A stretch of DNA of 64,000 bases from Ignavibacteriota bacterium (lineage in GTDB: Bacteria > Bacteroidota > Ignavibacteria > Tepidaquicellales > Tepidaquicellaceae): assembly GCA_026390735.1 (NCBI GenBank), contig JAPLFJ010000064.1:1-64000 (forward strand), in the 5' to 3' direction. This document shows, in pieces, positions 1-64,000 of this stretch (position 1 is its first letter; each line of letters starts with the position of its first letter). Under the pieces are notes generated by a model that was given only the letters and a program-made list of their open reading frames with translations, was not told the origin of the DNA and ran no database searches. Made by a program: the position numbers and the translations under genes.

Positions 1-1151
1 GTCATTTTCTTTGTTATGATTAATTCGTTGCCGTCTGAGTTTGTTATCAGACGGTAGAAGTAGAAACCTGATGATAATTCTTTTGCGTTGAAGTCGATTG
101 TGTATAATCCTGCTTTTTGGTTATCGTTTACGAGGGTTCTGATTTCTCTGCCGAGTGCGTCGTAGATTATTACTTTTACTTTGCTGTCCAAAGGCAATTC
201 ATAATCTATCTTTGTTGATGGATTGAATGGGTTTGGATAGTTTTGTGACAGGTTGAATTTCTTTGGTGCTCCCATATTTATTTCACCGTTTAAATTATTG
301 TAGGAAAAATTACCGTTGTAGTCTATCTGTTTCATTCTGTACTGAAACTTTCCTGATGTTAATTTCTTGTCGTCAAAACTGTAATTCTTTACTGTGTTTG
401 AGTTTCCTGCGCCTGCTACAAAACCGATTGTTTTCCAGTCGCCTTCGGAAACGTTCTTTCTTTCTATCTGAAAACCTTTGTTGTTTGATTCCATTGTCGT
501 TGTCCATGTTAAATTTACGTTGTAACCGCTGATTTTGTGTGTGAAGTTCATTAAGGTTACCGGTAATGGGGCTTCAGTTATGTTAATCGGGTCTGATAAT
601 GTTATGTTGTTGATATCGAATGTGTTCGGGCTGTTATGCAGTGCTGCGAATAAACCTGTCTGGTTTGTCACTGTCTTAACTGATATTGTTACTGTCTTTG
701 TTATGTCAAGAATCACGAAGTTAAGTCTTACTACTGATGTGAATGCTGATGGTATGTCGTATCCGTTTACTGTGCTGTTGTCGTCGTTGTTTACGTTTGA
801 ACCTGCAACGAATATTCTGATTGATTTTGTTGACCATTCTGAGTTGTAGTTGTTTGTTACGCTCTTTGCATATCCGCTGTCGGTTGCGAGGTTTGATAAC
901 CAGTTAGAACATCCGGCAAAACGAATTGCTGATGAATCATAAACTAAATCAGCGTTTAATGAAGCAAGTGTCTTTGCAGTGCTTAAATTTGAACCCTTAA
1001 TCTGATACTCAATAATGAAATCACCGCCAACCTGAACTGAATTAGTGATTAAAGCAACTTTCTGGTCAATCGTGGTTTCCTGTGCGGAGACGCTTCCGAG
1101 TGTCAGAAGTAAAATCGCTATTGTAACCAGTATGTTTGTTATGTGTCTCAT
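1..1151 (-). CDS. Secreted T9SS cargo protein, cohesin-like plus FN3-like, cut at its C-terminus
   Basis: The frame reads from ATG at 1151 down to the window edge (383 codons, no stop); only the last few residues seem to be missing because it ends in ITKKM, where cargo domains usually end in KKM-x-LIK. It opens with a signal peptide (hydrophobic ILVTIAILLLTLG, cleavage after SVSA). A beta-rich module with VYDSSAIRF resembles cohesin-like folds of FCB surface proteins. Next comes an FN3-like module (LTWTTTMESNNKGFQIERK) common in Bacteroidota, then the T9SS type A sorting domain with QNYPNPFNPSTKI and YDALGREI. The product should be exported by Sec, then by T9SS, and be anchored or released at the surface. 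Its function is unknown. A sigma54-like promoter lies just upstream. Confidence 0.85.
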   Translation of the reverse strand, partial: MRHITNILVTIAILLLTLGSVSAQETTIDQKVALITNSVQVGGDFIIEYQIKGSNLSTAKTLASLNADLVYDSSAIRFAGCSNWLSNLATDSGYAKSVTNNYNSEWSTKSIRIFVAGSNVNNDDNSTVNGYDIPSAFTSVVRLNFVILDITKTVTISVKTVTNQTGLFAALHNSPNTFDINNITLSDPINITEAPLPVTLMNFTHKISGYNVNLTWTTTMESNNKGFQIERKNVSEGDWKTIGFVAGAGNSNTVKNYSFDDKKLTSGKFQYRMKQIDYNGNFSYNNLNGEINMGAPKKFNLSQNYPNPFNPSTKIDYELPLDSKVKVIIYDALGREIRTLVNDNQKAGLYTIDFNAKELSSGFYFYRLITNSDGNELIITKKM

Positions 1152-1165
1152 TATGCCTATATACA

Positions 1166-1181
1166 TACAATATCCATGCCA
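1166..1181 (-). promoter_or_regulatory. sigma54-like -24/-12 promoter of the first T9SS gene
   Basis: On the minus strand it reads TGGCAT-N5-TTGTA. The sigma54 consensus is TGGCACG-N4-TTGCW. The GG (-24) and TTG (-12) elements have the right spacing, but the C of the -12 GC is T. The predicted start of transcription is near 1155, only about 4 bases before the ATG, so the mRNA would be nearly leaderless; this lowers confidence. Confidence 0.4.
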
Positions 1182-1231
1182 GAGAAAAACATCGAAATAC
1201 AGACTTAAATGCACTATTCTGTTCTGAATTT

Positions 1232-1264
1232 TCTCATTTTGAGACTGAGATTCTCATATTGAGA
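1232..1264. promoter_or_regulatory. Pair of palindromic upstream sites TCTCA-N3-TGAGA
   Basis: Two perfect inverted repeats, at 1232-1244 and 1252-1264, have centres 20 bases apart (about two helical turns). An extra TGAGA half-site lies between them. They sit about 80-100 bases upstream of the predicted start of the minus-strand T9SS gene, a usual place for enhancer-binding activators of sigma54. That role is inference. Confidence 0.5.
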
Positions 1265-1406
1265 CAGGGGTAATCCCTAATAATTTTGTGGGAATGATGA
1301 TTTTGGGTTTATTTGAAAGTATAAAGCGTGTTTAAACACTAAAATCGAGGTTTGTATTCTGGGATTTTATTGAGATTTTCTCGGAATCATTTGAGCTTTT
1401 AAGGTT

Positions 1407-1419
1407 TCTCAAAATGAGA
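1407..1419. promoter_or_regulatory. Third TCTCA-N3-TGAGA palindrome
   Basis: This is a third perfect copy of the same inverted repeat (spacer AAA), followed by a further TGAGA half-site at 1423-1427. It lies about 260 bases upstream of the first T9SS gene and probably binds the same unknown dimeric regulator. Confidence 0.45.
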
Positions 1420-1534
1420 AAGTGAGAAATAGGCGCAAAAACAGGGGATAGGCACACTGAAATGCAAGGATATGATGGATTAACACTGATAAGAATAAAG
1501 AAATTTCACATCTGAAATTACCAAAGACCAAAAA

Positions 1535-1707
1535 GAATATCGTAGATATTCCATATCTGTAGAATTATAGATAACCCCAAAAAGAATATCGTAGATATTC
1601 CATATCTGTTGAATTATAGATAACCCCTAAAAGAATATCGTAGATATTCCATATCTGTAGTTTATGGATAATTCTAGAAGAATATCGTAGAGACCGTATT
1701 CCTGTAG
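1535..1707. repeat. Tandem 49-base repeat with palindromic core, 3 full copies and 1 decayed
   Basis: Copies start at 1535, 1584 and 1633 (exact period 49), with a decayed fourth copy from 1680. The core GAATATCGTAGATATTC is a perfect inverted repeat with a GTA centre, followed by CATATCTGT and a 23-base segment that is nearly identical between copies. A 28-base stretch of the unit recurs inverted at 21934-21961 with one mismatch, so this is a dispersed family, not a local duplication. Confidence 0.85.
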
Positions 1708-1775
1708 TTCAAGCAGCTCGTTTTATGAGTCCCGAACCTGCTGCCAATCTTGCTGCTTTTACAAATAACTCTGTA

Positions 1776-1803
1776 TATAAAAAGCGGGGATGTTAATCCC
1801 CGC
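1776..1803 (-). terminator. Rho-independent terminator of the GH81 gene
   Basis: On the minus strand an 8-base GC-rich stem (GCGGGGAT / ATCCCCGC, 1784-1803) is followed by TTTTT. It lies about 50 bases past the stop codon of the GH81 gene. Confidence 0.8.
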
Positions 1804-1851
1804 ATGATTCTAAACGTTATTGTTTAATTTATAAATTTTTATTCAGCAGTA

Positions 1852-4494
1852 TTATTTTATTAACATCATTTTTTTCGCGGACACGAAGTTTCCTGATATC
1901 ATTTTATAAAAGTATACTCCGCTCGCAAATTGCGATGCATTCCACTCTGCTTTGTACGTACCTGCCTTTAGTTCGCTGTTTACCAGCTCGTCCACCTGCC
2001 TTCCGACAGCATCATAAATTAAAATTCTGACGTGCGACGCTTTCGATAAATCGAATTTGATTGTTGCGTTTGGATTGAACGGATTCGGATAATTCTGGTA
2101 TAAATTATATCTAACTGGCACCTCACTTCCTATTTGCTGAATACCTGTAATGTTAAACTTTCGTGTAAGAATCCAGTACAATACATTTGTTTTGCTCGCA
2201 CCACCGTCAAAATAACCAACGAACCCTCTGTACTTGTTATAAAACGCCAATGCTGTATCGGGATATGCGTATGCCTGTGCACCTACGCAAATTGTAGTCC
2301 AGTTCAACATTCCCGTTGTAATTTGTCCTGTTCTCATGAATATAGAGTCATACTGTAATGCAAAGTCGTATATATTCTTACTGTATGATTTACTCAGCAG
2401 TTCTTCTGTTGCAGGAGTTGTCGGAATAATCTGTATTCCATACACATATCTTCTTTGCATTCCGAAGAAAGTAGAACTTGTGATAGAGGCGTTCCACAGG
2501 TTTCCTACTACGTGCCATGAGTTTGTGTACGAGGGAGGATATGGATTGTTAACGGGGTCAATATGATAATAAAAATTAGCTGCTCTGATTTCAGATGCCA
2601 TCATTAACCTGCCTGTATTTTTGATATTGGCATTATTCGTTGCTAATCCGTATAAATACATACCGTACCACGCATTAACAGCTTCACTGCTTGACTCCTG
2701 GTTTCTTCCTGCACCTGCATCATACATCCCATTCGCCCAGGAGTTACCGTCATACCAGTCAATCATACGATGCGGTGTGAAGTACGGGTCCTGTGAACTT
2801 GGATTACCAATGTCGCGCAGAATGTCAATCACTTTGCTTCCATACTGTGTAACCCAGGCCGGGTCTTTTCTGGCGATTGCAGCTGCCATGTACGCCCAGT
2901 ATCCATACTGTAAATGATGGTCATTATAGAATGCATTCCCAAAATCCTGATAATAGCCCTGATCGTAGGATAAACTTGATATTATTCCGCCGAATCTGGC
3001 ATCGTAAAACAGTGAATCCCCGGGGTTTGCACCGAGTATTATCGGGTTTGATCTGCCGTTTAGCCAGGCATTCAAATTGTGTTTTAATGTATCCCTTATA
3101 TTTTTTGCCATTGTATCACATTGCGTGTAACCCAGTGAAAAAAGTTCGTCTGCAATTATTGCAAGTCTTCCATATTTTGCTCCGTTCTTTCCAAAGCCAT
3201 ATACATCGGATGCAGGCTGATTATTACCGTTTGGAACGTACGGGAAAGCACGCGCTCCGCATGTTGTATCATAATCGGTAACAAGTGTCCTGTACAGTGT
3301 GTCTCTGTAATTTTGCGGAACGTTTGAAAGGTTTCCTGCCGGATACCAGTTTACTCTTGTCAGATTTTCATTCATTGTCCATGTCTTGCTATATACCTCT
3401 GTCATAGGTCCTTTAAGACATATAAACTTCAAAATATTCGAAGTGCTGTTTGTCAGCATTGGAACGTGATGCGACAATGCAATCATAAGAAGTGAATCAT
3501 TACCTGAGATATTAGATTGAAAGTTAAAATTCATGGTTGCCTTCGTTGTATCAGAAGTCATAGATGCACCGAACGTCCCACCGGTCGGATAAAACTTTGA
3601 ATACCTGTCCAGTAATTGAATTCGTGCAGTAGTATCACTTGCGTTCGGGTCTAAATTATTTGTCGTAACGTATGCTAAACGTAAATAACCGGTGTATGAA
3701 CCTCCGATGAACCGTAGACCTGAATTATTGCATCTCATCGTTACAGGACTTGAAGAATACAGAACCCAGATTTGCCTGTTAATAACACCTACATTCCCGT
3801 TTACAAGTAATACGAACTTTGAAGCTGTAATATCTACTGAATCATATACTCCAAGTACGCCAATACCATTTACTGATACAAGGTTCGGTGACGGAGCGGC
3901 AAGAAAAGGCCGCATATTAACATAATTCATCGTAACATACGGCATTCCCCTGACAAGAGGCGATTCCATATATCCGGTGTTTGGGGTGATTGTATCACGC
4001 CATCTTAATGTTGCCGATAAATCATCAAAATTTTTCAGGAATGGTTTTATTCTTGCACTGTCCAGTGTTCCGAAGAAAAATGTACCGGCATTTCTCCATT
4101 GTACAGCAGTATCACCGCTTGTGGTAACCGTGTAAGGAGAATAATCAACCTTCAGCATTTTATGAGGTCTCGGCTGGCTCACCGTTGGATAGTTATACGC
4201 AAAACCAACACAATATGGTAAAGCATAAATACCGAAATTGCCTACGGTATCAGTACTGAAATGACTCGTTCCGAAACTTCCGTAAGGCAGAATCAGATTC
4301 ATAAACCATTTGTTAGTAGGATATGGAAAGGCTAACGAATCATACATAAATGTTTTGGGCTGTTTGTTCTGCACTTGCTGGAGGGATGAATTTGGAGCAC
4401 TCGTAGAAAACGGCTGTCCATATGTCCACTGTGCATTTATTTCTCCTTCTGCCATAAGAAGAATCAGCAAAATGTAAATTAATGTTTTTGACAT
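1852..4494 (-). CDS. Secreted endo-beta-1,3-glucanase, GH81 family, T9SS cargo
   Basis: The 880-residue protein should cut beta-1,3-glucans such as laminarin or fungal wall glucan outside the cell. A signal peptide ends near residue 21 (INAQ). The GH81 hallmarks are clear: FPYPTNKWFMNL near 56-67 in the N-terminal beta domain, and in the catalytic helical domain DFGNAFYNDHHLQYGYW (517-533) and GRNQESSSEAVNAWYG (596-611). The Asp of NDHH (525) and the Glu residues 600/604 lie where family catalytic carboxylates are placed. The sorting domain occupies about 793-880 (YQNYPNPFNP, ending KKMMLIK). The ATG has an AAAGGA ribosome site 7 bases upstream, stronger than for most genes here. It is followed by its own terminator, so it is probably monocistronic. 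Confidence 0.92.
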   Translation of the reverse strand: MSKTLIYILLILLMAEGEINAQWTYGQPFSTSAPNSSLQQVQNKQPKTFMYDSLAFPYPTNKWFMNLILPYGSFGTSHFSTDTVGNFGIYALPYCVGFAYNYPTVSQPRPHKMLKVDYSPYTVTTSGDTAVQWRNAGTFFFGTLDSARIKPFLKNFDDLSATLRWRDTITPNTGYMESPLVRGMPYVTMNYVNMRPFLAAPSPNLVSVNGIGVLGVYDSVDITASKFVLLVNGNVGVINRQIWVLYSSSPVTMRCNNSGLRFIGGSYTGYLRLAYVTTNNLDPNASDTTARIQLLDRYSKFYPTGGTFGASMTSDTTKATMNFNFQSNISGNDSLLMIALSHHVPMLTNSTSNILKFICLKGPMTEVYSKTWTMNENLTRVNWYPAGNLSNVPQNYRDTLYRTLVTDYDTTCGARAFPYVPNGNNQPASDVYGFGKNGAKYGRLAIIADELFSLGYTQCDTMAKNIRDTLKHNLNAWLNGRSNPIILGANPGDSLFYDARFGGIISSLSYDQGYYQDFGNAFYNDHHLQYGYWAYMAAAIARKDPAWVTQYGSKVIDILRDIGNPSSQDPYFTPHRMIDWYDGNSWANGMYDAGAGRNQESSSEAVNAWYGMYLYGLATNNANIKNTGRLMMASEIRAANFYYHIDPVNNPYPPSYTNSWHVVGNLWNASITSSTFFGMQRRYVYGIQIIPTTPATEELLSKSYSKNIYDFALQYDSIFMRTGQITTGMLNWTTICVGAQAYAYPDTALAFYNKYRGFVGYFDGGASKTNVLYWILTRKFNITGIQQIGSEVPVRYNLYQNYPNPFNPNATIKFDLSKASHVRILIYDAVGRQVDELVNSELKAGTYKAEWNASQFASGVYFYKMISGNFVSAKKMMLIK

Positions 4495-4629
4495 TATTAT
4501 TCCTTTTTATGTTATAAAAACCTAGCACCTCAAAATAGATAATATGAAACTTGTTTTATACATTAATATTTATCTGACTAATAATATTCATCAGACATTT
4601 ATTTTAGCAACGAGCAACTGTGCATATAA

Positions 4630-4644
4630 GCATTTATTCTGCCA
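4630..4644 (-). promoter_or_regulatory. Possible sigma54-like promoter of the GH81 gene
   Basis: The minus strand reads TGGCAGAATAAATGC. GG and GC are in the correct -24/-12 register, but the positions around them match poorly. It would give a leader of about 124 bases before the GH81 start. This is a weak call, made mostly because other T9SS genes here have better versions. Confidence 0.25.
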
Positions 4645-4716
4645 ATAAGGAATTATTTATTATCATTCATCGTTTTATTGAATAACTATGAAAAATAGAA
4701 TTATAAAACAAAACAA

Positions 4717-5427
4717 ATGAAAATGAAAACAACAAAACAATTAATACTAATTCTTGTTCTATCTGTGATGCTTGCCTCCTGCGGACAGAAGAAGGTAGAA
4801 ACAGACACCTCTCATTCAAACGACACAAAGGGTAAAAAGCACGAACACGCAGTAATCAATTCTCCCGATGACGCACTGAATGAACTTAAAAAGGGAAACA
4901 CCAGGTTCGTTGACGGTAAATCCGAGACCAGGGATTACAAAGAGCAGGTACAAAGCGTTAAAGACGACCAGCATCCTCATTCGGTAATCTTATCGTGTCT
5001 CGATTCGCGTGTTCCGCCTGAAATAGTATTCGACCAGGGATTCGGAGACATATTCGTTGCACGTGTTGCAGGTAACATAGAAGACGATAACATTCTCGGC
5101 AGTATGGAGTTTGCAACAAAATTGAAAGGCAGTAAATTAATAGTTGTAATGGGTCACAATAAATGCGGTGCAGTAAAAGGTGCCGTTGACAATGCAGAAC
5201 TCGGAAACCTTACGCAACTTGTTGACCAGATTAAACCTGCAATCACAGGTGATAAATCAAACCCTGATAAAATGCTCGACGAAACATCTAAGAAGAATGT
5301 TAAACTTCAGATTGAAAGTATTTTAAAACATAGTGAAGTTATTGCTGCTTTAGTAAAAGAAGGCAAGGTAAAGATTGTCGGCGCATATTACGATTTAAAC
5401 ACAGGCAAAGTCGAGTTCATGAATTAA
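4717..5427 (+). CDS. Beta-class carbonic anhydrase, predicted lipoprotein
   Basis: It interconverts CO2 and bicarbonate. The beta-class zinc ligands are present: C94 and D96 in SCLDSRVPPE, H147 and C150 in MGHNKCGAVKGA; D96-R98 is the conserved dyad. Unlike the usual cytoplasmic enzymes, it begins with a lipoprotein signal (ILVLSVMLASC, lipid Cys at 22) and then a charged His-rich linker, so it should sit in the periplasm on a membrane. The 236-residue length is the family core plus this leader. ATG codons at 4717 and 4723 are both possible. It is transcribed divergently from the GH81 gene and has its own terminator, so it is probably a single-gene unit. Confidence 0.92.
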   Translation: MKMKTTKQLILILVLSVMLASCGQKKVETDTSHSNDTKGKKHEHAVINSPDDALNELKKGNTRFVDGKSETRDYKEQVQSVKDDQHPHSVILSCLDSRVPPEIVFDQGFGDIFVARVAGNIEDDNILGSMEFATKLKGSKLIVVMGHNKCGAVKGAVDNAELGNLTQLVDQIKPAITGDKSNPDKMLDETSKKNVKLQIESILKHSEVIAALVKEGKVKIVGAYYDLNTGKVEFMN

Positions 5428-5449
5428 TTAAACCATAGTTTTTATTACA

Positions 5450-5487
5450 AACCCCTTAAGTACACATCACTTAAGGGGTTTTTTGTT
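5450..5487 (+). terminator. Terminator after the carbonic anhydrase gene
   Basis: The 11-base arms AACCCCTTAAG (5450-5460) and CTTAAGGGGTT (5470-5480) form a hairpin with a 9-base loop, followed by a T run. Confidence 0.85.
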
Positions 5488-5564
5488 TTCAGAAATATTA
5501 AACCATTAATTCATACGCGGGTAAACCAGAATCATCTTTTCTTTAATCTTCAAAGTAACTTATC

Positions 5565-5615
5565 CAACCCACCCCGTCTGCTTCGCAGCCACCCATCCAA
5601 GGAGGGAAATCTTTT
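5565..5615. repeat. REP-like intergenic segment
   Basis: A C-rich stretch contains CTGC-TTC-GCAG and then CCATCCAAGGAGGG. It resembles short extragenic palindromes that many bacterial genomes carry in high copy. Only one copy is in the window, so membership in a family is inferred. The rest of the 296-base gap shows only the terminator before it. Confidence 0.35.
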
Positions 5616-5723
5616 CTCTGTGTTGAACCATCTCTAATATCTCAATTCATCTTTAACTCTCGGGCTTATTTCTGTATTTTATATTATATGATTAATGCAT
5701 AAAATGAATAATAATTCCAAACA

Positions 5724-6434
5724 ATGCTTATGGATGTTTTGCCGGCAAAAATGAATATGAAATTCGGAAGCAATAATAACTCAAAGAAAATGGTGAGCCT
5801 TAAAAATGACCATAAAGTAGTGACCATTATGACTGTCCTGATTCTACTGTTGCTTACCGCCAACATATATTCTCAGAGTAGCCCTTATTACCTCAGGTCA
5901 TTAAAAGAGAACAAAGGGTCTTCTTCTTCTTCTTCTTCTCCATTCACAAAAGTATCTATCGGTTTTGGTTCTATTCTGTACCTTATAAATCCTATAATAT
6001 TATACGAAGATAACGATATATACGCAGGGCTTACAAAAGAATTGTCAGTAGGTTTTGGAAAATTCGGAGAACACAGAGTTGCATTTGAGTATTCATTCGT
6101 TTTCGCGGGAAGTGTTTCAAGTCATGTGAGATTTTCGTACAAATATGATTTTCTCATGAAAGATAAACTTGAACCTTCTAATAATCTGCAAACTACGAGT
6201 GTGTTATCAGTTGGTGGCGGTTTTTTTACTGACTTTACTAAACAGGGGCTTTTTCCTGAAATCACATACGGCTATTCGCTTCGCAATCATAAATTGTTAA
6301 TCTATCCTCACGTGAAAATCCGTCATACATTTATGTTCAAAAAAACGGATTCAGATATAACAGATTTATCGTTTGGCATAATTCTGGGTATAGCAAATCC
6401 GTTTATTAATGTTAAAATTAAAAGAGATTATTAA
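5724..6434 (+). CDS. Unknown exported, probably outer-membrane beta-barrel protein
   Basis: I do not recognise the family. A hydrophobic signal segment (VTIMTVLILLLLTANIYSQ) sits near residues 34-52 if the first ATG is used; a start at 5790 (MVSLKND) would give a normal 29-residue signal peptide and is more likely in the cell. The mature part starts with a serine tract encoded by seven TCT triplets and continues with alternating polar/hydrophobic strands (GFGSILYLINPI, RVAFEYSFVFAG, VRFSYKYDFL), as in small outer-membrane barrels. It lies 10 bases ahead of the MCE transporter permease, so it may be co-transcribed and could serve that lipid pathway, but nothing in the sequence proves this. Confidence 0.6.
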   Translation: MLMDVLPAKMNMKFGSNNNSKKMVSLKNDHKVVTIMTVLILLLLTANIYSQSSPYYLRSLKENKGSSSSSSSPFTKVSIGFGSILYLINPIILYEDNDIYAGLTKELSVGFGKFGEHRVAFEYSFVFAGSVSSHVRFSYKYDFLMKDKLEPSNNLQTTSVLSVGGGFFTDFTKQGLFPEITYGYSLRNHKLLIYPHVKIRHTFMFKKTDSDITDLSFGIILGIANPFINVKIKRDY

Positions 6435-6444
6435 ACCATACTTT

Positions 6445-7215
6445 ATGAATTCTATATTACCAAAATTTCTGACAGATTTGCTGCTTGTAGTTTACGGCTT
6501 ATACAATTTTTCAGCCAGATATTTCAGGGAAGTTTTCAAGCCGCCGTATGAGTTCAAAGAAACCTTCAGGCAATTCTTTGAAATCGGTAATAAGTCTCTG
6601 GGGCTTGTCGGCTTAACAGGATTTATAATCGGGTTTGTTCTTGCTCTGCAGTCTATTCCAATGCTGTCAAAATTTGGTGCCGTTTCCTTAATCCCTACAA
6701 TGATTTCAATATCCATCGTAAGGGAAATAGGGCCTGTGATAACAGGGCTGATTTGTGCAGGAAAAATTGGTTCGGGTATCGGAGCAGAACTGGGCTCTAT
6801 GAAAGTATCCGAACAGATAGATGCTATGGAAGTATCGGCAACAAATCCTTTTAAGTTTCTTGTCGTTACAAGAATTACTGCCACTACATTAATGATTCCA
6901 ATACTTATTATTTATGCAGATACTATTGCTCTGTTTGGCGGTTTTACTGCTTTAAATATTTTCACGGGTCAGAGTCTTCAGTTATATTTTTCAACTGTAT
7001 TTTCGGCATTATCTTTTGATGACATTATACCATCAACGATAAAAACCTTTTTCTTCGGTTATGCTATCGGTCTGGTGGGTTCATACCAGGGATACAATGC
7101 ATCGAGAGGAACTGAGAGCGTTGGTATTGCGGCGAATGTTTCAGTCGTCTGGGCTTCGTTGCTTGTCATTATTCTTGACATGGTTGCTGTTCAGTTAACA
7201 ATGATTATATATTAA
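6445..7215 (+). CDS. mlaE: MlaE-type permease of an MCE lipid ABC transporter
   Basis: This is the inner-membrane permease that moves phospholipids between inner and outer membranes with MlaF and MlaD. The MlaE family signature is clear: GLTGFIIGFVLALQ, then MISISIVREIGPVITGLICAGKIGSGIGAELGSMKVSEQIDAMEV and, near the end, GTESVGIAANVSVVWASLLVIILDM. About five or six membrane segments are visible. I chose ATG at 6445 because it clears the stop of the previous gene; an in-frame ATG at 6409 would add 12 residues and overlap that gene by 26 bases. Neither has a ribosome site. The ATPase starts 4 bases after its stop. Confidence 0.9.
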   Translation: MNSILPKFLTDLLLVVYGLYNFSARYFREVFKPPYEFKETFRQFFEIGNKSLGLVGLTGFIIGFVLALQSIPMLSKFGAVSLIPTMISISIVREIGPVITGLICAGKIGSGIGAELGSMKVSEQIDAMEVSATNPFKFLVVTRITATTLMIPILIIYADTIALFGGFTALNIFTGQSLQLYFSTVFSALSFDDIIPSTIKTFFFGYAIGLVGSYQGYNASRGTESVGIAANVSVVWASLLVIILDMVAVQLTMIIY

Positions 7216-7219
7216 CATT

Positions 7220-7987
7220 ATGGATAACAATAAGAATACATTACCTGCGCCATCTTCCGGAATAGAAACCGTCATTTGTTTAGAGAATTTAAAGAAAACT
7301 CTTGGCGGAAATGAAATACTTAAAGACGTTAACCTGAATATATTCAAAGGCGAAACCCTGATAATACTCGGTAAATCAGGCTCGGGTAAGTCTGTTACTT
7401 TAAAATGCATCGTAGGCCTGATGATGCCCGACAGCGGAAAAGTGAGAGTGCTTCGGAACAACGTACCCGACCTTGATTATTATGAACTTCAGGAATTAAG
7501 AAGAAGGGTTGGGTTTATTTTTCAGAGCGGTGCGCTTTACGATTCAATGAGTGTAAGAGAAAACCTGGAGTTTCCGCTCGTCCGTCACGAACAATTACCG
7601 CAGGATGAAGTTGAAAGCAGAGTCAGGGAGGCCTTGTCTGATGTGGGTCTTGAAGATTCAATAGATAAAATGCCCTCTGAGTTATCGGGAGGAATGAGAA
7701 AACGTATAGGGCTTGCACGGACTTTAATATTAAAACCTGAAATCATGCTTTACGATGAACCTACAACAGGGCTTGACCCTGCAACATCAAGAGAAATCAG
7801 TAATCTTATATTAAAGATGCAGAGTAAATTTAAGGTGACGTCTGTAATAGTTACTCACGACATGGAATGTGCAAGACTCACAGCAAACAGAATAGTTGTT
7901 CTTAAGAAAGGTGTCTTTACGGCAGAGGGAAGTTTCAGTGAACTGCAAAAATCTGACGACGAGTTTGTCAGAGGTTTTTTCGAATAA
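7220..7987 (+). CDS. mlaF: MlaF-type ATPase of the MCE lipid transporter
   Basis: This 255-residue ABC ATPase powers the MlaE permease. Walker A is GKSGSGKS at 51-58, the Q-loop lies in FIFQSGALYDSMSVRENL, the signature is LSGGMRKRIGLARTL near 154, Walker B is IMLYDEPTTGLDP near 175, and the switch His is in VTHDME. GALYDSMSV after the Q-loop is typical of the Mla/Ttg2A group. It has a short N-terminal extension of about 17 residues. Start ATG 7220 follows the permease stop by 4 bases, so the two are translationally close. Confidence 0.93.
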   Translation: MDNNKNTLPAPSSGIETVICLENLKKTLGGNEILKDVNLNIFKGETLIILGKSGSGKSVTLKCIVGLMMPDSGKVRVLRNNVPDLDYYELQELRRRVGFIFQSGALYDSMSVRENLEFPLVRHEQLPQDEVESRVREALSDVGLEDSIDKMPSELSGGMRKRIGLARTLILKPEIMLYDEPTTGLDPATSREISNLILKMQSKFKVTSVIVTHDMECARLTANRIVVLKKGVFTAEGSFSELQKSDDEFVRGFFE

Positions 7988-8017
7988 TAATTTTGAAATG
8001 TTTAAACCATAATAAAG

Positions 8018-9067
8018 ATGGATAATAAATTAATTAAAAAACTCGTAGTAGCAATTTTCATACTGGCAGGTGTAATGCTTTTTCTTATTGCCATATTCGT
8101 AATCGGAAGCAAGCAGAATATGTTTACATCAACTATGAAAATTCATTCTGCATTTGAAACCGTAAGCGGCCTGCTTGAAGGAAGCAACGTAAGGTTTAAC
8201 GGAATCAGTGTCGGGACGGTTGATAAAATAACGATTGTATCGGGGAATAAAGTACTTGTGGATATGGTGATAGTGAGCAGTGTAAGGGAATTTATTAAAC
8301 GCGATTCTAAAGTTAAAGTAATCTCGGAAGGACTTGTTGGGAATAAAATCATTGACATATCCCCTGGCAGCGAAAACGTTCCATCCATAACAGCAGGTGA
8401 AAACCTTGAATCCATAAGGCCTGTTGAAGCAGAAGATATTATAAGGTCTCTGAAAGAAACGGGTGAGAATGCATCGCTTATGTCAAAAGATTTAGCAGAT
8501 ATAGTCTCAAAGGTTAACAATGGTGACGGGACTTTAGGACAACTTATCAACAATAAATCAATGTACTATGGTGTCGATTCAACACTGCGGGGATTCGCAG
8601 CATCGACAGGTCTGGTTAATAATGTTCTGAAGAATATTTCATCAGGGGTCGATGTAATAATAGAAGAAATTATTCCGATGACAAAGAAAATGAGAGATGT
8701 CACTCATGACATAGCAGAGATTACAAGAAAAATGAATTCCAGCGAAAGCGTAGTCGGTACTTTGCTCACAGACACTTCTTTTGCGAATAACCTTAAATCT
8801 GTCATAAGGAATGCAGACCAGACAACTGCCAATCTTGAACAGGGCTCTTTTAGTTTTTCACAGAACATGGAAGCATTGAAACACAACTTTCTTTTCAAAG
8901 GATATTTTGAAGACCTGGGATACTGGGATAAAACGACATATGAAAGAAACGTCACCGATTTGAATATGAAGTTGAAATTAAAACAGCAGGAATTAGATTC
9001 GCGTGAAAAGAGGATTACCGACCTTGAAAAAACACTGAAAGAACTTCAGGAAAAATTATCTAAATAA
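8018..9067 (+). CDS. MlaD-like MCE-domain protein
   Basis: This is the substrate-binding, periplasmic MCE subunit of the same transporter. One N-terminal membrane helix (LVVAIFILAGVMLFLIAIFV, about 9-28) is followed by the MCE domain (about 38-118: FETVSGLLEGSNVRFNGISVGTV ... VISEGLVGNKIIDISPG). The rest is largely helical, with IVSKVNNGDGTLGQLINN and a repeat-like ESVVGTLLTDTSFANNL, and ends in a charged coiled coil rich in Lys/Glu (QQELDSREKRITDLEKTLK). At 349 residues it is longer than E. coli MlaD, as is usual for FCB-group members. No MlaB or MlaC gene is next to it. Confidence 0.88.
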   Translation: MDNKLIKKLVVAIFILAGVMLFLIAIFVIGSKQNMFTSTMKIHSAFETVSGLLEGSNVRFNGISVGTVDKITIVSGNKVLVDMVIVSSVREFIKRDSKVKVISEGLVGNKIIDISPGSENVPSITAGENLESIRPVEAEDIIRSLKETGENASLMSKDLADIVSKVNNGDGTLGQLINNKSMYYGVDSTLRGFAASTGLVNNVLKNISSGVDVIIEEIIPMTKKMRDVTHDIAEITRKMNSSESVVGTLLTDTSFANNLKSVIRNADQTTANLEQGSFSFSQNMEALKHNFLFKGYFEDLGYWDKTTYERNVTDLNMKLKLKQQELDSREKRITDLEKTLKELQEKLSK

Positions 9068-9080
9068 TATTTCTTATAAT

Positions 9081-9130
9081 AATAACCCGAATGGATATAA
9101 CAAATATGCTAATTCCAATCGGGTTATTTT
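9081..9130. terminator. Hairpin between the convergent MCE and ferredoxin genes
   Basis: AATAACCCGA (9081-9090) pairs with TCGGGTTATT (9119-9128) across a 28-base loop, with a short T run after it on the plus strand. It lies between convergent stops and could serve both directions. The long loop makes the call moderate. Confidence 0.5.
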
Positions 9131-9207
9131 CTCTGCCTCTTCTTCTTTATACGTATTAACTTCTGTCAACCTATTTAAGGACAAGACATCTCTTCCTAAC
9201 AACTAAA

Positions 9208-9549
9208 CTAAATCATATACTCTTTTACCGGCTTCCCCCCGATGATATGCTTCTGAATAATCTCCTCAAGCGCTTTTGGTGTGCATGAATGGTACCACAC
9301 ACCTTCGGGATAGACAACTGCAAGCGGACCCTTCGCACAAATCCTGAAACAATCTGCCTTAGTCCTCTGAACACCGCCCTTGCCAACGAGGTCAAGTTCT
9401 GCAAGTCTCTTCTTCAGGTACTTCCACGACTTCTGTCCCTCTTCGCGTTTAACGCACTTATCATCCTGCGGGTCACAGCAGATAAAGATATGCTTCTTAG
9501 TCTTGTCTATGCCAAGTTCTTCAAATTTGTTATACAGTTTTTTGCTCAT
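9208..9549 (-). CDS. Thioredoxin-like [2Fe-2S] ferredoxin
   Basis: A 113-residue electron carrier of the thioredoxin-fold ferredoxin family. The N-terminal HIFICC (Cys 24/25) and C32 give the first two ligands, and DCFRICAKGPLAVVYPEGVWY supplies C67 and C71 with the family's GP-x-VVYP-x-GVWY block; the end, EEIIQKHIIGGKPVKEYMI, is also typical. The partner is not evident from neighbours: it is a lone minus-strand gene between the MCE operon and the accessory block. Confidence 0.9.
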   Translation of the reverse strand: MSKKLYNKFEELGIDKTKKHIFICCDPQDDKCVKREEGQKSWKYLKKRLAELDLVGKGGVQRTKADCFRICAKGPLAVVYPEGVWYHSCTPKALEEIIQKHIIGGKPVKEYMI

Positions 9550-9853
9550 TTAATGTTTAATTATTTGTGTCAATTATATCTCTTTTAGTGCATAAAATAA
9601 ATGTAAAAGAGGGGTTTCCGAATTTCTCTTCTTCTCCTCCAAGTCCATCACCACTCCCTCCTTTCATAAACTTCTGTTCGCTCTTAATCCTCCTCCCTGC
9701 ACGTTCTTAGCAGGGAGGAGGAAGGCATCATTAAAGTTATAGCCCATACCCTATTCTTACTTTACTATAACTATTCTTAAATATGGCATTAATTATTCAA
9801 ACATTATTTTTTATATTACATAATTAATATTCTCTATCTCTAAATATCTCATT
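9550..9853. other. Intergenic stretch before the accessory block
   Basis: About 300 bases with no gene. It holds a strong 12-base-stem palindrome (9689-9721), listed separately, and an AT-rich tail just before the helicase gene that probably contains its promoter, although I could not pick out clear -35/-10 or -33/-7 boxes. Confidence 0.5.
9683..9733. repeat. Dispersed palindromic element, copy 1
   Basis: CCTCCTCCCTGC (9689-9700) and GCAGGGAGGAGG (9710-9721) form a perfect 12-base stem with a 9-base loop, followed by AAGGCATCATT. There is no T run, so it is not an ordinary terminator. The core and the AGGAAGGCAT(C/T)ATT flank recur in opposite orientation at 21797-21847. Confidence 0.65.
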
Positions 9854-12800
9854 ATGAAGAATTTTATTACTAATAGCGGGCAGGATAATCTTAAGAACAG
9901 GCTTATCGAACTAATAAGAAATTCAGACGAACTGAAGTTTCTTGTCGGCTTTTTCTACTTCTCTGGTGTTCGGGAATTCTATGAAACGCTGAAAGAAACC
10001 CCAGGTTGTACTCTTAAAATTCTCGTCGGTCTCAATGTTGATAAAATTAATTATAAGATTGTTGAGGTCGCTAATGAAGAAACGCATATCTCAGATAAGG
10101 AACGTTCTTTCCTTTTTATAAAATCTGTAAAGAATACTTTAAACTCAGATGATTTCGATAATGAAGAATTTCATAATCAGGTAAAGTTCTTTGTGGAAAT
10201 GATAAAGAGCAATAAACTCATTCTTCGAAAAACAGATAAACCCAATCATTCAAAACTCTATATATTTAAACTCCAGCAGCTTCAGATTGCACGTGATAAA
10301 CTCTTCATCACAGGTAGCAGCAACCTTACAAAAGCCGGTCTTTCAACACAGGAAGAGTTTAACGTTGAAATAAGTGACTATGGCGTTGATTCAGCAGAAG
10401 AATATTTTGATTCTCTCTGGGAATCCGCTGTACCAATCACGGAAGATGACACTGTCCGAAAAAAACTTGTTGATGTTGTTGAAAAAGAAACTCACATCAA
10501 AGATGTTACACCTTTTGAGGCATTTCTTTTAATCTTAAAAACGTATCTCGATTCTTACAATCAGAAGAATATCAGCGAGACATTGCGCGAACTTCTTCTT
10601 GCTAATGATTATAAACCTTATGAATATCAGATAGACGCAGTCAAGCAGGCGCTTTCAATCATCGAACAGAACAACGGTGTTATTATTGCCGATGTAGTAG
10701 GTCTTGGCAAAACCATTATAGCCTGTGCAATAGGACGCGAACTCCGAAAACGCGGCATCGTTATCTGCCCTCCGGGTCTTGTTGGTGACAAGAGTAGATC
10801 TACTGGCTGGAGAAAATATACCGAACAGTTTCAACTTCACAACTGGGAAGTATTTTCTCTCGGTAATTTTGATACTATAAGCGATTACCTGAAAAACGCA
10901 AAAGATGTTGAAGTTGTAATCATTGATGAAGCCCATCGTTTCAGGAATCAGGATACTGAAGATTATGAAGCGCTGCGCAATATATGCAGGAATAAAAATG
11001 TAATACTGTTAACAGCAACACCGTTTAATAATAAGCCAAATGACATTCTATCTTTATTAAAACTATTTATTCTTCCAAAAAAGTCAAACATTACTCTTGA
11101 GAACGACATCGTTGCGATGTTTCGTCATTTCAAAGGTGTGTTCGACAGACTGGCCGACATCAGCAAATACCATAATTCAAATAACGAGAAGAAAAGGAAA
11201 AGAGCTCAGACATATTACAAATCATTGTTCGGAAACGATAACATTGATTTGAAGAATGTTAGAGAACGTGCAAAGTTTCTTTCAAAACAAATCCGGGATA
11301 TTATCGAGCCGGTTACTATCAGAAGAAATCGTATTGATTTGCAAACTAATCCATACTACAAGGAAGAAGTAAAGGACTTATCCAAAATAGCAGACCCGCA
11401 GGAATGGTTCTATGAATTGTCCAATGAGCAGTCTGATTTTTACGATAAAATCATTAAGTTATATTTTGGCGACCCTGAAGAAGGAGGTATGTTTACCGGT
11501 GCAATCTATCAGCCCTTCGTTTACGAGCAGGCAATTCTTGACGATGACGGCAAGAAACTCGACGCAAAGCAGAACTTTGAACTCTTGCAGCAACGTAACT
11601 TGTATAACTTTATGCGTCGTATGCTCGTGAAAAGGTTCGAAAGTTCATTCGGCTCATTCGAGCAAAGCATTAAGAACTTTCTCCTCATTACAGAAACCGT
11701 ACAGGAATTTATTAGCAAAACAGGAAAGTATATACTCGATAGAAAACTTATAAATGAAATTTATGAATACGACCCTGATGATATCGAAGAAGAACTTATT
11801 AAATATGCTGAGTTTTTAAAAGAAGGTGTTTATCCTAAAAGCCATAAGATATACGAAGTAAAGGATTTTGAAAATAAAGAAAAATTCGCTGAAGATATTC
11901 AGTCAGATATTAATCTTTACAATACTGTACTTGAAGAACTCAAAAGACTTAAACTCGTTGAAAAAGACCCTAAGAGCAAATGTGTTATCAAAAAGCTAAA
12001 GGAACAAATGGCAATCATCCCTGAAGCCGGTGAGCCAAAGAGGAAGTATGTAATCTTCTCTGAATACGTCGATACAATAAAACACCTCACACCTATCTTT
12101 GAAAAGGAATTTAAAGATAAATGTTTAATCGTCCCTGGAAAACTTTCTATTGCTAAAATAAATGAGATTAACTATAACTTCGATGCTTCCTCAAAAAAGC
12201 AGGAAGATGATTATGATATACTTTTAACCTCAGACGTTATTTCCGAAGGTTACAACCTCAATCGTGCAGGAATGGTTATCAACTATGATATCCCATGGAA
12301 TCCTGTTCGTGTTATTCAGCGTGTCGGGCGTATAAACCGTATCAGCAAAAAGGTATTCGAAAAACTATACATTGTCAATTTCTTCCCGACTGAGCAGGGC
12401 TCTGATTTGGTCAAAAGCCGTGAGATTGCACAGAATAAGATGTTCCTTATACACAATACTCTTGGCGAGGATTCTAAAATATTCGATGCAGACGAAGAAC
12501 CAACGGCAGCAAACCTGTATAAAAGAGTTCAGCAGAACCCAGACGACCTCGAGTCAGAAAGTTTCTACACCAAAATATTAAAGGAGTTTCTTGAATACAA
12601 AGAGAAGTATCCGGAAATAGTAAACAGTCTCAGCGATTTTCCTTCCCGAATCAAATCTGCAAAGGAATTCACAGAGGACGAAATCCTCGTGTTCTTTAAA
12701 AAAGGCAGAATGTATATTAACGGTAAAAAGATTATTGAGAATTCTAAAAGTGATATCGTTTATTACACAATCGAAGATGTGTATGATAAGATAAAATGTG

Positions 12801-13213
12801 GTGTTGATGAAAAATCTCTTCCGTTAAGTTCTGAGTTCTGGGTTAACTATCACGACGTAAAAAATTACACAAAAGAGGTTTCTTCTGCCTCTCCAGAGCA
12901 AAGCCTTGAAACAAAAGCGCTGATTGCTTTGAAGACCTTGATTAAAAATCCTTTTGATGATATTATGCCGTATATGGATTTCATCAGAACTCTGTCCCGC
13001 GATATAGTCGATTATGGTACTCTGTCTGATTATACTCACCGCAGAATATCAAACATAAAATTCGGAACAGATGCTGATAAAACTAAGACCGTAAAAGTTA
13101 TTAGAGAGCTAATATTTGAACTTGGCGAAAATTATCTCGATAAAGAAATAGAAAATCAGAAACAGTTAAACAAAGAAGTTATTATAGCATTAGAAAATCA
13201 GAAAGTGCAATAA
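9854..13213 (+). CDS. PLD-nuclease/SNF2-type helicase, putative restriction component
   Basis: This 1119-residue protein joins an N-terminal phospholipase-D-like nuclease (about 1-195) to an SF2/SNF2-family ATPase (about 250-870). The nuclease motif is NHSKLYIFK (H132, K134) with FITGSSNLTKAGL (N157) and EEFNVEI. ATPase motifs: YEYQIDAV, DVVGLGKTI (280-288), IIDEAHRF (Asp-Glu-Ala-His 358-361), LLTATPFNN (386-393), then in the second RecA domain KYVIFSEYVDT, LLTSDVISEGYNL and NPVRVIQRVGRINRI near 820. It probably moves along DNA and cuts it, with the methyltransferase gene downstream marking self DNA. The nearest known relatives I can name are the helicases of DISARM-like and composite R-M loci. 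A 104-base gap with operator-like palindromes separates it from the next gene. Confidence 0.88.
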   Translation: MKNFITNSGQDNLKNRLIELIRNSDELKFLVGFFYFSGVREFYETLKETPGCTLKILVGLNVDKINYKIVEVANEETHISDKERSFLFIKSVKNTLNSDDFDNEEFHNQVKFFVEMIKSNKLILRKTDKPNHSKLYIFKLQQLQIARDKLFITGSSNLTKAGLSTQEEFNVEISDYGVDSAEEYFDSLWESAVPITEDDTVRKKLVDVVEKETHIKDVTPFEAFLLILKTYLDSYNQKNISETLRELLLANDYKPYEYQIDAVKQALSIIEQNNGVIIADVVGLGKTIIACAIGRELRKRGIVICPPGLVGDKSRSTGWRKYTEQFQLHNWEVFSLGNFDTISDYLKNAKDVEVVIIDEAHRFRNQDTEDYEALRNICRNKNVILLTATPFNNKPNDILSLLKLFILPKKSNITLENDIVAMFRHFKGVFDRLADISKYHNSNNEKKRKRAQTYYKSLFGNDNIDLKNVRERAKFLSKQIRDIIEPVTIRRNRIDLQTNPYYKEEVKDLSKIADPQEWFYELSNEQSDFYDKIIKLYFGDPEEGGMFTGAIYQPFVYEQAILDDDGKKLDAKQNFELLQQRNLYNFMRRMLVKRFESSFGSFEQSIKNFLLITETVQEFISKTGKYILDRKLINEIYEYDPDDIEEELIKYAEFLKEGVYPKSHKIYEVKDFENKEKFAEDIQSDINLYNTVLEELKRLKLVEKDPKSKCVIKKLKEQMAIIPEAGEPKRKYVIFSEYVDTIKHLTPIFEKEFKDKCLIVPGKLSIAKINEINYNFDASSKKQEDDYDILLTSDVISEGYNLNRAGMVINYDIPWNPVRVIQRVGRINRISKKVFEKLYIVNFFPTEQGSDLVKSREIAQNKMFLIHNTLGEDSKIFDADEEPTAANLYKRVQQNPDDLESESFYTKILKEFLEYKEKYPEIVNSLSDFPSRIKSAKEFTEDEILVFFKKGRMYINGKKIIENSKSDIVYYTIEDVYDKIKCGVDEKSLPLSSEFWVNYHDVKNYTKEVSSASPEQSLETKALIALKTLIKNPFDDIMPYMDFIRTLSRDIVDYGTLSDYTHRRISNIKFGTDADKTKTVKVIRELIFELGENYLDKEIENQKQLNKEVIIALENQKVQ

Positions 13214-13237
13214 TATGCATATTCCGTCATTATGCTC

Positions 13238-13294
13238 TTTAGTCTGTAATATATTACATACATTTATTATATTTAGTCTGTAATTCATTACATA
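13238..13294. promoter_or_regulatory. Two direct repeats, each holding a TGTAAT-N2-ATTACA palindrome
   Basis: A 23-base sequence beginning TTTAGTCTGTAAT occurs at 13238-13260 and 13272-13294 (34-base offset, two differences). Each holds a perfect inverted repeat, TGTAAT-N2-ATTACA (13245-13258 and 13279-13292). They fill the gap just before the AAA ATPase gene and look like paired operators for a dimeric repressor. Confidence 0.55.
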
Positions 13295-13317
13295 TAGGTT
13301 TTAATAATCATTTTAAT

Positions 13318-14763
13318 ATGCCAAATATCAGTACTTTAAGGGAGTTGGTTTTAAACTGGAATTCAAGGCTTCCATACATTTACGACAATTATTTATATTC
13401 TTCGGGTGGAAATCTGCTTCCCAGAAGGAAACTTTTCAATAAACTTGAATCTATTATAAATAATTTTCTGAATGACACCTTAAACGAACTTGAGAAGATT
13501 TTTTTGATTACCGGAATAAAGGGAACGGGTAAGACAACGCTCCTGCTTCAGGCATTAAACTTTAATAAATACGATAAATCACTGGCAGACAACCAAATCT
13601 ACGACAAGGTTTATGTAGATGTCGGTAAATTAAAGAACGAAGGATTTACTCTTAACGATTTTCTGAAATTCTACGAAACCGAACACAATCTTATTTATGA
13701 AAACAATCAGAAGAAGATAATCTTTGTTTTTGATGAGGTTCATTACGACGATAACTGGGGTCTTACGCTGAAAAACTTTTTTGATGCGACTAAGGGAAAC
13801 AAAAACGTTTTAGTTCTTGCAACAGGTTCATCTGCCATAAAACTTCGATTAAACACAGACCTTGCAAGACGCTCTACACTTATCGAATTGTTTCCACTGC
13901 AATTTACGGAATACCTTGAAATGAAGTATAACATCAGTATAGATGAAAACTTATCAACAGGTATAGCAGATTCAATAATCAATTCCCCAAATGCAGTTAG
14001 TCTTTATGATTATCTTGTTTCGGCAAAGACATCCATTAACGAAGCCATTCGTCTCTTCCCCGCAAACAGCGTAAATGAGTTTTTTCTGTTCGGCGGTTTT
14101 CCGTTTAACCTCGAATCATCACAACTGGCATTTGAGAAAATCAAGAATGTAATCGATAACATTATTTTAAAGGATATAGTAAACGTTAAAGAATATAAAA
14201 TAAATGTTGTTTCGCAGATAAACCTGCTTGTTTATCTGCTCGCAAATTCAGACACTATCAGCATCGAAAAGATAAAGAAATCGATTAAGATTACAGACAA
14301 CAGAACTATATACGGAATTCTGGACAGCATTGCCGATGCGGGTCTTATCACAAAAGTAAAGGCATTCGGCGGGGCGTATACCTCGCCAAGAAAAACTCCT
14401 AAATTTCTCTTTAATTCACCCAGCATACGAGCAGGAATTCTCGACGGATTTTACAATTCCGGCACCGAAGGGAAAAAACTTGAAGATTATTTCTCGCTCT
14501 TATTCAATAATGTATTTATCAAGAACGGTGCAAGAGAATTAAATTATGATGCAGCAGAGGGAGGAGCGGATTTCATAATCCGAAAGAATAACGGAGATGC
14601 TGTAATTGTAGAGACCGGCTATAACAAAAATAAAACAAATCAGATACTTAAAACAAACAAGAAAGTAAATGCATCCTTTGGTGTGCTTATCGGCAGCGAT
14701 GATCTAACTCTGGAAGATGATTTTGCAGTAAAGATACCCGTTAACTATCTGATGTTGATTTAA
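13318..14763 (+). CDS. AAA ATPase, AAA_14/DUF4143 family
   Basis: A 481-residue ATPase of the family annotated as AAA_14 plus DUF4143. Walker A is ITGIKGTGKTTL near 65-76; Walker B is IIFVFDEVHYDDNW near 134-147; sensor-like VLVLATGSSAIKL and LIELFPLQFTEYL follow. The winged-helix/DUF4143 part contains RTIYGILDSIADAGLI. The C-terminal segment GGADFIIRKNNGDAVIVETGYNK looks like the restriction-like fold often found here, but the catalytic Lys of the E-x-K motif is replaced (E-T-G), so it may be inactive. Such ATPases are common, of unclear role, and often found in mobile or defence regions. It sits inside the helicase-methyltransferase pair, 18 bases before the methyltransferase. Confidence 0.85.
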   Translation: MPNISTLRELVLNWNSRLPYIYDNYLYSSGGNLLPRRKLFNKLESIINNFLNDTLNELEKIFLITGIKGTGKTTLLLQALNFNKYDKSLADNQIYDKVYVDVGKLKNEGFTLNDFLKFYETEHNLIYENNQKKIIFVFDEVHYDDNWGLTLKNFFDATKGNKNVLVLATGSSAIKLRLNTDLARRSTLIELFPLQFTEYLEMKYNISIDENLSTGIADSIINSPNAVSLYDYLVSAKTSINEAIRLFPANSVNEFFLFGGFPFNLESSQLAFEKIKNVIDNIILKDIVNVKEYKINVVSQINLLVYLLANSDTISIEKIKKSIKITDNRTIYGILDSIADAGLITKVKAFGGAYTSPRKTPKFLFNSPSIRAGILDGFYNSGTEGKKLEDYFSLLFNNVFIKNGARELNYDAAEGGADFIIRKNNGDAVIVETGYNKNKTNQILKTNKKVNASFGVLIGSDDLTLEDDFAVKIPVNYLMLI

Positions 14764-14781
14764 ATAAAACAGAATTATTAT

Positions 14782-17700
14782 ATGAGCAAAGAAAAACTTC
14801 AGGGAATAATAAATGATTTTAACCCCGATAAATTCGGTGAATTCTTCCGTGAAAAGAACCGCAACTTTTCCAGAACTACCGAAAAACTGTCACAGTATAA
14901 CGACGATAGATTTACTGCCTGCACTAAAATCGGCGAGATAAAATTTGAGGATGATAATATTATCTTTGTTCACACTAAAACAAAAAATGATCTTACTGAA
15001 AGAAGCAGTAAGAAACTCCAGTATGAAATCGCAAGAAAAATTCTTAAAACCGAAAGGTTTGATGCAGGTATATTTATCTTCTACGATTCGAATGGTAATT
15101 TCCGTTTCAGTCTTGTTTATGCAAATTATCTTGGTAATAAAAGGGATTGGAACAATTTTCGTAGATTCACTTATTACGTTAATAAAGAACTAACCAACAA
15201 AACCTTCCTGAAGCAGATCGGCGATGGTGATTTTAGCTCCCTAACCAAAATCAAAGAAATATTTTCGATTACAGCAGTTACTAATATTTTCTACGATGAA
15301 TTTTTAAAGATATATGAAAACATTGTTGCTAAAGTTGTTGAATGTAATGATGACATTGAAATTGGAAAAGCCCGTGATTTTGTATTATTGTTTGCTATTA
15401 GGATAATCTTTATTGGCTTTATTCAGAAAAAACGCTGGATAGGTAATGACGATGATTTTTTGATTTCTTTCCTTAAGGAATACAAAAGGCTTAATAAAAA
15501 TGATGATTCGTTCTATGAAAGATGGCTCGAACCATTGTTCTTTGAAGCATTAAATTCTTTCGGAAAGAAAGTAGCATATAGAAAGAACGATTTTTCTAAA
15601 GAACTTGAAGATGTTCTTTTAATGGCACCTTATCTGAATGGAGGTTTGTTCAGAGTTAAACCCGGTTTCGATGATAAAGAATATTATATACCCGACAATG
15701 AAGTTGAACAATTTTTTGAGTTTCTTTTCTCGCATAGTTTCACCATTGAAGAAAACTCATTCGAGGATGAAGACCTGCAGTTGAACCCTGAATTTCTCGG
15801 TATAATTTTTGAAAGAATCGTTAATAAGGCTAATGGTGCTGTCTATACGCCACGAACCGAAGTTGATTTTATGTGCCGCCTGAGTCTTGTAAAATGGCTC
15901 GAAAAGAATACTTCTGCATCAATCCAAAAACATAATCTTTATGAACTTTTCTTTCGAGAAGCCGGCAAAGGAGATGAATTTGAAGATAGACAGAAAGACG
16001 GTAGTTTCTCTAAAGTAGAAATAGAAGAAATTCTGAATTTACTCGAAAATATAACCGTCTGTGACCCAGCCGTTGGTTCGGGGGCTTTTATAGTTGGTAT
16101 GCTTCAGGTACTTGATGAAATCATTGAAAATTTATCTAAACGGTTAAATCTTAATACGGATGATATATTCGAAAGAAAGAAGAAAATTATAAGTAATTCG
16201 CTGTATGGTGTCGAGGTAAAAGAATGGGCTGTTTGGATTTGTCAGTTAAGACTTTGGATTTCTATTTTTATTGATGCACCCGATGAATTAAAATATTCTC
16301 CCGTAGCAATTTTGCCAAGTCTTGAATTTAAAATTCGTCAGGGCGATTCTCTTGTTCAGAGAATTGGAAATAAAATGTTTCCTGTCCTGGGTCATGCCGA
16401 TGTTAAAGGCAGAGTAAAATCTAAAATAACAGAGTTAAAGAAGATAAAATCTGATTACTTTTATAACAAAGGAAAATTATCTGAATTTATTATCAAGGAA
16501 AAAGAAATATCAGTTTATCAGTCAATCATTGATGAGGAAATTGAAGAGCTTAAAGAATCTGTCAGACGTAAAAGCAGTATTGAAAAAGTAACTAAAACTG
16601 GATTATTTAGTGACCCAAAAGATGTTAGCAGCCAGGAAGTTCTAACGTACGACGAGAATGAGGTTCAGGATATAAAATACAGAATAAATGAGTTGGTAGA
16701 ACAGAAAAGCAATATAAGAATAGATAAACCATTAATCTGGAATATTGAGTTTGCCGAAATATTTGTTGAAAAAGATGGCTTTGATTTAGTGATTGGTAAT
16801 CCGCCATACGTTAGATCTGAGAAAATTGATGATCCAACATTTAAAACTAAAAATAAAAAAGAGTATAAAGATTTACTTGGTTTAATGATTAGATTAGATT
16901 TCCCATATCATTTTAAATCAAGAGCAAAGTTTGATTACAAATCTGATTTATATATTTATTTCTATATTAGATCTTTGAGGTTGTTAAATAAAAACGGTTA
17001 TTTGAATTTTATATGCTCAAACTCATGGCTTGACGTAGGCTACGGTTCTTGTTTACAGGACTTTCTTCTTGATTATTGTCAAATAGATTTTATAATTGAT
17101 AATCACTCTAAAAGGAGTTTCGAGTCGGCAGATATAAATACTATAATCAGTTTAATTAATGCTCCTCAAAAGAAATCAAATAAATCTCATCTTGTAAAAT
17201 TTGTAGCATTTAAGAAGCCATTTGAAGAAATAGTTTTTACAGAAAATATGATTCAGATTGATTCAACAAAGGAAATTGTTTCAAATAATTCGTTTAGAGT
17301 TTATCCTATAAGTAATAATGATTTAAAATTATCAGGTACTGAATTTATCAATGACGAACTAGAACAATTGAATATTGGAGAATATGTAGGTGATAAATGG
17401 GGAGCAAAATATCTCAGAGCACCAGAAGTGTATTTTAAAGTAATTAATAAAAACTTTAATAAATTAGTAAAGCTCAAAGAATTAATGAACATACTTCCTG
17501 GTTGTTATTCGGGTTTGAACGATTTCTTTTATATTGACAAAGGCATTATTGATAAATTTGATATTGAGGATGATTATGTCGTGCCAATAATTAGAAGTTC
17601 GAAAGACGTTAATTCTTTTGAAATTAATATTTCCAACGATAATTACGTACTTTCAATACCAAGTGATGATAAAAGTAATTTGAAAAGAGGAGTGAGAAAG

Positions 17701-18351
17701 TATATTGAATGGGGGGAAAAACAAAAGACAAGAGAAAGACAAAAAACAAAGGCTGGTATACCATGGCCTAAGACCGAAACAGTAAAAGCTAGAAAGTATT
17801 GGTATTCAATTCCGAAACAAAATCTGTTAAAAACTAATTTGTTTATGCAATATGTAGCTAATGATAGGTTCTATTGTTGTTTTTCTCAAACAGAACTAAC
17901 GAGCGATCGTTGTTTTCATAGATTGTTTCAATCAAATAATGATAATTTGTATAAACAAATATTGATATTGAATTCAACAATACAAATGTTTTTTGTGATG
18001 TTATTTGGTAGAGCATCGCTTGGATTAGGAGCAATGAAATTTGAAACTAAAGATGCTAAAAATCTTATCTCAATTGATACAGAAAAACTAAATATTTCCG
18101 AGAAAAATGCTTTGGGAATAGTTGATAAATTAAGTAAAAGAATTCCGTTCTCAGTATTTGTTGAATGTGGAATAAATCCTGATTTAGATATTCCAATTGA
18201 AGAGCAAGAACCAAACCCTTTACCTGACAGAGCAGAACTTGATAAAATTGTTTTTGATGCTCTTGAACTTACGGTTGATGAACGCAAAGATGTTTATCGT
18301 GCCGTATGCCGTCTTGTATGGAACAGAATAAGTAAAGCAAAAAGTGTATAA
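14782..18351 (+). CDS. Eco57I-type adenine-N6 DNA methyltransferase with target-recognition region
   Basis: A 1189-residue protein that should methylate adenine in a specific DNA site. Motif I is CDPAVGSGAF (about 428-437) and the catalytic motif IV is VIGNPPYVRS (NPPY about 673-676). The N-terminal part has the block typical of large Eco57I/type IIG-like proteins (ERSSKKLQYEIARKIL, GNFRFSLVYANYL, RFTYYVNKELTNKTFL), but I see no convincing PD-(D/E)xK nuclease, which fits cutting being done by the PLD-helicase. Residues 760-1130 look like a target-recognition region and are more AT-rich than the rest, as expected of a fast-changing, exchanged segment. The start lies 18 bases after the ATPase gene. 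Confidence 0.9.
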   Translation: MSKEKLQGIINDFNPDKFGEFFREKNRNFSRTTEKLSQYNDDRFTACTKIGEIKFEDDNIIFVHTKTKNDLTERSSKKLQYEIARKILKTERFDAGIFIFYDSNGNFRFSLVYANYLGNKRDWNNFRRFTYYVNKELTNKTFLKQIGDGDFSSLTKIKEIFSITAVTNIFYDEFLKIYENIVAKVVECNDDIEIGKARDFVLLFAIRIIFIGFIQKKRWIGNDDDFLISFLKEYKRLNKNDDSFYERWLEPLFFEALNSFGKKVAYRKNDFSKELEDVLLMAPYLNGGLFRVKPGFDDKEYYIPDNEVEQFFEFLFSHSFTIEENSFEDEDLQLNPEFLGIIFERIVNKANGAVYTPRTEVDFMCRLSLVKWLEKNTSASIQKHNLYELFFREAGKGDEFEDRQKDGSFSKVEIEEILNLLENITVCDPAVGSGAFIVGMLQVLDEIIENLSKRLNLNTDDIFERKKKIISNSLYGVEVKEWAVWICQLRLWISIFIDAPDELKYSPVAILPSLEFKIRQGDSLVQRIGNKMFPVLGHADVKGRVKSKITELKKIKSDYFYNKGKLSEFIIKEKEISVYQSIIDEEIEELKESVRRKSSIEKVTKTGLFSDPKDVSSQEVLTYDENEVQDIKYRINELVEQKSNIRIDKPLIWNIEFAEIFVEKDGFDLVIGNPPYVRSEKIDDPTFKTKNKKEYKDLLGLMIRLDFPYHFKSRAKFDYKSDLYIYFYIRSLRLLNKNGYLNFICSNSWLDVGYGSCLQDFLLDYCQIDFIIDNHSKRSFESADINTIISLINAPQKKSNKSHLVKFVAFKKPFEEIVFTENMIQIDSTKEIVSNNSFRVYPISNNDLKLSGTEFINDELEQLNIGEYVGDKWGAKYLRAPEVYFKVINKNFNKLVKLKELMNILPGCYSGLNDFFYIDKGIIDKFDIEDDYVVPIIRSSKDVNSFEINISNDNYVLSIPSDDKSNLKRGVRKYIEWGEKQKTRERQKTKAGIPWPKTETVKARKYWYSIPKQNLLKTNLFMQYVANDRFYCCFSQTELTSDRCFHRLFQSNNDNLYKQILILNSTIQMFFVMLFGRASLGLGAMKFETKDAKNLISIDTEKLNISEKNALGIVDKLSKRIPFSVFVECGINPDLDIPIEEQEPNPLPDRAELDKIVFDALELTVDERKDVYRAVCRLVWNRISKAKSV

Positions 18352-18369
18352 TAATAAAACTTAAATATT

Positions 18370-19569
18370 ATGGCTAATAAAACATATTACAAATTAGTTT
18401 TTGAAATAGATGAAATAGAAAAAAATCTCGGTACAATGGTGACTGATGAGGAGAAGATAAAATATCTTTTAGATTTGCGTAATCACTACATTTTCTTTTG
18501 CTATAATTTGAATGACAGAGCTATTAGGCTTGAGATACACCCAAGTGTGATTAGGAAGTACGAGTTTATTCCTTATTCTGTAACTTCGGACTTTGAGCAG
18601 ACACACATTTCGAGGTCGGGGTTTGTGTTATTGCTTCGTCACATTGACAGAGAATTAATACCCTTTGTCAGGGCAGAACTCTTTAAATTAGATAAGGACA
18701 TAAAGGAAGATTTGCGAATAATGACAAAGGATTATAATCTGTTTAATTTTGATTTGAATAAAGTATTAGACCACAGCAATGACTTAAAAGAGGATAAAAT
18801 ATTGTACCTGGAAGGAGTGATTAAAGATTATGAACAAAATTTGAAAGAAGAATGCGATAAGGATTTCGGTTTAAACTATTATCATGAATTATCGAATAGT
18901 GAATTTGTAAAAGGTGTTAAAGACAGAATTATTGCCTGGAAAAAATATCCGGATATATTATTTCCAAAATTAGTGAAAGAGGAAGCGAAGGCAGAAAACC
19001 CAGAGGTTTTCAAACTGGATCCAATCTTATATGAATTTAAGTTTTATAGAATAAAAGAATATACAAAGGGGTTAAACAATCCAGTAGAACAGATTAAGTA
19101 CCTTGAGTTTGTTAAGAAAGAAGCAAAACAGAATACTAAATATTTTGAAGAGGATGAATATATAATATTTATTAGATCGCTTAATTCGGAAATAGAATTT
19201 TATACAAAAATTTTAAATATATCAAACATAAACACTGATAATGCTGTTTCTTCTTCAAATAAGGAAATCATTAAGCTTCACTGGCAGGATGATAATTCTC
19301 TGGTCCCTTATCTTTTAGATCTTCTTCATAAAGAAGGACTTATTTCGAATGGTGATTATGAAAACAGAAAGCAGTTTATTGAACAGACTATCCTTAAAAA
19401 TAATGGTGAAGTATTTACCGCAAAGGAGGTCGCATCTTATGAATATTCATTTGAGAATATAAACACAAAAGGTGCTCCCAGAAAACGTGCCAAAGTTGAG
19501 AGAATTTCCGGTGAGTTAAAGGTAAAGAGTCTTGACATAAAGGCAGAAAAGAGGAAGCCGAAGGAGTAA
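18370..19569 (+). CDS. Unknown accessory protein with RteC-like C-terminal segment
   Basis: A 399-residue, highly charged, Lys/Glu-rich helical protein with no signal peptide or membrane segment. I do not recognise the main part. The C-terminal segment IIKLHWQDDNSLVPYLLDLL followed by KEGLI and a helical stretch to about residue 370 recalls a short C-terminal module found in Bacteroidota RteC and many proteins of mobile elements; this likeness is by eye only. The gene starts 18 bases after the methyltransferase stop, the same spacing as the pair before it, so it is probably the last gene of the putative defence operon and may regulate or specify it. It ends in a basic tail (KAEKRKPKE). Confidence 0.6.
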   Translation: MANKTYYKLVFEIDEIEKNLGTMVTDEEKIKYLLDLRNHYIFFCYNLNDRAIRLEIHPSVIRKYEFIPYSVTSDFEQTHISRSGFVLLLRHIDRELIPFVRAELFKLDKDIKEDLRIMTKDYNLFNFDLNKVLDHSNDLKEDKILYLEGVIKDYEQNLKEECDKDFGLNYYHELSNSEFVKGVKDRIIAWKKYPDILFPKLVKEEAKAENPEVFKLDPILYEFKFYRIKEYTKGLNNPVEQIKYLEFVKKEAKQNTKYFEEDEYIIFIRSLNSEIEFYTKILNISNINTDNAVSSSNKEIIKLHWQDDNSLVPYLLDLLHKEGLISNGDYENRKQFIEQTILKNNGEVFTAKEVASYEYSFENINTKGAPRKRAKVERISGELKVKSLDIKAEKRKPKE

Positions 19570-20215
19570 AATCTAATGAAATCCAATCGCATATTTCGTC
19601 AGCACTAAGCAGTTTTTTTGTGTAAACAAAAGAATTATCCTTCATTTAATTAGCCTGTAACCCTCATTAAAATATACCTGTTAGTCCTTTTATTCCAATT
19701 TTAAAAATCATTGTAATTTATGATTACAATGATGTATAATGGTAAACCCTTCCTGCCTGATATATTTTTGTACTATGATTTATTTAAACAGAATAGTGCA
19801 GAATTATAAATCGGCAATCAGCCGAAAGGGAAGCGGATGGGGATTCGTTTCAGCGAAAATCGTTAATTATCTTAGGCAAGTGTCCGAGATTTATAAAAAA
19901 AGCATATACATTGCCTATAGAATCCATATTGAATCCCCTTATAAAGCCCTTACGGCTCATATAAAATTCATATTAAAAGTCATTAGCCCGCCCTTTGCTG
20001 ACGTAAGGCTGGCATATGAAAGCATATGGAGAAGGAGTGGTACAGTTCCGTTCTATACGGGACTGAGTCCGCCCAGAAGGGATGTCATTTCAGACGACAC
20101 GACGGTATTCGTGATTTTTTAATAATTAAATAGATAATAAAATGTTCAAGATAAATTTATTGAGCAGCAGTGATATCAAACATAATCTTAAATTCAAACA
20201 TAAGGAAAATCAGTT
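19570..20215. other. Gene-poor stretch with several inverted repeats
   Basis: About 650 bases without a convincing gene. An open frame at 19739-20122 has no family features, unlike-protein composition and no ribosome site, so I do not call it. The stretch contains a strong inverted repeat at 19707-19733 and hairpins TCGGC-N5-GCCGA (19811-19825) and CAGTTCCGT-N5-ACGGGACTG (20043-20065, one G-U pair). It could encode a structured RNA or the leader of the next gene. Confidence 0.5.
19707..19733. promoter_or_regulatory. Inverted repeat ATCATTGTAAT-N5-ATTACAATGAT
   Basis: The perfect 11-base arms could be an operator or hairpin. They contain the same TGTAAT/ATTACA half-sites as the pair at 13245-13292, but with a 5-base instead of a 2-base spacer. 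It lies about 140 bases past the last gene of the accessory operon. Confidence 0.45.
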
Positions 20216-20914
20216 ATGGCAAAAGTAAGAGATCAGCACTTAGGTGCTATTCAGGGTCAAGTAGGACCACAGGTATTTAAAATATTAAACGGCGATTCAT
20301 ACGTTGCACAGCTTCCTCACAGGAGCAATGTGGAGCCATCGGATGCTGTTAAGGAACGAAGAAAACAATTCGGACTGACGATGAAATTTGCAAAGGCAAT
20401 ATATATGCTGTTAATGTTAAGGCTTTTCTGGAAGTCGTTTATTCCAGATGGCGCAAAGAAGGCAATGACGACAATGTCGAAGATAGCGAAGGCGAGTTAT
20501 CCATGCGTTTCTGCTACTGAGATAACAGATATAGCGTTGTTAGCGCCGGACTTTGGTTTTGCGGTAACGACAACAACTAAGACACTTGCAAATGATGAAT
20601 TCACAGTGGTGACTGCGGCTCTTGGAGACACAGGCATTATTGACACAACGAAAGAGACAACTGTGTATCTTTTATGTGTAGCACATTTGTCAGAACCAAC
20701 GAGCAATACATATTCAGCAAACCGCTTTTTCAGTCTTAAGTCAGCGGGACAGATTCTATCGACATCAACGGCGTTAACGTTTACGATACCGCTTGACAGT
20801 GCGATGGGTCAGGTTTACGATGCTTATGCAACTAAGAAGGCGTTCTTTGTACTTGTGACTACGGACAGCAATGGGGCACCAGTACATTTTTCAAGTACGT
20901 TTCATACATCATAA
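20216..20914 (+). CDS. DUF6266-like protein, paralogue 1
   Basis: A 232-residue protein resembling the DUF6266 family of Bacteroidota, whose function is unknown. The N-terminal region has the family pattern: GAIQGQVG, then K-x2-NGDSYVAQLP, then a conserved R-x-QF, followed by a helical KFAKAIYMLLMLRLFWKSFIP. The C-terminal half is Thr-rich and beta-like. No signal peptide is seen. It shares this N-terminal pattern with the next gene (see 21081-21794), so the pair arose by duplication. The start has AAGGAAAATCAGTT before ATG, an acceptable ribosome site. It ends with its own terminator. Confidence 0.65.
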   Translation: MAKVRDQHLGAIQGQVGPQVFKILNGDSYVAQLPHRSNVEPSDAVKERRKQFGLTMKFAKAIYMLLMLRLFWKSFIPDGAKKAMTTMSKIAKASYPCVSATEITDIALLAPDFGFAVTTTTKTLANDEFTVVTAALGDTGIIDTTKETTVYLLCVAHLSEPTSNTYSANRFFSLKSAGQILSTSTALTFTIPLDSAMGQVYDAYATKKAFFVLVTTDSNGAPVHFSSTFHTS

Positions 20915-20966
20915 TTATTCTGAGGGAATGCGCGCAAAAATCAGAGTAATGTTTCAGTGAAGATCG

Positions 20967-21002
20967 GTACCGCTCCTTTGTGATGGAGGGGCGGTACTTT
21001 TT
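20967..21002 (+). terminator. Terminator after the first DUF6266-like gene
   Basis: GTACCGCTCC (20967-20976) pairs with GGGGCGGTAC (20988-20997, one G-T wobble) and is followed by TTTTT. Confidence 0.8.
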
Positions 21003-21005
21003 AAG

Positions 21006-21054
21006 AGCAGTTGTTCGTTGATAGTTGTTCGTTGTTCGTTGTTAGTTGATAGTT
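21006..21054. repeat. Array of seven 7-base repeats
   Basis: Seven consecutive heptamers fit the pattern G-N-T-N-GTT or close variants: AGCAGTT, GTTCGTT, GATAGTT, GTTCGTT, GTTCGTT, GTTAGTT, GATAGTT. The array sits between the terminator of one DUF6266-like gene and the start of the next. It resembles the heptameric STRR repeats described in cyanobacteria. Confidence 0.75.
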
Positions 21055-21080
21055 TTTTAAAAATTAAAATTGAAAAGAAA

Positions 21081-21794
21081 ATGGCACTTGTAACAGATCC
21101 ATTATTTAAGAATACATCGGGTAGAGTAGGGGACTTACTCTACAAGCAGATAAACGGTAAAACATTTGTTTATTACAGCCCTACAGCTGAAAAGAGGTCA
21201 GCTTCAAGGAATTCGGTTTTAAACAGAAATAAATTTACATTACTTGCAAATTTTTGCAGTGCTCTTTATGAATCTGATGCGATTCGGATTTTATGGAAGA
21301 GCAAATATCCCAACTCAAAGGGGTCGGTTTATAATATCCTTATTAAGCATTTCAGTAAAGCGGTAACGAGGAATGATGTTGAAAAAGATACTGAAATATT
21401 TCCTGATTATTGGGGTGTGAATGTTGATGTTCGGGAAGTTTACGTGAAAGAGAAGGTTTTGAACATTAGCATAGATCCGATAGAATATAAAAGAGATTTT
21501 GAAGAATATGTTCCGAAAGCAGTTTATTTTCAGCTTATAGGTTTTGCAAAATTCAGTAATCCTGTTAACGCTGATACGAAGGAATATGAGTTTGTTCCTT
21601 TTGGAACGGACATTAATAAACTGGATTACAATGAAGAGATTCAATGCTTGTTTTCTCCCGGTGAGAAATATGAAGAGATTTATGATAATTATAAATCAAT
21701 AAGGGTGTTCTATGGGTATGTGTTTACGGACAAGGATAAAAATATTATTGCGACATCAAGGAGTTTTGATGCCGAGGTGCTACGGAGAAAGTGA
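21081..21794 (+). CDS. DUF6266-like protein, paralogue 2
   Basis: A 237-residue unknown protein related to its upstream neighbour. Shared positions in the first 75 residues include SGRVGDLLYKQINGKTFVYY (against GQVGPQVFK-x2-NG), a Pro, an R-x-KF, an aromatic-rich helix, and RILWKSKYP (against RLFWKSFIP). The C-terminal part is different and acidic, and is probably beta-rich. I chose ATG 21081 (preceded by GAAAAGAAA) rather than an upstream TTG at 21018, because the latter would translate the heptamer array. The family is often found in several copies per genome; the role is unknown. Confidence 0.65.
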   Translation: MALVTDPLFKNTSGRVGDLLYKQINGKTFVYYSPTAEKRSASRNSVLNRNKFTLLANFCSALYESDAIRILWKSKYPNSKGSVYNILIKHFSKAVTRNDVEKDTEIFPDYWGVNVDVREVYVKEKVLNISIDPIEYKRDFEEYVPKAVYFQLIGFAKFSNPVNADTKEYEFVPFGTDINKLDYNEEIQCLFSPGEKYEEIYDNYKSIRVFYGYVFTDKDKNIIATSRSFDAEVLRRK

Positions 21795-21796
21795 AT

Positions 21797-21850
21797 AATG
21801 CCTTCCTGCTCTCCCTGCAAAGCATATGCAGGGAGCGCCCGGGAAGGAAG
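21797..21850. repeat. Dispersed palindromic element, copy 2
   Basis: Inner arms CTCCCTGCA (21811-21819) and TGCAGGGAG (21827-21835) and outer arms CCTTCC (21801-21806) and GGAAGG (21842-21847) make a two-tier hairpin. Read on the minus strand it shares the GCAGGGAG core and the AGGAAGGCAT(C/T)ATT flank with the element at 9683-9733. Confidence 0.65.
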
Positions 21851-21933
21851 AGTACGGAGCTTTATCAGGGGTAGAAAATGAGAAGTGATTGTGCAATACC
21901 TGACGGCATTGTGTTGTGTTTCCATTCTCTTTA

Positions 21934-21961
21934 CTACAAATATGGAATATCTACGATATTC
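21934..21961 (-). repeat. Single inverted copy of the 49-base repeat unit core
   Basis: The minus strand begins GAATATCGTAGATATTC and matches 27 of 28 bases of the unit that is tandem at 1535-1707. It lies about 100 bases upstream of the cupin gene. Confidence 0.8.
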
Positions 21962-22060
21962 TCTTTTCGTGGTTTTTTCATGACCCCTTAAAGTAGGTTC
22001 AATCTTTGAATTATTATTGTTCTGGTTGTTTGTTATTTTCTATTAATTAAATAATATAAT

Positions 22061-22423
22061 ATGGCAAAGATAGTAGAGACACCGAATATTATTATAGGTG
22101 CGGGGAATAAAGAGAAGATTATAAAGGAATATTTCGGGGTTGTGGCATCGGGTGATAAGAATGTTAGTATTGCAATGATGAAGAGTCCTGACGGATGGCT
22201 CGAACCGGGACAGACTCCTGAGTTTGATGAGTATACTGTTGTCCTGGGCGGTGTTCTGCACGTTGAAACTAAAGGCGGTGTGTATGACGTTAAAGCGGGT
22301 GAGGGGATTATGGTTGAGAAGGGTGAGTGGGTGAGGTACAGTTCGCCGAATCCTGAGGGTGCTTCGTATGTGGCTGTGTGTCTGCCGGCGTTTACGCCTG
22401 GGACTGTGCATAGAGACGAGTAG
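22061..22423 (+). CDS. Small cupin-domain protein
   Basis: The 120-residue protein is a single cupin (double-stranded beta-helix). Cupin motif 1 resembles DGWLEPGQTPEFDEYTVVLGG (about 45-65), where Glu/Asp rather than the usual two His are prominent; motif 2 is KAGEGIMVEKGEWVRYSSP (about 80-98), and the C-terminus has AVCLPAFTPGTVHRDE. The latter ending is shared with small cupins annotated near ethanolamine-utilisation or sugar genes, but the substrate cannot be told. It has few neighbours: repeats on both sides, and the TetR operon downstream. Confidence 0.8.
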   Translation: MAKIVETPNIIIGAGNKEKIIKEYFGVVASGDKNVSIAMMKSPDGWLEPGQTPEFDEYTVVLGGVLHVETKGGVYDVKAGEGIMVEKGEWVRYSSPNPEGASYVAVCLPAFTPGTVHRDE

Positions 22424-22472
22424 CAGTAAGAAGTAAGAAGTAAGCAGTAAGAAGTAAGCAGTAAGAAGTAAG
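22424..22472. repeat. Array of seven heptamers, (C/A)AGTAAG
   Basis: Seven tandem heptamers alternate between CAGTAAG and AAGTAAG, starting directly after the cupin stop codon. On the opposite strand this makes meaningless open frames rich in Leu-Thr-Ser-Tyr. Confidence 0.85.
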
Positions 22473-22563
22473 GAATAGGCACTTGGCAATAGAAGTTCTT
22501 CCTAAACCCAAGTGCCTAATGTCTAGTGCCTAATTCCTAAACCCAAGTGCCTAATTCCTAATG
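22473..22563. repeat. Inverted heptamer arrays around CCAAGTG/CCTAATG
   Basis: Three heptamers in one orientation (22473-22493, including CACTTGG) are followed, after 7 bases, by nine in the other (22501-22563: CCTAAAC, CCAAGTG, CCTAATG, TCTAGTG, CCTAATT and so on). The two parts can form a hairpin via TAGGCACTTGG/CCAAGTGCCTA. It fills the space between the cupin and the TetR operator. Confidence 0.8.
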
Positions 22564-22607
22564 CCTCCTCCTTTTCCACTTGATTCTTAATTCTATCATT
22601 ATTAATT

Positions 22608-22637
22608 TGGAAACTAAATAAACGAAAATAGTTTCCA
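22608..22637. promoter_or_regulatory. Operator of the TetR-RND operon
   Basis: The perfect inverted repeat TGGAAACTA-N12-TAGTTTCCA ends five bases before the tetR start codon. The 30-base span and 9-base arms suit a TetR-family dimer (or pair of dimers), so autorepression of the whole efflux operon is likely. Confidence 0.8.
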
Positions 22638-22642
22638 TACCT

Positions 22643-23266
22643 ATGAAAGACGATAAAACAGAAAAAGAGAAGATTCTGGTTGTAGCAGATAAACTGTTCC
22701 GTGAGAATGGTCTTTACAAGACTTCTATGGATGAACTGGCTGCACTGCTGCAGATAAGCAAGAAAACCATTTATAAGCATTTTTCTTCGAAAGATAACCT
22801 TGTTCTGGAAATTACAAAGTTCTGGATGAACGGGTCTACTAAAAGAGTCGATAAGATTATTCACAGCAAGACCGATGTTGTGACGAAGTTTGTTATGTTG
22901 CTTGAGGATTATTCCAATGACCTTTCAAAGGTGAGTGATAAATGGATAAGGGATTTTCAGGTTCATTATCCCGATATTTGGCAGACGGTTGAAAAGTTCA
23001 GGGAAGAAAAGATTTTCTATTATGCACGTAAGATTTTTAATCAGGGGCTGAAAGAAAAGTACGTGATGGATATTCCTATCGATATTGTTATTACATCTCA
23101 CGTTGCTTCTATGCACGCTATTGCTAACCCTAAGTTTCTGATGGAGAATAAATTTTCGATGTCGGAAGCCCTGAAGTATGTTTTTGAAATGCAGTTGAAC
23201 GGAATTCTTACTGATAAGGGCCGCACAAAATATTATAATCAAAAGAAAAAGCACATTAAGAAATAA
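22643..23266 (+). CDS. TetR-family repressor of the efflux operon
   Basis: A 207-residue regulator. The helix-turn-helix is at about 25-52 (TSMDELAALLQISKKTIYKHFSSKDNL). The C-terminal ligand domain is helical with no motif that names the inducer. It is the first gene of a tight operon: the TolC gene follows by 1 base, then the adaptor and pump genes. A perfect inverted repeat lies just upstream. Repression relieved by a toxic substrate of the pump is the expected logic. Confidence 0.9.
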   Translation: MKDDKTEKEKILVVADKLFRENGLYKTSMDELAALLQISKKTIYKHFSSKDNLVLEITKFWMNGSTKRVDKIIHSKTDVVTKFVMLLEDYSNDLSKVSDKWIRDFQVHYPDIWQTVEKFREEKIFYYARKIFNQGLKEKYVMDIPIDIVITSHVASMHAIANPKFLMENKFSMSEALKYVFEMQLNGILTDKGRTKYYNQKKKHIKK

Positions 23267-23267
23267 T

Positions 23268-24590
23268 ATGAAGAAACTAAAAATATTAATAATCGGTCTT
23301 GTTTTATTCTCATCGGGAATTATAAACGCTCAGGATTCAAATACCGTGAGGGTTTATACACTCGATGATGCAATATACACGGCGAAGAGTAATAATACAT
23401 CTCTGGTGAATGCCAGATTTGACAGGCTGAAAGCCGAAAAGAAAGTGTCTGAAGTTTACAGCGAAAGTCTGGTGCCTACTATGACACTGACTTCGCAGTA
23501 CAACAGGGCTTTCAAGAAACAGGTATTCGATATTTTCGGACAGCGGTTCAGTATCGGTACGGATAATTCTTTTGTTAACAGTCTGCAGGTTTCCGAACCT
23601 ATTCCTGTTCTGGGTACTCCTGTATTCCAGGCAATCAGGATTGCAGATTACTATACAGGTCTGCAGAATGAGAATGTTAATTCGGCTGAAGCAAAAGTAA
23701 CGGCAGACGTTAAGAAGGCATATTACAATGTTCTCTTCCTTAAAGAAGTTGTAAACGTAAGAAAACTTAACCTTAATAATGCAGTTGAGAATTATGATGT
23801 AGTTGAAAGAAGGTACAGGAACGGTACGTCAACTGAGTTCGATTATTTAAGGGCGAAGGTTACTATGGAAAACCTTAAGCCGCCTGTTGTTGAATCTGAA
23901 AATAATCTGACTATTACGAAGAAGGTTCTTAAGAATGCGATTGGTCTGAAAGACAGCAAGGATGTTGATGTTACGGGTTCGCTTACTTTTGACAGCACAG
24001 AATACTACGGAAGCATAGATGCCGTGATTACAAAGATTGCGGAGAATAACGTGTCCGTAAGGCAGTTAAGGATTAATCAGGATATTAATAAGCAGTTGCT
24101 TTCAATCGATAAAGCAAATTACCTTCCGAAACTTTATCTGTTCGGTCAGTATAATCTGCAGGCAGCGGAAGACGACGGCAGAAGTTTTGGTAATTACAGG
24201 TACTTCAATGTTATCAATGCAGGTGTGGGTCTTAACTGGGATCTGAACTTCTTCAGGAATTCATACAAGGTTAAGCAGAGCGAGATTGAGATAAAGAAAA
24301 CTGATGAAACTATTTCAGACGTTAAACAGAAACTGCGCCTTCTGGCACAGAGCATTATTCTTAAGATGGGTGAGGCAAAGAATAAGGTTGTGGCAACGTA
24401 CGGAACCGTCAAGATGGCGGAAAGAGGTTATGAACTCGCAGCACTGAGTTTTAAGAACGGTGTAGTTAACCAGATTGATGTTCTGGACGCAGGTTCACAG
24501 TTGAGCAATTCCAAGTTAGGTTATTATCAGGCAATAGTGGAATACTTGAACGCTAAAGCCGAGTTAGAAGAATTATTAGAGAAAAAATAA
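23268..24590 (+). CDS. TolC-family outer-membrane efflux channel
   Basis: The 440-residue outer-membrane channel of the RND pump has a signal peptide ending INAQ near residue 21. The family pattern is an internally duplicated coiled-coil region: SVYTLDDAIYTAKSNN-like start, NVRKLNLNNAVENYDVVERRYRNGTSTEFDYLRAKV in the first half and VKMAERGYELAALSFKNGVVNQIDVLDAG in the second. The middle contains the barrel strands (ANYLPKLYLFGQYN). Its start follows tetR by a single base and its stop is followed by 1 base to the longest form of the adaptor gene. Confidence 0.9.
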   Translation: MKKLKILIIGLVLFSSGIINAQDSNTVRVYTLDDAIYTAKSNNTSLVNARFDRLKAEKKVSEVYSESLVPTMTLTSQYNRAFKKQVFDIFGQRFSIGTDNSFVNSLQVSEPIPVLGTPVFQAIRIADYYTGLQNENVNSAEAKVTADVKKAYYNVLFLKEVVNVRKLNLNNAVENYDVVERRYRNGTSTEFDYLRAKVTMENLKPPVVESENNLTITKKVLKNAIGLKDSKDVDVTGSLTFDSTEYYGSIDAVITKIAENNVSVRQLRINQDINKQLLSIDKANYLPKLYLFGQYNLQAAEDDGRSFGNYRYFNVINAGVGLNWDLNFFRNSYKVKQSEIEIKKTDETISDVKQKLRLLAQSIILKMGEAKNKVVATYGTVKMAERGYELAALSFKNGVVNQIDVLDAGSQLSNSKLGYYQAIVEYLNAKAELEELLEKK

Positions 24591-24609
24591 AATGTTAAAT
24601 ATTAATTAT

Positions 24610-25641
24610 ATGAGAAAGTATTTGTATCTGTTGCTGGTTTTAACGCTGGCAGTATCTATGTCTGCCTGCGGCAGAAAGAAGAACAATCAGGTGGAGGGAA
24701 AGAAACTTCCGCTGGTTAAGACTACATCCGTTAAGGGTGAGTATTTCGAAGAGACTTATAAAGTTGTTGGGATTGTGAAGCCGTTTGAGACTGCAAAGAT
24801 TTCTTCGGAAGAAGGCGGTCTGATTACCTGGTTGTCAAAAGACAAGGGCGACAGGGTCGGCAGAGGTGAAGTGGTCGTTAAACTCAAGAAGGATGTCGAC
24901 GAAGCTGCTTATCTTCAGGCACTCGCACAGTATGAACTTACAAAAGAAACATTCGAAAGAACTGAAAGATTGTACAAAGATGCAGTCGCTACGGAACAGC
25001 AGTTCACAACTTCAAAACTGCAGATGGAAATTGCTCTGAAAGCTGTTGAGTTGTATAAAGTCAGACTCAGCAAGGGGTATGTGCAGTCGCCGATTTCGGG
25101 AGTTGTGGAAGCAAAGTTTATGAATAAGGGTGAAATGACAGGTCCTGGTATTCCTATTCTGAGTATCGTTAATATTGCAAAGGTGAAAATAAGTTGCGGT
25201 ATTCCCGAAAGGTATTTAACGCAGATATCAAAAGGGGAGTCCGTAAAGATTACGTTCGATGTTCTGCCCGATGAAGAGTTTAAAGGACTCATCAGTTATG
25301 TGGGGCCGTCAATTAATTCTGTGAGCAGGACTTTTGAGATTGAAGTGATTCTGGATAATTCAGACAGAAGACTGAAACCTGAAATGTCTTCGAACATTAC
25401 ATTCACTAACCTGAAGGTTGATAATGCAGTTGTGCTTCCTCAGGATTATGTTGTGGATAATGGTGATGAAAAGTTTGTGTTTGTGCTGGAAGGCGATATC
25501 GCAAAGAAGAAGGTTATTAAAGTAGGCGGACGTTCGGATAATAAAGTGCTGGTTCAGGAAGGTTTGAGTATTGGTGAAACACTTATTAATGTCGGCTTTC
25601 AGGGTCTGAATGACGGCGATAAAGTAAGCGTGGTTAATTAA
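24610..25641 (+). CDS. RND efflux periplasmic adaptor, lipoprotein
   Basis: It bridges the pump and TolC channel. ATG 24610 gives a normal lipoprotein signal with lipobox SMSAC (Cys at residue 20); an upstream ATG (24592) would add six residues. The adaptor layout is visible: an initial beta-barrel/lipoyl half (KPFETAKISSEEGGLITWLSKDKGDRVGRGEVVVKL), a helical hairpin (AYLQALAQYELTKETFERTERLYKDAVATEQQF), the second lipoyl half (GYVQSPISGVVEAKFMNKGEMTGPGIPILSI), and a beta-barrel/membrane-proximal end. Family: HlyD/AcrA-like MFP. The distance to the pump gene is 23 bases. Confidence 0.92.
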   Translation: MRKYLYLLLVLTLAVSMSACGRKKNNQVEGKKLPLVKTTSVKGEYFEETYKVVGIVKPFETAKISSEEGGLITWLSKDKGDRVGRGEVVVKLKKDVDEAAYLQALAQYELTKETFERTERLYKDAVATEQQFTTSKLQMEIALKAVELYKVRLSKGYVQSPISGVVEAKFMNKGEMTGPGIPILSIVNIAKVKISCGIPERYLTQISKGESVKITFDVLPDEEFKGLISYVGPSINSVSRTFEIEVILDNSDRRLKPEMSSNITFTNLKVDNAVVLPQDYVVDNGDEKFVFVLEGDIAKKKVIKVGGRSDNKVLVQEGLSIGETLINVGFQGLNDGDKVSVVN

Positions 25642-25664
25642 AAACATAAAAGTTTAAATAAAGT

Positions 25665-28600
25665 ATGAAGTTTTTTAATTTAATAGTAAACAACAAGGTA
25701 ACGGTTTATATACTGATGCTGATTATTGTACTGGCTGGAGGTTTCTCCTATTTCTCGATGCCGAGAGAGTCGAGCCCGTCAATCAAAATTCCGTATGTGT
25801 TTATCGCGACTGTTTATCCAGGTGTGTCTCCTCAGGATATTGAGAACCTTGTTACTATGGAAATAGAGAAAGAAGTAAAAGGAATCAGCGGTGTTAAGAA
25901 AGTAACATCTGTTTCGAGGGAAAGTTTCTCGTCTATTTCGGTTGAGTTTAATACCGATGTTGTTATCGACGATGCTTTACAGAAAATCCGTGATAAGGTT
26001 TCAACTGCAAAGACTAAGATGCCGACGGATATTAAGGAACCTGTAATAACGGAAATAAACTTCTCGGAACTGCCGATGATGTACGTGAACCTGAGCGGTA
26101 ATATCGGTCTTGCAAACCTTAAGAAGGCAGGTACTAACATTCAGGATAAGATAGAACAGATTCCGGGTGTGCTTTCGGCTGAAGTGCTGGGCGGTATTGA
26201 AAGAGAAGTGAAGATTGATGCCGATGCAAACAGACTGAAGTATTATAACCTTAGTTTCAGTGATTTAATAAATGCAGTGTCGGCTGAGAACCTTAATATT
26301 CCCGGTGGTGCTGTTGATGTCGGTAAGTCGAGTTTCCTTATACGCGTTCCCGGTGAATACAAGAATCCCGAACTGATGAGCAATATCATCGTTAAGAAGG
26401 AAGGCGACTTTGCTGTATACGTAAAGGATGTTGCAGAGGTAACGTATGGTTTCAAGGAAAGACAGACGTATGCCAGGCTGAATGGTGTTGAAAGTATTTC
26501 GATTCCTGTTAAGAAAAGAAGCGGTTCGAATATTATTGAAATATCAGAGAAGGTAAATTCGATTCTGAAAGATAATAAGGCTCTGGTTCCCGAGGGTACT
26601 TACTATACGATTACCGGCGATGCTTCGGATAATATTAAGACTACTGTTCACGAACTTGAGAATGGTATCATAACAGGCGTTGTGCTTGTGTGCCTGATTC
26701 TGTTCTTCTTTATGGGACTTAAGAACTCTATTCTTGTGGCAACATCGATTCCTCTGTCGTTTATGATTTCGTTCATTGTGCTGAGTATGATGGGAATTAC
26801 TCTGAATATGATTGTGCTCTTTACGCTTATACTTGTGCTGGGAATTATTGTTGATGATGCTATCGTAGTGGTTGAAAACATTTACAGGCTTCAGGAAAAA
26901 GAAGGATACTCTGCTCACGATGCGGCTATTGAAGGTCCGCGTGAAGTGGTGTTCCCTGTTACGATTGCAACTCTGACGATTATTGCGTCTTTCCTGCCGT
27001 TGTTATTCTTCCCTGGTATTATCGGTGACTTTATGAAGTATATGCCTATTACTTTGATTGTTTGTCTGTCATCTTCTTTGTTCGTTGCGATGGTTATCAG
27101 CCCTGTTCAGGCATCCGTGTTCATTCATTTTGAAAAGGATAAGGAAAGGTCAAAGAAGAAGAAGTTCAGACCTGTCGGTAGATTCCTTGAACATTTTGAT
27201 GAAGTATTGTTCGGCGGTGCACTGAAGATTTATGAAAAAGCACTTCGCAAAGCAATGACTCACAGGAAGACTGTTATCGCAGGCACTTTTGTTCTGTTGT
27301 TTGTGGTGTTCTTTTTATACAGTAAGTTCAACTTTGGTGTTGAGTTCTTCCCTGATACTGACCCTCGTCAGGCACTTATTAATCTGAAGACTCCGGTTGG
27401 TACTAACATTGCCGAAACTAACAGAATAACTAAGGAAATCGAAAAGAAGATTCCGCCTTTAAAGGACGTTAAATATATAGTAACGAACGTGGGTTCGTCC
27501 AATGACCCGCTCGATTTCAGCGGAGAAGGTATTCCTACGAAGAGCGTTATTACTATTAACTTTATCGATAAGATTGACCGTGAACAGAGTTCGTTTGAAT
27601 CGCTCGATGCAATCCGCAGAGCTGTGGAAAATACTCCAGGCGGTGAATTGCAGATTGAAAAGCAAAGGAATGGTCCTCCTACAGGTCCGCCTATTAATAT
27701 AGAAATTTCAGGCGATGATTTCATAAAGCTTGGAAATATTTCTGAACAGGTAAAGAGAGAGATTAAAGATATTCCCGGACTCAAGGATTTAAAGTCTAAT
27801 TTTGATGCGGCAAGACCTGAGATTAAGATTACAGTTGACAGGGAAAAAGCAGCGTTGTACAACCTGAACACTGCAATGATTGGTATGATGATTAGAACCG
27901 CTATTAATGGTACTACTGCGAGTAAAATCCGTGAGGGTAAGGATGAATACGATGTTACCGTCAGGCTTAACAAAGAACAGCGTAACGAAATTGGTACGCT
28001 GGATAATCTGTACATCACAAACTCTAAAGGACAGAAGATTCCTATTTCATCCGTCGGAAAGATTGAGTTCTCGGGTGGTATCGGTGCAATCAGCAGGAAA
28101 GATTTGAAACGTGTAGTGACTGTCTCGGCAAATGCTGAAGGAAGACTCGGTAACGATGTTTTAAAAGATGTTCAGGCAAAGTTGAAGGAAATGAAAATCC
28201 CCGAAGGTTATTCAATGAATTATACGGGTGAACAGGAAGACCAGAAAGAAACTTCGGCGTTCCTTGGTAAAGCTCTTGTCATCGCGCTGCTGATGATATT
28301 TTTCCTGATGGTTATAGAATTTAATTCCATCAGAGTACCGATGATAATCATGCTGTCCGTTGTGCTGTCTTTAATCGGAGTACTTAGCGGTCTGATGATT
28401 ACAGGGACTCCGTTCGGTATTATGATGACGGGTATCGGTGTGATTGCTCTTGCTGGTATTGTCGTAAGAAATGCAATCGTACTTCTCGATTTCCAGATGG
28501 AACTTGTAAAGAGAGGACTGGACAGAGACGAAGCACTTATTCAGGCAGGTCTTATCAGAATGAGGCCAATTTTCCTGACGGCTGCTGCTACGATACTCGG

Positions 28601-28832
28601 TATTGTACCTTTAGCTTCTGGAATTGACTTCGACTGGAGAACGTTCAGTCTGATTATCGGCGGTGAAAACTCTGCTTTCTGGAGACCGATGGGTGTGGCA
28701 ATCATATTCGGTCTGATGGTCTCTACATTCTTAACTCTTGTAATAACACCGTCAATTTATTCGTTTACTGACGATTTGATGTCAAAAATATTTAAAAAGA
28801 AGAAGATAGAAGAGCCTGAAAAGGCATCATAA
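25665..28832 (+). CDS. RND-family efflux pump (AcrB/MdtB-like, HAE1 group)
   Basis: The 1055-residue inner-membrane proton-driven pump has the normal RND length, with two repeats each of one helix, a large periplasmic loop and five to six helices. TM4 carries LGIIVDDAIVVVENIYR with the proton-relay pair D397/D398. Periplasmic features include VYPGVSPQDIENLVTMEIE and GVKKVTSVSRESFSSISVEF, conserved in multidrug RND pumps. The second half has VIALAGIVVRNAIVLLDF. The metal-type CzcA signatures are not obvious, so organic toxins are more likely, but the substrate is unknown. It ends the operon, followed by a strong terminator. Confidence 0.93.
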   Translation: MKFFNLIVNNKVTVYILMLIIVLAGGFSYFSMPRESSPSIKIPYVFIATVYPGVSPQDIENLVTMEIEKEVKGISGVKKVTSVSRESFSSISVEFNTDVVIDDALQKIRDKVSTAKTKMPTDIKEPVITEINFSELPMMYVNLSGNIGLANLKKAGTNIQDKIEQIPGVLSAEVLGGIEREVKIDADANRLKYYNLSFSDLINAVSAENLNIPGGAVDVGKSSFLIRVPGEYKNPELMSNIIVKKEGDFAVYVKDVAEVTYGFKERQTYARLNGVESISIPVKKRSGSNIIEISEKVNSILKDNKALVPEGTYYTITGDASDNIKTTVHELENGIITGVVLVCLILFFFMGLKNSILVATSIPLSFMISFIVLSMMGITLNMIVLFTLILVLGIIVDDAIVVVENIYRLQEKEGYSAHDAAIEGPREVVFPVTIATLTIIASFLPLLFFPGIIGDFMKYMPITLIVCLSSSLFVAMVISPVQASVFIHFEKDKERSKKKKFRPVGRFLEHFDEVLFGGALKIYEKALRKAMTHRKTVIAGTFVLLFVVFFLYSKFNFGVEFFPDTDPRQALINLKTPVGTNIAETNRITKEIEKKIPPLKDVKYIVTNVGSSNDPLDFSGEGIPTKSVITINFIDKIDREQSSFESLDAIRRAVENTPGGELQIEKQRNGPPTGPPINIEISGDDFIKLGNISEQVKREIKDIPGLKDLKSNFDAARPEIKITVDREKAALYNLNTAMIGMMIRTAINGTTASKIREGKDEYDVTVRLNKEQRNEIGTLDNLYITNSKGQKIPISSVGKIEFSGGIGAISRKDLKRVVTVSANAEGRLGNDVLKDVQAKLKEMKIPEGYSMNYTGEQEDQKETSAFLGKALVIALLMIFFLMVIEFNSIRVPMIIMLSVVLSLIGVLSGLMITGTPFGIMMTGIGVIALAGIVVRNAIVLLDFQMELVKRGLDRDEALIQAGLIRMRPIFLTAAATILGIVPLASGIDFDWRTFSLIIGGENSAFWRPMGVAIIFGLMVSTFLTLVITPSIYSFTDDLMSKIFKKKKIEEPEKAS

Positions 28833-28846
28833 TTAAGCAATTAATC

Positions 28847-28872
28847 AAAAGGCGGTCTTTGACCGCCTTTTC
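28847..28872 (+). terminator. Terminator of the RND operon
   Basis: Arms AAAAGGCGGTC (28847-28857) and GACCGCCTTTT (28861-28871), 3-base loop, T-rich end. Confidence 0.9.
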
Positions 28873-29063
28873 TGTAATATATTGTAAAAACAGTAATAAT
28901 GCCCCATTGTGATTTATTCTATATAATAATACATGCGGATTCCGGATTTCATCTTTTTCAGGGCCTATAAAATTTCTTTTGAGAAGTATTAATTTCTCAA
29001 TTGATAATAAATATTAAAAATTATATATTATTGTTTGTCAAAAATTTTATAGATATTTGTGTC

Positions 29064-29705
29064 ATGTCAGAAATTACATTAAAAGTTGAAAAAAGAGGCG
29101 CATTCAAAAGGTCACTCTCAAGATCGATGAGAACAGCCGGTTTTGTGCCTGGCGTATATTATATTCACGGTGGTGAGAATATTGCTATAAAAGCTCATGA
29201 GTTAGCACTTCGTCCTGTTGTCTTTACAACTGAGTCGAATGTAGTAAATCTTGAGGTAGAAGGTGAAGCAAAACCATTTAGCTGTATTTTAAAGGCAGTT
29301 CAGTTCCATCCTATTACAAGCCGTATTGTCCATTTCGATTTAATCGGTTTAAAAGAAGGTGAAATGATTGAACTTGAAATTCCTGTTGCATTGAAAGGTA
29401 ATGCAATCGGTATTAAAGACGGCGGTCAGCTTCAGTTTATTCTTCACAGACTTATGGTAAAGTGCTTACCTAAGGATATCCCTTCACACATTGACCTGGA
29501 AGTATCTGAGTTAAAGATCAGTGATTCTATTAAGGTATCGGATATAAAAATTGACAATGTTGAAATACTCAATGACCATAATGCAGTCGTAGTTTCAGTA
29601 GTTCCTCCTGTAGCAGCAGCAGTCGATGAGAAAGCAGCAGTAGAGCCTGGAACAGCCGAACCCGAAGTTATTACCAAGGGTAAGAAAGAAGAAGCAGCAG
29701 ACTAA
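29064..29705 (+). CDS. rplY: 50S ribosomal protein L25/Ctc
   Basis: A 5S rRNA-binding ribosomal protein of the long TL5/Ctc type (213 residues). The start MSEITLKVEKRG (ATG 29064) matches the family N-terminus; an in-frame start 21 codons upstream adds an unlikely hydrophobic stretch. The L25 domain (about 1-90) has GFVPGVYYIHGGENIAIKAHELAL and VQFHPITSRIVHFDLIGL; the C-terminal beta domain has GNAIGIKDGGQLQFILHRLMVKCLPKDIP. The tail is Ala/Glu/Lys-rich. rplY is commonly next to pth, as here. Confidence 0.95.
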   Translation: MSEITLKVEKRGAFKRSLSRSMRTAGFVPGVYYIHGGENIAIKAHELALRPVVFTTESNVVNLEVEGEAKPFSCILKAVQFHPITSRIVHFDLIGLKEGEMIELEIPVALKGNAIGIKDGGQLQFILHRLMVKCLPKDIPSHIDLEVSELKISDSIKVSDIKIDNVEILNDHNAVVVSVVPPVAAAVDEKAAVEPGTAEPEVITKGKKEEAAD

Positions 29706-29727
29706 TATCTTATTTATAGTTTTTTAT

Positions 29728-29764
29728 AACCCTTTATCTTTGTATAAGTTAAAGGGTTTTTTTA
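29728..29764 (+). terminator. Terminator between rplY and pth
   Basis: Arms AACCCTTTA (29728-29736) and TAAAGGGTT (29750-29758) with a 13-base loop, then a run of seven or more T. It ends 13 bases before the pth start, so pth must read through or have a promoter inside the hairpin region. Confidence 0.8.
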
Positions 29765-29777
29765 TTCTGAATGTTGT

Positions 29778-30401
29778 ATGAAATTAATTGTCGGTCTCGG
29801 AAATCCGGGTAACACATACGCTTTAACACGTCATAACATAGGATTTATAATCCTTGATTATCTTGCGGAATATCTTAAATGCGAATTCAAAGCAGGCAAG
29901 GGTGAATATTATCTGGCGAAGGGAAAGTTTAAGGGCGAAGAGTTTATACTCCTGAAACCTGTTACGTATATGAATAACAGCGGTATTGCAGTACAGGAAG
30001 TTCTTGAAATTTTTCCCGAAACAGATTTGAAAGATGTGCTGATTGTCTTCGATGATTTTCAACTGAAACTCGGGACGATGAGAATACGCGAACAGGGAAG
30101 TGACGGCGGACATAACGGAATCTCAAGTATCATTTATCACCTGAACTCAATGGAAGTACCAAGACTGAGAATCGGTATCGGAAAAGGCGAAGTGATGCGA
30201 AAAGATGAATTTGTCGATTTTGTTCTGAGCAACTTCTCCGAAACAGAAATAGAAATTATAAAAACATTACTTCCAACTTATAAAGACTGCATTCTGTCCT
30301 TTATAAAAGAACCGTTCAAAAATGTTATGAACCGTTACAACAAACACTTTCTTGAGGAGGAAAAAGAAACTCCTGAAGATAACCAAAAAGAAACTCCGTA
30401 A
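29778..30401 (+). CDS. pth: Peptidyl-tRNA hydrolase
   Basis: It frees tRNA from peptidyl-tRNAs dropped by ribosomes. The N-terminal KLIVGLGNPGNTYALTRHNIGF holds N9 and the catalytic H19; KPVTYMNNSG, VFDDFQLKLG and GSDGGHNGISSII complete the active-site blocks. The 207 residues match the family plus a short acidic tail (EEEKETPEDNQKETP), probably disordered. It is 72 bases after rplY with a terminator between. Confidence 0.96.
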   Translation: MKLIVGLGNPGNTYALTRHNIGFIILDYLAEYLKCEFKAGKGEYYLAKGKFKGEEFILLKPVTYMNNSGIAVQEVLEIFPETDLKDVLIVFDDFQLKLGTMRIREQGSDGGHNGISSIIYHLNSMEVPRLRIGIGKGEVMRKDEFVDFVLSNFSETEIEIIKTLLPTYKDCILSFIKEPFKNVMNRYNKHFLEEEKETPEDNQKETP

Positions 30402-30841
30402 AAAATACCCCCCTACTTGTCATTCCTGCGAGCTCTCAGCAGGTAACGTTCTTTGTTTAGCGAAGCTAATCCCGACTCCAACAATTCCTTCTCTAATCTC
30501 TTCCTACTCCTTACTCCATACTTTTCTTTAATCTCTAACCCTAAAAAATTCTATCAGCGATAATCCGTTCTTTCAGTGTCAATCCGCGTTCCATTCCCCC
30601 CTGTTTACCCCTGTCTTTTTGAGTTAGACGTAGTAATATTCACATATAACCGCAGTTTTCAAATTCAACAGTTTATTATATGTTTTTTTGAATTTTAAAA
30701 TTTCTGAAATAGGCCGTCTTTTACATTTTCTTTATTCAAATTATTTAATTAGATTTACGGAAATTTAACGAAACCTTAATATTAAAATAGGGATTATACC
30801 ATACAAGTTTATAAATATTTTTTAAACTAAATAATTAAACT
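30402..30841. other. Intergenic stretch between pth and the pyrophosphatase gene
   Basis: About 440 bases without a gene. Near its start, TGTCATTCCTGCG with a short CCTGC/GCAGG stem (30425-30443) resembles a class of dispersed extragenic repeats; only one copy is in the window. The last 150 bases are AT-rich and probably hold the promoter of the next gene. Confidence 0.5.
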
Positions 30842-33013
30842 ATGTCGCTATCATTGGTACTAATTTTCGGAATTAGTATTTTTGCTTTAGGATTTGCGGT
30901 CTTTTTGATAAAGGACGTAATGAAGCGCGATACAGGAACTCCAAAAATGCAGGAAATATCGAATGCAATTAAAGAGGGAGCTGAAGCGTTTTTAAGAAGG
31001 CAGAATAAAACAATTTTGTATCTTGCAGTTGCAACAACTGCACTTGTGTACTTATTGTACACTTTTCAAAAACCTGAACTGGCATTCTGGGCTGCACTGT
31101 CGTTTATTCTTGGTGCATTAAGTTCGGTTGCTTCGGGTTATATCGGTATGTGGATTTCAATCAGAGCAAACATCAGAACTGCTTCTGAAGCAATGAAATC
31201 ACTTAACGGTGCATTACAAACAGCATTAAGGGCAGGAGCAGTATCAGGTTTGTTTATAGTTGCCATGTCACTTCTTGGTGTTGTTTCTTTATTCTACATA
31301 GTCTTAACGTTTAGTGGTCATCCTGTAGAAAAGATTCCGTTCTTTATCGCAGGTTATGGATTCGGAGCGAGCTTTGTTGCGTTGTTTGCACAATTGGGCG
31401 GTGGTATTTATACCAAGGCTGCAGACGTTGGTGCAGACCTTGTCGGAAAAGTTGAAGCAGGAATTCCTGAAGACGACCCAAGAAACCCCGCAGTTATTGC
31501 TGACCTTGTCGGTGACAACGTTGGTGACTGCGCAGGTCGTGGTGCTGACTTATTTGAATCAACAGCAGCAGAAAACATCGGTGCAATGATTTTAGCGGCA
31601 ATGTTGTTTAAATCAAATTCTGCAGTGTTCGGTGATAATCCCGCAACATTGTTATTAATTATATTATTTCCGTTACTTGCCAGAGCATTCGGTCTGATAG
31701 CATCAATAGTCGGAATAATGTCAGTTAAGGCAAAAGAAACAGAAGACCCGATGAACGCACTGAACAGAGGTTACTATTTAACTTCATTCCTTGCAATGAT
31801 TGGTTTTGGTGTCGCATCGTACTGGATTTTCGGTACGGGAGCAGCCGCTGCTAATGCACCTACAGCATGGTGGCACTTCTTCATCTGCGGTACTATCGGA
31901 TTAATCGCATCTGTTCTGTTCTTATGGATTACACAGTATTATACAGAATATAAATACGGACCTGTACAGTCGATTGCAGAAGCAGCGAAAACAGGACCCG
32001 CAACAACAATCATTTCAGGTGTCGCAGTAGGTTTTGAGTGCGTTGCAATGCCATCAATAGTAATCGCAATCGCAATCTTTACTTCTTACACTCTTGGTAA
32101 TACTATAGTCGGTATGCACGATGCAGGTTTCTTCGGAACAGCAGTTGCAACGATGGGTATGTTAGGACCTGCGGCTTATGTTCTTGCTATGGATACTTTC
32201 GGACCTATCACTGATAATGCAGGCGGTATAGTGGAAATGTCACAGCAGCCTGAAGAAATCAGAGTGAAGACGGACAGACTTGATGCAGTGGGAAATACAA
32301 CAAAGGCATTAACAAAAGGATATGCAGTAGGTTCAGCAGCATTAGCAGCATTCTTACTCTATCAGGCATTCATAGTTGAAATAAAAGAATACGGTGGTAC
32401 ACTGGACGGTGTTAACATTACAAAGCCCGCAGTATTCATCGGTGCTTTAATGGGCGCGATGATGGTGTTCCTTTTCTCGGCGTGGGCAATTAAGGCAGTA
32501 GGCCGTTCTGCACAGGCAATCATTCAGAATGTACGTGACCAGTTCAGAGAACATCCCGGGATTTTACTCGGTACTGAAAAACCTGATTATGCACAGGCAG
32601 TGGATTTAGTAACAAAGTCTGCTTTAAGAGAAATGGTAAAACCCGGTTTACTCGTGGTTGTTATGCCCGTGTTAGTCGGTGTGATATTCAAATACCTTTA
32701 TAAACTTGGTTATTCAGATGCATCGGGCGCGGAAGTCGTAGCGGCAATGCTTCTGGTAGGAACTATCGTCGGTGTTATCACTGCACTCTTCCTGAACAAT
32801 TCAGGCGGTGCATGGGACAATGCCAAGAAGTTCATTGAACTCGAACCGAAAGATTTAGCAGCAAACACTGGTAAAGGTTCAGAAAAACATAAAGCAGGTG
32901 TGGTGGGTGATACAGTCGGTGATCCTTTCAAGGATACAGCAGGACCATCTTTACACGTACTGATAAAACTCTTGTCAACTATTACACTCGTACTGGCACC
33001 ACTCTTTATTTAA
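30842..33013 (+). CDS. hppA: Membrane-bound proton-pumping pyrophosphatase
   Basis: It couples pyrophosphate hydrolysis to ion export at the inner membrane. The 723-residue, many-helix protein contains the family catalytic loop GGGIYTKAADVGADLVGKVEAGIPEDDPRNPAVIADLVGDNVGDCAGRGADLFES near 180-240, and later DTFGPITDNAGGI and DTVGDPFKDTAGPSLHVL. In the position that sets potassium dependence the sequence is GNTTKA with Lys at 488; known K+-dependent members have Ala here, so this is probably the K+-independent proton pump. It is monocistronic, with its own terminator. Confidence 0.95.
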   Translation: MSLSLVLIFGISIFALGFAVFLIKDVMKRDTGTPKMQEISNAIKEGAEAFLRRQNKTILYLAVATTALVYLLYTFQKPELAFWAALSFILGALSSVASGYIGMWISIRANIRTASEAMKSLNGALQTALRAGAVSGLFIVAMSLLGVVSLFYIVLTFSGHPVEKIPFFIAGYGFGASFVALFAQLGGGIYTKAADVGADLVGKVEAGIPEDDPRNPAVIADLVGDNVGDCAGRGADLFESTAAENIGAMILAAMLFKSNSAVFGDNPATLLLIILFPLLARAFGLIASIVGIMSVKAKETEDPMNALNRGYYLTSFLAMIGFGVASYWIFGTGAAAANAPTAWWHFFICGTIGLIASVLFLWITQYYTEYKYGPVQSIAEAAKTGPATTIISGVAVGFECVAMPSIVIAIAIFTSYTLGNTIVGMHDAGFFGTAVATMGMLGPAAYVLAMDTFGPITDNAGGIVEMSQQPEEIRVKTDRLDAVGNTTKALTKGYAVGSAALAAFLLYQAFIVEIKEYGGTLDGVNITKPAVFIGALMGAMMVFLFSAWAIKAVGRSAQAIIQNVRDQFREHPGILLGTEKPDYAQAVDLVTKSALREMVKPGLLVVVMPVLVGVIFKYLYKLGYSDASGAEVVAAMLLVGTIVGVITALFLNNSGGAWDNAKKFIELEPKDLAANTGKGSEKHKAGVVGDTVGDPFKDTAGPSLHVLIKLLSTITLVLAPLFI

Positions 33014-33037
33014 GGTAAGTAATATCTGAAATATATT

Positions 33038-33062
33038 AAAACCCCGCTCTGCGGGGTTTTTT
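33038..33062 (+). terminator. Terminator after hppA
   Basis: AAAACCCCGC (33038-33047), TCT loop, GCGGGGTTTT (33051-33060) and further T. Confidence 0.9.
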
Positions 33063-33084
33063 GTTTGCAGATGTTTTTATTCCC

Positions 33085-33114
33085 TTGTAAATTAAAACTC
33101 AGTACATAATTTTG
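33085..33114 (+). promoter_or_regulatory. Bacteroidota-type -33/-7 promoter of rsmG
   Basis: TTG (33085-33087), a 19-base spacer and TAATTTTG (33107-33114) match the Bacteroides consensus TTTG-N19-TAnnTTTG. It ends one base before the first ATG, so the transcript may be leaderless from the second ATG (33119). Confidence 0.4.
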
Positions 33115-33115
33115 T

Positions 33116-33772
33116 ATGATGAAGTTATTAAAGAAGTTTTTAGCCGAAGAGTTACACATTACAGACGGTAAAGTATTCGAAGATTTTATCGAATACAATA
33201 AGTATCTGTATGAATGGAATTCGAAAGTAAATGTAATATCACGCAAGAATGATTCGATTGAAAACATTGTTCTGAACTCGGTTTATTTCCTTACTAAGTT
33301 TACATTCAATCCCGGTGCTAAAGTGCTCGATATTGGCACAGGCGGCGGCTTTCCGGGAATACCGCTGAAGATAATTTTCCCTGAAATTGATATAACTTTG
33401 TGCGATTCAATCCGTAAGAAAATAAACGTCGTTGATGATGTGATTAAGCAGATGGGTTTAAGTAATGCCGAAGCATTGTGCACAAGGGCAGAAGAACTGA
33501 AGTATAAGAAGAAATACAACAGGAAGTTTGATTATGTGGTATCGAAGTCTGTTGCACCACTTGACAATCTTTTCAAATGGGGAAGGGGTGTCCTGAACAG
33601 CAGCGGTGTTTTCCTCTGCGTAAAGGGCGGGGATATGACGGAAGAGGTGGAAGATTTATTAAAGAGAAACAGAGACGCTGAGGCAGAAGTTATAGATTTT
33701 ACCTTTGCTGAGGAATACAACATAGAAGAAAAGAAACTTGTTATTATAAAAATCAAAAGACAGATTGTATGA
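33116..33772 (+). CDS. rsmG: 16S rRNA (guanine-N7) methyltransferase RsmG
   Basis: It methylates G527 of 16S rRNA using SAM. The family blocks are NKYLYEWNSKVNVISRKND (near 30-48), AKVLDIGTGGGFPGIPLKI (SAM-binding, near 68-86), the conserved RAEEL, and VVSKSVAPLDNLFKWG. The 218 residues fit. Two Met codons start it (33116, 33119); the promoter-like element overlaps this point. The next gene starts in an ATGA overlap with its stop, so the two are co-translated although their functions are unrelated. Confidence 0.94.
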   Translation: MMKLLKKFLAEELHITDGKVFEDFIEYNKYLYEWNSKVNVISRKNDSIENIVLNSVYFLTKFTFNPGAKVLDIGTGGGFPGIPLKIIFPEIDITLCDSIRKKINVVDDVIKQMGLSNAEALCTRAEELKYKKKYNRKFDYVVSKSVAPLDNLFKWGRGVLNSSGVFLCVKGGDMTEEVEDLLKRNRDAEAEVIDFTFAEEYNIEEKKLVIIKIKRQIV

Positions 33773-36129
33773 AGTTAAAAAGTTTATTGCTGCTGCTCGT
33801 ACTGGTTGCGTGCAATTATGGGTTCTCACAGACTTATAAGATTACAGGAAAAATAGTCGATGCAAAAACAAACCGTCCGTTAAGTTTCGCTTCGATGAAG
33901 GTACTTGAAACAGGTACCGGTACTACTGCCGATGTAAACGGTGAGTTTATCCTGAATGTGAAAGACGGTTCATACAATGTGGTAACTTCTTACATCGGTT
34001 ATTTTTCTGATACATCATCTTTCTATATAACGGGCGAGAATACAGACAGGAATGTATTCCTTAAGTCAACGGATATTTATACGGAGATGATTGATGTTGA
34101 AGGTGAAGACCCCGCCTATGAGATAATACGTAAGGCAATAAAGTATAAACAGGAATTCAAGAAAGACCTGAACGAGTATAACTACGACGCTTACTCTAAG
34201 TTTGTTGTAAAGTCTAACGTTAATCCGTACGAAGATAAGTCGGTTAAGAAAGATTCGAACGGGATGAACATTCTGGGAATACTCGAGTCGGAGAGCGTTG
34301 GTTATTTTAAGAAACCTGATTTAGAAAAACAAATAATTAAATCAAAGCGTGAAACAGCGAACATAACCAGAGGGTTTGCCATTCCGCTGATAGTTAATTT
34401 CTACGATGAGAAAGTTGACCTTGGAGAATCGAAGATACCGGGTCCGCTGTGTGATGATGCTTTTGACAGTTATGAGTATAAACTTATCGGAACAACTTCA
34501 ATTGACTCTACAACAGTGTTTAAGATTAAAGTTATAAACACTTCAACACTCGTTCCGCAGTTTCTTGGGAATATATACATTATAGATAAACTTTTCGCTT
34601 TGATTAAAGTTGACCTTGAAGCTAACAGCGAAGTGATTAAGAGTGTTGATAAACTTGCATTCAGGCAGAAGTTCTCTCAGGAATATGATAAGGATAAGAA
34701 AGTGTTCTGGATGCCTACTGACGTTGAGATCTACGCCAGCGGTACATTTGCAGGACTGATAAAATTCAGGGGTGATGTGTTTACTATAGTGTCGGGTTAC
34801 AGGCTAAACGAAAAAGCCCCTGCTGACATCTGGGATGAGGTTGTTATAAAAGTTGAAAAGGACGCCAAGAAGGATTCAACTTACTGGCAGAAGAATCAGT
34901 TGATGAAAAACACTTCCGACGAGAATAAAGCATATAAGTCTATAGAGAAATCGATGCAGGATAAACCGGGTATTAAGCTCGGCGTTACGAGCATTAGTTT
35001 TGGGAAACATGTAACAGCTGACTTGCTTGAAACGTACAAGTTTAACAGTGTTGCAGGAAATCAGTTGGGGCTGAAATTAAACTATCAGAAAGACTTCGGC
35101 AGAATCACATCTGACTTTTATGCGGGTTACGGATTCTCGGACAAGAAAGCAAAATACAAGTTTAATTTTGCAACGCAGTTGCTGAATGACAGAAGCCTGA
35201 GGATTAACGTATCGGCTGTTAACTTTCTTCAGTCGCCGTTTATGTTCAGAGGGCTTGACGCCGATTGGCTTGATGTGTTGTATACACTGGGTACAAAGAA
35301 AGAAAGGTATGTTTATTATAACCTGAATGGTTACAGCATTGAGGTCTTTAAGAAAATAATCCCGCAGATAGGAATCGGGATTGGATATAATCAGGGAAAA
35401 CGTACTTCGGCATTCGTGAATACAGATTACAGTTTTTCAAAAAAACCAGGTACTTACGGAACTAATCCCCTGATTAACGATGACTTCCGCAGGTCGCTGA
35501 GTCTTTCGTTCAGGATTGACCCGAATAAATACAGGGCAATTGACTGGGGTGACGGAGATTATTCAAGGTTCAGGATTACAGAATATCCCTGGTTTACGTT
35601 TAAAGTTGAGAATGCATCGAAAGAATTTCTGCAAAGTACATACGATAACAGAAAATACACGCTCGAAGTAAACGGCAGAAATAACTTTGCTGCAAGAATA
35701 AAGCCCACGTATAAACTGGGAGTAAAGTTTATGAACGGTACAATCACTTATCAGGATATAAACTATTTTGATGTTTTTAAAAACCCGTTAGACCCGATGA
35801 CTTTTGCAGCAATGGATTATAACGAATTCGGAGGTAGTCAGTTGTATTTCTTTAACGTAGAAAATAACTTCGGTAAGTTATTCCCGAAAAACATTCCGAT
35901 ACTAAAGAGCTTAGACTTTATCGGCTTCTTTAACGCGGGACAGAGTACGATGAATGACGAACTGAGATTATCTATGCCAAACAGTTCACTTAAAGGTACG
36001 GACGGAACAATGTTTGAGGTCGGGTTTGCGATTGCCAACGTGTTTGACGTTGCAAGAATGAACTTCGGGTGGAGGCTGAATAACTATAAACCGGGCAGTA
36101 ACTTTATATTCTATCTGAGTTTCTTTTAG
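33769..36129 (+). CDS. DUF5686-family outer-membrane protein with carboxypeptidase-like N-terminus
   Basis: The 786-residue protein has a signal peptide ending GFSQ near residue 21, then a carboxypeptidase regulatory-like (CarboxypepD_reg-like) domain about 23-105 (YKITGKIVDAKTNRPLSFASMKV, TTADVNGEFIL), and then a long DUF5686 region. The C-terminal half shows many short amphipathic strands ending in an aromatic (SDFYAGYGFSDKK, GSNFIFYLSFF), as for a beta-barrel. The final Phe is typical for outer-membrane insertion. Such proteins are common in Bacteroidota but their job is not known; surface transport or assembly is a guess. Confidence 0.85.
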   Translation: MKLKSLLLLLVLVACNYGFSQTYKITGKIVDAKTNRPLSFASMKVLETGTGTTADVNGEFILNVKDGSYNVVTSYIGYFSDTSSFYITGENTDRNVFLKSTDIYTEMIDVEGEDPAYEIIRKAIKYKQEFKKDLNEYNYDAYSKFVVKSNVNPYEDKSVKKDSNGMNILGILESESVGYFKKPDLEKQIIKSKRETANITRGFAIPLIVNFYDEKVDLGESKIPGPLCDDAFDSYEYKLIGTTSIDSTTVFKIKVINTSTLVPQFLGNIYIIDKLFALIKVDLEANSEVIKSVDKLAFRQKFSQEYDKDKKVFWMPTDVEIYASGTFAGLIKFRGDVFTIVSGYRLNEKAPADIWDEVVIKVEKDAKKDSTYWQKNQLMKNTSDENKAYKSIEKSMQDKPGIKLGVTSISFGKHVTADLLETYKFNSVAGNQLGLKLNYQKDFGRITSDFYAGYGFSDKKAKYKFNFATQLLNDRSLRINVSAVNFLQSPFMFRGLDADWLDVLYTLGTKKERYVYYNLNGYSIEVFKKIIPQIGIGIGYNQGKRTSAFVNTDYSFSKKPGTYGTNPLINDDFRRSLSLSFRIDPNKYRAIDWGDGDYSRFRITEYPWFTFKVENASKEFLQSTYDNRKYTLEVNGRNNFAARIKPTYKLGVKFMNGTITYQDINYFDVFKNPLDPMTFAAMDYNEFGGSQLYFFNVENNFGKLFPKNIPILKSLDFIGFFNAGQSTMNDELRLSMPNSSLKGTDGTMFEVGFAIANVFDVARMNFGWRLNNYKPGSNFIFYLSFF

Positions 36130-36450
36130 GGATTTGACTAATCCTGGCCAGGGTTTAAGAGATTAATTATTAGTCAAAAGGCTTCAAAAATTGGATTCAA
36201 AGAATATTGAACGAATTAAAAATATTTCTTGTATATCTCAGAATAAGACGGTAAAAACCACAAGAATAATTATTCTTCATAATAAACGTAGAAAAAAGCC
36301 CCATAAATAATAGAGATGGGAAATAATTACACACCCATAATTTTGTAAAGCCCCATTTATCTCTAAAAATGCATATATTATCTGGCACATAAATTGTACA
36401 AATTATGATTAATTATACATTTTATTCATTAATCAATTAATTTTATTATT
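36130..36450. other. Intergenic stretch with promoter of the first CxCH gene
   Basis: About 320 bases without a gene. It holds a perfect 16-base palindrome AAGAATAATTATTCTT (36262-36277), two direct GCCCCAT copies (36298 and 36350), and the sigma54-like promoter (36383-36398). Confidence 0.6.
36383..36398 (+). promoter_or_regulatory. sigma54-like promoter of the first CxCH gene
   Basis: TGGCAC-N5-TTGTA. The -24 half is perfect; the -12 half has TTGT instead of TTGC. The predicted start of transcription near 36407 gives a leader of about 43 bases. A 16-base palindrome about 137 bases upstream of it could be an activator site. Confidence 0.5.
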
Positions 36451-37236
36451 ATGGGAAAAAAGATTTACTTGTTAGTTTTATTTGTAGTTTTTGCATCATT
36501 TGTGCTAACTAATTCAAACGTATTTTCAGATGCCGGTGGCAGAACCGGAAGAACACGAAAAACTTCAAGCACGGGTTGCAGTTGCCACTCGTTGTCTTCG
36601 GCAATTTCCGGAGCAATTACAACTGGCGGTAATGATACGGTTACTGCGGGTCAGACATATACTTTCACATTAACCATAACAATGCCAAGCGGAAGCGGCG
36701 GTTACGGTGTTAATATCGCAGCTAAAACGGGTATCCTTGCAATTATCTCCGGACAAGGATTAAAATTATCAGGTACTGAATTAACACATAGTTCGGCAAT
36801 TACGTATTCCAATCCAAAGGTAATAACTTTTAAATACACTGCACCGGCTGTTGCAGGAACCGACACGATTTACGCAAATGTTGACAGAGGTTATAGTGGT
36901 GCCTGGAGTTTTGTACCTAACAAAGGTGTTAAGGTTAAACTAGCGACAGGGCTTATAAACAATGAAACTCCGGTAAAATATTATTTATCACAGAACTTCC
37001 CAAATCCGTTCAATCCTGTTACAAAAGTAAATTACGGTGTACTGAAAGCCTCTAACGTAAAAATTACAGTTTTTGATTTACTCGGAAAGAATGTAGCAAC
37101 ATTAGTAAACGGATATCAGACCGCCGGAAATTATTATACAATGTTTGATGCTTCAAAGTATTCATCGGGCATTTACTACTATAAAATTGAAGCAGGCGAT
37201 TTTGTTGAAGTTAAGAAAATGAGCCTGATTAAATAA
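36451..37236 (+). CDS. Secreted T9SS cargo with CxCH motif, paralogue 1
   Basis: A 261-residue exported protein: signal peptide, then RTGRTRKTSSTGCSCH with C43, C45 and H46, a beta-sandwich (about 50-170; YTFTLTITMPSGSGGYGVNIAAKTG, LTHSSAITYSNPKVITFKYTAP), and a T9SS type A domain (LSQNFPNPFNPVTK to KKMSLIK). The N-terminal part resembles the 'choice-of-anchor V' / Reeler-like domain of FCB proteins, which usually has C-x2-C-H; here one residue is missing between the cysteines. Covalent haem by CxCH is not established. The next gene encodes a paralogue with the same motif and a similar promoter and terminator. Confidence 0.85.
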   Translation: MGKKIYLLVLFVVFASFVLTNSNVFSDAGGRTGRTRKTSSTGCSCHSLSSAISGAITTGGNDTVTAGQTYTFTLTITMPSGSGGYGVNIAAKTGILAIISGQGLKLSGTELTHSSAITYSNPKVITFKYTAPAVAGTDTIYANVDRGYSGAWSFVPNKGVKVKLATGLINNETPVKYYLSQNFPNPFNPVTKVNYGVLKASNVKITVFDLLGKNVATLVNGYQTAGNYYTMFDASKYSSGIYYYKIEAGDFVEVKKMSLIK

Positions 37237-37266
37237 GATATTTAAAGACTAGCCTCTTTATATATT

Positions 37267-37302
37267 AAAGGGTGCTGAATTCAGTTTTGGCACCCTTTTT
37301 TG
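37267..37302 (+). terminator. Terminator after CxCH paralogue 1
   Basis: AAAGGGTGC (37267-37275) pairs with GCACCC (37290 on), followed by a T run; nearly the same sequence is used after paralogue 2. Confidence 0.85.
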
Positions 37303-37385
37303 TTAAATCAGCCCAGTATAGCATTGCAATCACAGAAACGCAGTTTTTTGTGGGTGTGGAAATTAATCCCTCAAATTTTTTAATC

Positions 37386-37402
37386 TGTGTAATATTTACA
37401 CA
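37386..37402. promoter_or_regulatory. Palindrome upstream of CxCH paralogue 2
   Basis: TGTGTAA-TAT-TTACACA, 7-base arms, centred about 83 bases before the predicted start of transcription. A possible activator or repressor site. Confidence 0.45.
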
Positions 37403-37452
37403 ACCTAAAAAACCCAACAATCTAAATTTTGTTCAAATTTCAATGATTTCTT

Positions 37453-37468
37453 TGGCACGTTAATTGAA
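37453..37468 (+). promoter_or_regulatory. sigma54-like promoter of CxCH paralogue 2
   Basis: TGGCACG-N4-TTGAA. Perfect -24 half with the consensus G; the -12 half has A in place of C. Predicted start near 37477, giving a leader of about 69 bases. Confidence 0.5.
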
Positions 37469-37545
37469 GTACTTATTGTCAGGGAAAGAAAATTTTTAAT
37501 AACAACAAATTTTTATTAATTAATATAAAACAAAATAAAGAGGCT

Positions 37546-38328
37546 ATGAAGAAGATTAACTTTTTACTATTATTGGTTGTATTTGCATCATTTGTTTATA
37601 CAACTTCAGTATTTTCTTATGCAACAGGTGTTGCAGGAAGAACATTAAAGCCGGGTTCAACTAACGGTTGTACTTGTCATCAAAATGCATCTAATACAGC
37701 AGTAGTTGTTACAGTTACGGGTCCTGCTACTTTAGCTCCTGGTGCAACAGGAACTTACACATTCTCAGTCAGCAGAACTTCCGGTACATTCAGTACCGGC
37801 GGCATTGATATTGCTGTAAGTTCAGGCACACTTGCTTTAGCAAGCGGAAGTACGGGTTTAAAGATTTCATCTAGTGAATTAGTTCACAGTGCAAAATTTT
37901 CAGGCGCTACAACTAAAACCTTTAACTTAACGGCCCCGGCAACACCGGGTACTATTACAATCTATTGTACAGGTGCAGGCGGTACAAACCCGCCAAACTG
38001 GAATAACGGTACAAGTTTTTCAGTTAACGTAATTTCAGGAGTTACTCCGATTGAAGAGGTTGTTCATTCATACTCAATGTCACAGAATTTTCCGAATCCG
38101 TTTAATCCGACAACCACAATTTCCTTCGGTATTCCTAAATCAGGATTAGTGAATATTTCTGTTTATGATATTTCTGGTAAATTTGTGGCCGAATTAGTCA
38201 ACAGCCAGCTTTCAGCAGGAAAATACAACACTTCATTTGATGCATCATTTTTGTCAAGCGGAGTCTATTTTTACAAAATCCAGACAGGAGATTTTATGGA
38301 AGTTAAAAAAATGAGTCTTATCAAATAG
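37546..38328 (+). CDS. Secreted T9SS cargo with CxCH motif, paralogue 2
   Basis: A 260-residue homologue of the gene before it: same signal-peptide start (KKINFLLLLVVFASFV against KKIYLLVLFVVFASFV), same GRT...STNGCTCH with C42, C44, H45, a Thr/Ser-rich beta-sandwich (TYTFSVSRTSG, ELVHSAKFSGATTKTFNLTAPATPGTITIY), and a T9SS domain (MSQNFPNPFNPTTTI to KKMSLIK). The two cysteines next to a His may bind a metal or haem, or form a disulphide; family work on the related domain does not settle this. Own promoter and terminator. Confidence 0.85.
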   Translation: MKKINFLLLLVVFASFVYTTSVFSYATGVAGRTLKPGSTNGCTCHQNASNTAVVVTVTGPATLAPGATGTYTFSVSRTSGTFSTGGIDIAVSSGTLALASGSTGLKISSSELVHSAKFSGATTKTFNLTAPATPGTITIYCTGAGGTNPPNWNNGTSFSVNVISGVTPIEEVVHSYSMSQNFPNPFNPTTTISFGIPKSGLVNISVYDISGKFVAELVNSQLSAGKYNTSFDASFLSSGVYFYKIQTGDFMEVKKMSLIK

Positions 38329-38359
38329 ATAATAAGGAAGTAAGTTCTCCTTTTAATTT

Positions 38360-38394
38360 AAAGGGTGCCTGGATTATTCCCGGCACCCTTTTTT
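38360..38394 (+). terminator. Terminator after CxCH paralogue 2
   Basis: AAAGGGTGCC (38360-38369) and GGCACCC (38382-38388) with a T run; near copy of the terminator after paralogue 1. Confidence 0.85.
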
Positions 38395-38483
38395 ATTAAA
38401 GCACTTTTATTGCATTATAATCTGCCTGTATGCGTTGTAGATATTAATAAAGGATTTCTTTAATTTGAATAAAAATTTAATGT

Positions 38484-38993
38484 ATGAAATATATTGCTGT
38501 TTTAATTTTTGTATTAATATCTAATGTAATGTTCTCTCAGGATTATGTTTTAACCACTGATGATAAGAAAAATGAGCCGATGCTTATGGGTACAATAACA
38601 CGTTCACTGTTAATGGAGAACAGTTTCGGTGATTGGTTTAATAAGAGTTATGAAATTCATAAGTTAGACCGGAAGACACTGAATAAAGTGAACAACGATT
38701 TCTCTAACCTGAAAATTCTGATTATACTCGGTACGTGGTGCGGAGACAGCCATGAATTCGTTCCGCCGTTTTTAAAGATACTCGACAGTTTAAGTTTTCC
38801 TGAATCTAACCTGAAACTTATTTGCGTAAACAGACAGAAACAGGGCATTGCTGATGAGGTAAAGGGTTTAGAGGTTAAGCTGGTTCCGCTTTTTATCTTT
38901 TACAGGGATGACAAGGAAATTGACAGAATAACCGAAAGCCCGAAAGAAGGACTGGAAAAAGATTTCTTAAGAATTACTTCTGAAAAACAATAA
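38484..38993 (+). CDS. Exported thioredoxin-like protein with CxxS site
   Basis: A 169-residue periplasmic thioredoxin-fold protein. The signal peptide ends MFSQ near 19. The active site is GTWCGDSHEFVPPFLKIL: Cys 86 and Ser 89, so it is a monothiol (CxxS) form that cannot make a disulphide alone. KLVPLFIFYRDDKEIDRI contains the cis-Pro loop (VPLF). Bacteroidota encode many such 'WCGDS' proteins; the partner is unknown. It is 27 bases ahead of an M28 peptidase gene, probably in one transcript. Confidence 0.85.
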   Translation: MKYIAVLIFVLISNVMFSQDYVLTTDDKKNEPMLMGTITRSLLMENSFGDWFNKSYEIHKLDRKTLNKVNNDFSNLKILIILGTWCGDSHEFVPPFLKILDSLSFPESNLKLICVNRQKQGIADEVKGLEVKLVPLFIFYRDDKEIDRITESPKEGLEKDFLRITSEKQ

Positions 38994-39020
38994 TTCAAAT
39001 TAATATTACACAACAATCTG

Positions 39021-40508
39021 ATGATGAAAAAATATTTCATATTAATCTTTATTATATCAACTCTGTTTGCAGGGTTCAGAGGAAACCCTGACGATAAATA
39101 CACAGGTGTAGACAGAATAAAATCCGAAAACCTTTTAAAGACTGTAACATATCTGGCTTCGCCTGAACTTCAGGGAAGACTTGGCGGAAGTGAAGGATTT
39201 TATAAAGCCGCTGATTATATGGCGAATGAATTTAAAGCACTCGGATTAAAGCCCATAGGCGGGAACGGTTACTTTCAGGAATTCAGTATTGAATATAATG
39301 ATATAACAGGACCGTGCGGGTTTGCGAAAGTTAACGGAGACGGTTCTTTAAAAAGTTATAGACTTGGAAATGATTATGTCTGCCGAGGGTTTACGGGCTC
39401 GGGTAAATTATCTGCAGATGTGGTTTTTGCAGGATATGGTTTTTTTTATCCTGATAAGAATTTTGATGAGTATAAAGATATAGATGTTAACGGAAAAATA
39501 GTAATGATGTTTAAGCAGACCCCGGGCTGGAAACTGGGTGAAGAGGGATGGAATCAGTCTCTTAGGTACAGAGCAGGAATTGCATACTCAAAGGGAGCCG
39601 TGGGAATAATATTTGTTTCAAAACCAAACGATGCAAATCCACAGAAACCAATAGGGAGCACGATGGACGGAGAGGGAGAACAACTTGAAAACTTTCCGAT
39701 GATTCATGCAGATTTGCCCGTCGCAGGTGAGATATTAACAAAGTCAGGTAAAGAATTAAAATCACTTCAGACAGAAATAGATAACACAAAGAGTCCTAAA
39801 AGTTTTGCAACAAATCAGAATGTAAAAATAGAAGTTACTGCTAAGTACGATAAAGCCCGAAAGACTATGAATACTGCAGGTTTACTGGAAGGAACAGACC
39901 CTGTATTAAAGAATGAGTATCTGATAATTGGTGCTCATCTTGACCACGTTGGCGGACAGGCAGGAGAAATATATTTTCCGGGAGCGAATGATAATGCTTC
40001 TGGTTCGGCGTCAGTGCTTGAGATGGCAAGAACTTTTGTTAATTCGGGTATTAAGCCTAAACGGTCAATAATATTTATACTGTTTTCAAATGAGGAATCC
40101 GGTCTGAATGGAGCAAAGTATTACGCGGAACATCCGTTAGTACCTGTTGAGCAAACTGCAGCCATGTTTAATAATGATTGTGTAGGACACGGAGACAGTA
40201 TACAGATTGGGAACGGAAACAGCGCTCCGCAATTATGGCAGATAACGAGGTCTTTAGATTCAATGTATACAAAATCTATGATAATGAGAACATGGAACGG
40301 CGGCGGTGCAGATGCAGAACCGTTTCACAAAAAGGGTATTCCGTGCCTGTATTTTGTAACATCCTTTAGTTATACACATTTGCACTTAATGAGCGATAAA
40401 CCCGAGACACTAAACCCGGATATATTTGAAAAGATATGTAAATTAGGTTATATGTCGGCATATGAGGTGGCAATGGGAAATTATAAAAGGGAGAATGTTA
40501 TAAAATAG
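39021..40508 (+). CDS. Exported M28-family zinc peptidase with PA domain
   Basis: A 495-residue aminopeptidase-like enzyme with a signal peptide (ILIFIISTLFAG). Layout: N-terminal part, inserted PA domain (about 110-270; VVFAGYGF, DVNGKIVMMF, AGIAYSKGAVGIIFVSKPN), then the M28 catalytic part with all zinc ligands: AHLDHVG (near 305), GANDNASG (near 326), NEESGLNG (near 357), NNDCVG (near 385) and YTHLHLMSD (near 452). It should cut N-terminal residues from peptides outside the cytoplasm. No T9SS domain, so periplasm or outer-membrane release by another route. Confidence 0.92.
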   Translation: MMKKYFILIFIISTLFAGFRGNPDDKYTGVDRIKSENLLKTVTYLASPELQGRLGGSEGFYKAADYMANEFKALGLKPIGGNGYFQEFSIEYNDITGPCGFAKVNGDGSLKSYRLGNDYVCRGFTGSGKLSADVVFAGYGFFYPDKNFDEYKDIDVNGKIVMMFKQTPGWKLGEEGWNQSLRYRAGIAYSKGAVGIIFVSKPNDANPQKPIGSTMDGEGEQLENFPMIHADLPVAGEILTKSGKELKSLQTEIDNTKSPKSFATNQNVKIEVTAKYDKARKTMNTAGLLEGTDPVLKNEYLIIGAHLDHVGGQAGEIYFPGANDNASGSASVLEMARTFVNSGIKPKRSIIFILFSNEESGLNGAKYYAEHPLVPVEQTAAMFNNDCVGHGDSIQIGNGNSAPQLWQITRSLDSMYTKSMIMRTWNGGGADAEPFHKKGIPCLYFVTSFSYTHLHLMSDKPETLNPDIFEKICKLGYMSAYEVAMGNYKRENVIK

Positions 40509-40614
40509 CTGAAATAATGTTTTTATGTTGCAAATAATATTGTGTTTGTTTAGTTTATTGCATAATTATATATTTATTAATTAATCAAACATTTTACAGT
40601 CTGACTGGATTGTG

Positions 40615-40622
40615 AAAAGGAG
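40615..40622 (+). promoter_or_regulatory. Strong Shine-Dalgarno site that sets the start of the next gene
   Basis: AAAAGGAG lies 7 bases before ATG 40630. An in-frame GTG at 40612 overlaps it and is therefore rejected as the start. Confidence 0.75.
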
Positions 40623-40629
40623 TAATCAA

Positions 40630-41943
40630 ATGAGAAAAGTAATACTATCAGTATTCATGGTATTGGTTATGGCAAGTGGTTTATTAGCTCAAACCTGGAC
40701 CAAACAGACAATACCTGTAACAACAGATTTAAACAGTTGTTCAGCAGTAAGTGCAACAGTATGCTGGGCAGTAGGACCTGCATCTGTAATTATTAAAACC
40801 ACTAATGGTGGAACAACATGGACAAGTGCAGTAGGAAATTTACCTGCAGCAACAGATTTATACACATGTTCAGCAACCAGTGATTTAAATTGTTGGGTTG
40901 GCGCTGGAGACGGAAGTCTTTATAATACAACCAACGGCGGTACAACCTGGACTTTCTATACTTTACCGGCTCCCGCAACAGCGTTTGTTGACGTAGTGCA
41001 TTTCTTCAACCAGCAGATTGGTTTCGTACTTGGTGACCCTGTCGGCGGTGTATGGTGCTACTACTGGACAACCAATGCAGGTGCAAACTGGACATCTGGT
41101 CCGTCACCGGTAGCAACAGGAACTGAAGCAGGATGGAATAATTCATACTGTGCAATCGATACAGCACATATCTGGTTCGGAACAAACGTAAACAAAATTT
41201 ACAAGGGCAGTTTAAGAGGTGGATTTACTTCGGCTGCTACAACAGTATTGGATTCTTATGGTGTTGCATTTTTTGACAACAATAACGGATCTGCAATCAT
41301 GACAACAGGAACCGCAGCTTCACCAAACACAAACTCTACAAACGGTGGAACTTCATGGGCGGCATCAACTTTCACACCGGTAGGTATTCCTTTCGGTATA
41401 AAAGCAATCGCAAATAATTTCTATGGTTACGGTTGGATGTGTACTGGCGGTTCAGCAACAACAGCAGGAAAGATGTACAGAACAACCAACAAAGGAACAA
41501 GCTGGACAGAACAAACTACCGCGTTAGCAGTAGCAAAATCATTCTATGCTTTATCAATGTTTAACGTTAACTGCGGTTGGGCCGTAACAGGTGCAGCAGT
41601 AACAGGCGGTACAAACGACGGTGTCTGGAAATATACTGACGCATTAAACGGTGTAAACCCTGTTAACACAACAACACCAACTAATTTTGTATTAGATCAG
41701 AATTATCCGAATCCGTTCAATCCATCAACAACAATCAATTATTCGATTCCAAAGTCATCTTTCGTAACCTTAAAAGTATATGACGTACTTGGTAACGAAG
41801 TAAAGACATTAGTAAACGAACAACAGTCTGTAAATAATTATTCAATTACTGCAGATTTCTCAAACTTAACAACAGGTGTTTATTATTATACATTGAAAGC
41901 CGGTGATTTCACATCAACGAAAAAATTAATGCTTATTAAATAA
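40630..41943 (+). CDS. Secreted beta-propeller protein, Ycf48-like repeats, T9SS cargo
   Basis: A 437-residue exported protein with signal peptide (VILSVFMVLVMASGLLA). It has repeated blade motifs of the BNR/YCF48 type: TTNGGTTWTSAV, TTNGGTTWTFYT, TTNAGANWTSGP, STNGGTSWAAST and TTNKGTSWTEQT. Between them CSATSDLNCWV-like strands precede each TT(N)GGTTW. It ends with a T9SS domain (LDQNYPNPFNPSTT to KKLMLIK). Binding partner unknown; in FCB bacteria such propellers are common surface proteins. The reading frame could start at GTG 40612, but the ribosome site supports 40630. Confidence 0.88.
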   Translation: MRKVILSVFMVLVMASGLLAQTWTKQTIPVTTDLNSCSAVSATVCWAVGPASVIIKTTNGGTTWTSAVGNLPAATDLYTCSATSDLNCWVGAGDGSLYNTTNGGTTWTFYTLPAPATAFVDVVHFFNQQIGFVLGDPVGGVWCYYWTTNAGANWTSGPSPVATGTEAGWNNSYCAIDTAHIWFGTNVNKIYKGSLRGGFTSAATTVLDSYGVAFFDNNNGSAIMTTGTAASPNTNSTNGGTSWAASTFTPVGIPFGIKAIANNFYGYGWMCTGGSATTAGKMYRTTNKGTSWTEQTTALAVAKSFYALSMFNVNCGWAVTGAAVTGGTNDGVWKYTDALNGVNPVNTTTPTNFVLDQNYPNPFNPSTTINYSIPKSSFVTLKVYDVLGNEVKTLVNEQQSVNNYSITADFSNLTTGVYYYTLKAGDFTSTKKLMLIK

Positions 41944-41972
41944 ACAATGAATATCAGATAGTTTCAAAAAAT

Positions 41973-42005
41973 GCTCATTCTAATTCATTAGGGTGAGCTT
42001 TTTTT
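41973..42005 (+). terminator. Terminator between the two propeller genes
   Basis: GCTCATTCTAAT (41973-41984) pairs with ATTAGGGTGAGC (41987-41998) using two G-U wobbles and a 2-base loop; a T run follows. Confidence 0.8.
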
Positions 42006-42026
42006 ATTAAATTTAAACTGTAAAAA

Positions 42027-44009
42027 ATGAAATTTCTAAAATCTCTCTTAATTGTTACAACATTATTTATAATATTTGCTGTAAACAATTCTTATTCTCA
42101 GAATGTTGATTATCCAACGTTAAGAGTAATAAAACCTTTGGCGTGGACAACAGAGCCTTATGGAATGGATAGTCCCTATAATTCTATTATTTCCGTCGGG
42201 TCTTTTGATAATTATATTTTATCGGCATCAGTAGGCTTCATGGAGCCTGATATATGCGTAAATTATACAAATCCCTTAAACTTTGTTGCAACTGATAACA
42301 GAATTATTACCGGTGCTAACTATGTTTATTCTACAATAAACGGCGGTGTTAACTGGTCACAGGTAAATATACCTACAAGTTCAGGCGATCCGGTTTTTGC
42401 TTCAGATAGTTTAGGTAACTTATACATTGCTTATCTTAGTGGCGGAGTAAGAATACAAAAATCAACAAACGGCGGCGTCTCATGGGGTACCGCGGTGACT
42501 ATAGTTTCAAATGCAAGTGCTGATAAGGAATGGATATGGGCTGACAGAACAAATGGTCCTACAAAGAATAATTTGTACATGGCATATTTTAATGCAACAA
42601 CAGGCAGCCAGAGAACTGATTTCTTCAGAAGTACAAATAACGGTGTAACCTGGACAGGTCCTACAATTTTGCAGGCAACAGTATCAACAAACCCTGGACC
42701 GAATATTGTAACGGATAAAACAGGTAAGGTATATGTGTTTATTACTGCAAGTACCGGTGCCATTGTAAAATATTCAACCGATGGAGGTGCAACATTCTCA
42801 GCCGATAATCAGGCAGCCTCTTATATTGAACCTGGCGTACTTAATACAACCTCAGGAAGAAAATGCGTGAAGGGTAACATCAGAACAAACGGACATCCTC
42901 AGGCAGCCGCAGATTTATCGAACGGACCGTATCAAAATTATGTATATATTTCATATGCAGCAAACCCACCGGGACCTGATAATGCAAATATTTATGTGGC
43001 AAGGTCAACAAATGGCGGAGTAAGTTGGGCTATGCCTGTTCAGGTAAATGATGACGCAACAACGTTTGATCAATGGATGTCTGATATCAGCGTTGATGAC
43101 CAGGGAAGAGTCTGGGTATTCTGGTATGATTCAAGAAACGATCCTGCTAATATTTTAACCGAGCATTATGCATCAGTATCAACTGACGGTGGAGCAACTT
43201 TTATGCCTAACTTTAAAGTGTCCAGTCAGAACTTTAATCCTAATACAGTTAAACAGTATCAGGCAGCTGAACATTATTACATAGGTGATTATATCGGAAT
43301 GTCGGGCAGGTCGTTTACGTTACCTGTTTATTGTAATCAGAACAATGACATGGGAAACGACTTTTCTGCATATTTACCTGATTATGGTGTGTCTTTCCAG
43401 AAAGCAACCGATAACTTAAGTGTCAGCAATACTTCTGTTAATTATATCAGAATTCCGATGCTGGGACCTTACAGCGGAACAGTTACATATTCTGCAACAG
43501 TTTCTCCTGCACCTGCAGTTGGTTCAATTACGTTTACGTATCAGCCGAGTAACGTAAAGGTTCTTACTGGAACACCTGATTCACTCAGAATTAATGCTAC
43601 AACTTCAAATAACTGCTCTTACGGAACCTATACTGTCACAGTAACAGGTACTGAAAATGGCGGCCCAAGAACTCATAAGAGAACTTATACACTGATAGTT
43701 GGAAGCACAGTTAGCGGTGTTGGTAACAATAACGGAGAAGCCACACAGTTCAATCTGTACCAGAACTATCCGAATCCGTTTAACCCTGTAACCTCAATCG
43801 AATATTACCTGCCAAAACAAACCTTTGTATCATTGAAGGTATATGATTTAGTAGGAAGAGAAGTCGCAGTACTGGCAAATAATGAATTACGCCAGTCTGG
43901 ATTACATCAGGTATCTTTTGACGGAAAAGATCTCGCTTCAGGAATTTATTACTATAAAATTTCAGCAGGTGAGTTTGCAGACGTAAAAAGAATGATGCTT
44001 GTTAAATAA
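42027..44009 (+). CDS. Secreted sialidase-like propeller protein, T9SS cargo
   Basis: A 660-residue exported protein with signal peptide (IVTTLFIIFAVNNSYSQ). Six Asp/Gly-box-like blades are visible: STINGGVNWSQV, STNGGVSWGTAV, STNNGVTWTGPT, STDGGATFSADN, STNGGVSWAMPV and STDGGATFMPNF. These mark the six-bladed sialidase/BNR fold, but the sialidase Arg triad is not apparent, so calling it an enzyme is not justified. A beta-sandwich follows (about 470-570), then the T9SS domain (YQNYPNPFNPVTSI to KRMMLVK). It follows the other propeller gene by 83 bases with a terminator between. Confidence 0.85.
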   Translation: MKFLKSLLIVTTLFIIFAVNNSYSQNVDYPTLRVIKPLAWTTEPYGMDSPYNSIISVGSFDNYILSASVGFMEPDICVNYTNPLNFVATDNRIITGANYVYSTINGGVNWSQVNIPTSSGDPVFASDSLGNLYIAYLSGGVRIQKSTNGGVSWGTAVTIVSNASADKEWIWADRTNGPTKNNLYMAYFNATTGSQRTDFFRSTNNGVTWTGPTILQATVSTNPGPNIVTDKTGKVYVFITASTGAIVKYSTDGGATFSADNQAASYIEPGVLNTTSGRKCVKGNIRTNGHPQAAADLSNGPYQNYVYISYAANPPGPDNANIYVARSTNGGVSWAMPVQVNDDATTFDQWMSDISVDDQGRVWVFWYDSRNDPANILTEHYASVSTDGGATFMPNFKVSSQNFNPNTVKQYQAAEHYYIGDYIGMSGRSFTLPVYCNQNNDMGNDFSAYLPDYGVSFQKATDNLSVSNTSVNYIRIPMLGPYSGTVTYSATVSPAPAVGSITFTYQPSNVKVLTGTPDSLRINATTSNNCSYGTYTVTVTGTENGGPRTHKRTYTLIVGSTVSGVGNNNGEATQFNLYQNYPNPFNPVTSIEYYLPKQTFVSLKVYDLVGREVAVLANNELRQSGLHQVSFDGKDLASGIYYYKISAGEFADVKRMMLVK

Positions 44010-44027
44010 AGTATAAAAGTATTTTAT

Positions 44028-44063
44028 AAAGGAGTGTATTTTAAGTAATACACTCCTTTTTTA
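44028..44063 (+). terminator. Terminator after the sialidase-like gene
   Basis: AAAGGAGTGTATT (44028-44040) and AATACACTCCTTT (44047-44059), 6-base loop, T run. Confidence 0.9.
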
Positions 44064-44178
44064 TTGTAAATTTACTCTAAAAATAAAACAAAACCCCCGG
44101 TTCATATACGGTATACCCTTTTTTTTCAATTGAATATCTTGATTATTAATCTTATTTTAAGTAAAATTAATTTTATAG

Positions 44179-45660
44179 ATGGCTAAAGGATACAATGTTC
44201 TTTTTGTCACCAGTGAGGTTCTTCCGTATTCCAAAACTGGTGGTCTTGCAGATATTTCAAATTCGCTTCCACAGGCAATGAATTCATTAGGGAATGAAGT
44301 CAGGATTATAACCCCTAAATACGGTCCCTTAGACGAAAGACGCTTACAGATTCACGAGATAAAGAGATTGAAAGACCTTAATATGACTATGAACGATAAA
44401 AATTACAAGTTCAGTATTAAGTCTTCCTTTATTCACGGAAAAAACACAAAAGCACAAATGTATCTTCTTGAAAATAATGACTTTTTCAAGAATAAAGGTA
44501 TTTATTTAAACAGCAGAACTAAAAAAGATTTTGATAATAATGATGACAGATTCCTGTTCTTCTGTAAAACTGTTATAGAAATCCTCGAAGTCCTTCAATG
44601 GAAACCTGACGTTATTCACTGTAATGACTGGCAGACAGCTTTAATTCCCGCATTGCTCAAAACAGTTTATAAGGATAACGCACATACCAAGGGTATTAAA
44701 ACTGCACTTACAATTCATAATCTTGGGTATCAGGGCGATTTCCCTTATTCGACTTTTAAGAAAACCGGACTCTCAGAAAGCGTTTATAATGAAATAGGAT
44801 TCCCAAAAGGAAAGTTTAATTTCTTAAAAGCAGGTATTCATTATGCCGATAAAATTACAACCGTTTCGGAAAGATACGCAGAAGAAATACGTACTGACAA
44901 AGAATTCTCTTGCGGTATGGAAGATGTTTTATCGAGAAGGAAAAAAGATATATCTGGTATATTAAACGGAATAGACAGAACAGTCTGGCATCCTACTTTT
45001 GATAAGACAATTACTTACAGGTACACATCTCAGGAAATTCCGTTAAAGTGGGAAAACAAAAGAGAGCTCCTCAGTAAATTTAAGTTTGAGATGAAAGAGG
45101 GCGTTCCTCTTCTCGGTTTCATCAGCAGACTAGTTGAATCCAAAGGATTTGAATTGCTTAAAAAAGCGTTGCCTGAATTGATGAAAGAAAACCTTCAGTT
45201 GATAATTCTCGGAACAGGCGAAGAAGAATACCATAAGTTTTTAACTCAGGCAAAGAAAAAGTACCCGAACAAATTAATAGTTGTACTTGATTTCGATGAG
45301 GAAATGGCACACCATATACAGGCCGGCTGCGATATAATGCTGGCACCTTCAAAATATGAGCCCTGTGGCCTGACACATTTATACAGTCTTACTTACGGAA
45401 CAATCCCTGTGGCAAGAAACACGGGAGGATTGGCCGATACTATCACTGACCATAAGAAACCGAAAGGTAACGGATTCCTGTTCAATAAATTTGATGCAGG
45501 TGAATTCGTTAAGGCAATAAACACGGCTATTGGTGTTTACAGAAAGAACAGACCGAAATGGAATCAGATGATCAGAAACGGTATGAGCGAAGATTTCTCA
45601 TGGAAAGTTTCGGCTACCAAGTATATGAATATGTATAAAAAATTAACATCGTCTAAGTAA
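44179..45660 (+). CDS. glgA: Glycogen synthase (ADP-glucose type, GT5)
   Basis: It adds glucose from ADP-glucose to glycogen. The 493 residues show GT5 marks: LFVTSEVLPYSKTGGLADISNSLP near the N-terminus with the sugar-nucleotide-binding K19-T-G-G-L, VIHCNDWQTALIPALL, LTIHNLGYQGDFP, GILNGIDRTVWHPTFDK, and in the C-terminal Rossmann domain APSKYEPCGLTHLYSLTYGTIPVARNTGGLADT with the conserved Glu. No other glycogen gene is next to it; the following gene is a HAD phosphatase 35 bases away. Usual family start. Confidence 0.95.
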   Translation: MAKGYNVLFVTSEVLPYSKTGGLADISNSLPQAMNSLGNEVRIITPKYGPLDERRLQIHEIKRLKDLNMTMNDKNYKFSIKSSFIHGKNTKAQMYLLENNDFFKNKGIYLNSRTKKDFDNNDDRFLFFCKTVIEILEVLQWKPDVIHCNDWQTALIPALLKTVYKDNAHTKGIKTALTIHNLGYQGDFPYSTFKKTGLSESVYNEIGFPKGKFNFLKAGIHYADKITTVSERYAEEIRTDKEFSCGMEDVLSRRKKDISGILNGIDRTVWHPTFDKTITYRYTSQEIPLKWENKRELLSKFKFEMKEGVPLLGFISRLVESKGFELLKKALPELMKENLQLIILGTGEEEYHKFLTQAKKKYPNKLIVVLDFDEEMAHHIQAGCDIMLAPSKYEPCGLTHLYSLTYGTIPVARNTGGLADTITDHKKPKGNGFLFNKFDAGEFVKAINTAIGVYRKNRPKWNQMIRNGMSEDFSWKVSATKYMNMYKKLTSSK

Positions 45661-45695
45661 TATTTGATCACAGAACCAGTTCTTAACCGTTATTA

Positions 45696-46271
45696 ATGAA
45701 AAAGGCTGTTTTTCTCGATAGAGACGGAACTATTAATTTTGACGTAGGATATCTTTCAAAGGTTAATGATATTTCTATATTTGAAGGCGTTGTGCCATCG
45801 CTAAAGTCATTGAAGGAATCAGGTTTCCTTAATCTGATAATCACAAATCAATCCGGTATCGCAAGAGGATATTTTTCCGAAAAAGACCTATTGGAACTTC
45901 ACGATGAATTTAAAAGACAACTCAGTTCCGACGGAATAACGTTAATTGATGATATTTTCTATTCTCCTTTCCATGCAGACGGTATAATAGAACAATACAC
46001 CAAAGCTTGCAGTACACGTAAGCCCGGTATCGGGATGATAGAAGAGGCGGTAAAGAAATTCAATGTTGATTTGTCCTGCTCCTATTTCATCGGTGATTCA
46101 CTCGTGGATATGCAGTGTGCTGAAAATGCGGGTTTGAGAAAAATACTGGTTAAAACAGGTTATGGACTGAAAACGATAACTGAATGCGAAAAAATGAATA
46201 TTAAGATTGATTATATAGCGGAAAGATTTTCAGATGCATCAGAGTATATAATTCATAAAGAGAAAGCCTAA
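45696..46271 (+). CDS. GmhB-like HAD phosphatase (heptose-bisphosphate 7-phosphatase family)
   Basis: A 191-residue HAD-IIIA enzyme resembling D-glycero-beta-D-manno-heptose 1,7-bisphosphate phosphatase (LPS core heptose route). Motif I is FLDRDGTIN (Asp 7 and 9), motif II is IITNQSGIARGYF, and motif III/IV is RKPGIGMI ... YFIGDSLVDMQCAENAG. The structural zinc site of E. coli GmhB (two Cys, one His, one further Cys) is incomplete: the stretch is SPFHADG then ACSTRKP, so only His and one Cys remain. It may be a related histidinol- or sugar-phosphatase without zinc. Confidence 0.82.
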   Translation: MKKAVFLDRDGTINFDVGYLSKVNDISIFEGVVPSLKSLKESGFLNLIITNQSGIARGYFSEKDLLELHDEFKRQLSSDGITLIDDIFYSPFHADGIIEQYTKACSTRKPGIGMIEEAVKKFNVDLSCSYFIGDSLVDMQCAENAGLRKILVKTGYGLKTITECEKMNIKIDYIAERFSDASEYIIHKEKA

Positions 46272-46374
46272 AAATTAGGTAAAACATTGATTTTATTTAG
46301 CATTACAAAGTCTCTACAAATTTAATATTGTTTATATTATCTTAATCGTTTGTTATACAAAATTACACATAAAT

Positions 46375-47568
46375 TTGAGAAGAAAATTAAGTTATTATAA
46401 TAGGTTTTTAGCTTTATTTGTCGTTATTTTAGGAATGACCGTGTTTCAGTCCTGCGAGAATAACCCGAATACTTTGGGGCTGGAATTTATTCTGTCAGAT
46501 ACACTGAACACTAAACTGTTAGATTCCAATAAGGATTCCCTCCTGATAACGTCAAATAATTATAAGAAGTTACTCAACACTTATTATTCCGGCTATTTTA
46601 TGGTTGGAAAATACCAAGGATATGAATCTAAAGCATTACTGCGGACTGTTGGAGTATCGGGCCTTTATGCAGGGGCGACAGTACTTTCCGCGAAGTTAAA
46701 GTTTAATTATGCAAAATATGCCTATCAGGATACAACAGGTTCTGTATCTTTTAATGTATACCCTCTGAACAAATATTTTAATTACTCGTCGATTACTTAC
46801 GATAGTTTAAATTCAGGTAATATTGGTGTTAATCAATTAGGCACTTACACAGGTTCGCCTGCTGATACAAGTTCAATTTATATTCCGTTTGATGTTACGG
46901 TTGCGAAGAACTGGCTTGAATATGCAGCAGATACAAATTATGCAGCCAAGAATTACGGAATTGCTTTCCTGTCCAATGCATCATCAAACACAATAAAAGC
47001 TTTCGGCGGTTATCTTCAGGCAGGTACTGCTCCGAACTTGTCTCCGAAGATTGTGATTGTTGCAAATAAAAACAACAAGACTGATACGCTGGTGTATGAC
47101 TTTGAGACTCTAACGTTAACAAATGTTAATAACCTTACATATATTCCTGACAGGTTTCAGGTTCAGAACGGAATCAGTTTTTATAACATCCTGAATTTTA
47201 ATATATCAAAGGTTCCTGCAAATTCAATAATAAACGAAGCATACCTCAGACTGAAACTGGATAAACCTGTTTCTTACATTCAGGCAGGTGCAAGTCTTGA
47301 TATGTATTATTACATGATGCTCGATACTATCGCTAAAACAAACGACGCAGTAAGTATAAAGTCTTTACTGGAGGATTCTGTTACGGTTTCGGTTCGCTTA
47401 ACCCCGTTCTTTCAGAAATGGAATTATGGTATGATGACAAACTTTGGCGTTACTATGAAAAATACTAATGATTTATTTAATTTGGATAGGTTTGTATTCT
47501 TTGGACCGTCAGTTCAGGATACTTCAAAGAGACCTAAATTAGTAATCAGATATACACCAAGGGGATGA
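46375..47568 (+). CDS. Unknown surface lipoprotein with DNRLRE-like beta domain
   Basis: A 397-residue predicted lipoprotein. With TTG 46375 as start the signal ALFVVILGMTVFQSC puts the lipid Cys at about 27; no ATG is available upstream of the signal, so a TTG start is likely. The mature part has beta-strand blocks typical of DNRLRE/CBM96-like folds (LRTVGVSGLYAGATVLSAKLKF; INEAYLRLKLDKPV; DRFVFFGPSVQDTSKRPKLVIRYTPRG). The C-terminal PKLVIRYTP is characteristic of this group. Its stop overlaps the start of the next gene, a barrel protein, so the two may work together at the outer membrane. Confidence 0.7.
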   Translation: MRRKLSYYNRFLALFVVILGMTVFQSCENNPNTLGLEFILSDTLNTKLLDSNKDSLLITSNNYKKLLNTYYSGYFMVGKYQGYESKALLRTVGVSGLYAGATVLSAKLKFNYAKYAYQDTTGSVSFNVYPLNKYFNYSSITYDSLNSGNIGVNQLGTYTGSPADTSSIYIPFDVTVAKNWLEYAADTNYAAKNYGIAFLSNASSNTIKAFGGYLQAGTAPNLSPKIVIVANKNNKTDTLVYDFETLTLTNVNNLTYIPDRFQVQNGISFYNILNFNISKVPANSIINEAYLRLKLDKPVSYIQAGASLDMYYYMMLDTIAKTNDAVSIKSLLEDSVTVSVRLTPFFQKWNYGMMTNFGVTMKNTNDLFNLDRFVFFGPSVQDTSKRPKLVIRYTPRG

Positions 47569-48836
47569 TTATGAAAACGAAAAAGATTTTTTTGATACTG
47601 GTATCGGTTCTGTTTGTTTCAAATTTCAGTTTCGCACAGGATGAATTTAATGTTGGTTCACTTTATTCTGCTTTTGGAATTGGTGATATGAGATATTCTG
47701 CAAGTATAAGAACTGATATGATGGGTATTCAGGGTATAGGGTTGTATGGAAATTATATTAACACACTGAATCCTGCTTCCAATACATATTTAAGATCGAC
47801 GCTTGTTTCTTTAGGGCTGAGAGGGGTTCTTTTAAACACTTCCAATTCAGCGGTCTCTGCTAAGTATTCTGATTTTAATGTTACAGGGTTTAATCTGGGT
47901 GTACCTGTATGGCAGGATAAAGGTTTGGTTATACAGTTTGGTTTTAATCCTTATTCTGTAATGCAGTATAAGATAATAGGTAATGTCACACAGAACGGTA
48001 CAACGTTTTCTGAAACATTTGCAGGCCTAGGCGGACTCACAAGGCTGAACTTCGGTGTTTCCGGAAGACCTTTAAGGTTTATAAGCCTGGGGGCCGAATA
48101 TAACTATGCTTTCGGCAACATTAAAAACCTTACTTACTTTAACTTCAATTCACCTTTTATATACAATACGTTCATAAAGTCTGAAAACGGATTAAGAGGA
48201 AATTATTTCAAGGGTGGCGCAGTTTTGGAATTTGGTTCATTGTTTCCGCGCAGTAAGTTGTTTGAGAATTTTAACGTAGGTTTTTATTATCAGAACAAGT
48301 TCAGTATGAGCTCAAAGGTTGACGAAATTCATTTAACAAGTCTTGGTTATCTGGACACTACCAGAACTTCGTCTTCTGATGTGTCTGTCCCCGAAAGTTA
48401 TGGGTTTGGATTCTCAAAACAAATTGGAAGACAGTTAATCGTTTCTTCTGATATAATGTTTCAGAAGTACGGCGGGTTTACATCAAAATCATTATTGCCT
48501 GCAAATTATCAGGATAATTTCAGGTATGGTATAGGTCTGGAAATTCTGCCAAAGATAGGGTCGGATAAATCTTTCTTCGAAGGAATCACTTACAGAATGG
48601 GTTTCTCATATGATAATTCTACCTTTAAGATTAACGATGAATACGTGAATAATTATGCGGCAAACTTTGGGTTTGGTATTCCTATCAACAGTGAAAACGC
48701 TGTTGACCTCGGAGTTACTGTCGGTACGAGAGGTTCGACAGGTAACGGTCTTGTGAAGGATAATTACTTAAAATTTAATGTAGGTTTCAACTTTGGTGAA
48801 TTCTGGTTCCTGAGACCCAGAGAAGATGAGAGATAA
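47565..48836 (+). CDS. Outer-membrane beta-barrel protein, FadL/PorV-like
   Basis: A 423-residue exported protein with signal peptide (IFLILVSVLFVSNFSFAQ). The N-terminal NVGSLYSAFGIGD and later NTLNPASNTYL recall the start of FadL/PorV-type proteins (an N-P-A motif is shared). Many amphipathic strands follow (LVIQFGFNPYSVMQYKI, FISLGAEYNYAFGNI, FNVGFYYQNKFS, YRMGFSYDNSTF) and the end is LKFNVGFNFGEFWFL plus a charged tail. The start overlaps the lipoprotein stop by 4 bases (ATGA). Transport of hydrophobic compounds or a T9SS-linked role are both possible. Confidence 0.75.
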   Translation: MIMKTKKIFLILVSVLFVSNFSFAQDEFNVGSLYSAFGIGDMRYSASIRTDMMGIQGIGLYGNYINTLNPASNTYLRSTLVSLGLRGVLLNTSNSAVSAKYSDFNVTGFNLGVPVWQDKGLVIQFGFNPYSVMQYKIIGNVTQNGTTFSETFAGLGGLTRLNFGVSGRPLRFISLGAEYNYAFGNIKNLTYFNFNSPFIYNTFIKSENGLRGNYFKGGAVLEFGSLFPRSKLFENFNVGFYYQNKFSMSSKVDEIHLTSLGYLDTTRTSSSDVSVPESYGFGFSKQIGRQLIVSSDIMFQKYGGFTSKSLLPANYQDNFRYGIGLEILPKIGSDKSFFEGITYRMGFSYDNSTFKINDEYVNNYAANFGFGIPINSENAVDLGVTVGTRGSTGNGLVKDNYLKFNVGFNFGEFWFLRPREDER

Positions 48837-48848
48837 AATATTTTTAAT

Positions 48849-49283
48849 ATGAAAATTGTAATTGGCTCTGACCACAGAGGTTATCCCCTTAAAGAGGCTT
48901 TAATAAAGTTTTTTAAAGAGACTTCGGTTGATTTTAAAGACGTTGGTACAAACTCTGCCGACAGCGTTGACTATTCCGATTTTGCAAAACTTGTTGGTGA
49001 TGCTGTCGTTAACAGCGGATACGATGTCGGGATTCTGATTTGCGGCAGCGGTATCGGAGTTTCAATGGCAGCGAATAAAGTCAGAGGAATCAGGGCCGTT
49101 AATGCTACTGATAACAATATGGCTGAGATGGCACGCAGACATAACAATGCAAACGTAATTTGTTTCGGTTCCGATTTTATAGATCTGGATAAAGCAAAAA
49201 GATTTCTGGAAATATTTATTAACACTGAATTTGAAGGCGGTGAAAGACATATTCGCCGTATACAAAAACTCGAGAATAATTAA
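48849..49283 (+). CDS. rpiB: Ribose-5-phosphate isomerase B
   Basis: It interconverts ribulose- and ribose-5-phosphate. The 144-residue protein has MKIVIGSDHRGYPLKEAL, GILICGSGIGVSMAANKVRGIRA with catalytic Cys 65, and RRHNNANVICFG. It lies in a compact series (12-base gaps) with the barrel gene upstream and glyA downstream. All family blocks are intact. Confidence 0.95.
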   Translation: MKIVIGSDHRGYPLKEALIKFFKETSVDFKDVGTNSADSVDYSDFAKLVGDAVVNSGYDVGILICGSGIGVSMAANKVRGIRAVNATDNNMAEMARRHNNANVICFGSDFIDLDKAKRFLEIFINTEFEGGERHIRRIQKLENN

Positions 49284-49295
49284 TTTTATAAAATT

Positions 49296-50585
49296 ATGAA
49301 TACTTTAAAGAATAAAGACCCTGAAATATTTGAAGCTCTTGAAAACGAAGCAAACAGGCAGGCACATAAACTTGAGATGATTGCATCTGAAAATTTTGTA
49401 TCCGAAGGCGTTATGGAAGCACTCGGTTCAACTTTAACAAATAAGTATGCCGAAGGTTATCCAGGCAAAAGATACTATGGCGGCTGCGAATACGTTGATA
49501 TCGCGGAAGACCTTGCCAGAGACCGCGCAAAAGAACTGTTCGGCGCAGAGTATGTAAACGTACAGCCTCACTCTGGAAGTACTGCAAATATGGCAGTGTA
49601 TTTTTCCTTCCTTAATCCCGGAGATAAAGTAATGGGAATGGATTTGTCACAGGGTGGTCACTTAACACATGGTTCACCCGTTAATTTTTCGGGACAACTG
49701 TATAAGTTTGTTCCTTATGGACTGAATCCTGAGACTGAGATGCTTGATTATGATATGGTGATGGACGCTGCAATGAAAGAAAAACCAAAGATGATTACTG
49801 TAGGTGCGAGTGCATATTCAAGAAATATTGATTATAAAAAATTCAGGGAAATAGCCGATAAGGTCGGCGCATTTCTTTTTGCTGATATTGCTCATCCTGC
49901 AGGACTTATTGCTAAGAAACTGCTCAATGACCCGATTCCTTATTGCCACGTAGTTGCTACTACAACACATAAAACATTACGCGGACCAAGAGGCGGTATG
50001 ATTCTTGTCGGAAAAGATTATGATAATCCGTTCGGTAAAGTTGCTCCGAAATCCGGCAGAGTGAAAAAAATGTCAGAACTTATAGATTCTATGGTTATGC
50101 CGGGAATACAGGGCGGACCGCTTATGCACGTGATTGCAGCAAAAGCAGTTTCTTTTAAAGAAGCATTGCAGCCTGATTTTCTTGTGTATGCAGAACAGGT
50201 TATTAAGAACGCACAGGCACTTGCAGCGAAACTGGTTTCTCTTGATTTTAAAATAATTTCAGGCGGAACAGACAATCACTTGATGCTCGTTGATTTAAGG
50301 AATAAAAATACTACCGGTAAAGCTGCTCAGGAAGCACTCGACGATGTTGGTATTACCTGTAATAAAAACTCCGTTCCTTATGATGATAAGAGCCCGCTTG
50401 TTACAAGTGGTATAAGACTGGGTACACCTGCTTTGACTACCAGAGGTATGAAAGAAGCTGATATGGAATTAATAGGGGAATTGATTAACAAAGTTGTTAC
50501 AAATCCACAGGATGAAAAAACCAAACTTGAAGTAAGAGAAGCAGTAGCAGGATTATCTGCCCGCTTCAAATTGTATGGCAGATAG
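49296..50585 (+). CDS. glyA: Serine hydroxymethyltransferase
   Basis: A PLP enzyme making glycine and methylene-THF from serine. The 429 residues include [39 protein letters not shown], the PLP lysine K226 in [17 protein letters not shown], and [12 protein letters not shown]. It starts 12 bases after rpiB and overlaps tatC by 11 bases. Confidence 0.96.
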
Positions 50586-51312
50586 AACTGACATGGGCTT
50601 TCTTGACCATCTTGAAGAACTCAGATGGCGGATTATTAAAGCACTCCTCGGAGTTGTTGCTGGTTCTGTAATTACATTCTTTTTCATAGACTGGATTATG
50701 GACTCTGTTCTCTTTGCGCCTGCAACGCATACAGTACCTCCTCTGTCAATTATTAACATTCGTCCGTACGGTCAGTTTTTGCTCTATATGGAGGTTGTTC
50801 TGATTGGTGGTGCGGTTTTAAGTGTTCCTAACATTATTTACCAGATATGGAAATTTGTTGAACCTGCTTTGCAGCCTGGTGAAAGAAGATACGTTACAGG
50901 TGTTGTAATATTCACGTCAGTCTGTTTTTTATCAGGTGTCGTTTTCTCGTATTTTTTAATGCTCCCTGCTGCATTGGGATTCTTTGCAGGGTTTGGTTCC
51001 ACAATTATTGAAAATAAAATTGCAGCCGATGAGTATATGAGTTTTATACTTTCACTCGTTCTTGCTGCAGGATTAGTGTTTGAATTGCCGATGCTGTCCT
51101 TCTTTCTTTCAAAGATAGGACTGCTGAAGCCCGCTTTTATGAGGAAGTACAGGAAGCATGCAATTGTCGTCATACTTCTGGTTGCAGGGATTGTTACTCC
51201 CGGACCTGATATAACAAGTCAGTTGCTGCTCGGTATTCCATTATTAATACTCTATGAAATAAGTATCTTGATTTGTAAATATTCTCAAAAGAAGAAAATT
51301 GAATCTGAATAA
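50575..51312 (+). CDS. tatC: Twin-arginine translocase subunit TatC
   Basis: It is the core membrane subunit that recognises twin-arginine signal peptides. The 245-residue, six-helix protein opens with the family signature [20 protein letters not shown], then [42 protein letters not shown] and [29 protein letters not shown]. The start overlaps glyA by 11 bases. No TatA/B is seen here. Confidence 0.95.
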
Positions 51313-52267
51313 AATATCGGCTCCTGTAAAGAATGAACTGAGTGAGTTCCAGAAAATCTTTTCCGGTTCTCTTAAGTCTAACGTTGCTCTTGTTGATTTA
51401 ATTACTAAATACATATTAAAGCAAAAGGGTAAAAAGGTCAGACCTATACTCGTTCTGCTATCTGCAAAACTCTGCGGTAAGGTTAATTCCCGGACTTATG
51501 TGGCGTCAACTCTTGTTGAACTCCTTCATACTGCAACATTAATTCACGACGATGTTGTCGATGAAGCAAAAACCCGTCGCGGTCTAGCTTCTATAAACGC
51601 AGTCTGGAAAAACAAAGCAGCTGTCTTGATGGGGGATTTTCTTCTTTCAAAAGGTTTGCTCGTTTCTCTCGACAATGATGAATTCGACTTTTTAAAAGCT
51701 ACATCTGAAGCCGTCAGAAGAATGTCAGAAGGAGAACTTCTTCAGATTCAAAAGGCACGTAATTTCGACGCAACAGAAGAAACATATTTCAGGGTCATTT
51801 CTGATAAGACGGCTTCATTAATAAAAACGTGCTGCAAAATCGGTGCCTTGAGTACTACTACAGATAAAACTAAAATCGAGAATATGTCCGTCTATGGCGA
51901 AAACTTAGGTATGGCATTTCAGTTACGCGATGACTTGCTCGATTATACGGGCAGGAAAAAACTTCTCGGGAAAGATACAGGCAATGACCTTAAGGAAAAA
52001 AAGTTTACGCTTCCACTGCTTGTTGCATTAAGGAATGCACCTAATAAGCGCTCCAAAGAAATCATGAAACTCATTAAGTCCGAGTCGAATAAGAAATTTG
52101 ATACAGTCTATTATTTCGTAGAAGAATTCGGCGGTATCGAATACACTCAGAACAAGATAACGCATTATGCAAACCTTGCACTTGATGCAATAAGTTCATT
52201 CTCAAACAGTGAATCAAAAGAGTCTTTAGCAGAACTTGTTTCGTTCGTATCAAACAGGGAATATTAA
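51299..52267 (+). CDS. Polyprenyl diphosphate synthase (menaquinone side chain)
   Basis: A 322-residue trans-prenyltransferase that builds the long isoprenoid chain, probably for menaquinone since menA follows. First Asp-rich motif LIHDDVVDEA (D84, D85, D88), second FQLRDDLLDYTG, with KKVRPILVLLSAKLC and the GKDTGNDLKEKKFTLPLL block. Start: TTG 51299, overlapping tatC by 14 bases; no nearby in-frame ATG fits. The chain length cannot be read reliably (heptaprenyl to octaprenyl likely). Confidence 0.9.
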   Translation: MNLNKISAPVKNELSEFQKIFSGSLKSNVALVDLITKYILKQKGKKVRPILVLLSAKLCGKVNSRTYVASTLVELLHTATLIHDDVVDEAKTRRGLASINAVWKNKAAVLMGDFLLSKGLLVSLDNDEFDFLKATSEAVRRMSEGELLQIQKARNFDATEETYFRVISDKTASLIKTCCKIGALSTTTDKTKIENMSVYGENLGMAFQLRDDLLDYTGRKKLLGKDTGNDLKEKKFTLPLLVALRNAPNKRSKEIMKLIKSESNKKFDTVYYFVEEFGGIEYTQNKITHYANLALDAISSFSNSESKESLAELVSFVSNREY

Positions 52268-52379
52268 GCCTTTTATCCAACCGTTTAGCTGTGGTATCCC
52301 TTTCATTATCAGAGTTTTTTCTCTTCTTTTGTCTTTCATCTTTTCCATATTTTCACGAAATTGCATTACATAAAGATAT

Positions 52380-53255
52380 TTGATGATAAAAATCTGGGTT
52401 GACGCCTTAAGACCGAAAACATTGCCTGCAAGTATAGTCCCTGTTCTTATAGGGACAGCTATGGCGTATTACGACGGTTCCTTTAATCCTTTATTCTTTA
52501 TTCTTACGTTGGTTTGTTCACTTTTAATACAAATCATTACTAATTTCGTTAACGAAATATATGATTTCAAAAAAGGTGCAGACGGTAAGGATAGAGTAGG
52601 ACCTAGGAGAGCCGTTTCTGCAGGTTTAATTAAACCTTTAACTATGAAGGTTGTGTCAGGTACTCTTGTACTAATAACATTCCTGATTGGTTTATATTTA
52701 GTATTCACAGGCGGCGGTATTTTTATACTTTCAATCGGAGTTCTTTCATTATTCTTTGCTTATGCTTACACAGGCGGTCCTTATCCGCTTGCTTATAAAG
52801 GCATCAGCGACATTTTCGTCTTAATATTTTTCGGTGTTATAGCAGTTACGGGTACATATTATTTACAGGTACACAGACTTATTCCTGAAGTAATAATTGC
52901 ATCACTCGCTCCAGGATTTCTTTCTATGAATATTCTCGGTGTAAATAACATTCGTGATATTGACACAGACAAAATGGTTGGTAAAATCACTCTTGCAGTA
53001 AGGATGGGAGAGAAACCTGCCAAAGTAATGTATCTAATCATTAATCTTCTTGCGTTCATAGTTCCCGTGATATTATACTTCTCGCTTGAGAATAGATATT
53101 TTTTAATGCCTCTTCTGGTATTCCCTATCTCACTGGTCATATGCATGAACCTTTTTAAAAGTTCAGGTCCAAAACTAAACAAAATCCTTGCACAGACAGG
53201 TCTTCTGCTTATACTCTACGGTATAGCAAACGCAATATCCTTCATAATAAAATAG
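52380..53255 (+). CDS. menA: 1,4-dihydroxy-2-naphthoate polyprenyltransferase
   Basis: A membrane UbiA-family enzyme joining the isoprenoid chain to DHNA, the step before menaquinone methylation. The 291 residues show RPKTLPASIVPVLIGTA, the first Asp-rich motif NFVNEIYDFKKGAD (N58, D62, D68), the following GRA-type RRAVSAGLI, and the second motif NNIRDIDTDKMVGKITLAVRMG. About eight membrane helices. It is 112 bases after the polyprenyl synthase gene, which supplies its prenyl donor. Confidence 0.93.
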   Translation: MMIKIWVDALRPKTLPASIVPVLIGTAMAYYDGSFNPLFFILTLVCSLLIQIITNFVNEIYDFKKGADGKDRVGPRRAVSAGLIKPLTMKVVSGTLVLITFLIGLYLVFTGGGIFILSIGVLSLFFAYAYTGGPYPLAYKGISDIFVLIFFGVIAVTGTYYLQVHRLIPEVIIASLAPGFLSMNILGVNNIRDIDTDKMVGKITLAVRMGEKPAKVMYLIINLLAFIVPVILYFSLENRYFLMPLLVFPISLVICMNLFKSSGPKLNKILAQTGLLLILYGIANAISFIIK

Positions 53256-53272
53256 AATCATAATCAAATCCG

Positions 53273-54460
53273 GTGAACAAAGACAAGCAAAATATTATAT
53301 TCATTTTTTCAATTTCAATTATGGCAATACTTGGAATAGTATCTGTTACACCATCGTTGCCGTATGTATCAGCTGATTTAAACATCCCAAAAGATAAAAT
53401 CGGACTTATAGTTTCTCTCTTTGCAATGCCGGGAATATTCTTTACTCCCGTTTATGGTATTCTTGCGGACAAATTCGGAAGAAAGAAAGTTCTTGTCCCG
53501 TCGCTTATTATGTTTGGTATATTCGGTACAGCTGGATTCTTCGTCCGCGACTTTAATCTTTTACTCGTTCTGAGATTTCTTTCTGGTATGGGTGCAGCAT
53601 CACTAGGAGCTTTGAACGTTACATTAATCGGAGACCTTTTTGCAACTGAGAAAAGACAGAAGATTGTCGGATATAATAACAGCGCACTGAATTTCGGAAC
53701 AACAATTGTCCCTGTTATAGGCGGTATGCTCGCAATGATTCACTGGAATTATGTTTATTTGCTTCCTGTCCTTGCTGTGGCACTCGCATTGTGGATGATT
53801 TATTCGTTTGAAGAACCTGTGTCATCTTCAAAAACTACGTCAGACTATTTTAAAGGATTCCTTAGTGCGCTGAAGAATTACAGGATTTCAATGATGTATG
53901 TGATAAGCCTTCTTGTTTACGTTATACATTTCGGTGCTTTATGGACGTACATTCCGTTTCTTGTAAAGAATAAATTCATTGATTCGTCACTCATATTCGG
54001 CCTGGTCCTGGCAGGTATGTCTCTGACTGCTTCGCTTATTTCTTTGTTTTTCGGGAAGATTGCGGCAAAGCATTCACCGGAAAAATTATTTGCTGCTGCT
54101 TTCGCACTTCTTGCTGTTGGCCTGGTATCTGTAACTTTTATGACTGAATGGTACCTGTTATTTATATCCATGGTTATTTACGGAGCAGGTTTTGGCATCA
54201 TACTTCCGAATATTCAATCAACTGTTATAAAACTCGCACCTGAAAATCACAGAGGTGTTATAGTTTCTTTAAACAGGACAATATCATTACTAGGACAATT
54301 CCTGGGGCCTGTTATTTCAGGTTATATATTATTCCTTTATCCGGCTGGCGTTGTAGGAATACACTTGCTGTTCTACGTTTTTGCCGGCCTTGCGGTAATT
54401 ACATTAGGAGTATCGCAATTAGCTTTTATTAAGAATGAAAAACAAATAAATGAGATTTAA
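53273..54460 (+). CDS. MFS transporter, drug/proton antiporter type
   Basis: A 395-residue, 12-helix major facilitator. Motif A is GILADKFGRKKVLVPSL (near 60-76); a partial repeat GKIAAKHSPEKLF lies in the second half; RFLSGMGAASLGALNVTLIGDLF follows in TM4-5. GTG 53273 is the likely start. The family is of drug-efflux type (DHA1-like), but the substrate is unknown. It overlaps the TonB receptor gene by 11 bases, so a linked role in uptake or export of one compound (for instance a siderophore) is conceivable. Confidence 0.85.
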   Translation: MNKDKQNIIFIFSISIMAILGIVSVTPSLPYVSADLNIPKDKIGLIVSLFAMPGIFFTPVYGILADKFGRKKVLVPSLIMFGIFGTAGFFVRDFNLLLVLRFLSGMGAASLGALNVTLIGDLFATEKRQKIVGYNNSALNFGTTIVPVIGGMLAMIHWNYVYLLPVLAVALALWMIYSFEEPVSSSKTTSDYFKGFLSALKNYRISMMYVISLLVYVIHFGALWTYIPFLVKNKFIDSSLIFGLVLAGMSLTASLISLFFGKIAAKHSPEKLFAAAFALLAVGLVSVTFMTEWYLLFISMVIYGAGFGIILPNIQSTVIKLAPENHRGVIVSLNRTISLLGQFLGPVISGYILFLYPAGVVGIHLLFYVFAGLAVITLGVSQLAFIKNEKQINEI

Positions 54461-56900
54461 ATTACTTTTTCTATTCCTTCTTTTTTCCGGTTTGTCTTAT
54501 TCACAGGGAGTACTAAACGGTCTTGTGAATGATGCGTACAGCGGAAAAGAGCTTCAAGGCATAGTGTTCGAATTAAAAAACACAAATTACAGAACAACAT
54601 CTGATAAATGGGGGAGGTTCATATTTGAAAACATACCTCAGGGAAAATATACTTTAGTCTATGTTTCCGACAAATCTCTTAATTACGAGAACTTTGAAAC
54701 AAACGTCGGAGTTGAAACAGGCAAAGAGAAATTAGTTGACGTAAACCTCACTCCTAAAACTTATAAACTGGACGATATATACGTTTACGGTGTTACAAAG
54801 TCTTATGAAAAAGTTACTGAGTCTCCTGCTGCGGTTATAGTATTGTATCAGGACAAACTTAATTCCCTGTCACGCGGTAACCAGCTTGCAGGCGCACTTA
54901 CGGGTTTATCGGGAGTAGATGTTCTTAAGAACGGTTCTACGGATTACATCGTTAATGCACGTGGATTCAACGCAGGTCTGAACAGAAGAATACTTGTCTT
55001 GCAGGACGGGCGCGATGCCGCGATGCCATTGCTCGGAGCAATCGAATGGAATTCTTTCCCTTACTCGCTCGATGAATATTCAAAAGTTGAATTTGTTAAG
55101 GGACCATCAACCTCACTCTACGGTGCGAATGCATTTAACGGAGTATTAAACCTTACTTCATTTTCACCAAGGGAAGTTCTTGGTACAAAAATATCTTTCC
55201 TCGGCGGAGACTATAAGACGATGCGAGGCGACGTTCGAAACGCGGGGCTTATAAACGACAAGTTATCTTATAAAATAACGCTTGGTCATTCTCAGTCATT
55301 AAATTTTTCCAACCGCAGGGATTCTGTCAAGTATCTTGAATACCCGGGCTTAATAGTTGAAGCACGCCCGATTAGTGAAGCCGAAAGAAAGACATTCTCA
55401 AACTACGGAACACTAAGACTAGATTACGATTTTAAGAATAACAGTAAAATAAAAGTTGAAGGCGGATACTCAAACAACGGCAATGAAGCATTCGTTTTCG
55501 GACTCGGAAGAACTCTCGTTACAAACACAGAGCGTCCATATTTTCTTGCAGGGTTCACTTCAGATAATTTCTATTTCCATGCTCACTATATGAAGCGACA
55601 GACACTAGATACTATGTGGCTGCTTTTACCAAAGGTGGGAAACAAACTGGGTTCACCACTGCTCGACAACAGCAGTGATATTCTCCTGGATGCACAGTAC
55701 AATTTTTATGCTGACAAACACAGCAACACGCAATTAATATTCGGACTCTCACAGCAATTGCAGGACATACAGACTTACGGCACTTCAATCCCAAATGAAG
55801 TTCGTGCTAACTATACAGGTATGTACGGTCAATTATCGTATAAGATGAATGACAAGTTCAAATTTGTAGGAACACTACGTTTCGACAGAACAAACATACA
55901 CGAACCGCAATTTTCTCCGCGCGGTGCTCTGGTATATTCACTTGCAAGAGACCATCAGTTCAGGTTTACTGTAAGCCGTTCGTTCCAGAGACCGAACTAT
56001 TCAGAGTTGTTCAGACTTACACCCGACGCTCCTGCATTTGCAACAGCACCCGGCCCTCCAAGGCCTGCGCTCATAGGCATTAATCAGAAAGTTGCAGACT
56101 CAATCAGAGTTCTTGCCGGATGGTCTACCGCTCCTAACATACAGCTGAACATCGACGGTACAAGAGCTTTCGCTGTAGGCAATGATAAATTAAATGTTGA
56201 GAAGAATCTCGGTTTTGAATTCGGATACAACGGAAACCTTAACAACAAGGTATTCTTCAACGTTGATGTTTATTATAACATACTCACTGATTTTGTAACT
56301 AACTTCCTTCCGGGAGTAAATAAAAATTATTCTTCGTGGTCTGCAAGCCTGCCCGATTCACTCGCAGTATGGAATAGTCTTGCTACATCAATCGTTTACA
56401 GTCAGCTGAGTCCGCGAGATAAACAGAGGTTGTCATACTTAAACGGATTGCCGTCGTTCATTGTCTCGAACTCCAACATCGGAACTGTTAATCAGTATGG
56501 GATTGACCTGACGTTAAGTTATTATCTCAACAAAAACATATTTCTTACTGGAAATTATTCCCATTACGAATATAATATAGAGAAAAATCCCGGCGACCCG
56601 GATATACTGCCAAACACAACACCGAACAAATTCAATCTTTCTGCCACTTACCAGATACCTGCAAAGTTTGATGCAACGTTATCATTCCAGTATTCCGATA
56701 ATTTCGACTGGCTTGCAGGTGCATACACAGGTGTAGTTCCTGAATACAAACTTGTAAACTTTAACGCAGGATATTATATACTTAAAAACCTGCAGGTAGG
56801 TGCTTATGTTTTCAACCTGTTCAATGAACAGCATTACGAAATGTTCGGCGGTACATATCTCCCGCGAAACTTCTACATAAAAACCACATTCAACTTCTAA
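54450..56900 (+). CDS. TonB-dependent outer-membrane receptor
   Basis: An 816-residue receptor: signal peptide ending SYSQ near 19, a carboxypeptidase regulatory-like domain (GLVNDAYSGKELQGIVFELKNTNYRTTSDKWGRF), the plug (about 120-245; DVLKNGSTDYIVNARGFNAGLNRRILVLQDGRD, EFVKGPSTSLYGANAFNGVLNL), and a 22-stranded barrel ending YLPRNFYIKTTFNF with the terminal Phe. It should import a ligand too large for porins, such as an iron complex, vitamin or glycan. The preceding MFS gene overlaps it. No SusD neighbour, so it is not a typical glycan system. Confidence 0.92.
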   Translation: MRFKLLFLFLLFSGLSYSQGVLNGLVNDAYSGKELQGIVFELKNTNYRTTSDKWGRFIFENIPQGKYTLVYVSDKSLNYENFETNVGVETGKEKLVDVNLTPKTYKLDDIYVYGVTKSYEKVTESPAAVIVLYQDKLNSLSRGNQLAGALTGLSGVDVLKNGSTDYIVNARGFNAGLNRRILVLQDGRDAAMPLLGAIEWNSFPYSLDEYSKVEFVKGPSTSLYGANAFNGVLNLTSFSPREVLGTKISFLGGDYKTMRGDVRNAGLINDKLSYKITLGHSQSLNFSNRRDSVKYLEYPGLIVEARPISEAERKTFSNYGTLRLDYDFKNNSKIKVEGGYSNNGNEAFVFGLGRTLVTNTERPYFLAGFTSDNFYFHAHYMKRQTLDTMWLLLPKVGNKLGSPLLDNSSDILLDAQYNFYADKHSNTQLIFGLSQQLQDIQTYGTSIPNEVRANYTGMYGQLSYKMNDKFKFVGTLRFDRTNIHEPQFSPRGALVYSLARDHQFRFTVSRSFQRPNYSELFRLTPDAPAFATAPGPPRPALIGINQKVADSIRVLAGWSTAPNIQLNIDGTRAFAVGNDKLNVEKNLGFEFGYNGNLNNKVFFNVDVYYNILTDFVTNFLPGVNKNYSSWSASLPDSLAVWNSLATSIVYSQLSPRDKQRLSYLNGLPSFIVSNSNIGTVNQYGIDLTLSYYLNKNIFLTGNYSHYEYNIEKNPGDPDILPNTTPNKFNLSATYQIPAKFDATLSFQYSDNFDWLAGAYTGVVPEYKLVNFNAGYYILKNLQVGAYVFNLFNEQHYEMFGGTYLPRNFYIKTTFNF

Positions 56901-56911
56901 GATTATTATTC

Positions 56912-56947
56912 GGCCCGCAGATATTTTTTTGCGGGTCTTATTTTTTA
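56912..56947 (+). terminator. Terminator after the TonB receptor gene
   Basis: GGCCCGCA (56912-56919) and TGCGGGTC (56930-56937; one G-T pair), then a T-rich stretch. Confidence 0.8.
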
Positions 56948-57192
56948 ACTCCTCACCTCTATATATAATGCTATTTTGTTTCCCGTTTTTGCCGTCAAAA
57001 CGTAAAAACAATAAATTTATTTTCCCAAGTGTCAAAAACAGCCCCTTTATGAAGTTTTCTTGATTAGTCTCCTGAAATTGAGGGCTTTCTTTTCTCAAAT
57101 TATCCGAAACTTTTATTATTGTTTTTTAGTTCTGAAATATATAACTTGCTAATAACAACTAATATTGGTCAGCAAATATAATCTTAAAAATA

Positions 57193-57708
57193 ATGAAAAG
57201 ATATAAGAACATAATAGTGGTAGTTTCTTTGATGCTGGGTTTATCTGTACTTGCATCCTGCTCAAAGAAAGAAGAACCTAAGTCAGAGTTTAAAACAGAC
57301 GTAAAAATTCAGGGTGTAAATAATTTTAAAAATAATAATAAAACAAAAATGGAACATTTAACAGCGGCAACATTTAAATCAAAAGTATTTGATTACGAAA
57401 AGAACAAAGAATGGAAATTCGAAGGTAAGAATCCTGCAATTATAGATTTCTACGCGGACTGGTGCGGACCTTGCAAGATGGTGGCTCCTGTACTAGAGGA
57501 ACTATCAAATGAATACGACGGTAAAGTCGATATATATAAAGTAGATACTGAAGTTGAACAGGAACTGGCGTCGGTCTTCGGTATCAGAAGTATTCCGTCG
57601 ATTTTGTTTGTCCCTGTCTCGGGACAGCCGCAGATGTCTGCAGGCGCAATGCAGAAAGATGGATTCGTTCAGGCAATTAACGAAATATTGCTCGTTAAAG
57701 GAAATTAA
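57193..57708 (+). CDS. Membrane-anchored thioredoxin (lipoprotein)
   Basis: A 171-residue protein with a lipoprotein signal (LGLSVLASC, lipid Cys 23), a linker, and a thioredoxin domain with the active site DFYADWCGPCKMVAPVL (C91, C94) and the cis-Pro block RSIPSILFV. It probably reduces disulphides outside the cytoplasm. An in-frame ATG at residue 53 (57349) would yield a plain cytoplasmic thioredoxin, but it has no ribosome site. It is a single-gene unit with its own terminator. Confidence 0.92.
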   Translation: MKRYKNIIVVVSLMLGLSVLASCSKKEEPKSEFKTDVKIQGVNNFKNNNKTKMEHLTAATFKSKVFDYEKNKEWKFEGKNPAIIDFYADWCGPCKMVAPVLEELSNEYDGKVDIYKVDTEVEQELASVFGIRSIPSILFVPVSGQPQMSAGAMQKDGFVQAINEILLVKGN

Positions 57709-57757
57709 TTAAGATTGTTTTTCATAGATAAAAGAACATTTGTTGTGTTCTCCTTGA

Positions 57758-57785
57758 GCGGTTTCTCATTCAGAAACCGCTTTTT
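57758..57785 (+). terminator. Terminator after the thioredoxin gene
   Basis: GCGGTTTCT (57758-57766), CATTC loop, AGAAACCGC (57772-57780), TTTTT. No T run follows on the minus strand, so it does not serve the converging glycan operon. Confidence 0.9.
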
Positions 57786-57819
57786 ATATTACTGTCTTTT
57801 TCTCTTTACCTGAAATTTT

Positions 57820-58551
57820 TTATTCTCTGAAGAATGAAGCGTCAATCTGTAATACCCTTCCTGTCTCCTTGTTTACAAACGCAGGCTGTATTCCGTGCAG
57901 TTCAAACCCTTTTGATTCAATTCGGTTGTATAAATCCTTGAATAATGCCTGCCCTTCGTAAAGGTTTACAAGTGACATTTCCAGAAATAAACCTTTAATC
58001 TTTTCCATCGAGTTATCACATCCGTTTAATACTTTCTCTTCGTATCCCTGTGTGTCAACTTTTACGAGAACATTTTCAGACTTTCCTGCGTATTTTGCGA
58101 ATACTGTATCAAGTTTGCATACTTTTACTTTTTCTGTTCCTATGTATTTTGATTCAGGTGCCGCACTTTCGTGTTCTTCCAGCATTCCCATTACTGAACT
58201 GCTGATTGAATTTTCTGATATATTGATTTCTATCTCTCCATCTTCATCTCCCACTGCACATTTTTCCGCCGCTTCCCATCCTTCTATGGATTTGCACTTT
58301 GAAATAAGTACTTCATAAGCAGAGGTCAGCGGCTCGAAAGAAACCATCTTCCCCCTGTATCCGAGTTTGTAAATCAATTCTCCGAACTGTCCCTTGTTGG
58401 CTCCTATGTCGAAAATCATGTCGATTTTGTTGTACGCAATCTGCTTTACGAGTATTTCTTCGTCTGTCATCTTAACGTCAACACCGAATTTGTTCCCGAT
58501 CTTCCTCAAAGCCATTTCAGACTTTATCTTATAAAGTTTTAATTTTGACAT
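57820..58551 (-). CDS. FkbM-family SAM-dependent methyltransferase
   Basis: A 243-residue methyltransferase, probably acting on a sugar of a surface polysaccharide, as is usual when FkbM genes end glycosyltransferase operons. SAM motif: MIFDIGANKGQFGELIYKLGYRGKMVSFEP; the FkbM block VLVKVDTQGYEEKVLNG is conserved, followed by GLFLEMSLVNLYEGQ. It is the last gene of a four-gene minus-strand operon, 1 base after the GT2 gene. Confidence 0.92.
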   Translation of the reverse strand: MSKLKLYKIKSEMALRKIGNKFGVDVKMTDEEILVKQIAYNKIDMIFDIGANKGQFGELIYKLGYRGKMVSFEPLTSAYEVLISKCKSIEGWEAAEKCAVGDEDGEIEINISENSISSSVMGMLEEHESAAPESKYIGTEKVKVCKLDTVFAKYAGKSENVLVKVDTQGYEEKVLNGCDNSMEKIKGLFLEMSLVNLYEGQALFKDLYNRIESKGFELHGIQPAFVNKETGRVLQIDASFFRE

Positions 58552-58552
58552 A

Positions 58553-59317
58553 TTATAATAATTTTCTTTTTCTGATTATGTAAACAATGAATCTAAAGGA
58601 AAGTTTAACGTGGTTTAATAATACTCTCACACAGTTAAAATGCCGGCACAGTAAATTAAATCTTTCCTTTAATGACTCAATCGTGTTCTGTCTTGAGTAT
58701 CCGCCTATTAAAAATTTTGACAGCGACAGGTTTGTGTTTATTACTTTGGTGCTTTTCTTTAAAACCTTTATTGCCCAGTCAATATCCGCAACATACCTGT
58801 AACTTAAATCATATTCCACACACACTGCTTTCCTCACAATCATCGACTGGTGTGATACTATCATTCCGTTAATCATTTTCTTCCAGTTCAGTTCCTTTGG
58901 AGGTACTTTAAGTGTCCTGTTGCCGTAACTCTTGCCGTCATCATCAACCATTTCTGTGTCGCCGTAATATACATCACCTTCTTTGTCTGTCTTAAAAACA
59001 TTCATCAGTGTATCATCCCCGTAAGGCAGGTCACCGGAATTCATAAACCATACAAAATCACCTGTGGCTGCCCTCAGCCCCTTGTTCATCGCATCGTATA
59101 TGCCGTTGTCTTTTTCTGATACTGAGTATGAAATGATATCTCTGAATTCTGCGATAATATCCAGTGTGCCGTCTGTTGAGCCTCCGTCTATTATTACGGT
59201 TTCTTTGTTAACGTAAGTCTGATTCCTGATTGCCGTTAGTGTTTTCCTGAGGTTCTCTTTGTTGTTAAAAACAATCGTTATAAAACTTACTTTCGGGTAT
59301 ACAGTATTATTATCCAT
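58553..59317 (-). CDS. Family 2 glycosyltransferase
   Basis: A 254-residue GT-A enzyme that adds a sugar to a growing glycan. PKVSFITIVFNNKENLRKTL starts the fold; VIIDGGSTDGTLDIIAEF, SEKDNGIYDAMNKGLRAATGDFVWFMNSGD and GDVYYGDTEMV are the usual blocks. A basic, partly hydrophobic tail (FRFIVYIIRKRKLL) suggests membrane contact. It lies 1 base downstream of the GT4 gene. Confidence 0.92.
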   Translation of the reverse strand: MDNNTVYPKVSFITIVFNNKENLRKTLTAIRNQTYVNKETVIIDGGSTDGTLDIIAEFRDIISYSVSEKDNGIYDAMNKGLRAATGDFVWFMNSGDLPYGDDTLMNVFKTDKEGDVYYGDTEMVDDDGKSYGNRTLKVPPKELNWKKMINGMIVSHQSMIVRKAVCVEYDLSYRYVADIDWAIKVLKKSTKVINTNLSLSKFLIGGYSRQNTIESLKERFNLLCRHFNCVRVLLNHVKLSFRFIVYIIRKRKLL

Positions 59318-59318
59318 A

Positions 59319-60413
59319 CTATCCCGTTACCTCTTCGTAAAATTTATATGTTTCCTCTGCACAGGTGTTCCACGAAAACATTCTTTCTCTTTCTTTTCCC
59401 GAACTTATCATTCTTTCAACCTTTTCTTTGTTGTTCAGTATAACATTAATCTGTTCCTTTAATTCCTCTGGTGAATCAGGGTTGAAGTATAAAGCTGATT
59501 CTCCTCCAACTTCAGGCAGGGAACTGACATTCGATGCAATAATCGGGCATCCGTTGTACATCGCTTCAATCATCGGAATCCCGAATCCCTCATACTTCGA
59601 GGGATATACAAATGCTTTTGCGTAAAAATAAAGGTTCGCTATTGTTCTGTCTCTTGCTTCAGTCTGTGTAAAGTTGTTCAGGACATTTGCCTCCGCCATC
59701 TTTTCTGTTTCCCCTTTTGTGAATTTCCCTCCGCCACAGCATACAACCTTGTATTCGCTCCTTAATGCTTCGTTCATCTCAAATACTTTTATCAGTATCC
59801 CGAAATTCTTGTAACTCCTCCTGTCACCAACATACAAAAGATATTTGTCCTTTATTATACGCTCTTCGGTAACGTCATACTTTAATGAGTTACCGTGATA
59901 GATTACTTTTATCTTCTTGCCTTTTGTGTCGTATCTCTCAAGCAGGTCATTCTTCGTCGATTCGGAAACGCATATTATCCCGTCGGCTTTCTTAACTGCA
60001 AGTTTCTTCAGTTCTGCCGTCCTGTCAAGCGAAGAAAAGTTACTGCTCAGCCTTTCGTGTGTAAAATCGTGAACCGTAATTACTCTTTTAAAATCTTTAC
60101 TTATGTTTATGTCGCCGAAATATGTCTGATGAATCAGGTTAAAGTCCTGCCTGACGGCAAACCTTTCAAATAAAGGCTTCTGAATCTTTATGGATATAAG
60201 TTTAGTCCGTGGTATGTGTCTTACTTTCGTTCCTGAAAATATATTGAAACTGTCCGCATACTTTTCCAATCCGTATTCATTTATAAATTTCCCCATGTAC
60301 AGAATCACTTCCGCTTTCAGTGCGGGCATTCTTTTTATAAGTTCATAAAAATACCTTGTTGCACCGCCGTATTTCTGTATAAGGAATATTTCGTTGTCGT
60401 ATAGAACTCTCAT
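59319..60413 (-). CDS. Family 4 glycosyltransferase
   Basis: A 364-residue GT-B enzyme. The N-terminal IQKYGGATRYFYELIKRM and VITVHDFTHERL, and the C-terminal LLYVGDRRSYKNFGILI and VYPSKYEGFGIPMIEAMYNGCPIIASNVSSLPEVGG (E-x7-E) mark the GT4 family. It resembles mannosyl- or galactosyltransferases of capsule/LPS loci. Its start overlaps the stop of the upstream gene by 4 bases. Confidence 0.92.
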   Translation of the reverse strand: MRVLYDNEIFLIQKYGGATRYFYELIKRMPALKAEVILYMGKFINEYGLEKYADSFNIFSGTKVRHIPRTKLISIKIQKPLFERFAVRQDFNLIHQTYFGDINISKDFKRVITVHDFTHERLSSNFSSLDRTAELKKLAVKKADGIICVSESTKNDLLERYDTKGKKIKVIYHGNSLKYDVTEERIIKDKYLLYVGDRRSYKNFGILIKVFEMNEALRSEYKVVCCGGGKFTKGETEKMAEANVLNNFTQTEARDRTIANLYFYAKAFVYPSKYEGFGIPMIEAMYNGCPIIASNVSSLPEVGGESALYFNPDSPEELKEQINVILNNKEKVERMISSGKERERMFSWNTCAEETYKFYEEVTG

Positions 60414-61324
60414 TTTAGCAGTTTTTTAATCACTTCCGTTAATTTTTCAAATTTACTTTTTCTGATTTTATGATAGTATGTATATCGGTCAGCTTCCGCG
60501 TCAGGCTCTATGCTGTCATTGAAATCAAATTCGGTTATTCTTCCCGTACTTAACTCGGATATTTTGCTCGATGTACTTACTGTATGCGTTGCTTCTTCTC
60601 CGAATCCGATATTCTTTACAAGGTTGACATTCGGAATGATGCTTACTCCGTCATTCTTCCATACTGTCCAGACCCATTGAAAATCCCACGTGTCAAGTTT
60701 GTTGTCCCTGACAGTATCTAACAATCTTTTGTAATAATCTATTATTTCTTTATCTTTAATTATGCTTTCCGATATGCTGTAGTATTTATCGTCATTATAG
60801 CCGGCCATATTTACGTCGTACTTTGCCCATCTGTCTTTCCATGTTGCCCATCCCCAGACGTGACAGAATCTCGAGTAGTAATAGGATTTGTTTCCTCTTT
60901 TGTTTGTATCCTGAAAATTCACGCCCCCGATATGCATTACCCGTTTGTCATCTTTATACCTTTCAAGCATTACCTTACAGAAGTTGAAAAAGGATATGTC
61001 GGGCAGACAGTCATCCTCAAGAATTATTCCGTACTCTGTATTCTCAAAAAACCAGTTAATTCCTTTTGTAACCCCTTCCTTGCATCCCAGGTTTATTTCA
61101 CTGAAATTGACATTTACCTCACATTCCCAGTCAACTTTCTTCAATACGCTTTTAGCCAGCTCACATTTCTCGTATTCACCGGGTTTGTTTTCTCTTGCTC
61201 CGTCAGCGGATACATAAAAGTATTTAGGCTTTATTTCACGTATCTTTTCAAAGACCTTTTCTGTTGTGTCAGGCCTGTTAAAAATCAAAAACAGTATTGG
61301 AATGTCAAATCTTTCGGATTTCAT
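60410..61324 (-). CDS. GT-A-fold glycosyltransferase, HlpA-like
   Basis: A 304-residue protein of the group often named 'hemolytic protein HlpA-like', in fact a GT-A-fold sugar transferase. IPILFLIFNRPDTTEKVFEKIR opens it; INLGCKEGVTKGINWFFENTEYGIILEDDCLPD carries the metal-binding EDD; RFCHVWGWATWKDRW is also conserved. It is the first gene of the minus-strand glycan operon (four genes, overlaps or 1-base gaps). Its promoter should lie in 61325-61572, shared with the divergent lemA. Confidence 0.85.
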   Translation of the reverse strand: MKSERFDIPILFLIFNRPDTTEKVFEKIREIKPKYFYVSADGARENKPGEYEKCELAKSVLKKVDWECEVNVNFSEINLGCKEGVTKGINWFFENTEYGIILEDDCLPDISFFNFCKVMLERYKDDKRVMHIGGVNFQDTNKRGNKSYYYSRFCHVWGWATWKDRWAKYDVNMAGYNDDKYYSISESIIKDKEIIDYYKRLLDTVRDNKLDTWDFQWVWTVWKNDGVSIIPNVNLVKNIGFGEEATHTVSTSSKISELSTGRITEFDFNDSIEPDAEADRYTYYHKIRKSKFEKLTEVIKKLLK

Positions 61325-61572
61325 CAGTTCTTATCAGTATTTCGTTTTATAATTGTCTTAATTTACAAAAAACCCCTTTCGCAGAAAATCTAATTATTCG
61401 TAACACTTTATAATAAATATTGCCGTAAATATACCTGTTATTTCAGTGTATTGAGCGGAAATATGAATTATTGTAAAAAATAACTGAACTGTACCCGATT
61501 TATACTTTTTATAACGATTAAAATTGATATTTTTAACCTTAAATTAAAATTTATATTAAATTCTAATACTAT

Positions 61573-62196
61573 ATGAAAGTAATAAAATATTTGTTGTCTC
61601 TTGCAGTTTTGTTTATGATTGTATCCTCTTTTAACGGATGTGGTTACAATTCTCTGGTCTCGTCGGAAGAAAATATCAAGTCCGCCTGGGCTCAGGTCGA
61701 AAATCAGTACCAGCGCCGCGCCGACCTTATTCCTAACCTTGTAAAAACAGTCGAGGGAGCTGCGGATTTTGAGAAAAGCGTGCTGACAGAAGTTACTGAA
61801 ATGAGAAGCAAAGTCGGTCAGACAAAATTGAACGTCGATGACCTGAATGATCCTGAAAAATTCCAGCAGTATCAGCAGGCACAGGATAAACTTTCCTCTG
61901 CTTTGTCAAGATTGCTGGTAGTTACTGAAAATTATCCTTCTTTAAAAGCAAATGAGAGTTTTCTTCAGCTGCAGTCACAACTTGAAGGCACTGAAAACAG
62001 AATATCTGTAGAAAGAAAGAAGTTTAATGAAGCAGTCCAGGTTTTTAACACTTCTGTAAGAAGTTTTCCTACTGTGATTACGGCAAAGATGTTCGGGTTT
62101 AAAGAAAAACCATATTTCAAAGGTAAAGAAGGAAGTGAAAACGCTCCTGATGTTAACTTTGATTTCAAGAAAAAAGAAGATAAGAAGAATAAATAA
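61573..62196 (+). CDS. LemA-family protein
   Basis: A 207-residue membrane-anchored helical protein. One N-terminal helix (ILLSLAVLFMIVSSF-like, 4-20) with a Cys at 23 that may be a lipobox; then SAWAQVENQYQRRADLIPNLVKTVEGAADFEKSVLTEVTEMRSKVG, which is the LemA signature, VVTENYPSLKANESFLQLQSQLEGTENRISVERKKFNEAV, and a basic tail. Function in the family is unclear (often linked to membrane stress). The glycan operon is divergent to it; a nucleotidyltransferase gene follows 30 bases downstream. Confidence 0.92.
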   Translation: MKVIKYLLSLAVLFMIVSSFNGCGYNSLVSSEENIKSAWAQVENQYQRRADLIPNLVKTVEGAADFEKSVLTEVTEMRSKVGQTKLNVDDLNDPEKFQQYQQAQDKLSSALSRLLVVTENYPSLKANESFLQLQSQLEGTENRISVERKKFNEAVQVFNTSVRSFPTVITAKMFGFKEKPYFKGKEGSENAPDVNFDFKKKEDKKNK

Positions 62197-62226
62197 TCTT
62201 TATAAATTTAATTTAACTGATATTAT

Positions 62227-64000
62227 ATGCAGGCAGTGATAATGGCTGGCGGGTTTGGTACAAGGCTTAGACCTCTTACTAACAATATGCCAAAACCAAT
62301 GGTACCTATCGTTAATATACCTATGCTTGAACACGTTATCACTCTTCTGAAAAAATATGACATAACAGATTTTGTTATGCTCCTGTACTATCAGCCAGAA
62401 ATTATAAGACGCTATTTTGAGGATGGCTCCAGGTTTGGCGTAAACATTAAATATGTTCTTCCCGATAAGGATTATGGTACCGCGGGTGCTGTTAAACTGT
62501 CTGAAGAATTTATAAATGATGATTTCCTCGTTATCAGCGGAGATGTTTTAACTGACTTTGACCTCGGTGCAATAAGCAGATTCCATAATGAGAAAAAGTC
62601 TGTTGCTACTATATCACTCTACAGTTCCGAAAATCCTTTACAGTATGGAATAGTACTCACAAACAATGAAAACAAAATTGTAAGATTCCTTGAAAAGCCT
62701 TCTTCTTCTGAGGTCTTCTCAGATACTATAAATACAGGCATTTATTGTTTTGATAAATCTATATTTCAGTACATTCCCGAGGGTGAGAGTTTTGATTTCT
62801 CTAAAGATTTGTTTCCGTACCTTCTGAACAATAATATTCCGCTCTATGGTTTTAAAAGTGAAGGCTACTGGCGTGATGTCGGTAACCTCGAAGAATATAT
62901 CTACGCAAACCTTGACGTTCTTGAGGGAAAATTAAGTCATATTACTTTTAAAAATGTTGAGGGTAACTGTGTTAGTGATTCGGCTATTATTGAAGAGGGT
63001 GCAAAAGTAGAAAATTGTGTTATTGGAAACGAAGTCCTTATTGAAAGTAATGCAGAAGTAAAGAACTCTGTTATATGGAATAACGTAATTATTCATACCA
63101 ATACAAAAATACTGTTCGATGTTATAGGAAAGAACTGTGAGGTCGGTGAAAACACAAGAATAAACGACTTTGTGTTTATAGGTGATAATTGTTTAATTGG
63201 TAAGAATGTTTTTGTCAGTTCCAGTATTAAAATCTGGGATAAGAAAACTGTCGATAATAATGCTAAGGTTACACGGTCGATGATTCAGGAAGATACTTTT
63301 TTCAATGATTTGTTTACCGATTCAAGGATTACAGGACTTTCAAACCTGCAGATTAATCCCGAGTTCGCGGCAAAACTCGGTTCAGTATATGGGGCGTTCA
63401 TTGGCCAGAATAAGAGTATACTCGCAGGCCGCGATATCGATGATATATCAAACATGATTAAACGGTCAATCACCTCAGGCGTTCTGTCCGCAGGTGTTAA
63501 TGTTTCGGATTTACAGGTAATTCCGATTCCTATCTTAAGACAGGAATTAAAAAGCGGTGGTCATTCAGGAGGCATCTTCGTTAGAAAATCACCCTTTGAT
63601 CCGGGTTCAACTGATATTATTTTCCTCGATAAAGATGGTAAAGACTTATCGAGTAATAAAACAAAATCACTCGAACGTTCTTTCTTCAGCGAAGAATACC
63701 AGCGTGCAGATTTCTCAAACGTCGGTACTCTCAAATATCCTGAAAGAACCAATATGAAGTATAAAGAACACTTCATTGACTCACTTGATCTGGATGTGAT
63801 AAGAAAAAGAAAATTTAAGATAGTTCTGGATTATTCACACGGAATTACTTCAACCATATTCCCGAATATACTCGGTGACTTTAACTGTGAGATGGTATCT
63901 CTTTCCGCTCACCTTGATAAAGAAAGAATCACGCGTGAAGAAAATGAATTTAAAAAATCATTCGAGAATTTCAGGTACGTTGTTAAGTCGCTGAATTTTG
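62227..64000 (+). CDS. Sugar-phosphate nucleotidyltransferase / phosphomannomutase-like fusion, cut at the window end
   Basis: ATG 62227 opens a frame with no stop by the window edge (591 codons). Residues 1-235 are a nucleotidyltransferase: MQAVIMAGGFGTRLRPLTNNMPKPMVPI, ISGDVLTDFDL, EKPSSSE, NTGIYCF, YWRDVGNLEEY. A left-handed beta-helix follows (about 250-355; hexapeptide-like GAKVENCVIGNEVLI). From about 380 the sequence resembles phosphohexomutase domain I, but in place of the phosphoserine loop TASHNP it reads GGIFVRKSPFDPGS, so mutase activity is doubtful. This layout is known from putative mannose-1-phosphate guanylyltransferases. It may make GDP-mannose or another NDP-sugar for the glycan operon nearby. 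Confidence 0.9.
   Translation, partial: MQAVIMAGGFGTRLRPLTNNMPKPMVPIVNIPMLEHVITLLKKYDITDFVMLLYYQPEIIRRYFEDGSRFGVNIKYVLPDKDYGTAGAVKLSEEFINDDFLVISGDVLTDFDLGAISRFHNEKKSVATISLYSSENPLQYGIVLTNNENKIVRFLEKPSSSEVFSDTINTGIYCFDKSIFQYIPEGESFDFSKDLFPYLLNNNIPLYGFKSEGYWRDVGNLEEYIYANLDVLEGKLSHITFKNVEGNCVSDSAIIEEGAKVENCVIGNEVLIESNAEVKNSVIWNNVIIHTNTKILFDVIGKNCEVGENTRINDFVFIGDNCLIGKNVFVSSSIKIWDKKTVDNNAKVTRSMIQEDTFFNDLFTDSRITGLSNLQINPEFAAKLGSVYGAFIGQNKSILAGRDIDDISNMIKRSITSGVLSAGVNVSDLQVIPIPILRQELKSGGHSGGIFVRKSPFDPGSTDIIFLDKDGKDLSSNKTKSLERSFFSEEYQRADFSNVGTLKYPERTNMKYKEHFIDSLDLDVIRKRKFKIVLDYSHGITSTIFPNILGDFNCEMVSLSAHLDKERITREENEFKKSFENFRYVVKSLNF

Follow-up and report, generated by a model that had tools for sequence, protein, structure and literature searches.

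SauUSI carries a PLD nuclease followed by an SF2 motor in a single chain, and the enzyme translocates and cuts DNA (PMC7913695). The CglI/NgoAVII systems comprise a PLD nuclease, an SF2 ATPase and a methyltransferase, and fused PLD–ATPase homologues have been mentioned (PMC4267653). The Type-2 DUF499-centred BREX-related (Hma-like) systems combine an HKD + Swi2/Snf2 helicase with an N6-MTase, and the DUF499 ATPase is needed (PMC12839542). Here, we analysed a four-gene locus within a 64,000-nt stretch of DNA (hereafter, the window). An earlier note had interpreted all four genes as one composite defence system. Our comparisons suggest that genes 1 and 3 are the core, a DNA-cutting phage-defence pair that appears to be widespread, and that genes 2 and 4 are local additions.

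Organization of the locus and the two core proteins

The four ORFs lie on the same strand and are separated by 104, 18 and 18 nt in turn, and the identity of the last two gaps noted earlier was confirmed (Table 1). Both 18-nt gaps, between genes 2 and 3 and between genes 3 and 4, are AT-rich leaders, and we attach no particular significance to the shared length. The upstream and downstream flanks carry Mla-type transport and RND efflux genes, according to our reading of the ORFs. Elsewhere in the window, the product of 4717–5427 has, as judged by eye, the look of a beta-type carbonic anhydrase with a lipoprotein signal.

Table 1. Positions and assignments of the features of the locus in the window
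Feature	Position	Strand	Assignment	Basis
Gene 1	9854..13213	+	Core; PLD/HKD nuclease and Snf2/SF2 translocase	Pfam PLDc_2, SNF2-rel_dom, Helicase_C; motifs aligned in 32 homologues
Tandem repeats	13230..13297	.	Two 34-nt copies, each with palindrome-like AGTCTGTAATNNATTACA; operator-like	
Gene 2	13318..14763	+	Guest; AAA_14 ATPase, probably with divergent DUF4143; outside conserved core	
Gene 3	14782..18351	+	Core; Eco57I/type IIG-like N6-adenine methyltransferase with its own target-recognition region	Pfam, profile, Foldseek
Gene 3 N-terminal domain (about 175 residues)	14782..15306	+	No intact PD-(D/E)XK; predicted docking adapter	
Gene 4	18370..19569	+	Family unassigned, mostly helical by prediction; outside conserved core	

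The nuclease motif ascribed earlier to gene 1, H132-x-K134 with N157, was present and, along with E168, invariant in all 32 aligned helicase homologues. The motor motifs, namely, Walker A (about 279–290), DEAH (about 358–361) and motif VI (about 822–831), were conserved in the same alignment. As far as sequence can tell, gene 1 encodes an intact N-terminal HKD (PLD) nuclease domain joined to an intact Snf2-type motor. No SRA-type recognition domain was matched in gene 1 by Pfam, although a divergent domain is possible. The PADLOC model C3a139 (HKD+Snf2), the name of which was absent from the open-access literature searched, matched gene 1 only partially (7.9e-33), compared with a near full-length match (6.3e-130) to L134, a helicase of a second class described below.

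Gene 3 matched Eco57I in Pfam (5e-31) and contains motif I (DPAVGSGAF) and motif IV (NPPY); as in the earlier reading, no intact PD-(D/E)XK motif was found in this protein. A profile built from gene 3 relatives matched CamA and M.BseCI, and these matches extended through the recognition region. Similarly, a Foldseek search with the AlphaFold model of gene 3 (mean pLDDT 64.7; N-terminal domain mostly 66–89) matched BrxX, CamA, MmeI and BpuSI, with low whole-chain TM-scores. Sequence comparison indicates that gene 3 contains an N6-adenine methyltransferase core and a target-recognition region. The division of labour originally proposed for these two proteins is well supported: gene 1 for cutting and translocation, gene 3 for recognition and modification.

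No intact E-x-K was found in the N-terminal domain of gene 3; its position reads K-T-K in the window, and E-x-K is kept in some distant relatives. The predicted topology of this domain (AlphaFold model) is compatible with a PD-(D/E)XK core, and its sequence profile matched no convincing solved structure. Based on the motif position and the predicted topology, a PD-(D/E)XK origin appears plausible, and we infer that the domain descends from a nuclease whose catalytic residues were lost and that it turned into a docking adapter.

Pairing across genomes and the guest slot

Helicase relatives were gathered from genome contigs, 395 genomes of the phylum and plasmids, and their surroundings were then read. 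In the close clade, defined by a helicase at least 46% identical to gene 1, the methyltransferase gene was adjacent or one gene off at 10 of the 12 loci with a visible neighbourhood. In the wider set (26–38% helicase identity), it was present at all 16 loci, including two Thermales plasmids on which it lies upstream of the helicase gene and is split. Genes 1 and 3, judged from these sequences, form a conserved pair with relatives from many phyla, while close relatives of genes 2 or 4 were found at no other core-pair locus read. The helicase may also act alone, given two close-clade loci (L045 and L046) at which the PLD-helicase has no neighbouring methyltransferase gene. An AlbA_2-like gene lies upstream of the helicase gene at L045; at L046, an AAA_14/DUF4143 gene overlaps the helicase start.

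After the addition of further loci, guest genes were counted at 36 loci with the helicase and the methyltransferase genes in that order. The slot between the two was occupied at 11 of these, by seven unrelated families: AAA_14 (gene 2 of the window), AlbA_2 (L013, a truncated copy, and L064), PDDEXK_3 (L042), DUF559 (L049), NYN (L052), DUF3800 (L053) and DUF1016/YhcG (L059, L134, L135 and L146). We regard gene 2 as one of the guests of this slot, accessory to the locus. Its original label, AAA/DUF4143, held for the AAA_14 part (Pfam, 6.8e-22), and the DUF4143 part had no direct Pfam match; a divergent DUF4143 is nevertheless likely, because the closest relative within the sampled phylum (28% identity) matches both AAA_14 and DUF4143. 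Gene 2 is also weakly similar to the PADLOC phage-defence candidate PDC-S01 (2.4e-27). The 104-nt gap preceding it holds the two tandem repeats with palindrome-like cores, which look like putative operators; elsewhere in the genome, only one further near copy of the 34-nt repeat occurs, within a coding frame. No copy of the repeat, of gene 2 or of gene 4 was found in viral contigs.

The PADLOC search of each protein, suggested in the earlier note, was productive in part: genes 1–3 gave partial, domain-level matches, and gene 4 gave none. Gene 4 likewise had no match in Pfam, PHROGs or PDB sequences and no NCBIfam match above the cut-off, and its AlphaFold model (mean pLDDT 47.7) was too poor for a fold search. 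Its C-terminus may resemble that of RteC proteins, for which the Pfam scan gave no match. A relative of gene 4 was detected on another contig of the same genome (L081 on C16), followed by copies of the family of the 20216–20914 protein, in the same order as in the window; no R-M genes were seen beside this relative in the stretch read. The genome holds 22 matches to the 20216–20914 family, some of them as adjacent pairs. Gene 4 appears to be an accessory guest of the locus, outside the conserved core. The relatives of the locus have retained the upstream Mla genes, whereas the right flank is not preserved, and therefore no empty insertion site could be shown.

Mosaic structure of the methyltransferase and the competing explanations

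Pairwise identities of gene 3 segments were compared with those of the helicase over 22 loci. The correlation with helicase identity was r = 0.93 for the N-terminal segment of about 175 residues and 0.66, 0.51 and 0.31 for residues 176–400, 401–800 and 801–end, respectively; a bootstrap of the difference between 0.93 and 0.66 gave 0.09–0.52. Relatedness among loci inflates such matrix correlations. Along gene 3, the correlation was 0.91 at residues 101–200 and 0.65 at residues 201–300. Compared with L041, the window showed 60% identity in the helicase and 48% in the N-domain, but 30 and 26% in the body. In phylogenetic trees, a fully supported group (100/100) united the methyltransferase body of the window with those of L011 and the two Thermales plasmids, and a body tree forcing the window with its helicase sisters was rejected (p-AU 1.5e-6), whereas the window already groups with these sisters in the helicase tree (support 92) and, with moderate support (67/92), in the N-domain tree.

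The join was directly visible between L041 and L049, with identities of 34% in the helicase, 27% in the N-domain and 73% in the body; identity jumps from about 20% before the FS.E.VTK.FY junction motif to about 75% after it. The methyltransferases of L042 and L044 are about 95% identical over much of the core and 92% identical over the last 38 residues, but identity falls to about 30% in the recognition region, suggesting an apparent exchange of the recognition domain separately from the body. In the stand-alone type IIG relatives L142, L143 and L147, the same junction is preceded by a PD-(D/E)XK motif; in L142, the pattern missed the junction motif. No helicase was matched beside these three in the stretch read, and L142 matched a PADLOC type IIG model over its full length. 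In addition, a second class of HKD-helicase pairs with the same methyltransferase bodies behind a different N-domain. This mosaic pattern suggests that systems swap catalytic bodies and recognition domains and thereby acquire new specificities. The methyltransferase appears to be built like a plug, with a front end matched to the motor and a remainder exchanged between systems.

Taken together, genes 1 and 3 probably constitute a two-protein ATP-dependent R-M system in which the N-domain of gene 3 docks the helicase and genes 2 and 4 are accessory guests. Gene 3 would find its site and methylate host DNA (m6A); on an unmodified site, it would load or license gene 1, which would translocate and cut via a PLD dimer away from the site, by analogy with SauUSI. 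The N-domain, a docking adapter as read from the mosaic pattern, would occupy the position of the nuclease of a type IIG enzyme, so that the cut would be made in trans. Rather more tentatively, and with slightly less than even confidence, we suggest that the N-domain is an ex-nuclease plug for the nuclease-motor, and that IIG-like specificities move among stand-alone enzymes and several HKD-helicase classes. Such specificities would be movable because the same junction joins the N-domain to interchangeable bodies and recognition domains. If the adapter reading is true, it explains how ATP-dependent restriction systems gain specificities, the motor-contacting part being kept and the rest exchanged, and it gives a directly testable interface in a family that is seemingly common across phyla.

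As an alternative, a true four-component composite, with the AAA ATPase and gene 4 as essential parts, would fit the shared strand, the tight 18-nt gaps, the similarity of gene 2 to PDC-S01 and the overlapping AAA_14/DUF4143 gene at L046. However, at E 1e-5 no relationship between that L046 ATPase and gene 2 was recognized, the slot houses seven unrelated families and the gene 4 relative elsewhere in the genome lacks R-M neighbours in the stretch read, which makes this composite highly improbable. As a conserved unit, it was rejected on the lack of close relatives of genes 2 and 4 at the other core loci read. The earlier idea of a four-part system was not supported: its author had named homologous loci that never unite the four genes as the adverse outcome, and genes 2 and 4 occur at none of the other informative homologous loci, while the helicase and methyltransferase adjoin at nearly all of them. 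The near-constant pairing also bears on a type IV-like reading, in which gene 1 would be a nuclease working on its own, modification-dependent or abortive, and the methyltransferase a separate modification gene nearby. The two close loci without a methyltransferase neighbour and the precedent of SauUSI, a single-chain PLD-helicase (PMC7913695), are in line with such independence. In addition to the pairing, however, the N-domain diverges in step with the helicase and Pfam detected no SRA-type domain in gene 1, and we consider this reading improbable.

The main rival to the docking-adapter reading concerns this step only, and attributes the correlation between the N-domain and the helicase solely to the physical linkage between gene 1 and the 5′ end of gene 3. 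The N-domain is indeed the helicase-proximal part of gene 3 and would stay linked after recombination of the body, and linkage could account for some of the shared history. Nevertheless, the correlation drops sharply at one domain boundary rather than smoothly, and guests often lie between the two genes. Moreover, the junction motif recurs in stand-alone type IIG enzymes and together with an unrelated N-domain whose partner is a helicase of another class. We therefore consider linkage as the whole explanation unlikely, while giving it some weight, and favour docking of the helicase by the N-domain.

Comparison with named systems

The core pair fits no named system tested; this holds for the open-access literature searched, and a description may exist elsewhere. 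The pair resembles the Hma-like systems in its HKD + Swi2/Snf2 helicase and N6-MTase. Membership of Hma/Type-2 BR was rejected because the required DUF499 ATPase (PF04465) was not found in the genome, while a control search recovered PF04465 in Thermotoga maritima. With DISARM (DrmD, DrmMI and DrmC), the likeness extends to Snf2 helicase, adenine methyltransferase and PLD functions, as weak domain-level matches. MZB (PF09369) is expected in DrmB; it had no match in the genome, and no further helicase or DrmB-like ORF was found beside the core pair. DISARM was rejected on this lack of DrmA/DrmB and on the score of gene 1 against the DrmD model (139.7 bits, with a cut-off of 610 bits). BREX was rejected since PglZ is absent from the locus. 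The single PglZ match in the genome was a response-regulator + PglZ protein outside the locus (L157 2435–4000, contig C66), which is presumably PorX-like and which we do not regard as a BREX gene.

In CglI/NgoAVII, the PLD nuclease and the ATPase are separate, and the PLD subunit bears a B3 recognition domain, whereas here the PLD nuclease and motor are fused and recognition resides in the type IIG-like methyltransferase; Pfam detected no B3 domain at the locus, and neither a separate PLD–B3 subunit nor a separate ATPase of this kind was present. Gene 1 shares with SauUSI the combination of PLD and SF2 helicase in one chain, but SauUSI has its own modified-cytosine recognition domain, while the partner of gene 1 is an adenine methyltransferase. 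Gene 3 resembles type IIG enzymes of the BpuSI and MmeI kind in its Eco57I/MmeI-like methyltransferase body and junction motif. It differs from L142, L143 and L147 in having no intact N-terminal PD-(D/E)XK, and cutting is predicted to take place in trans.
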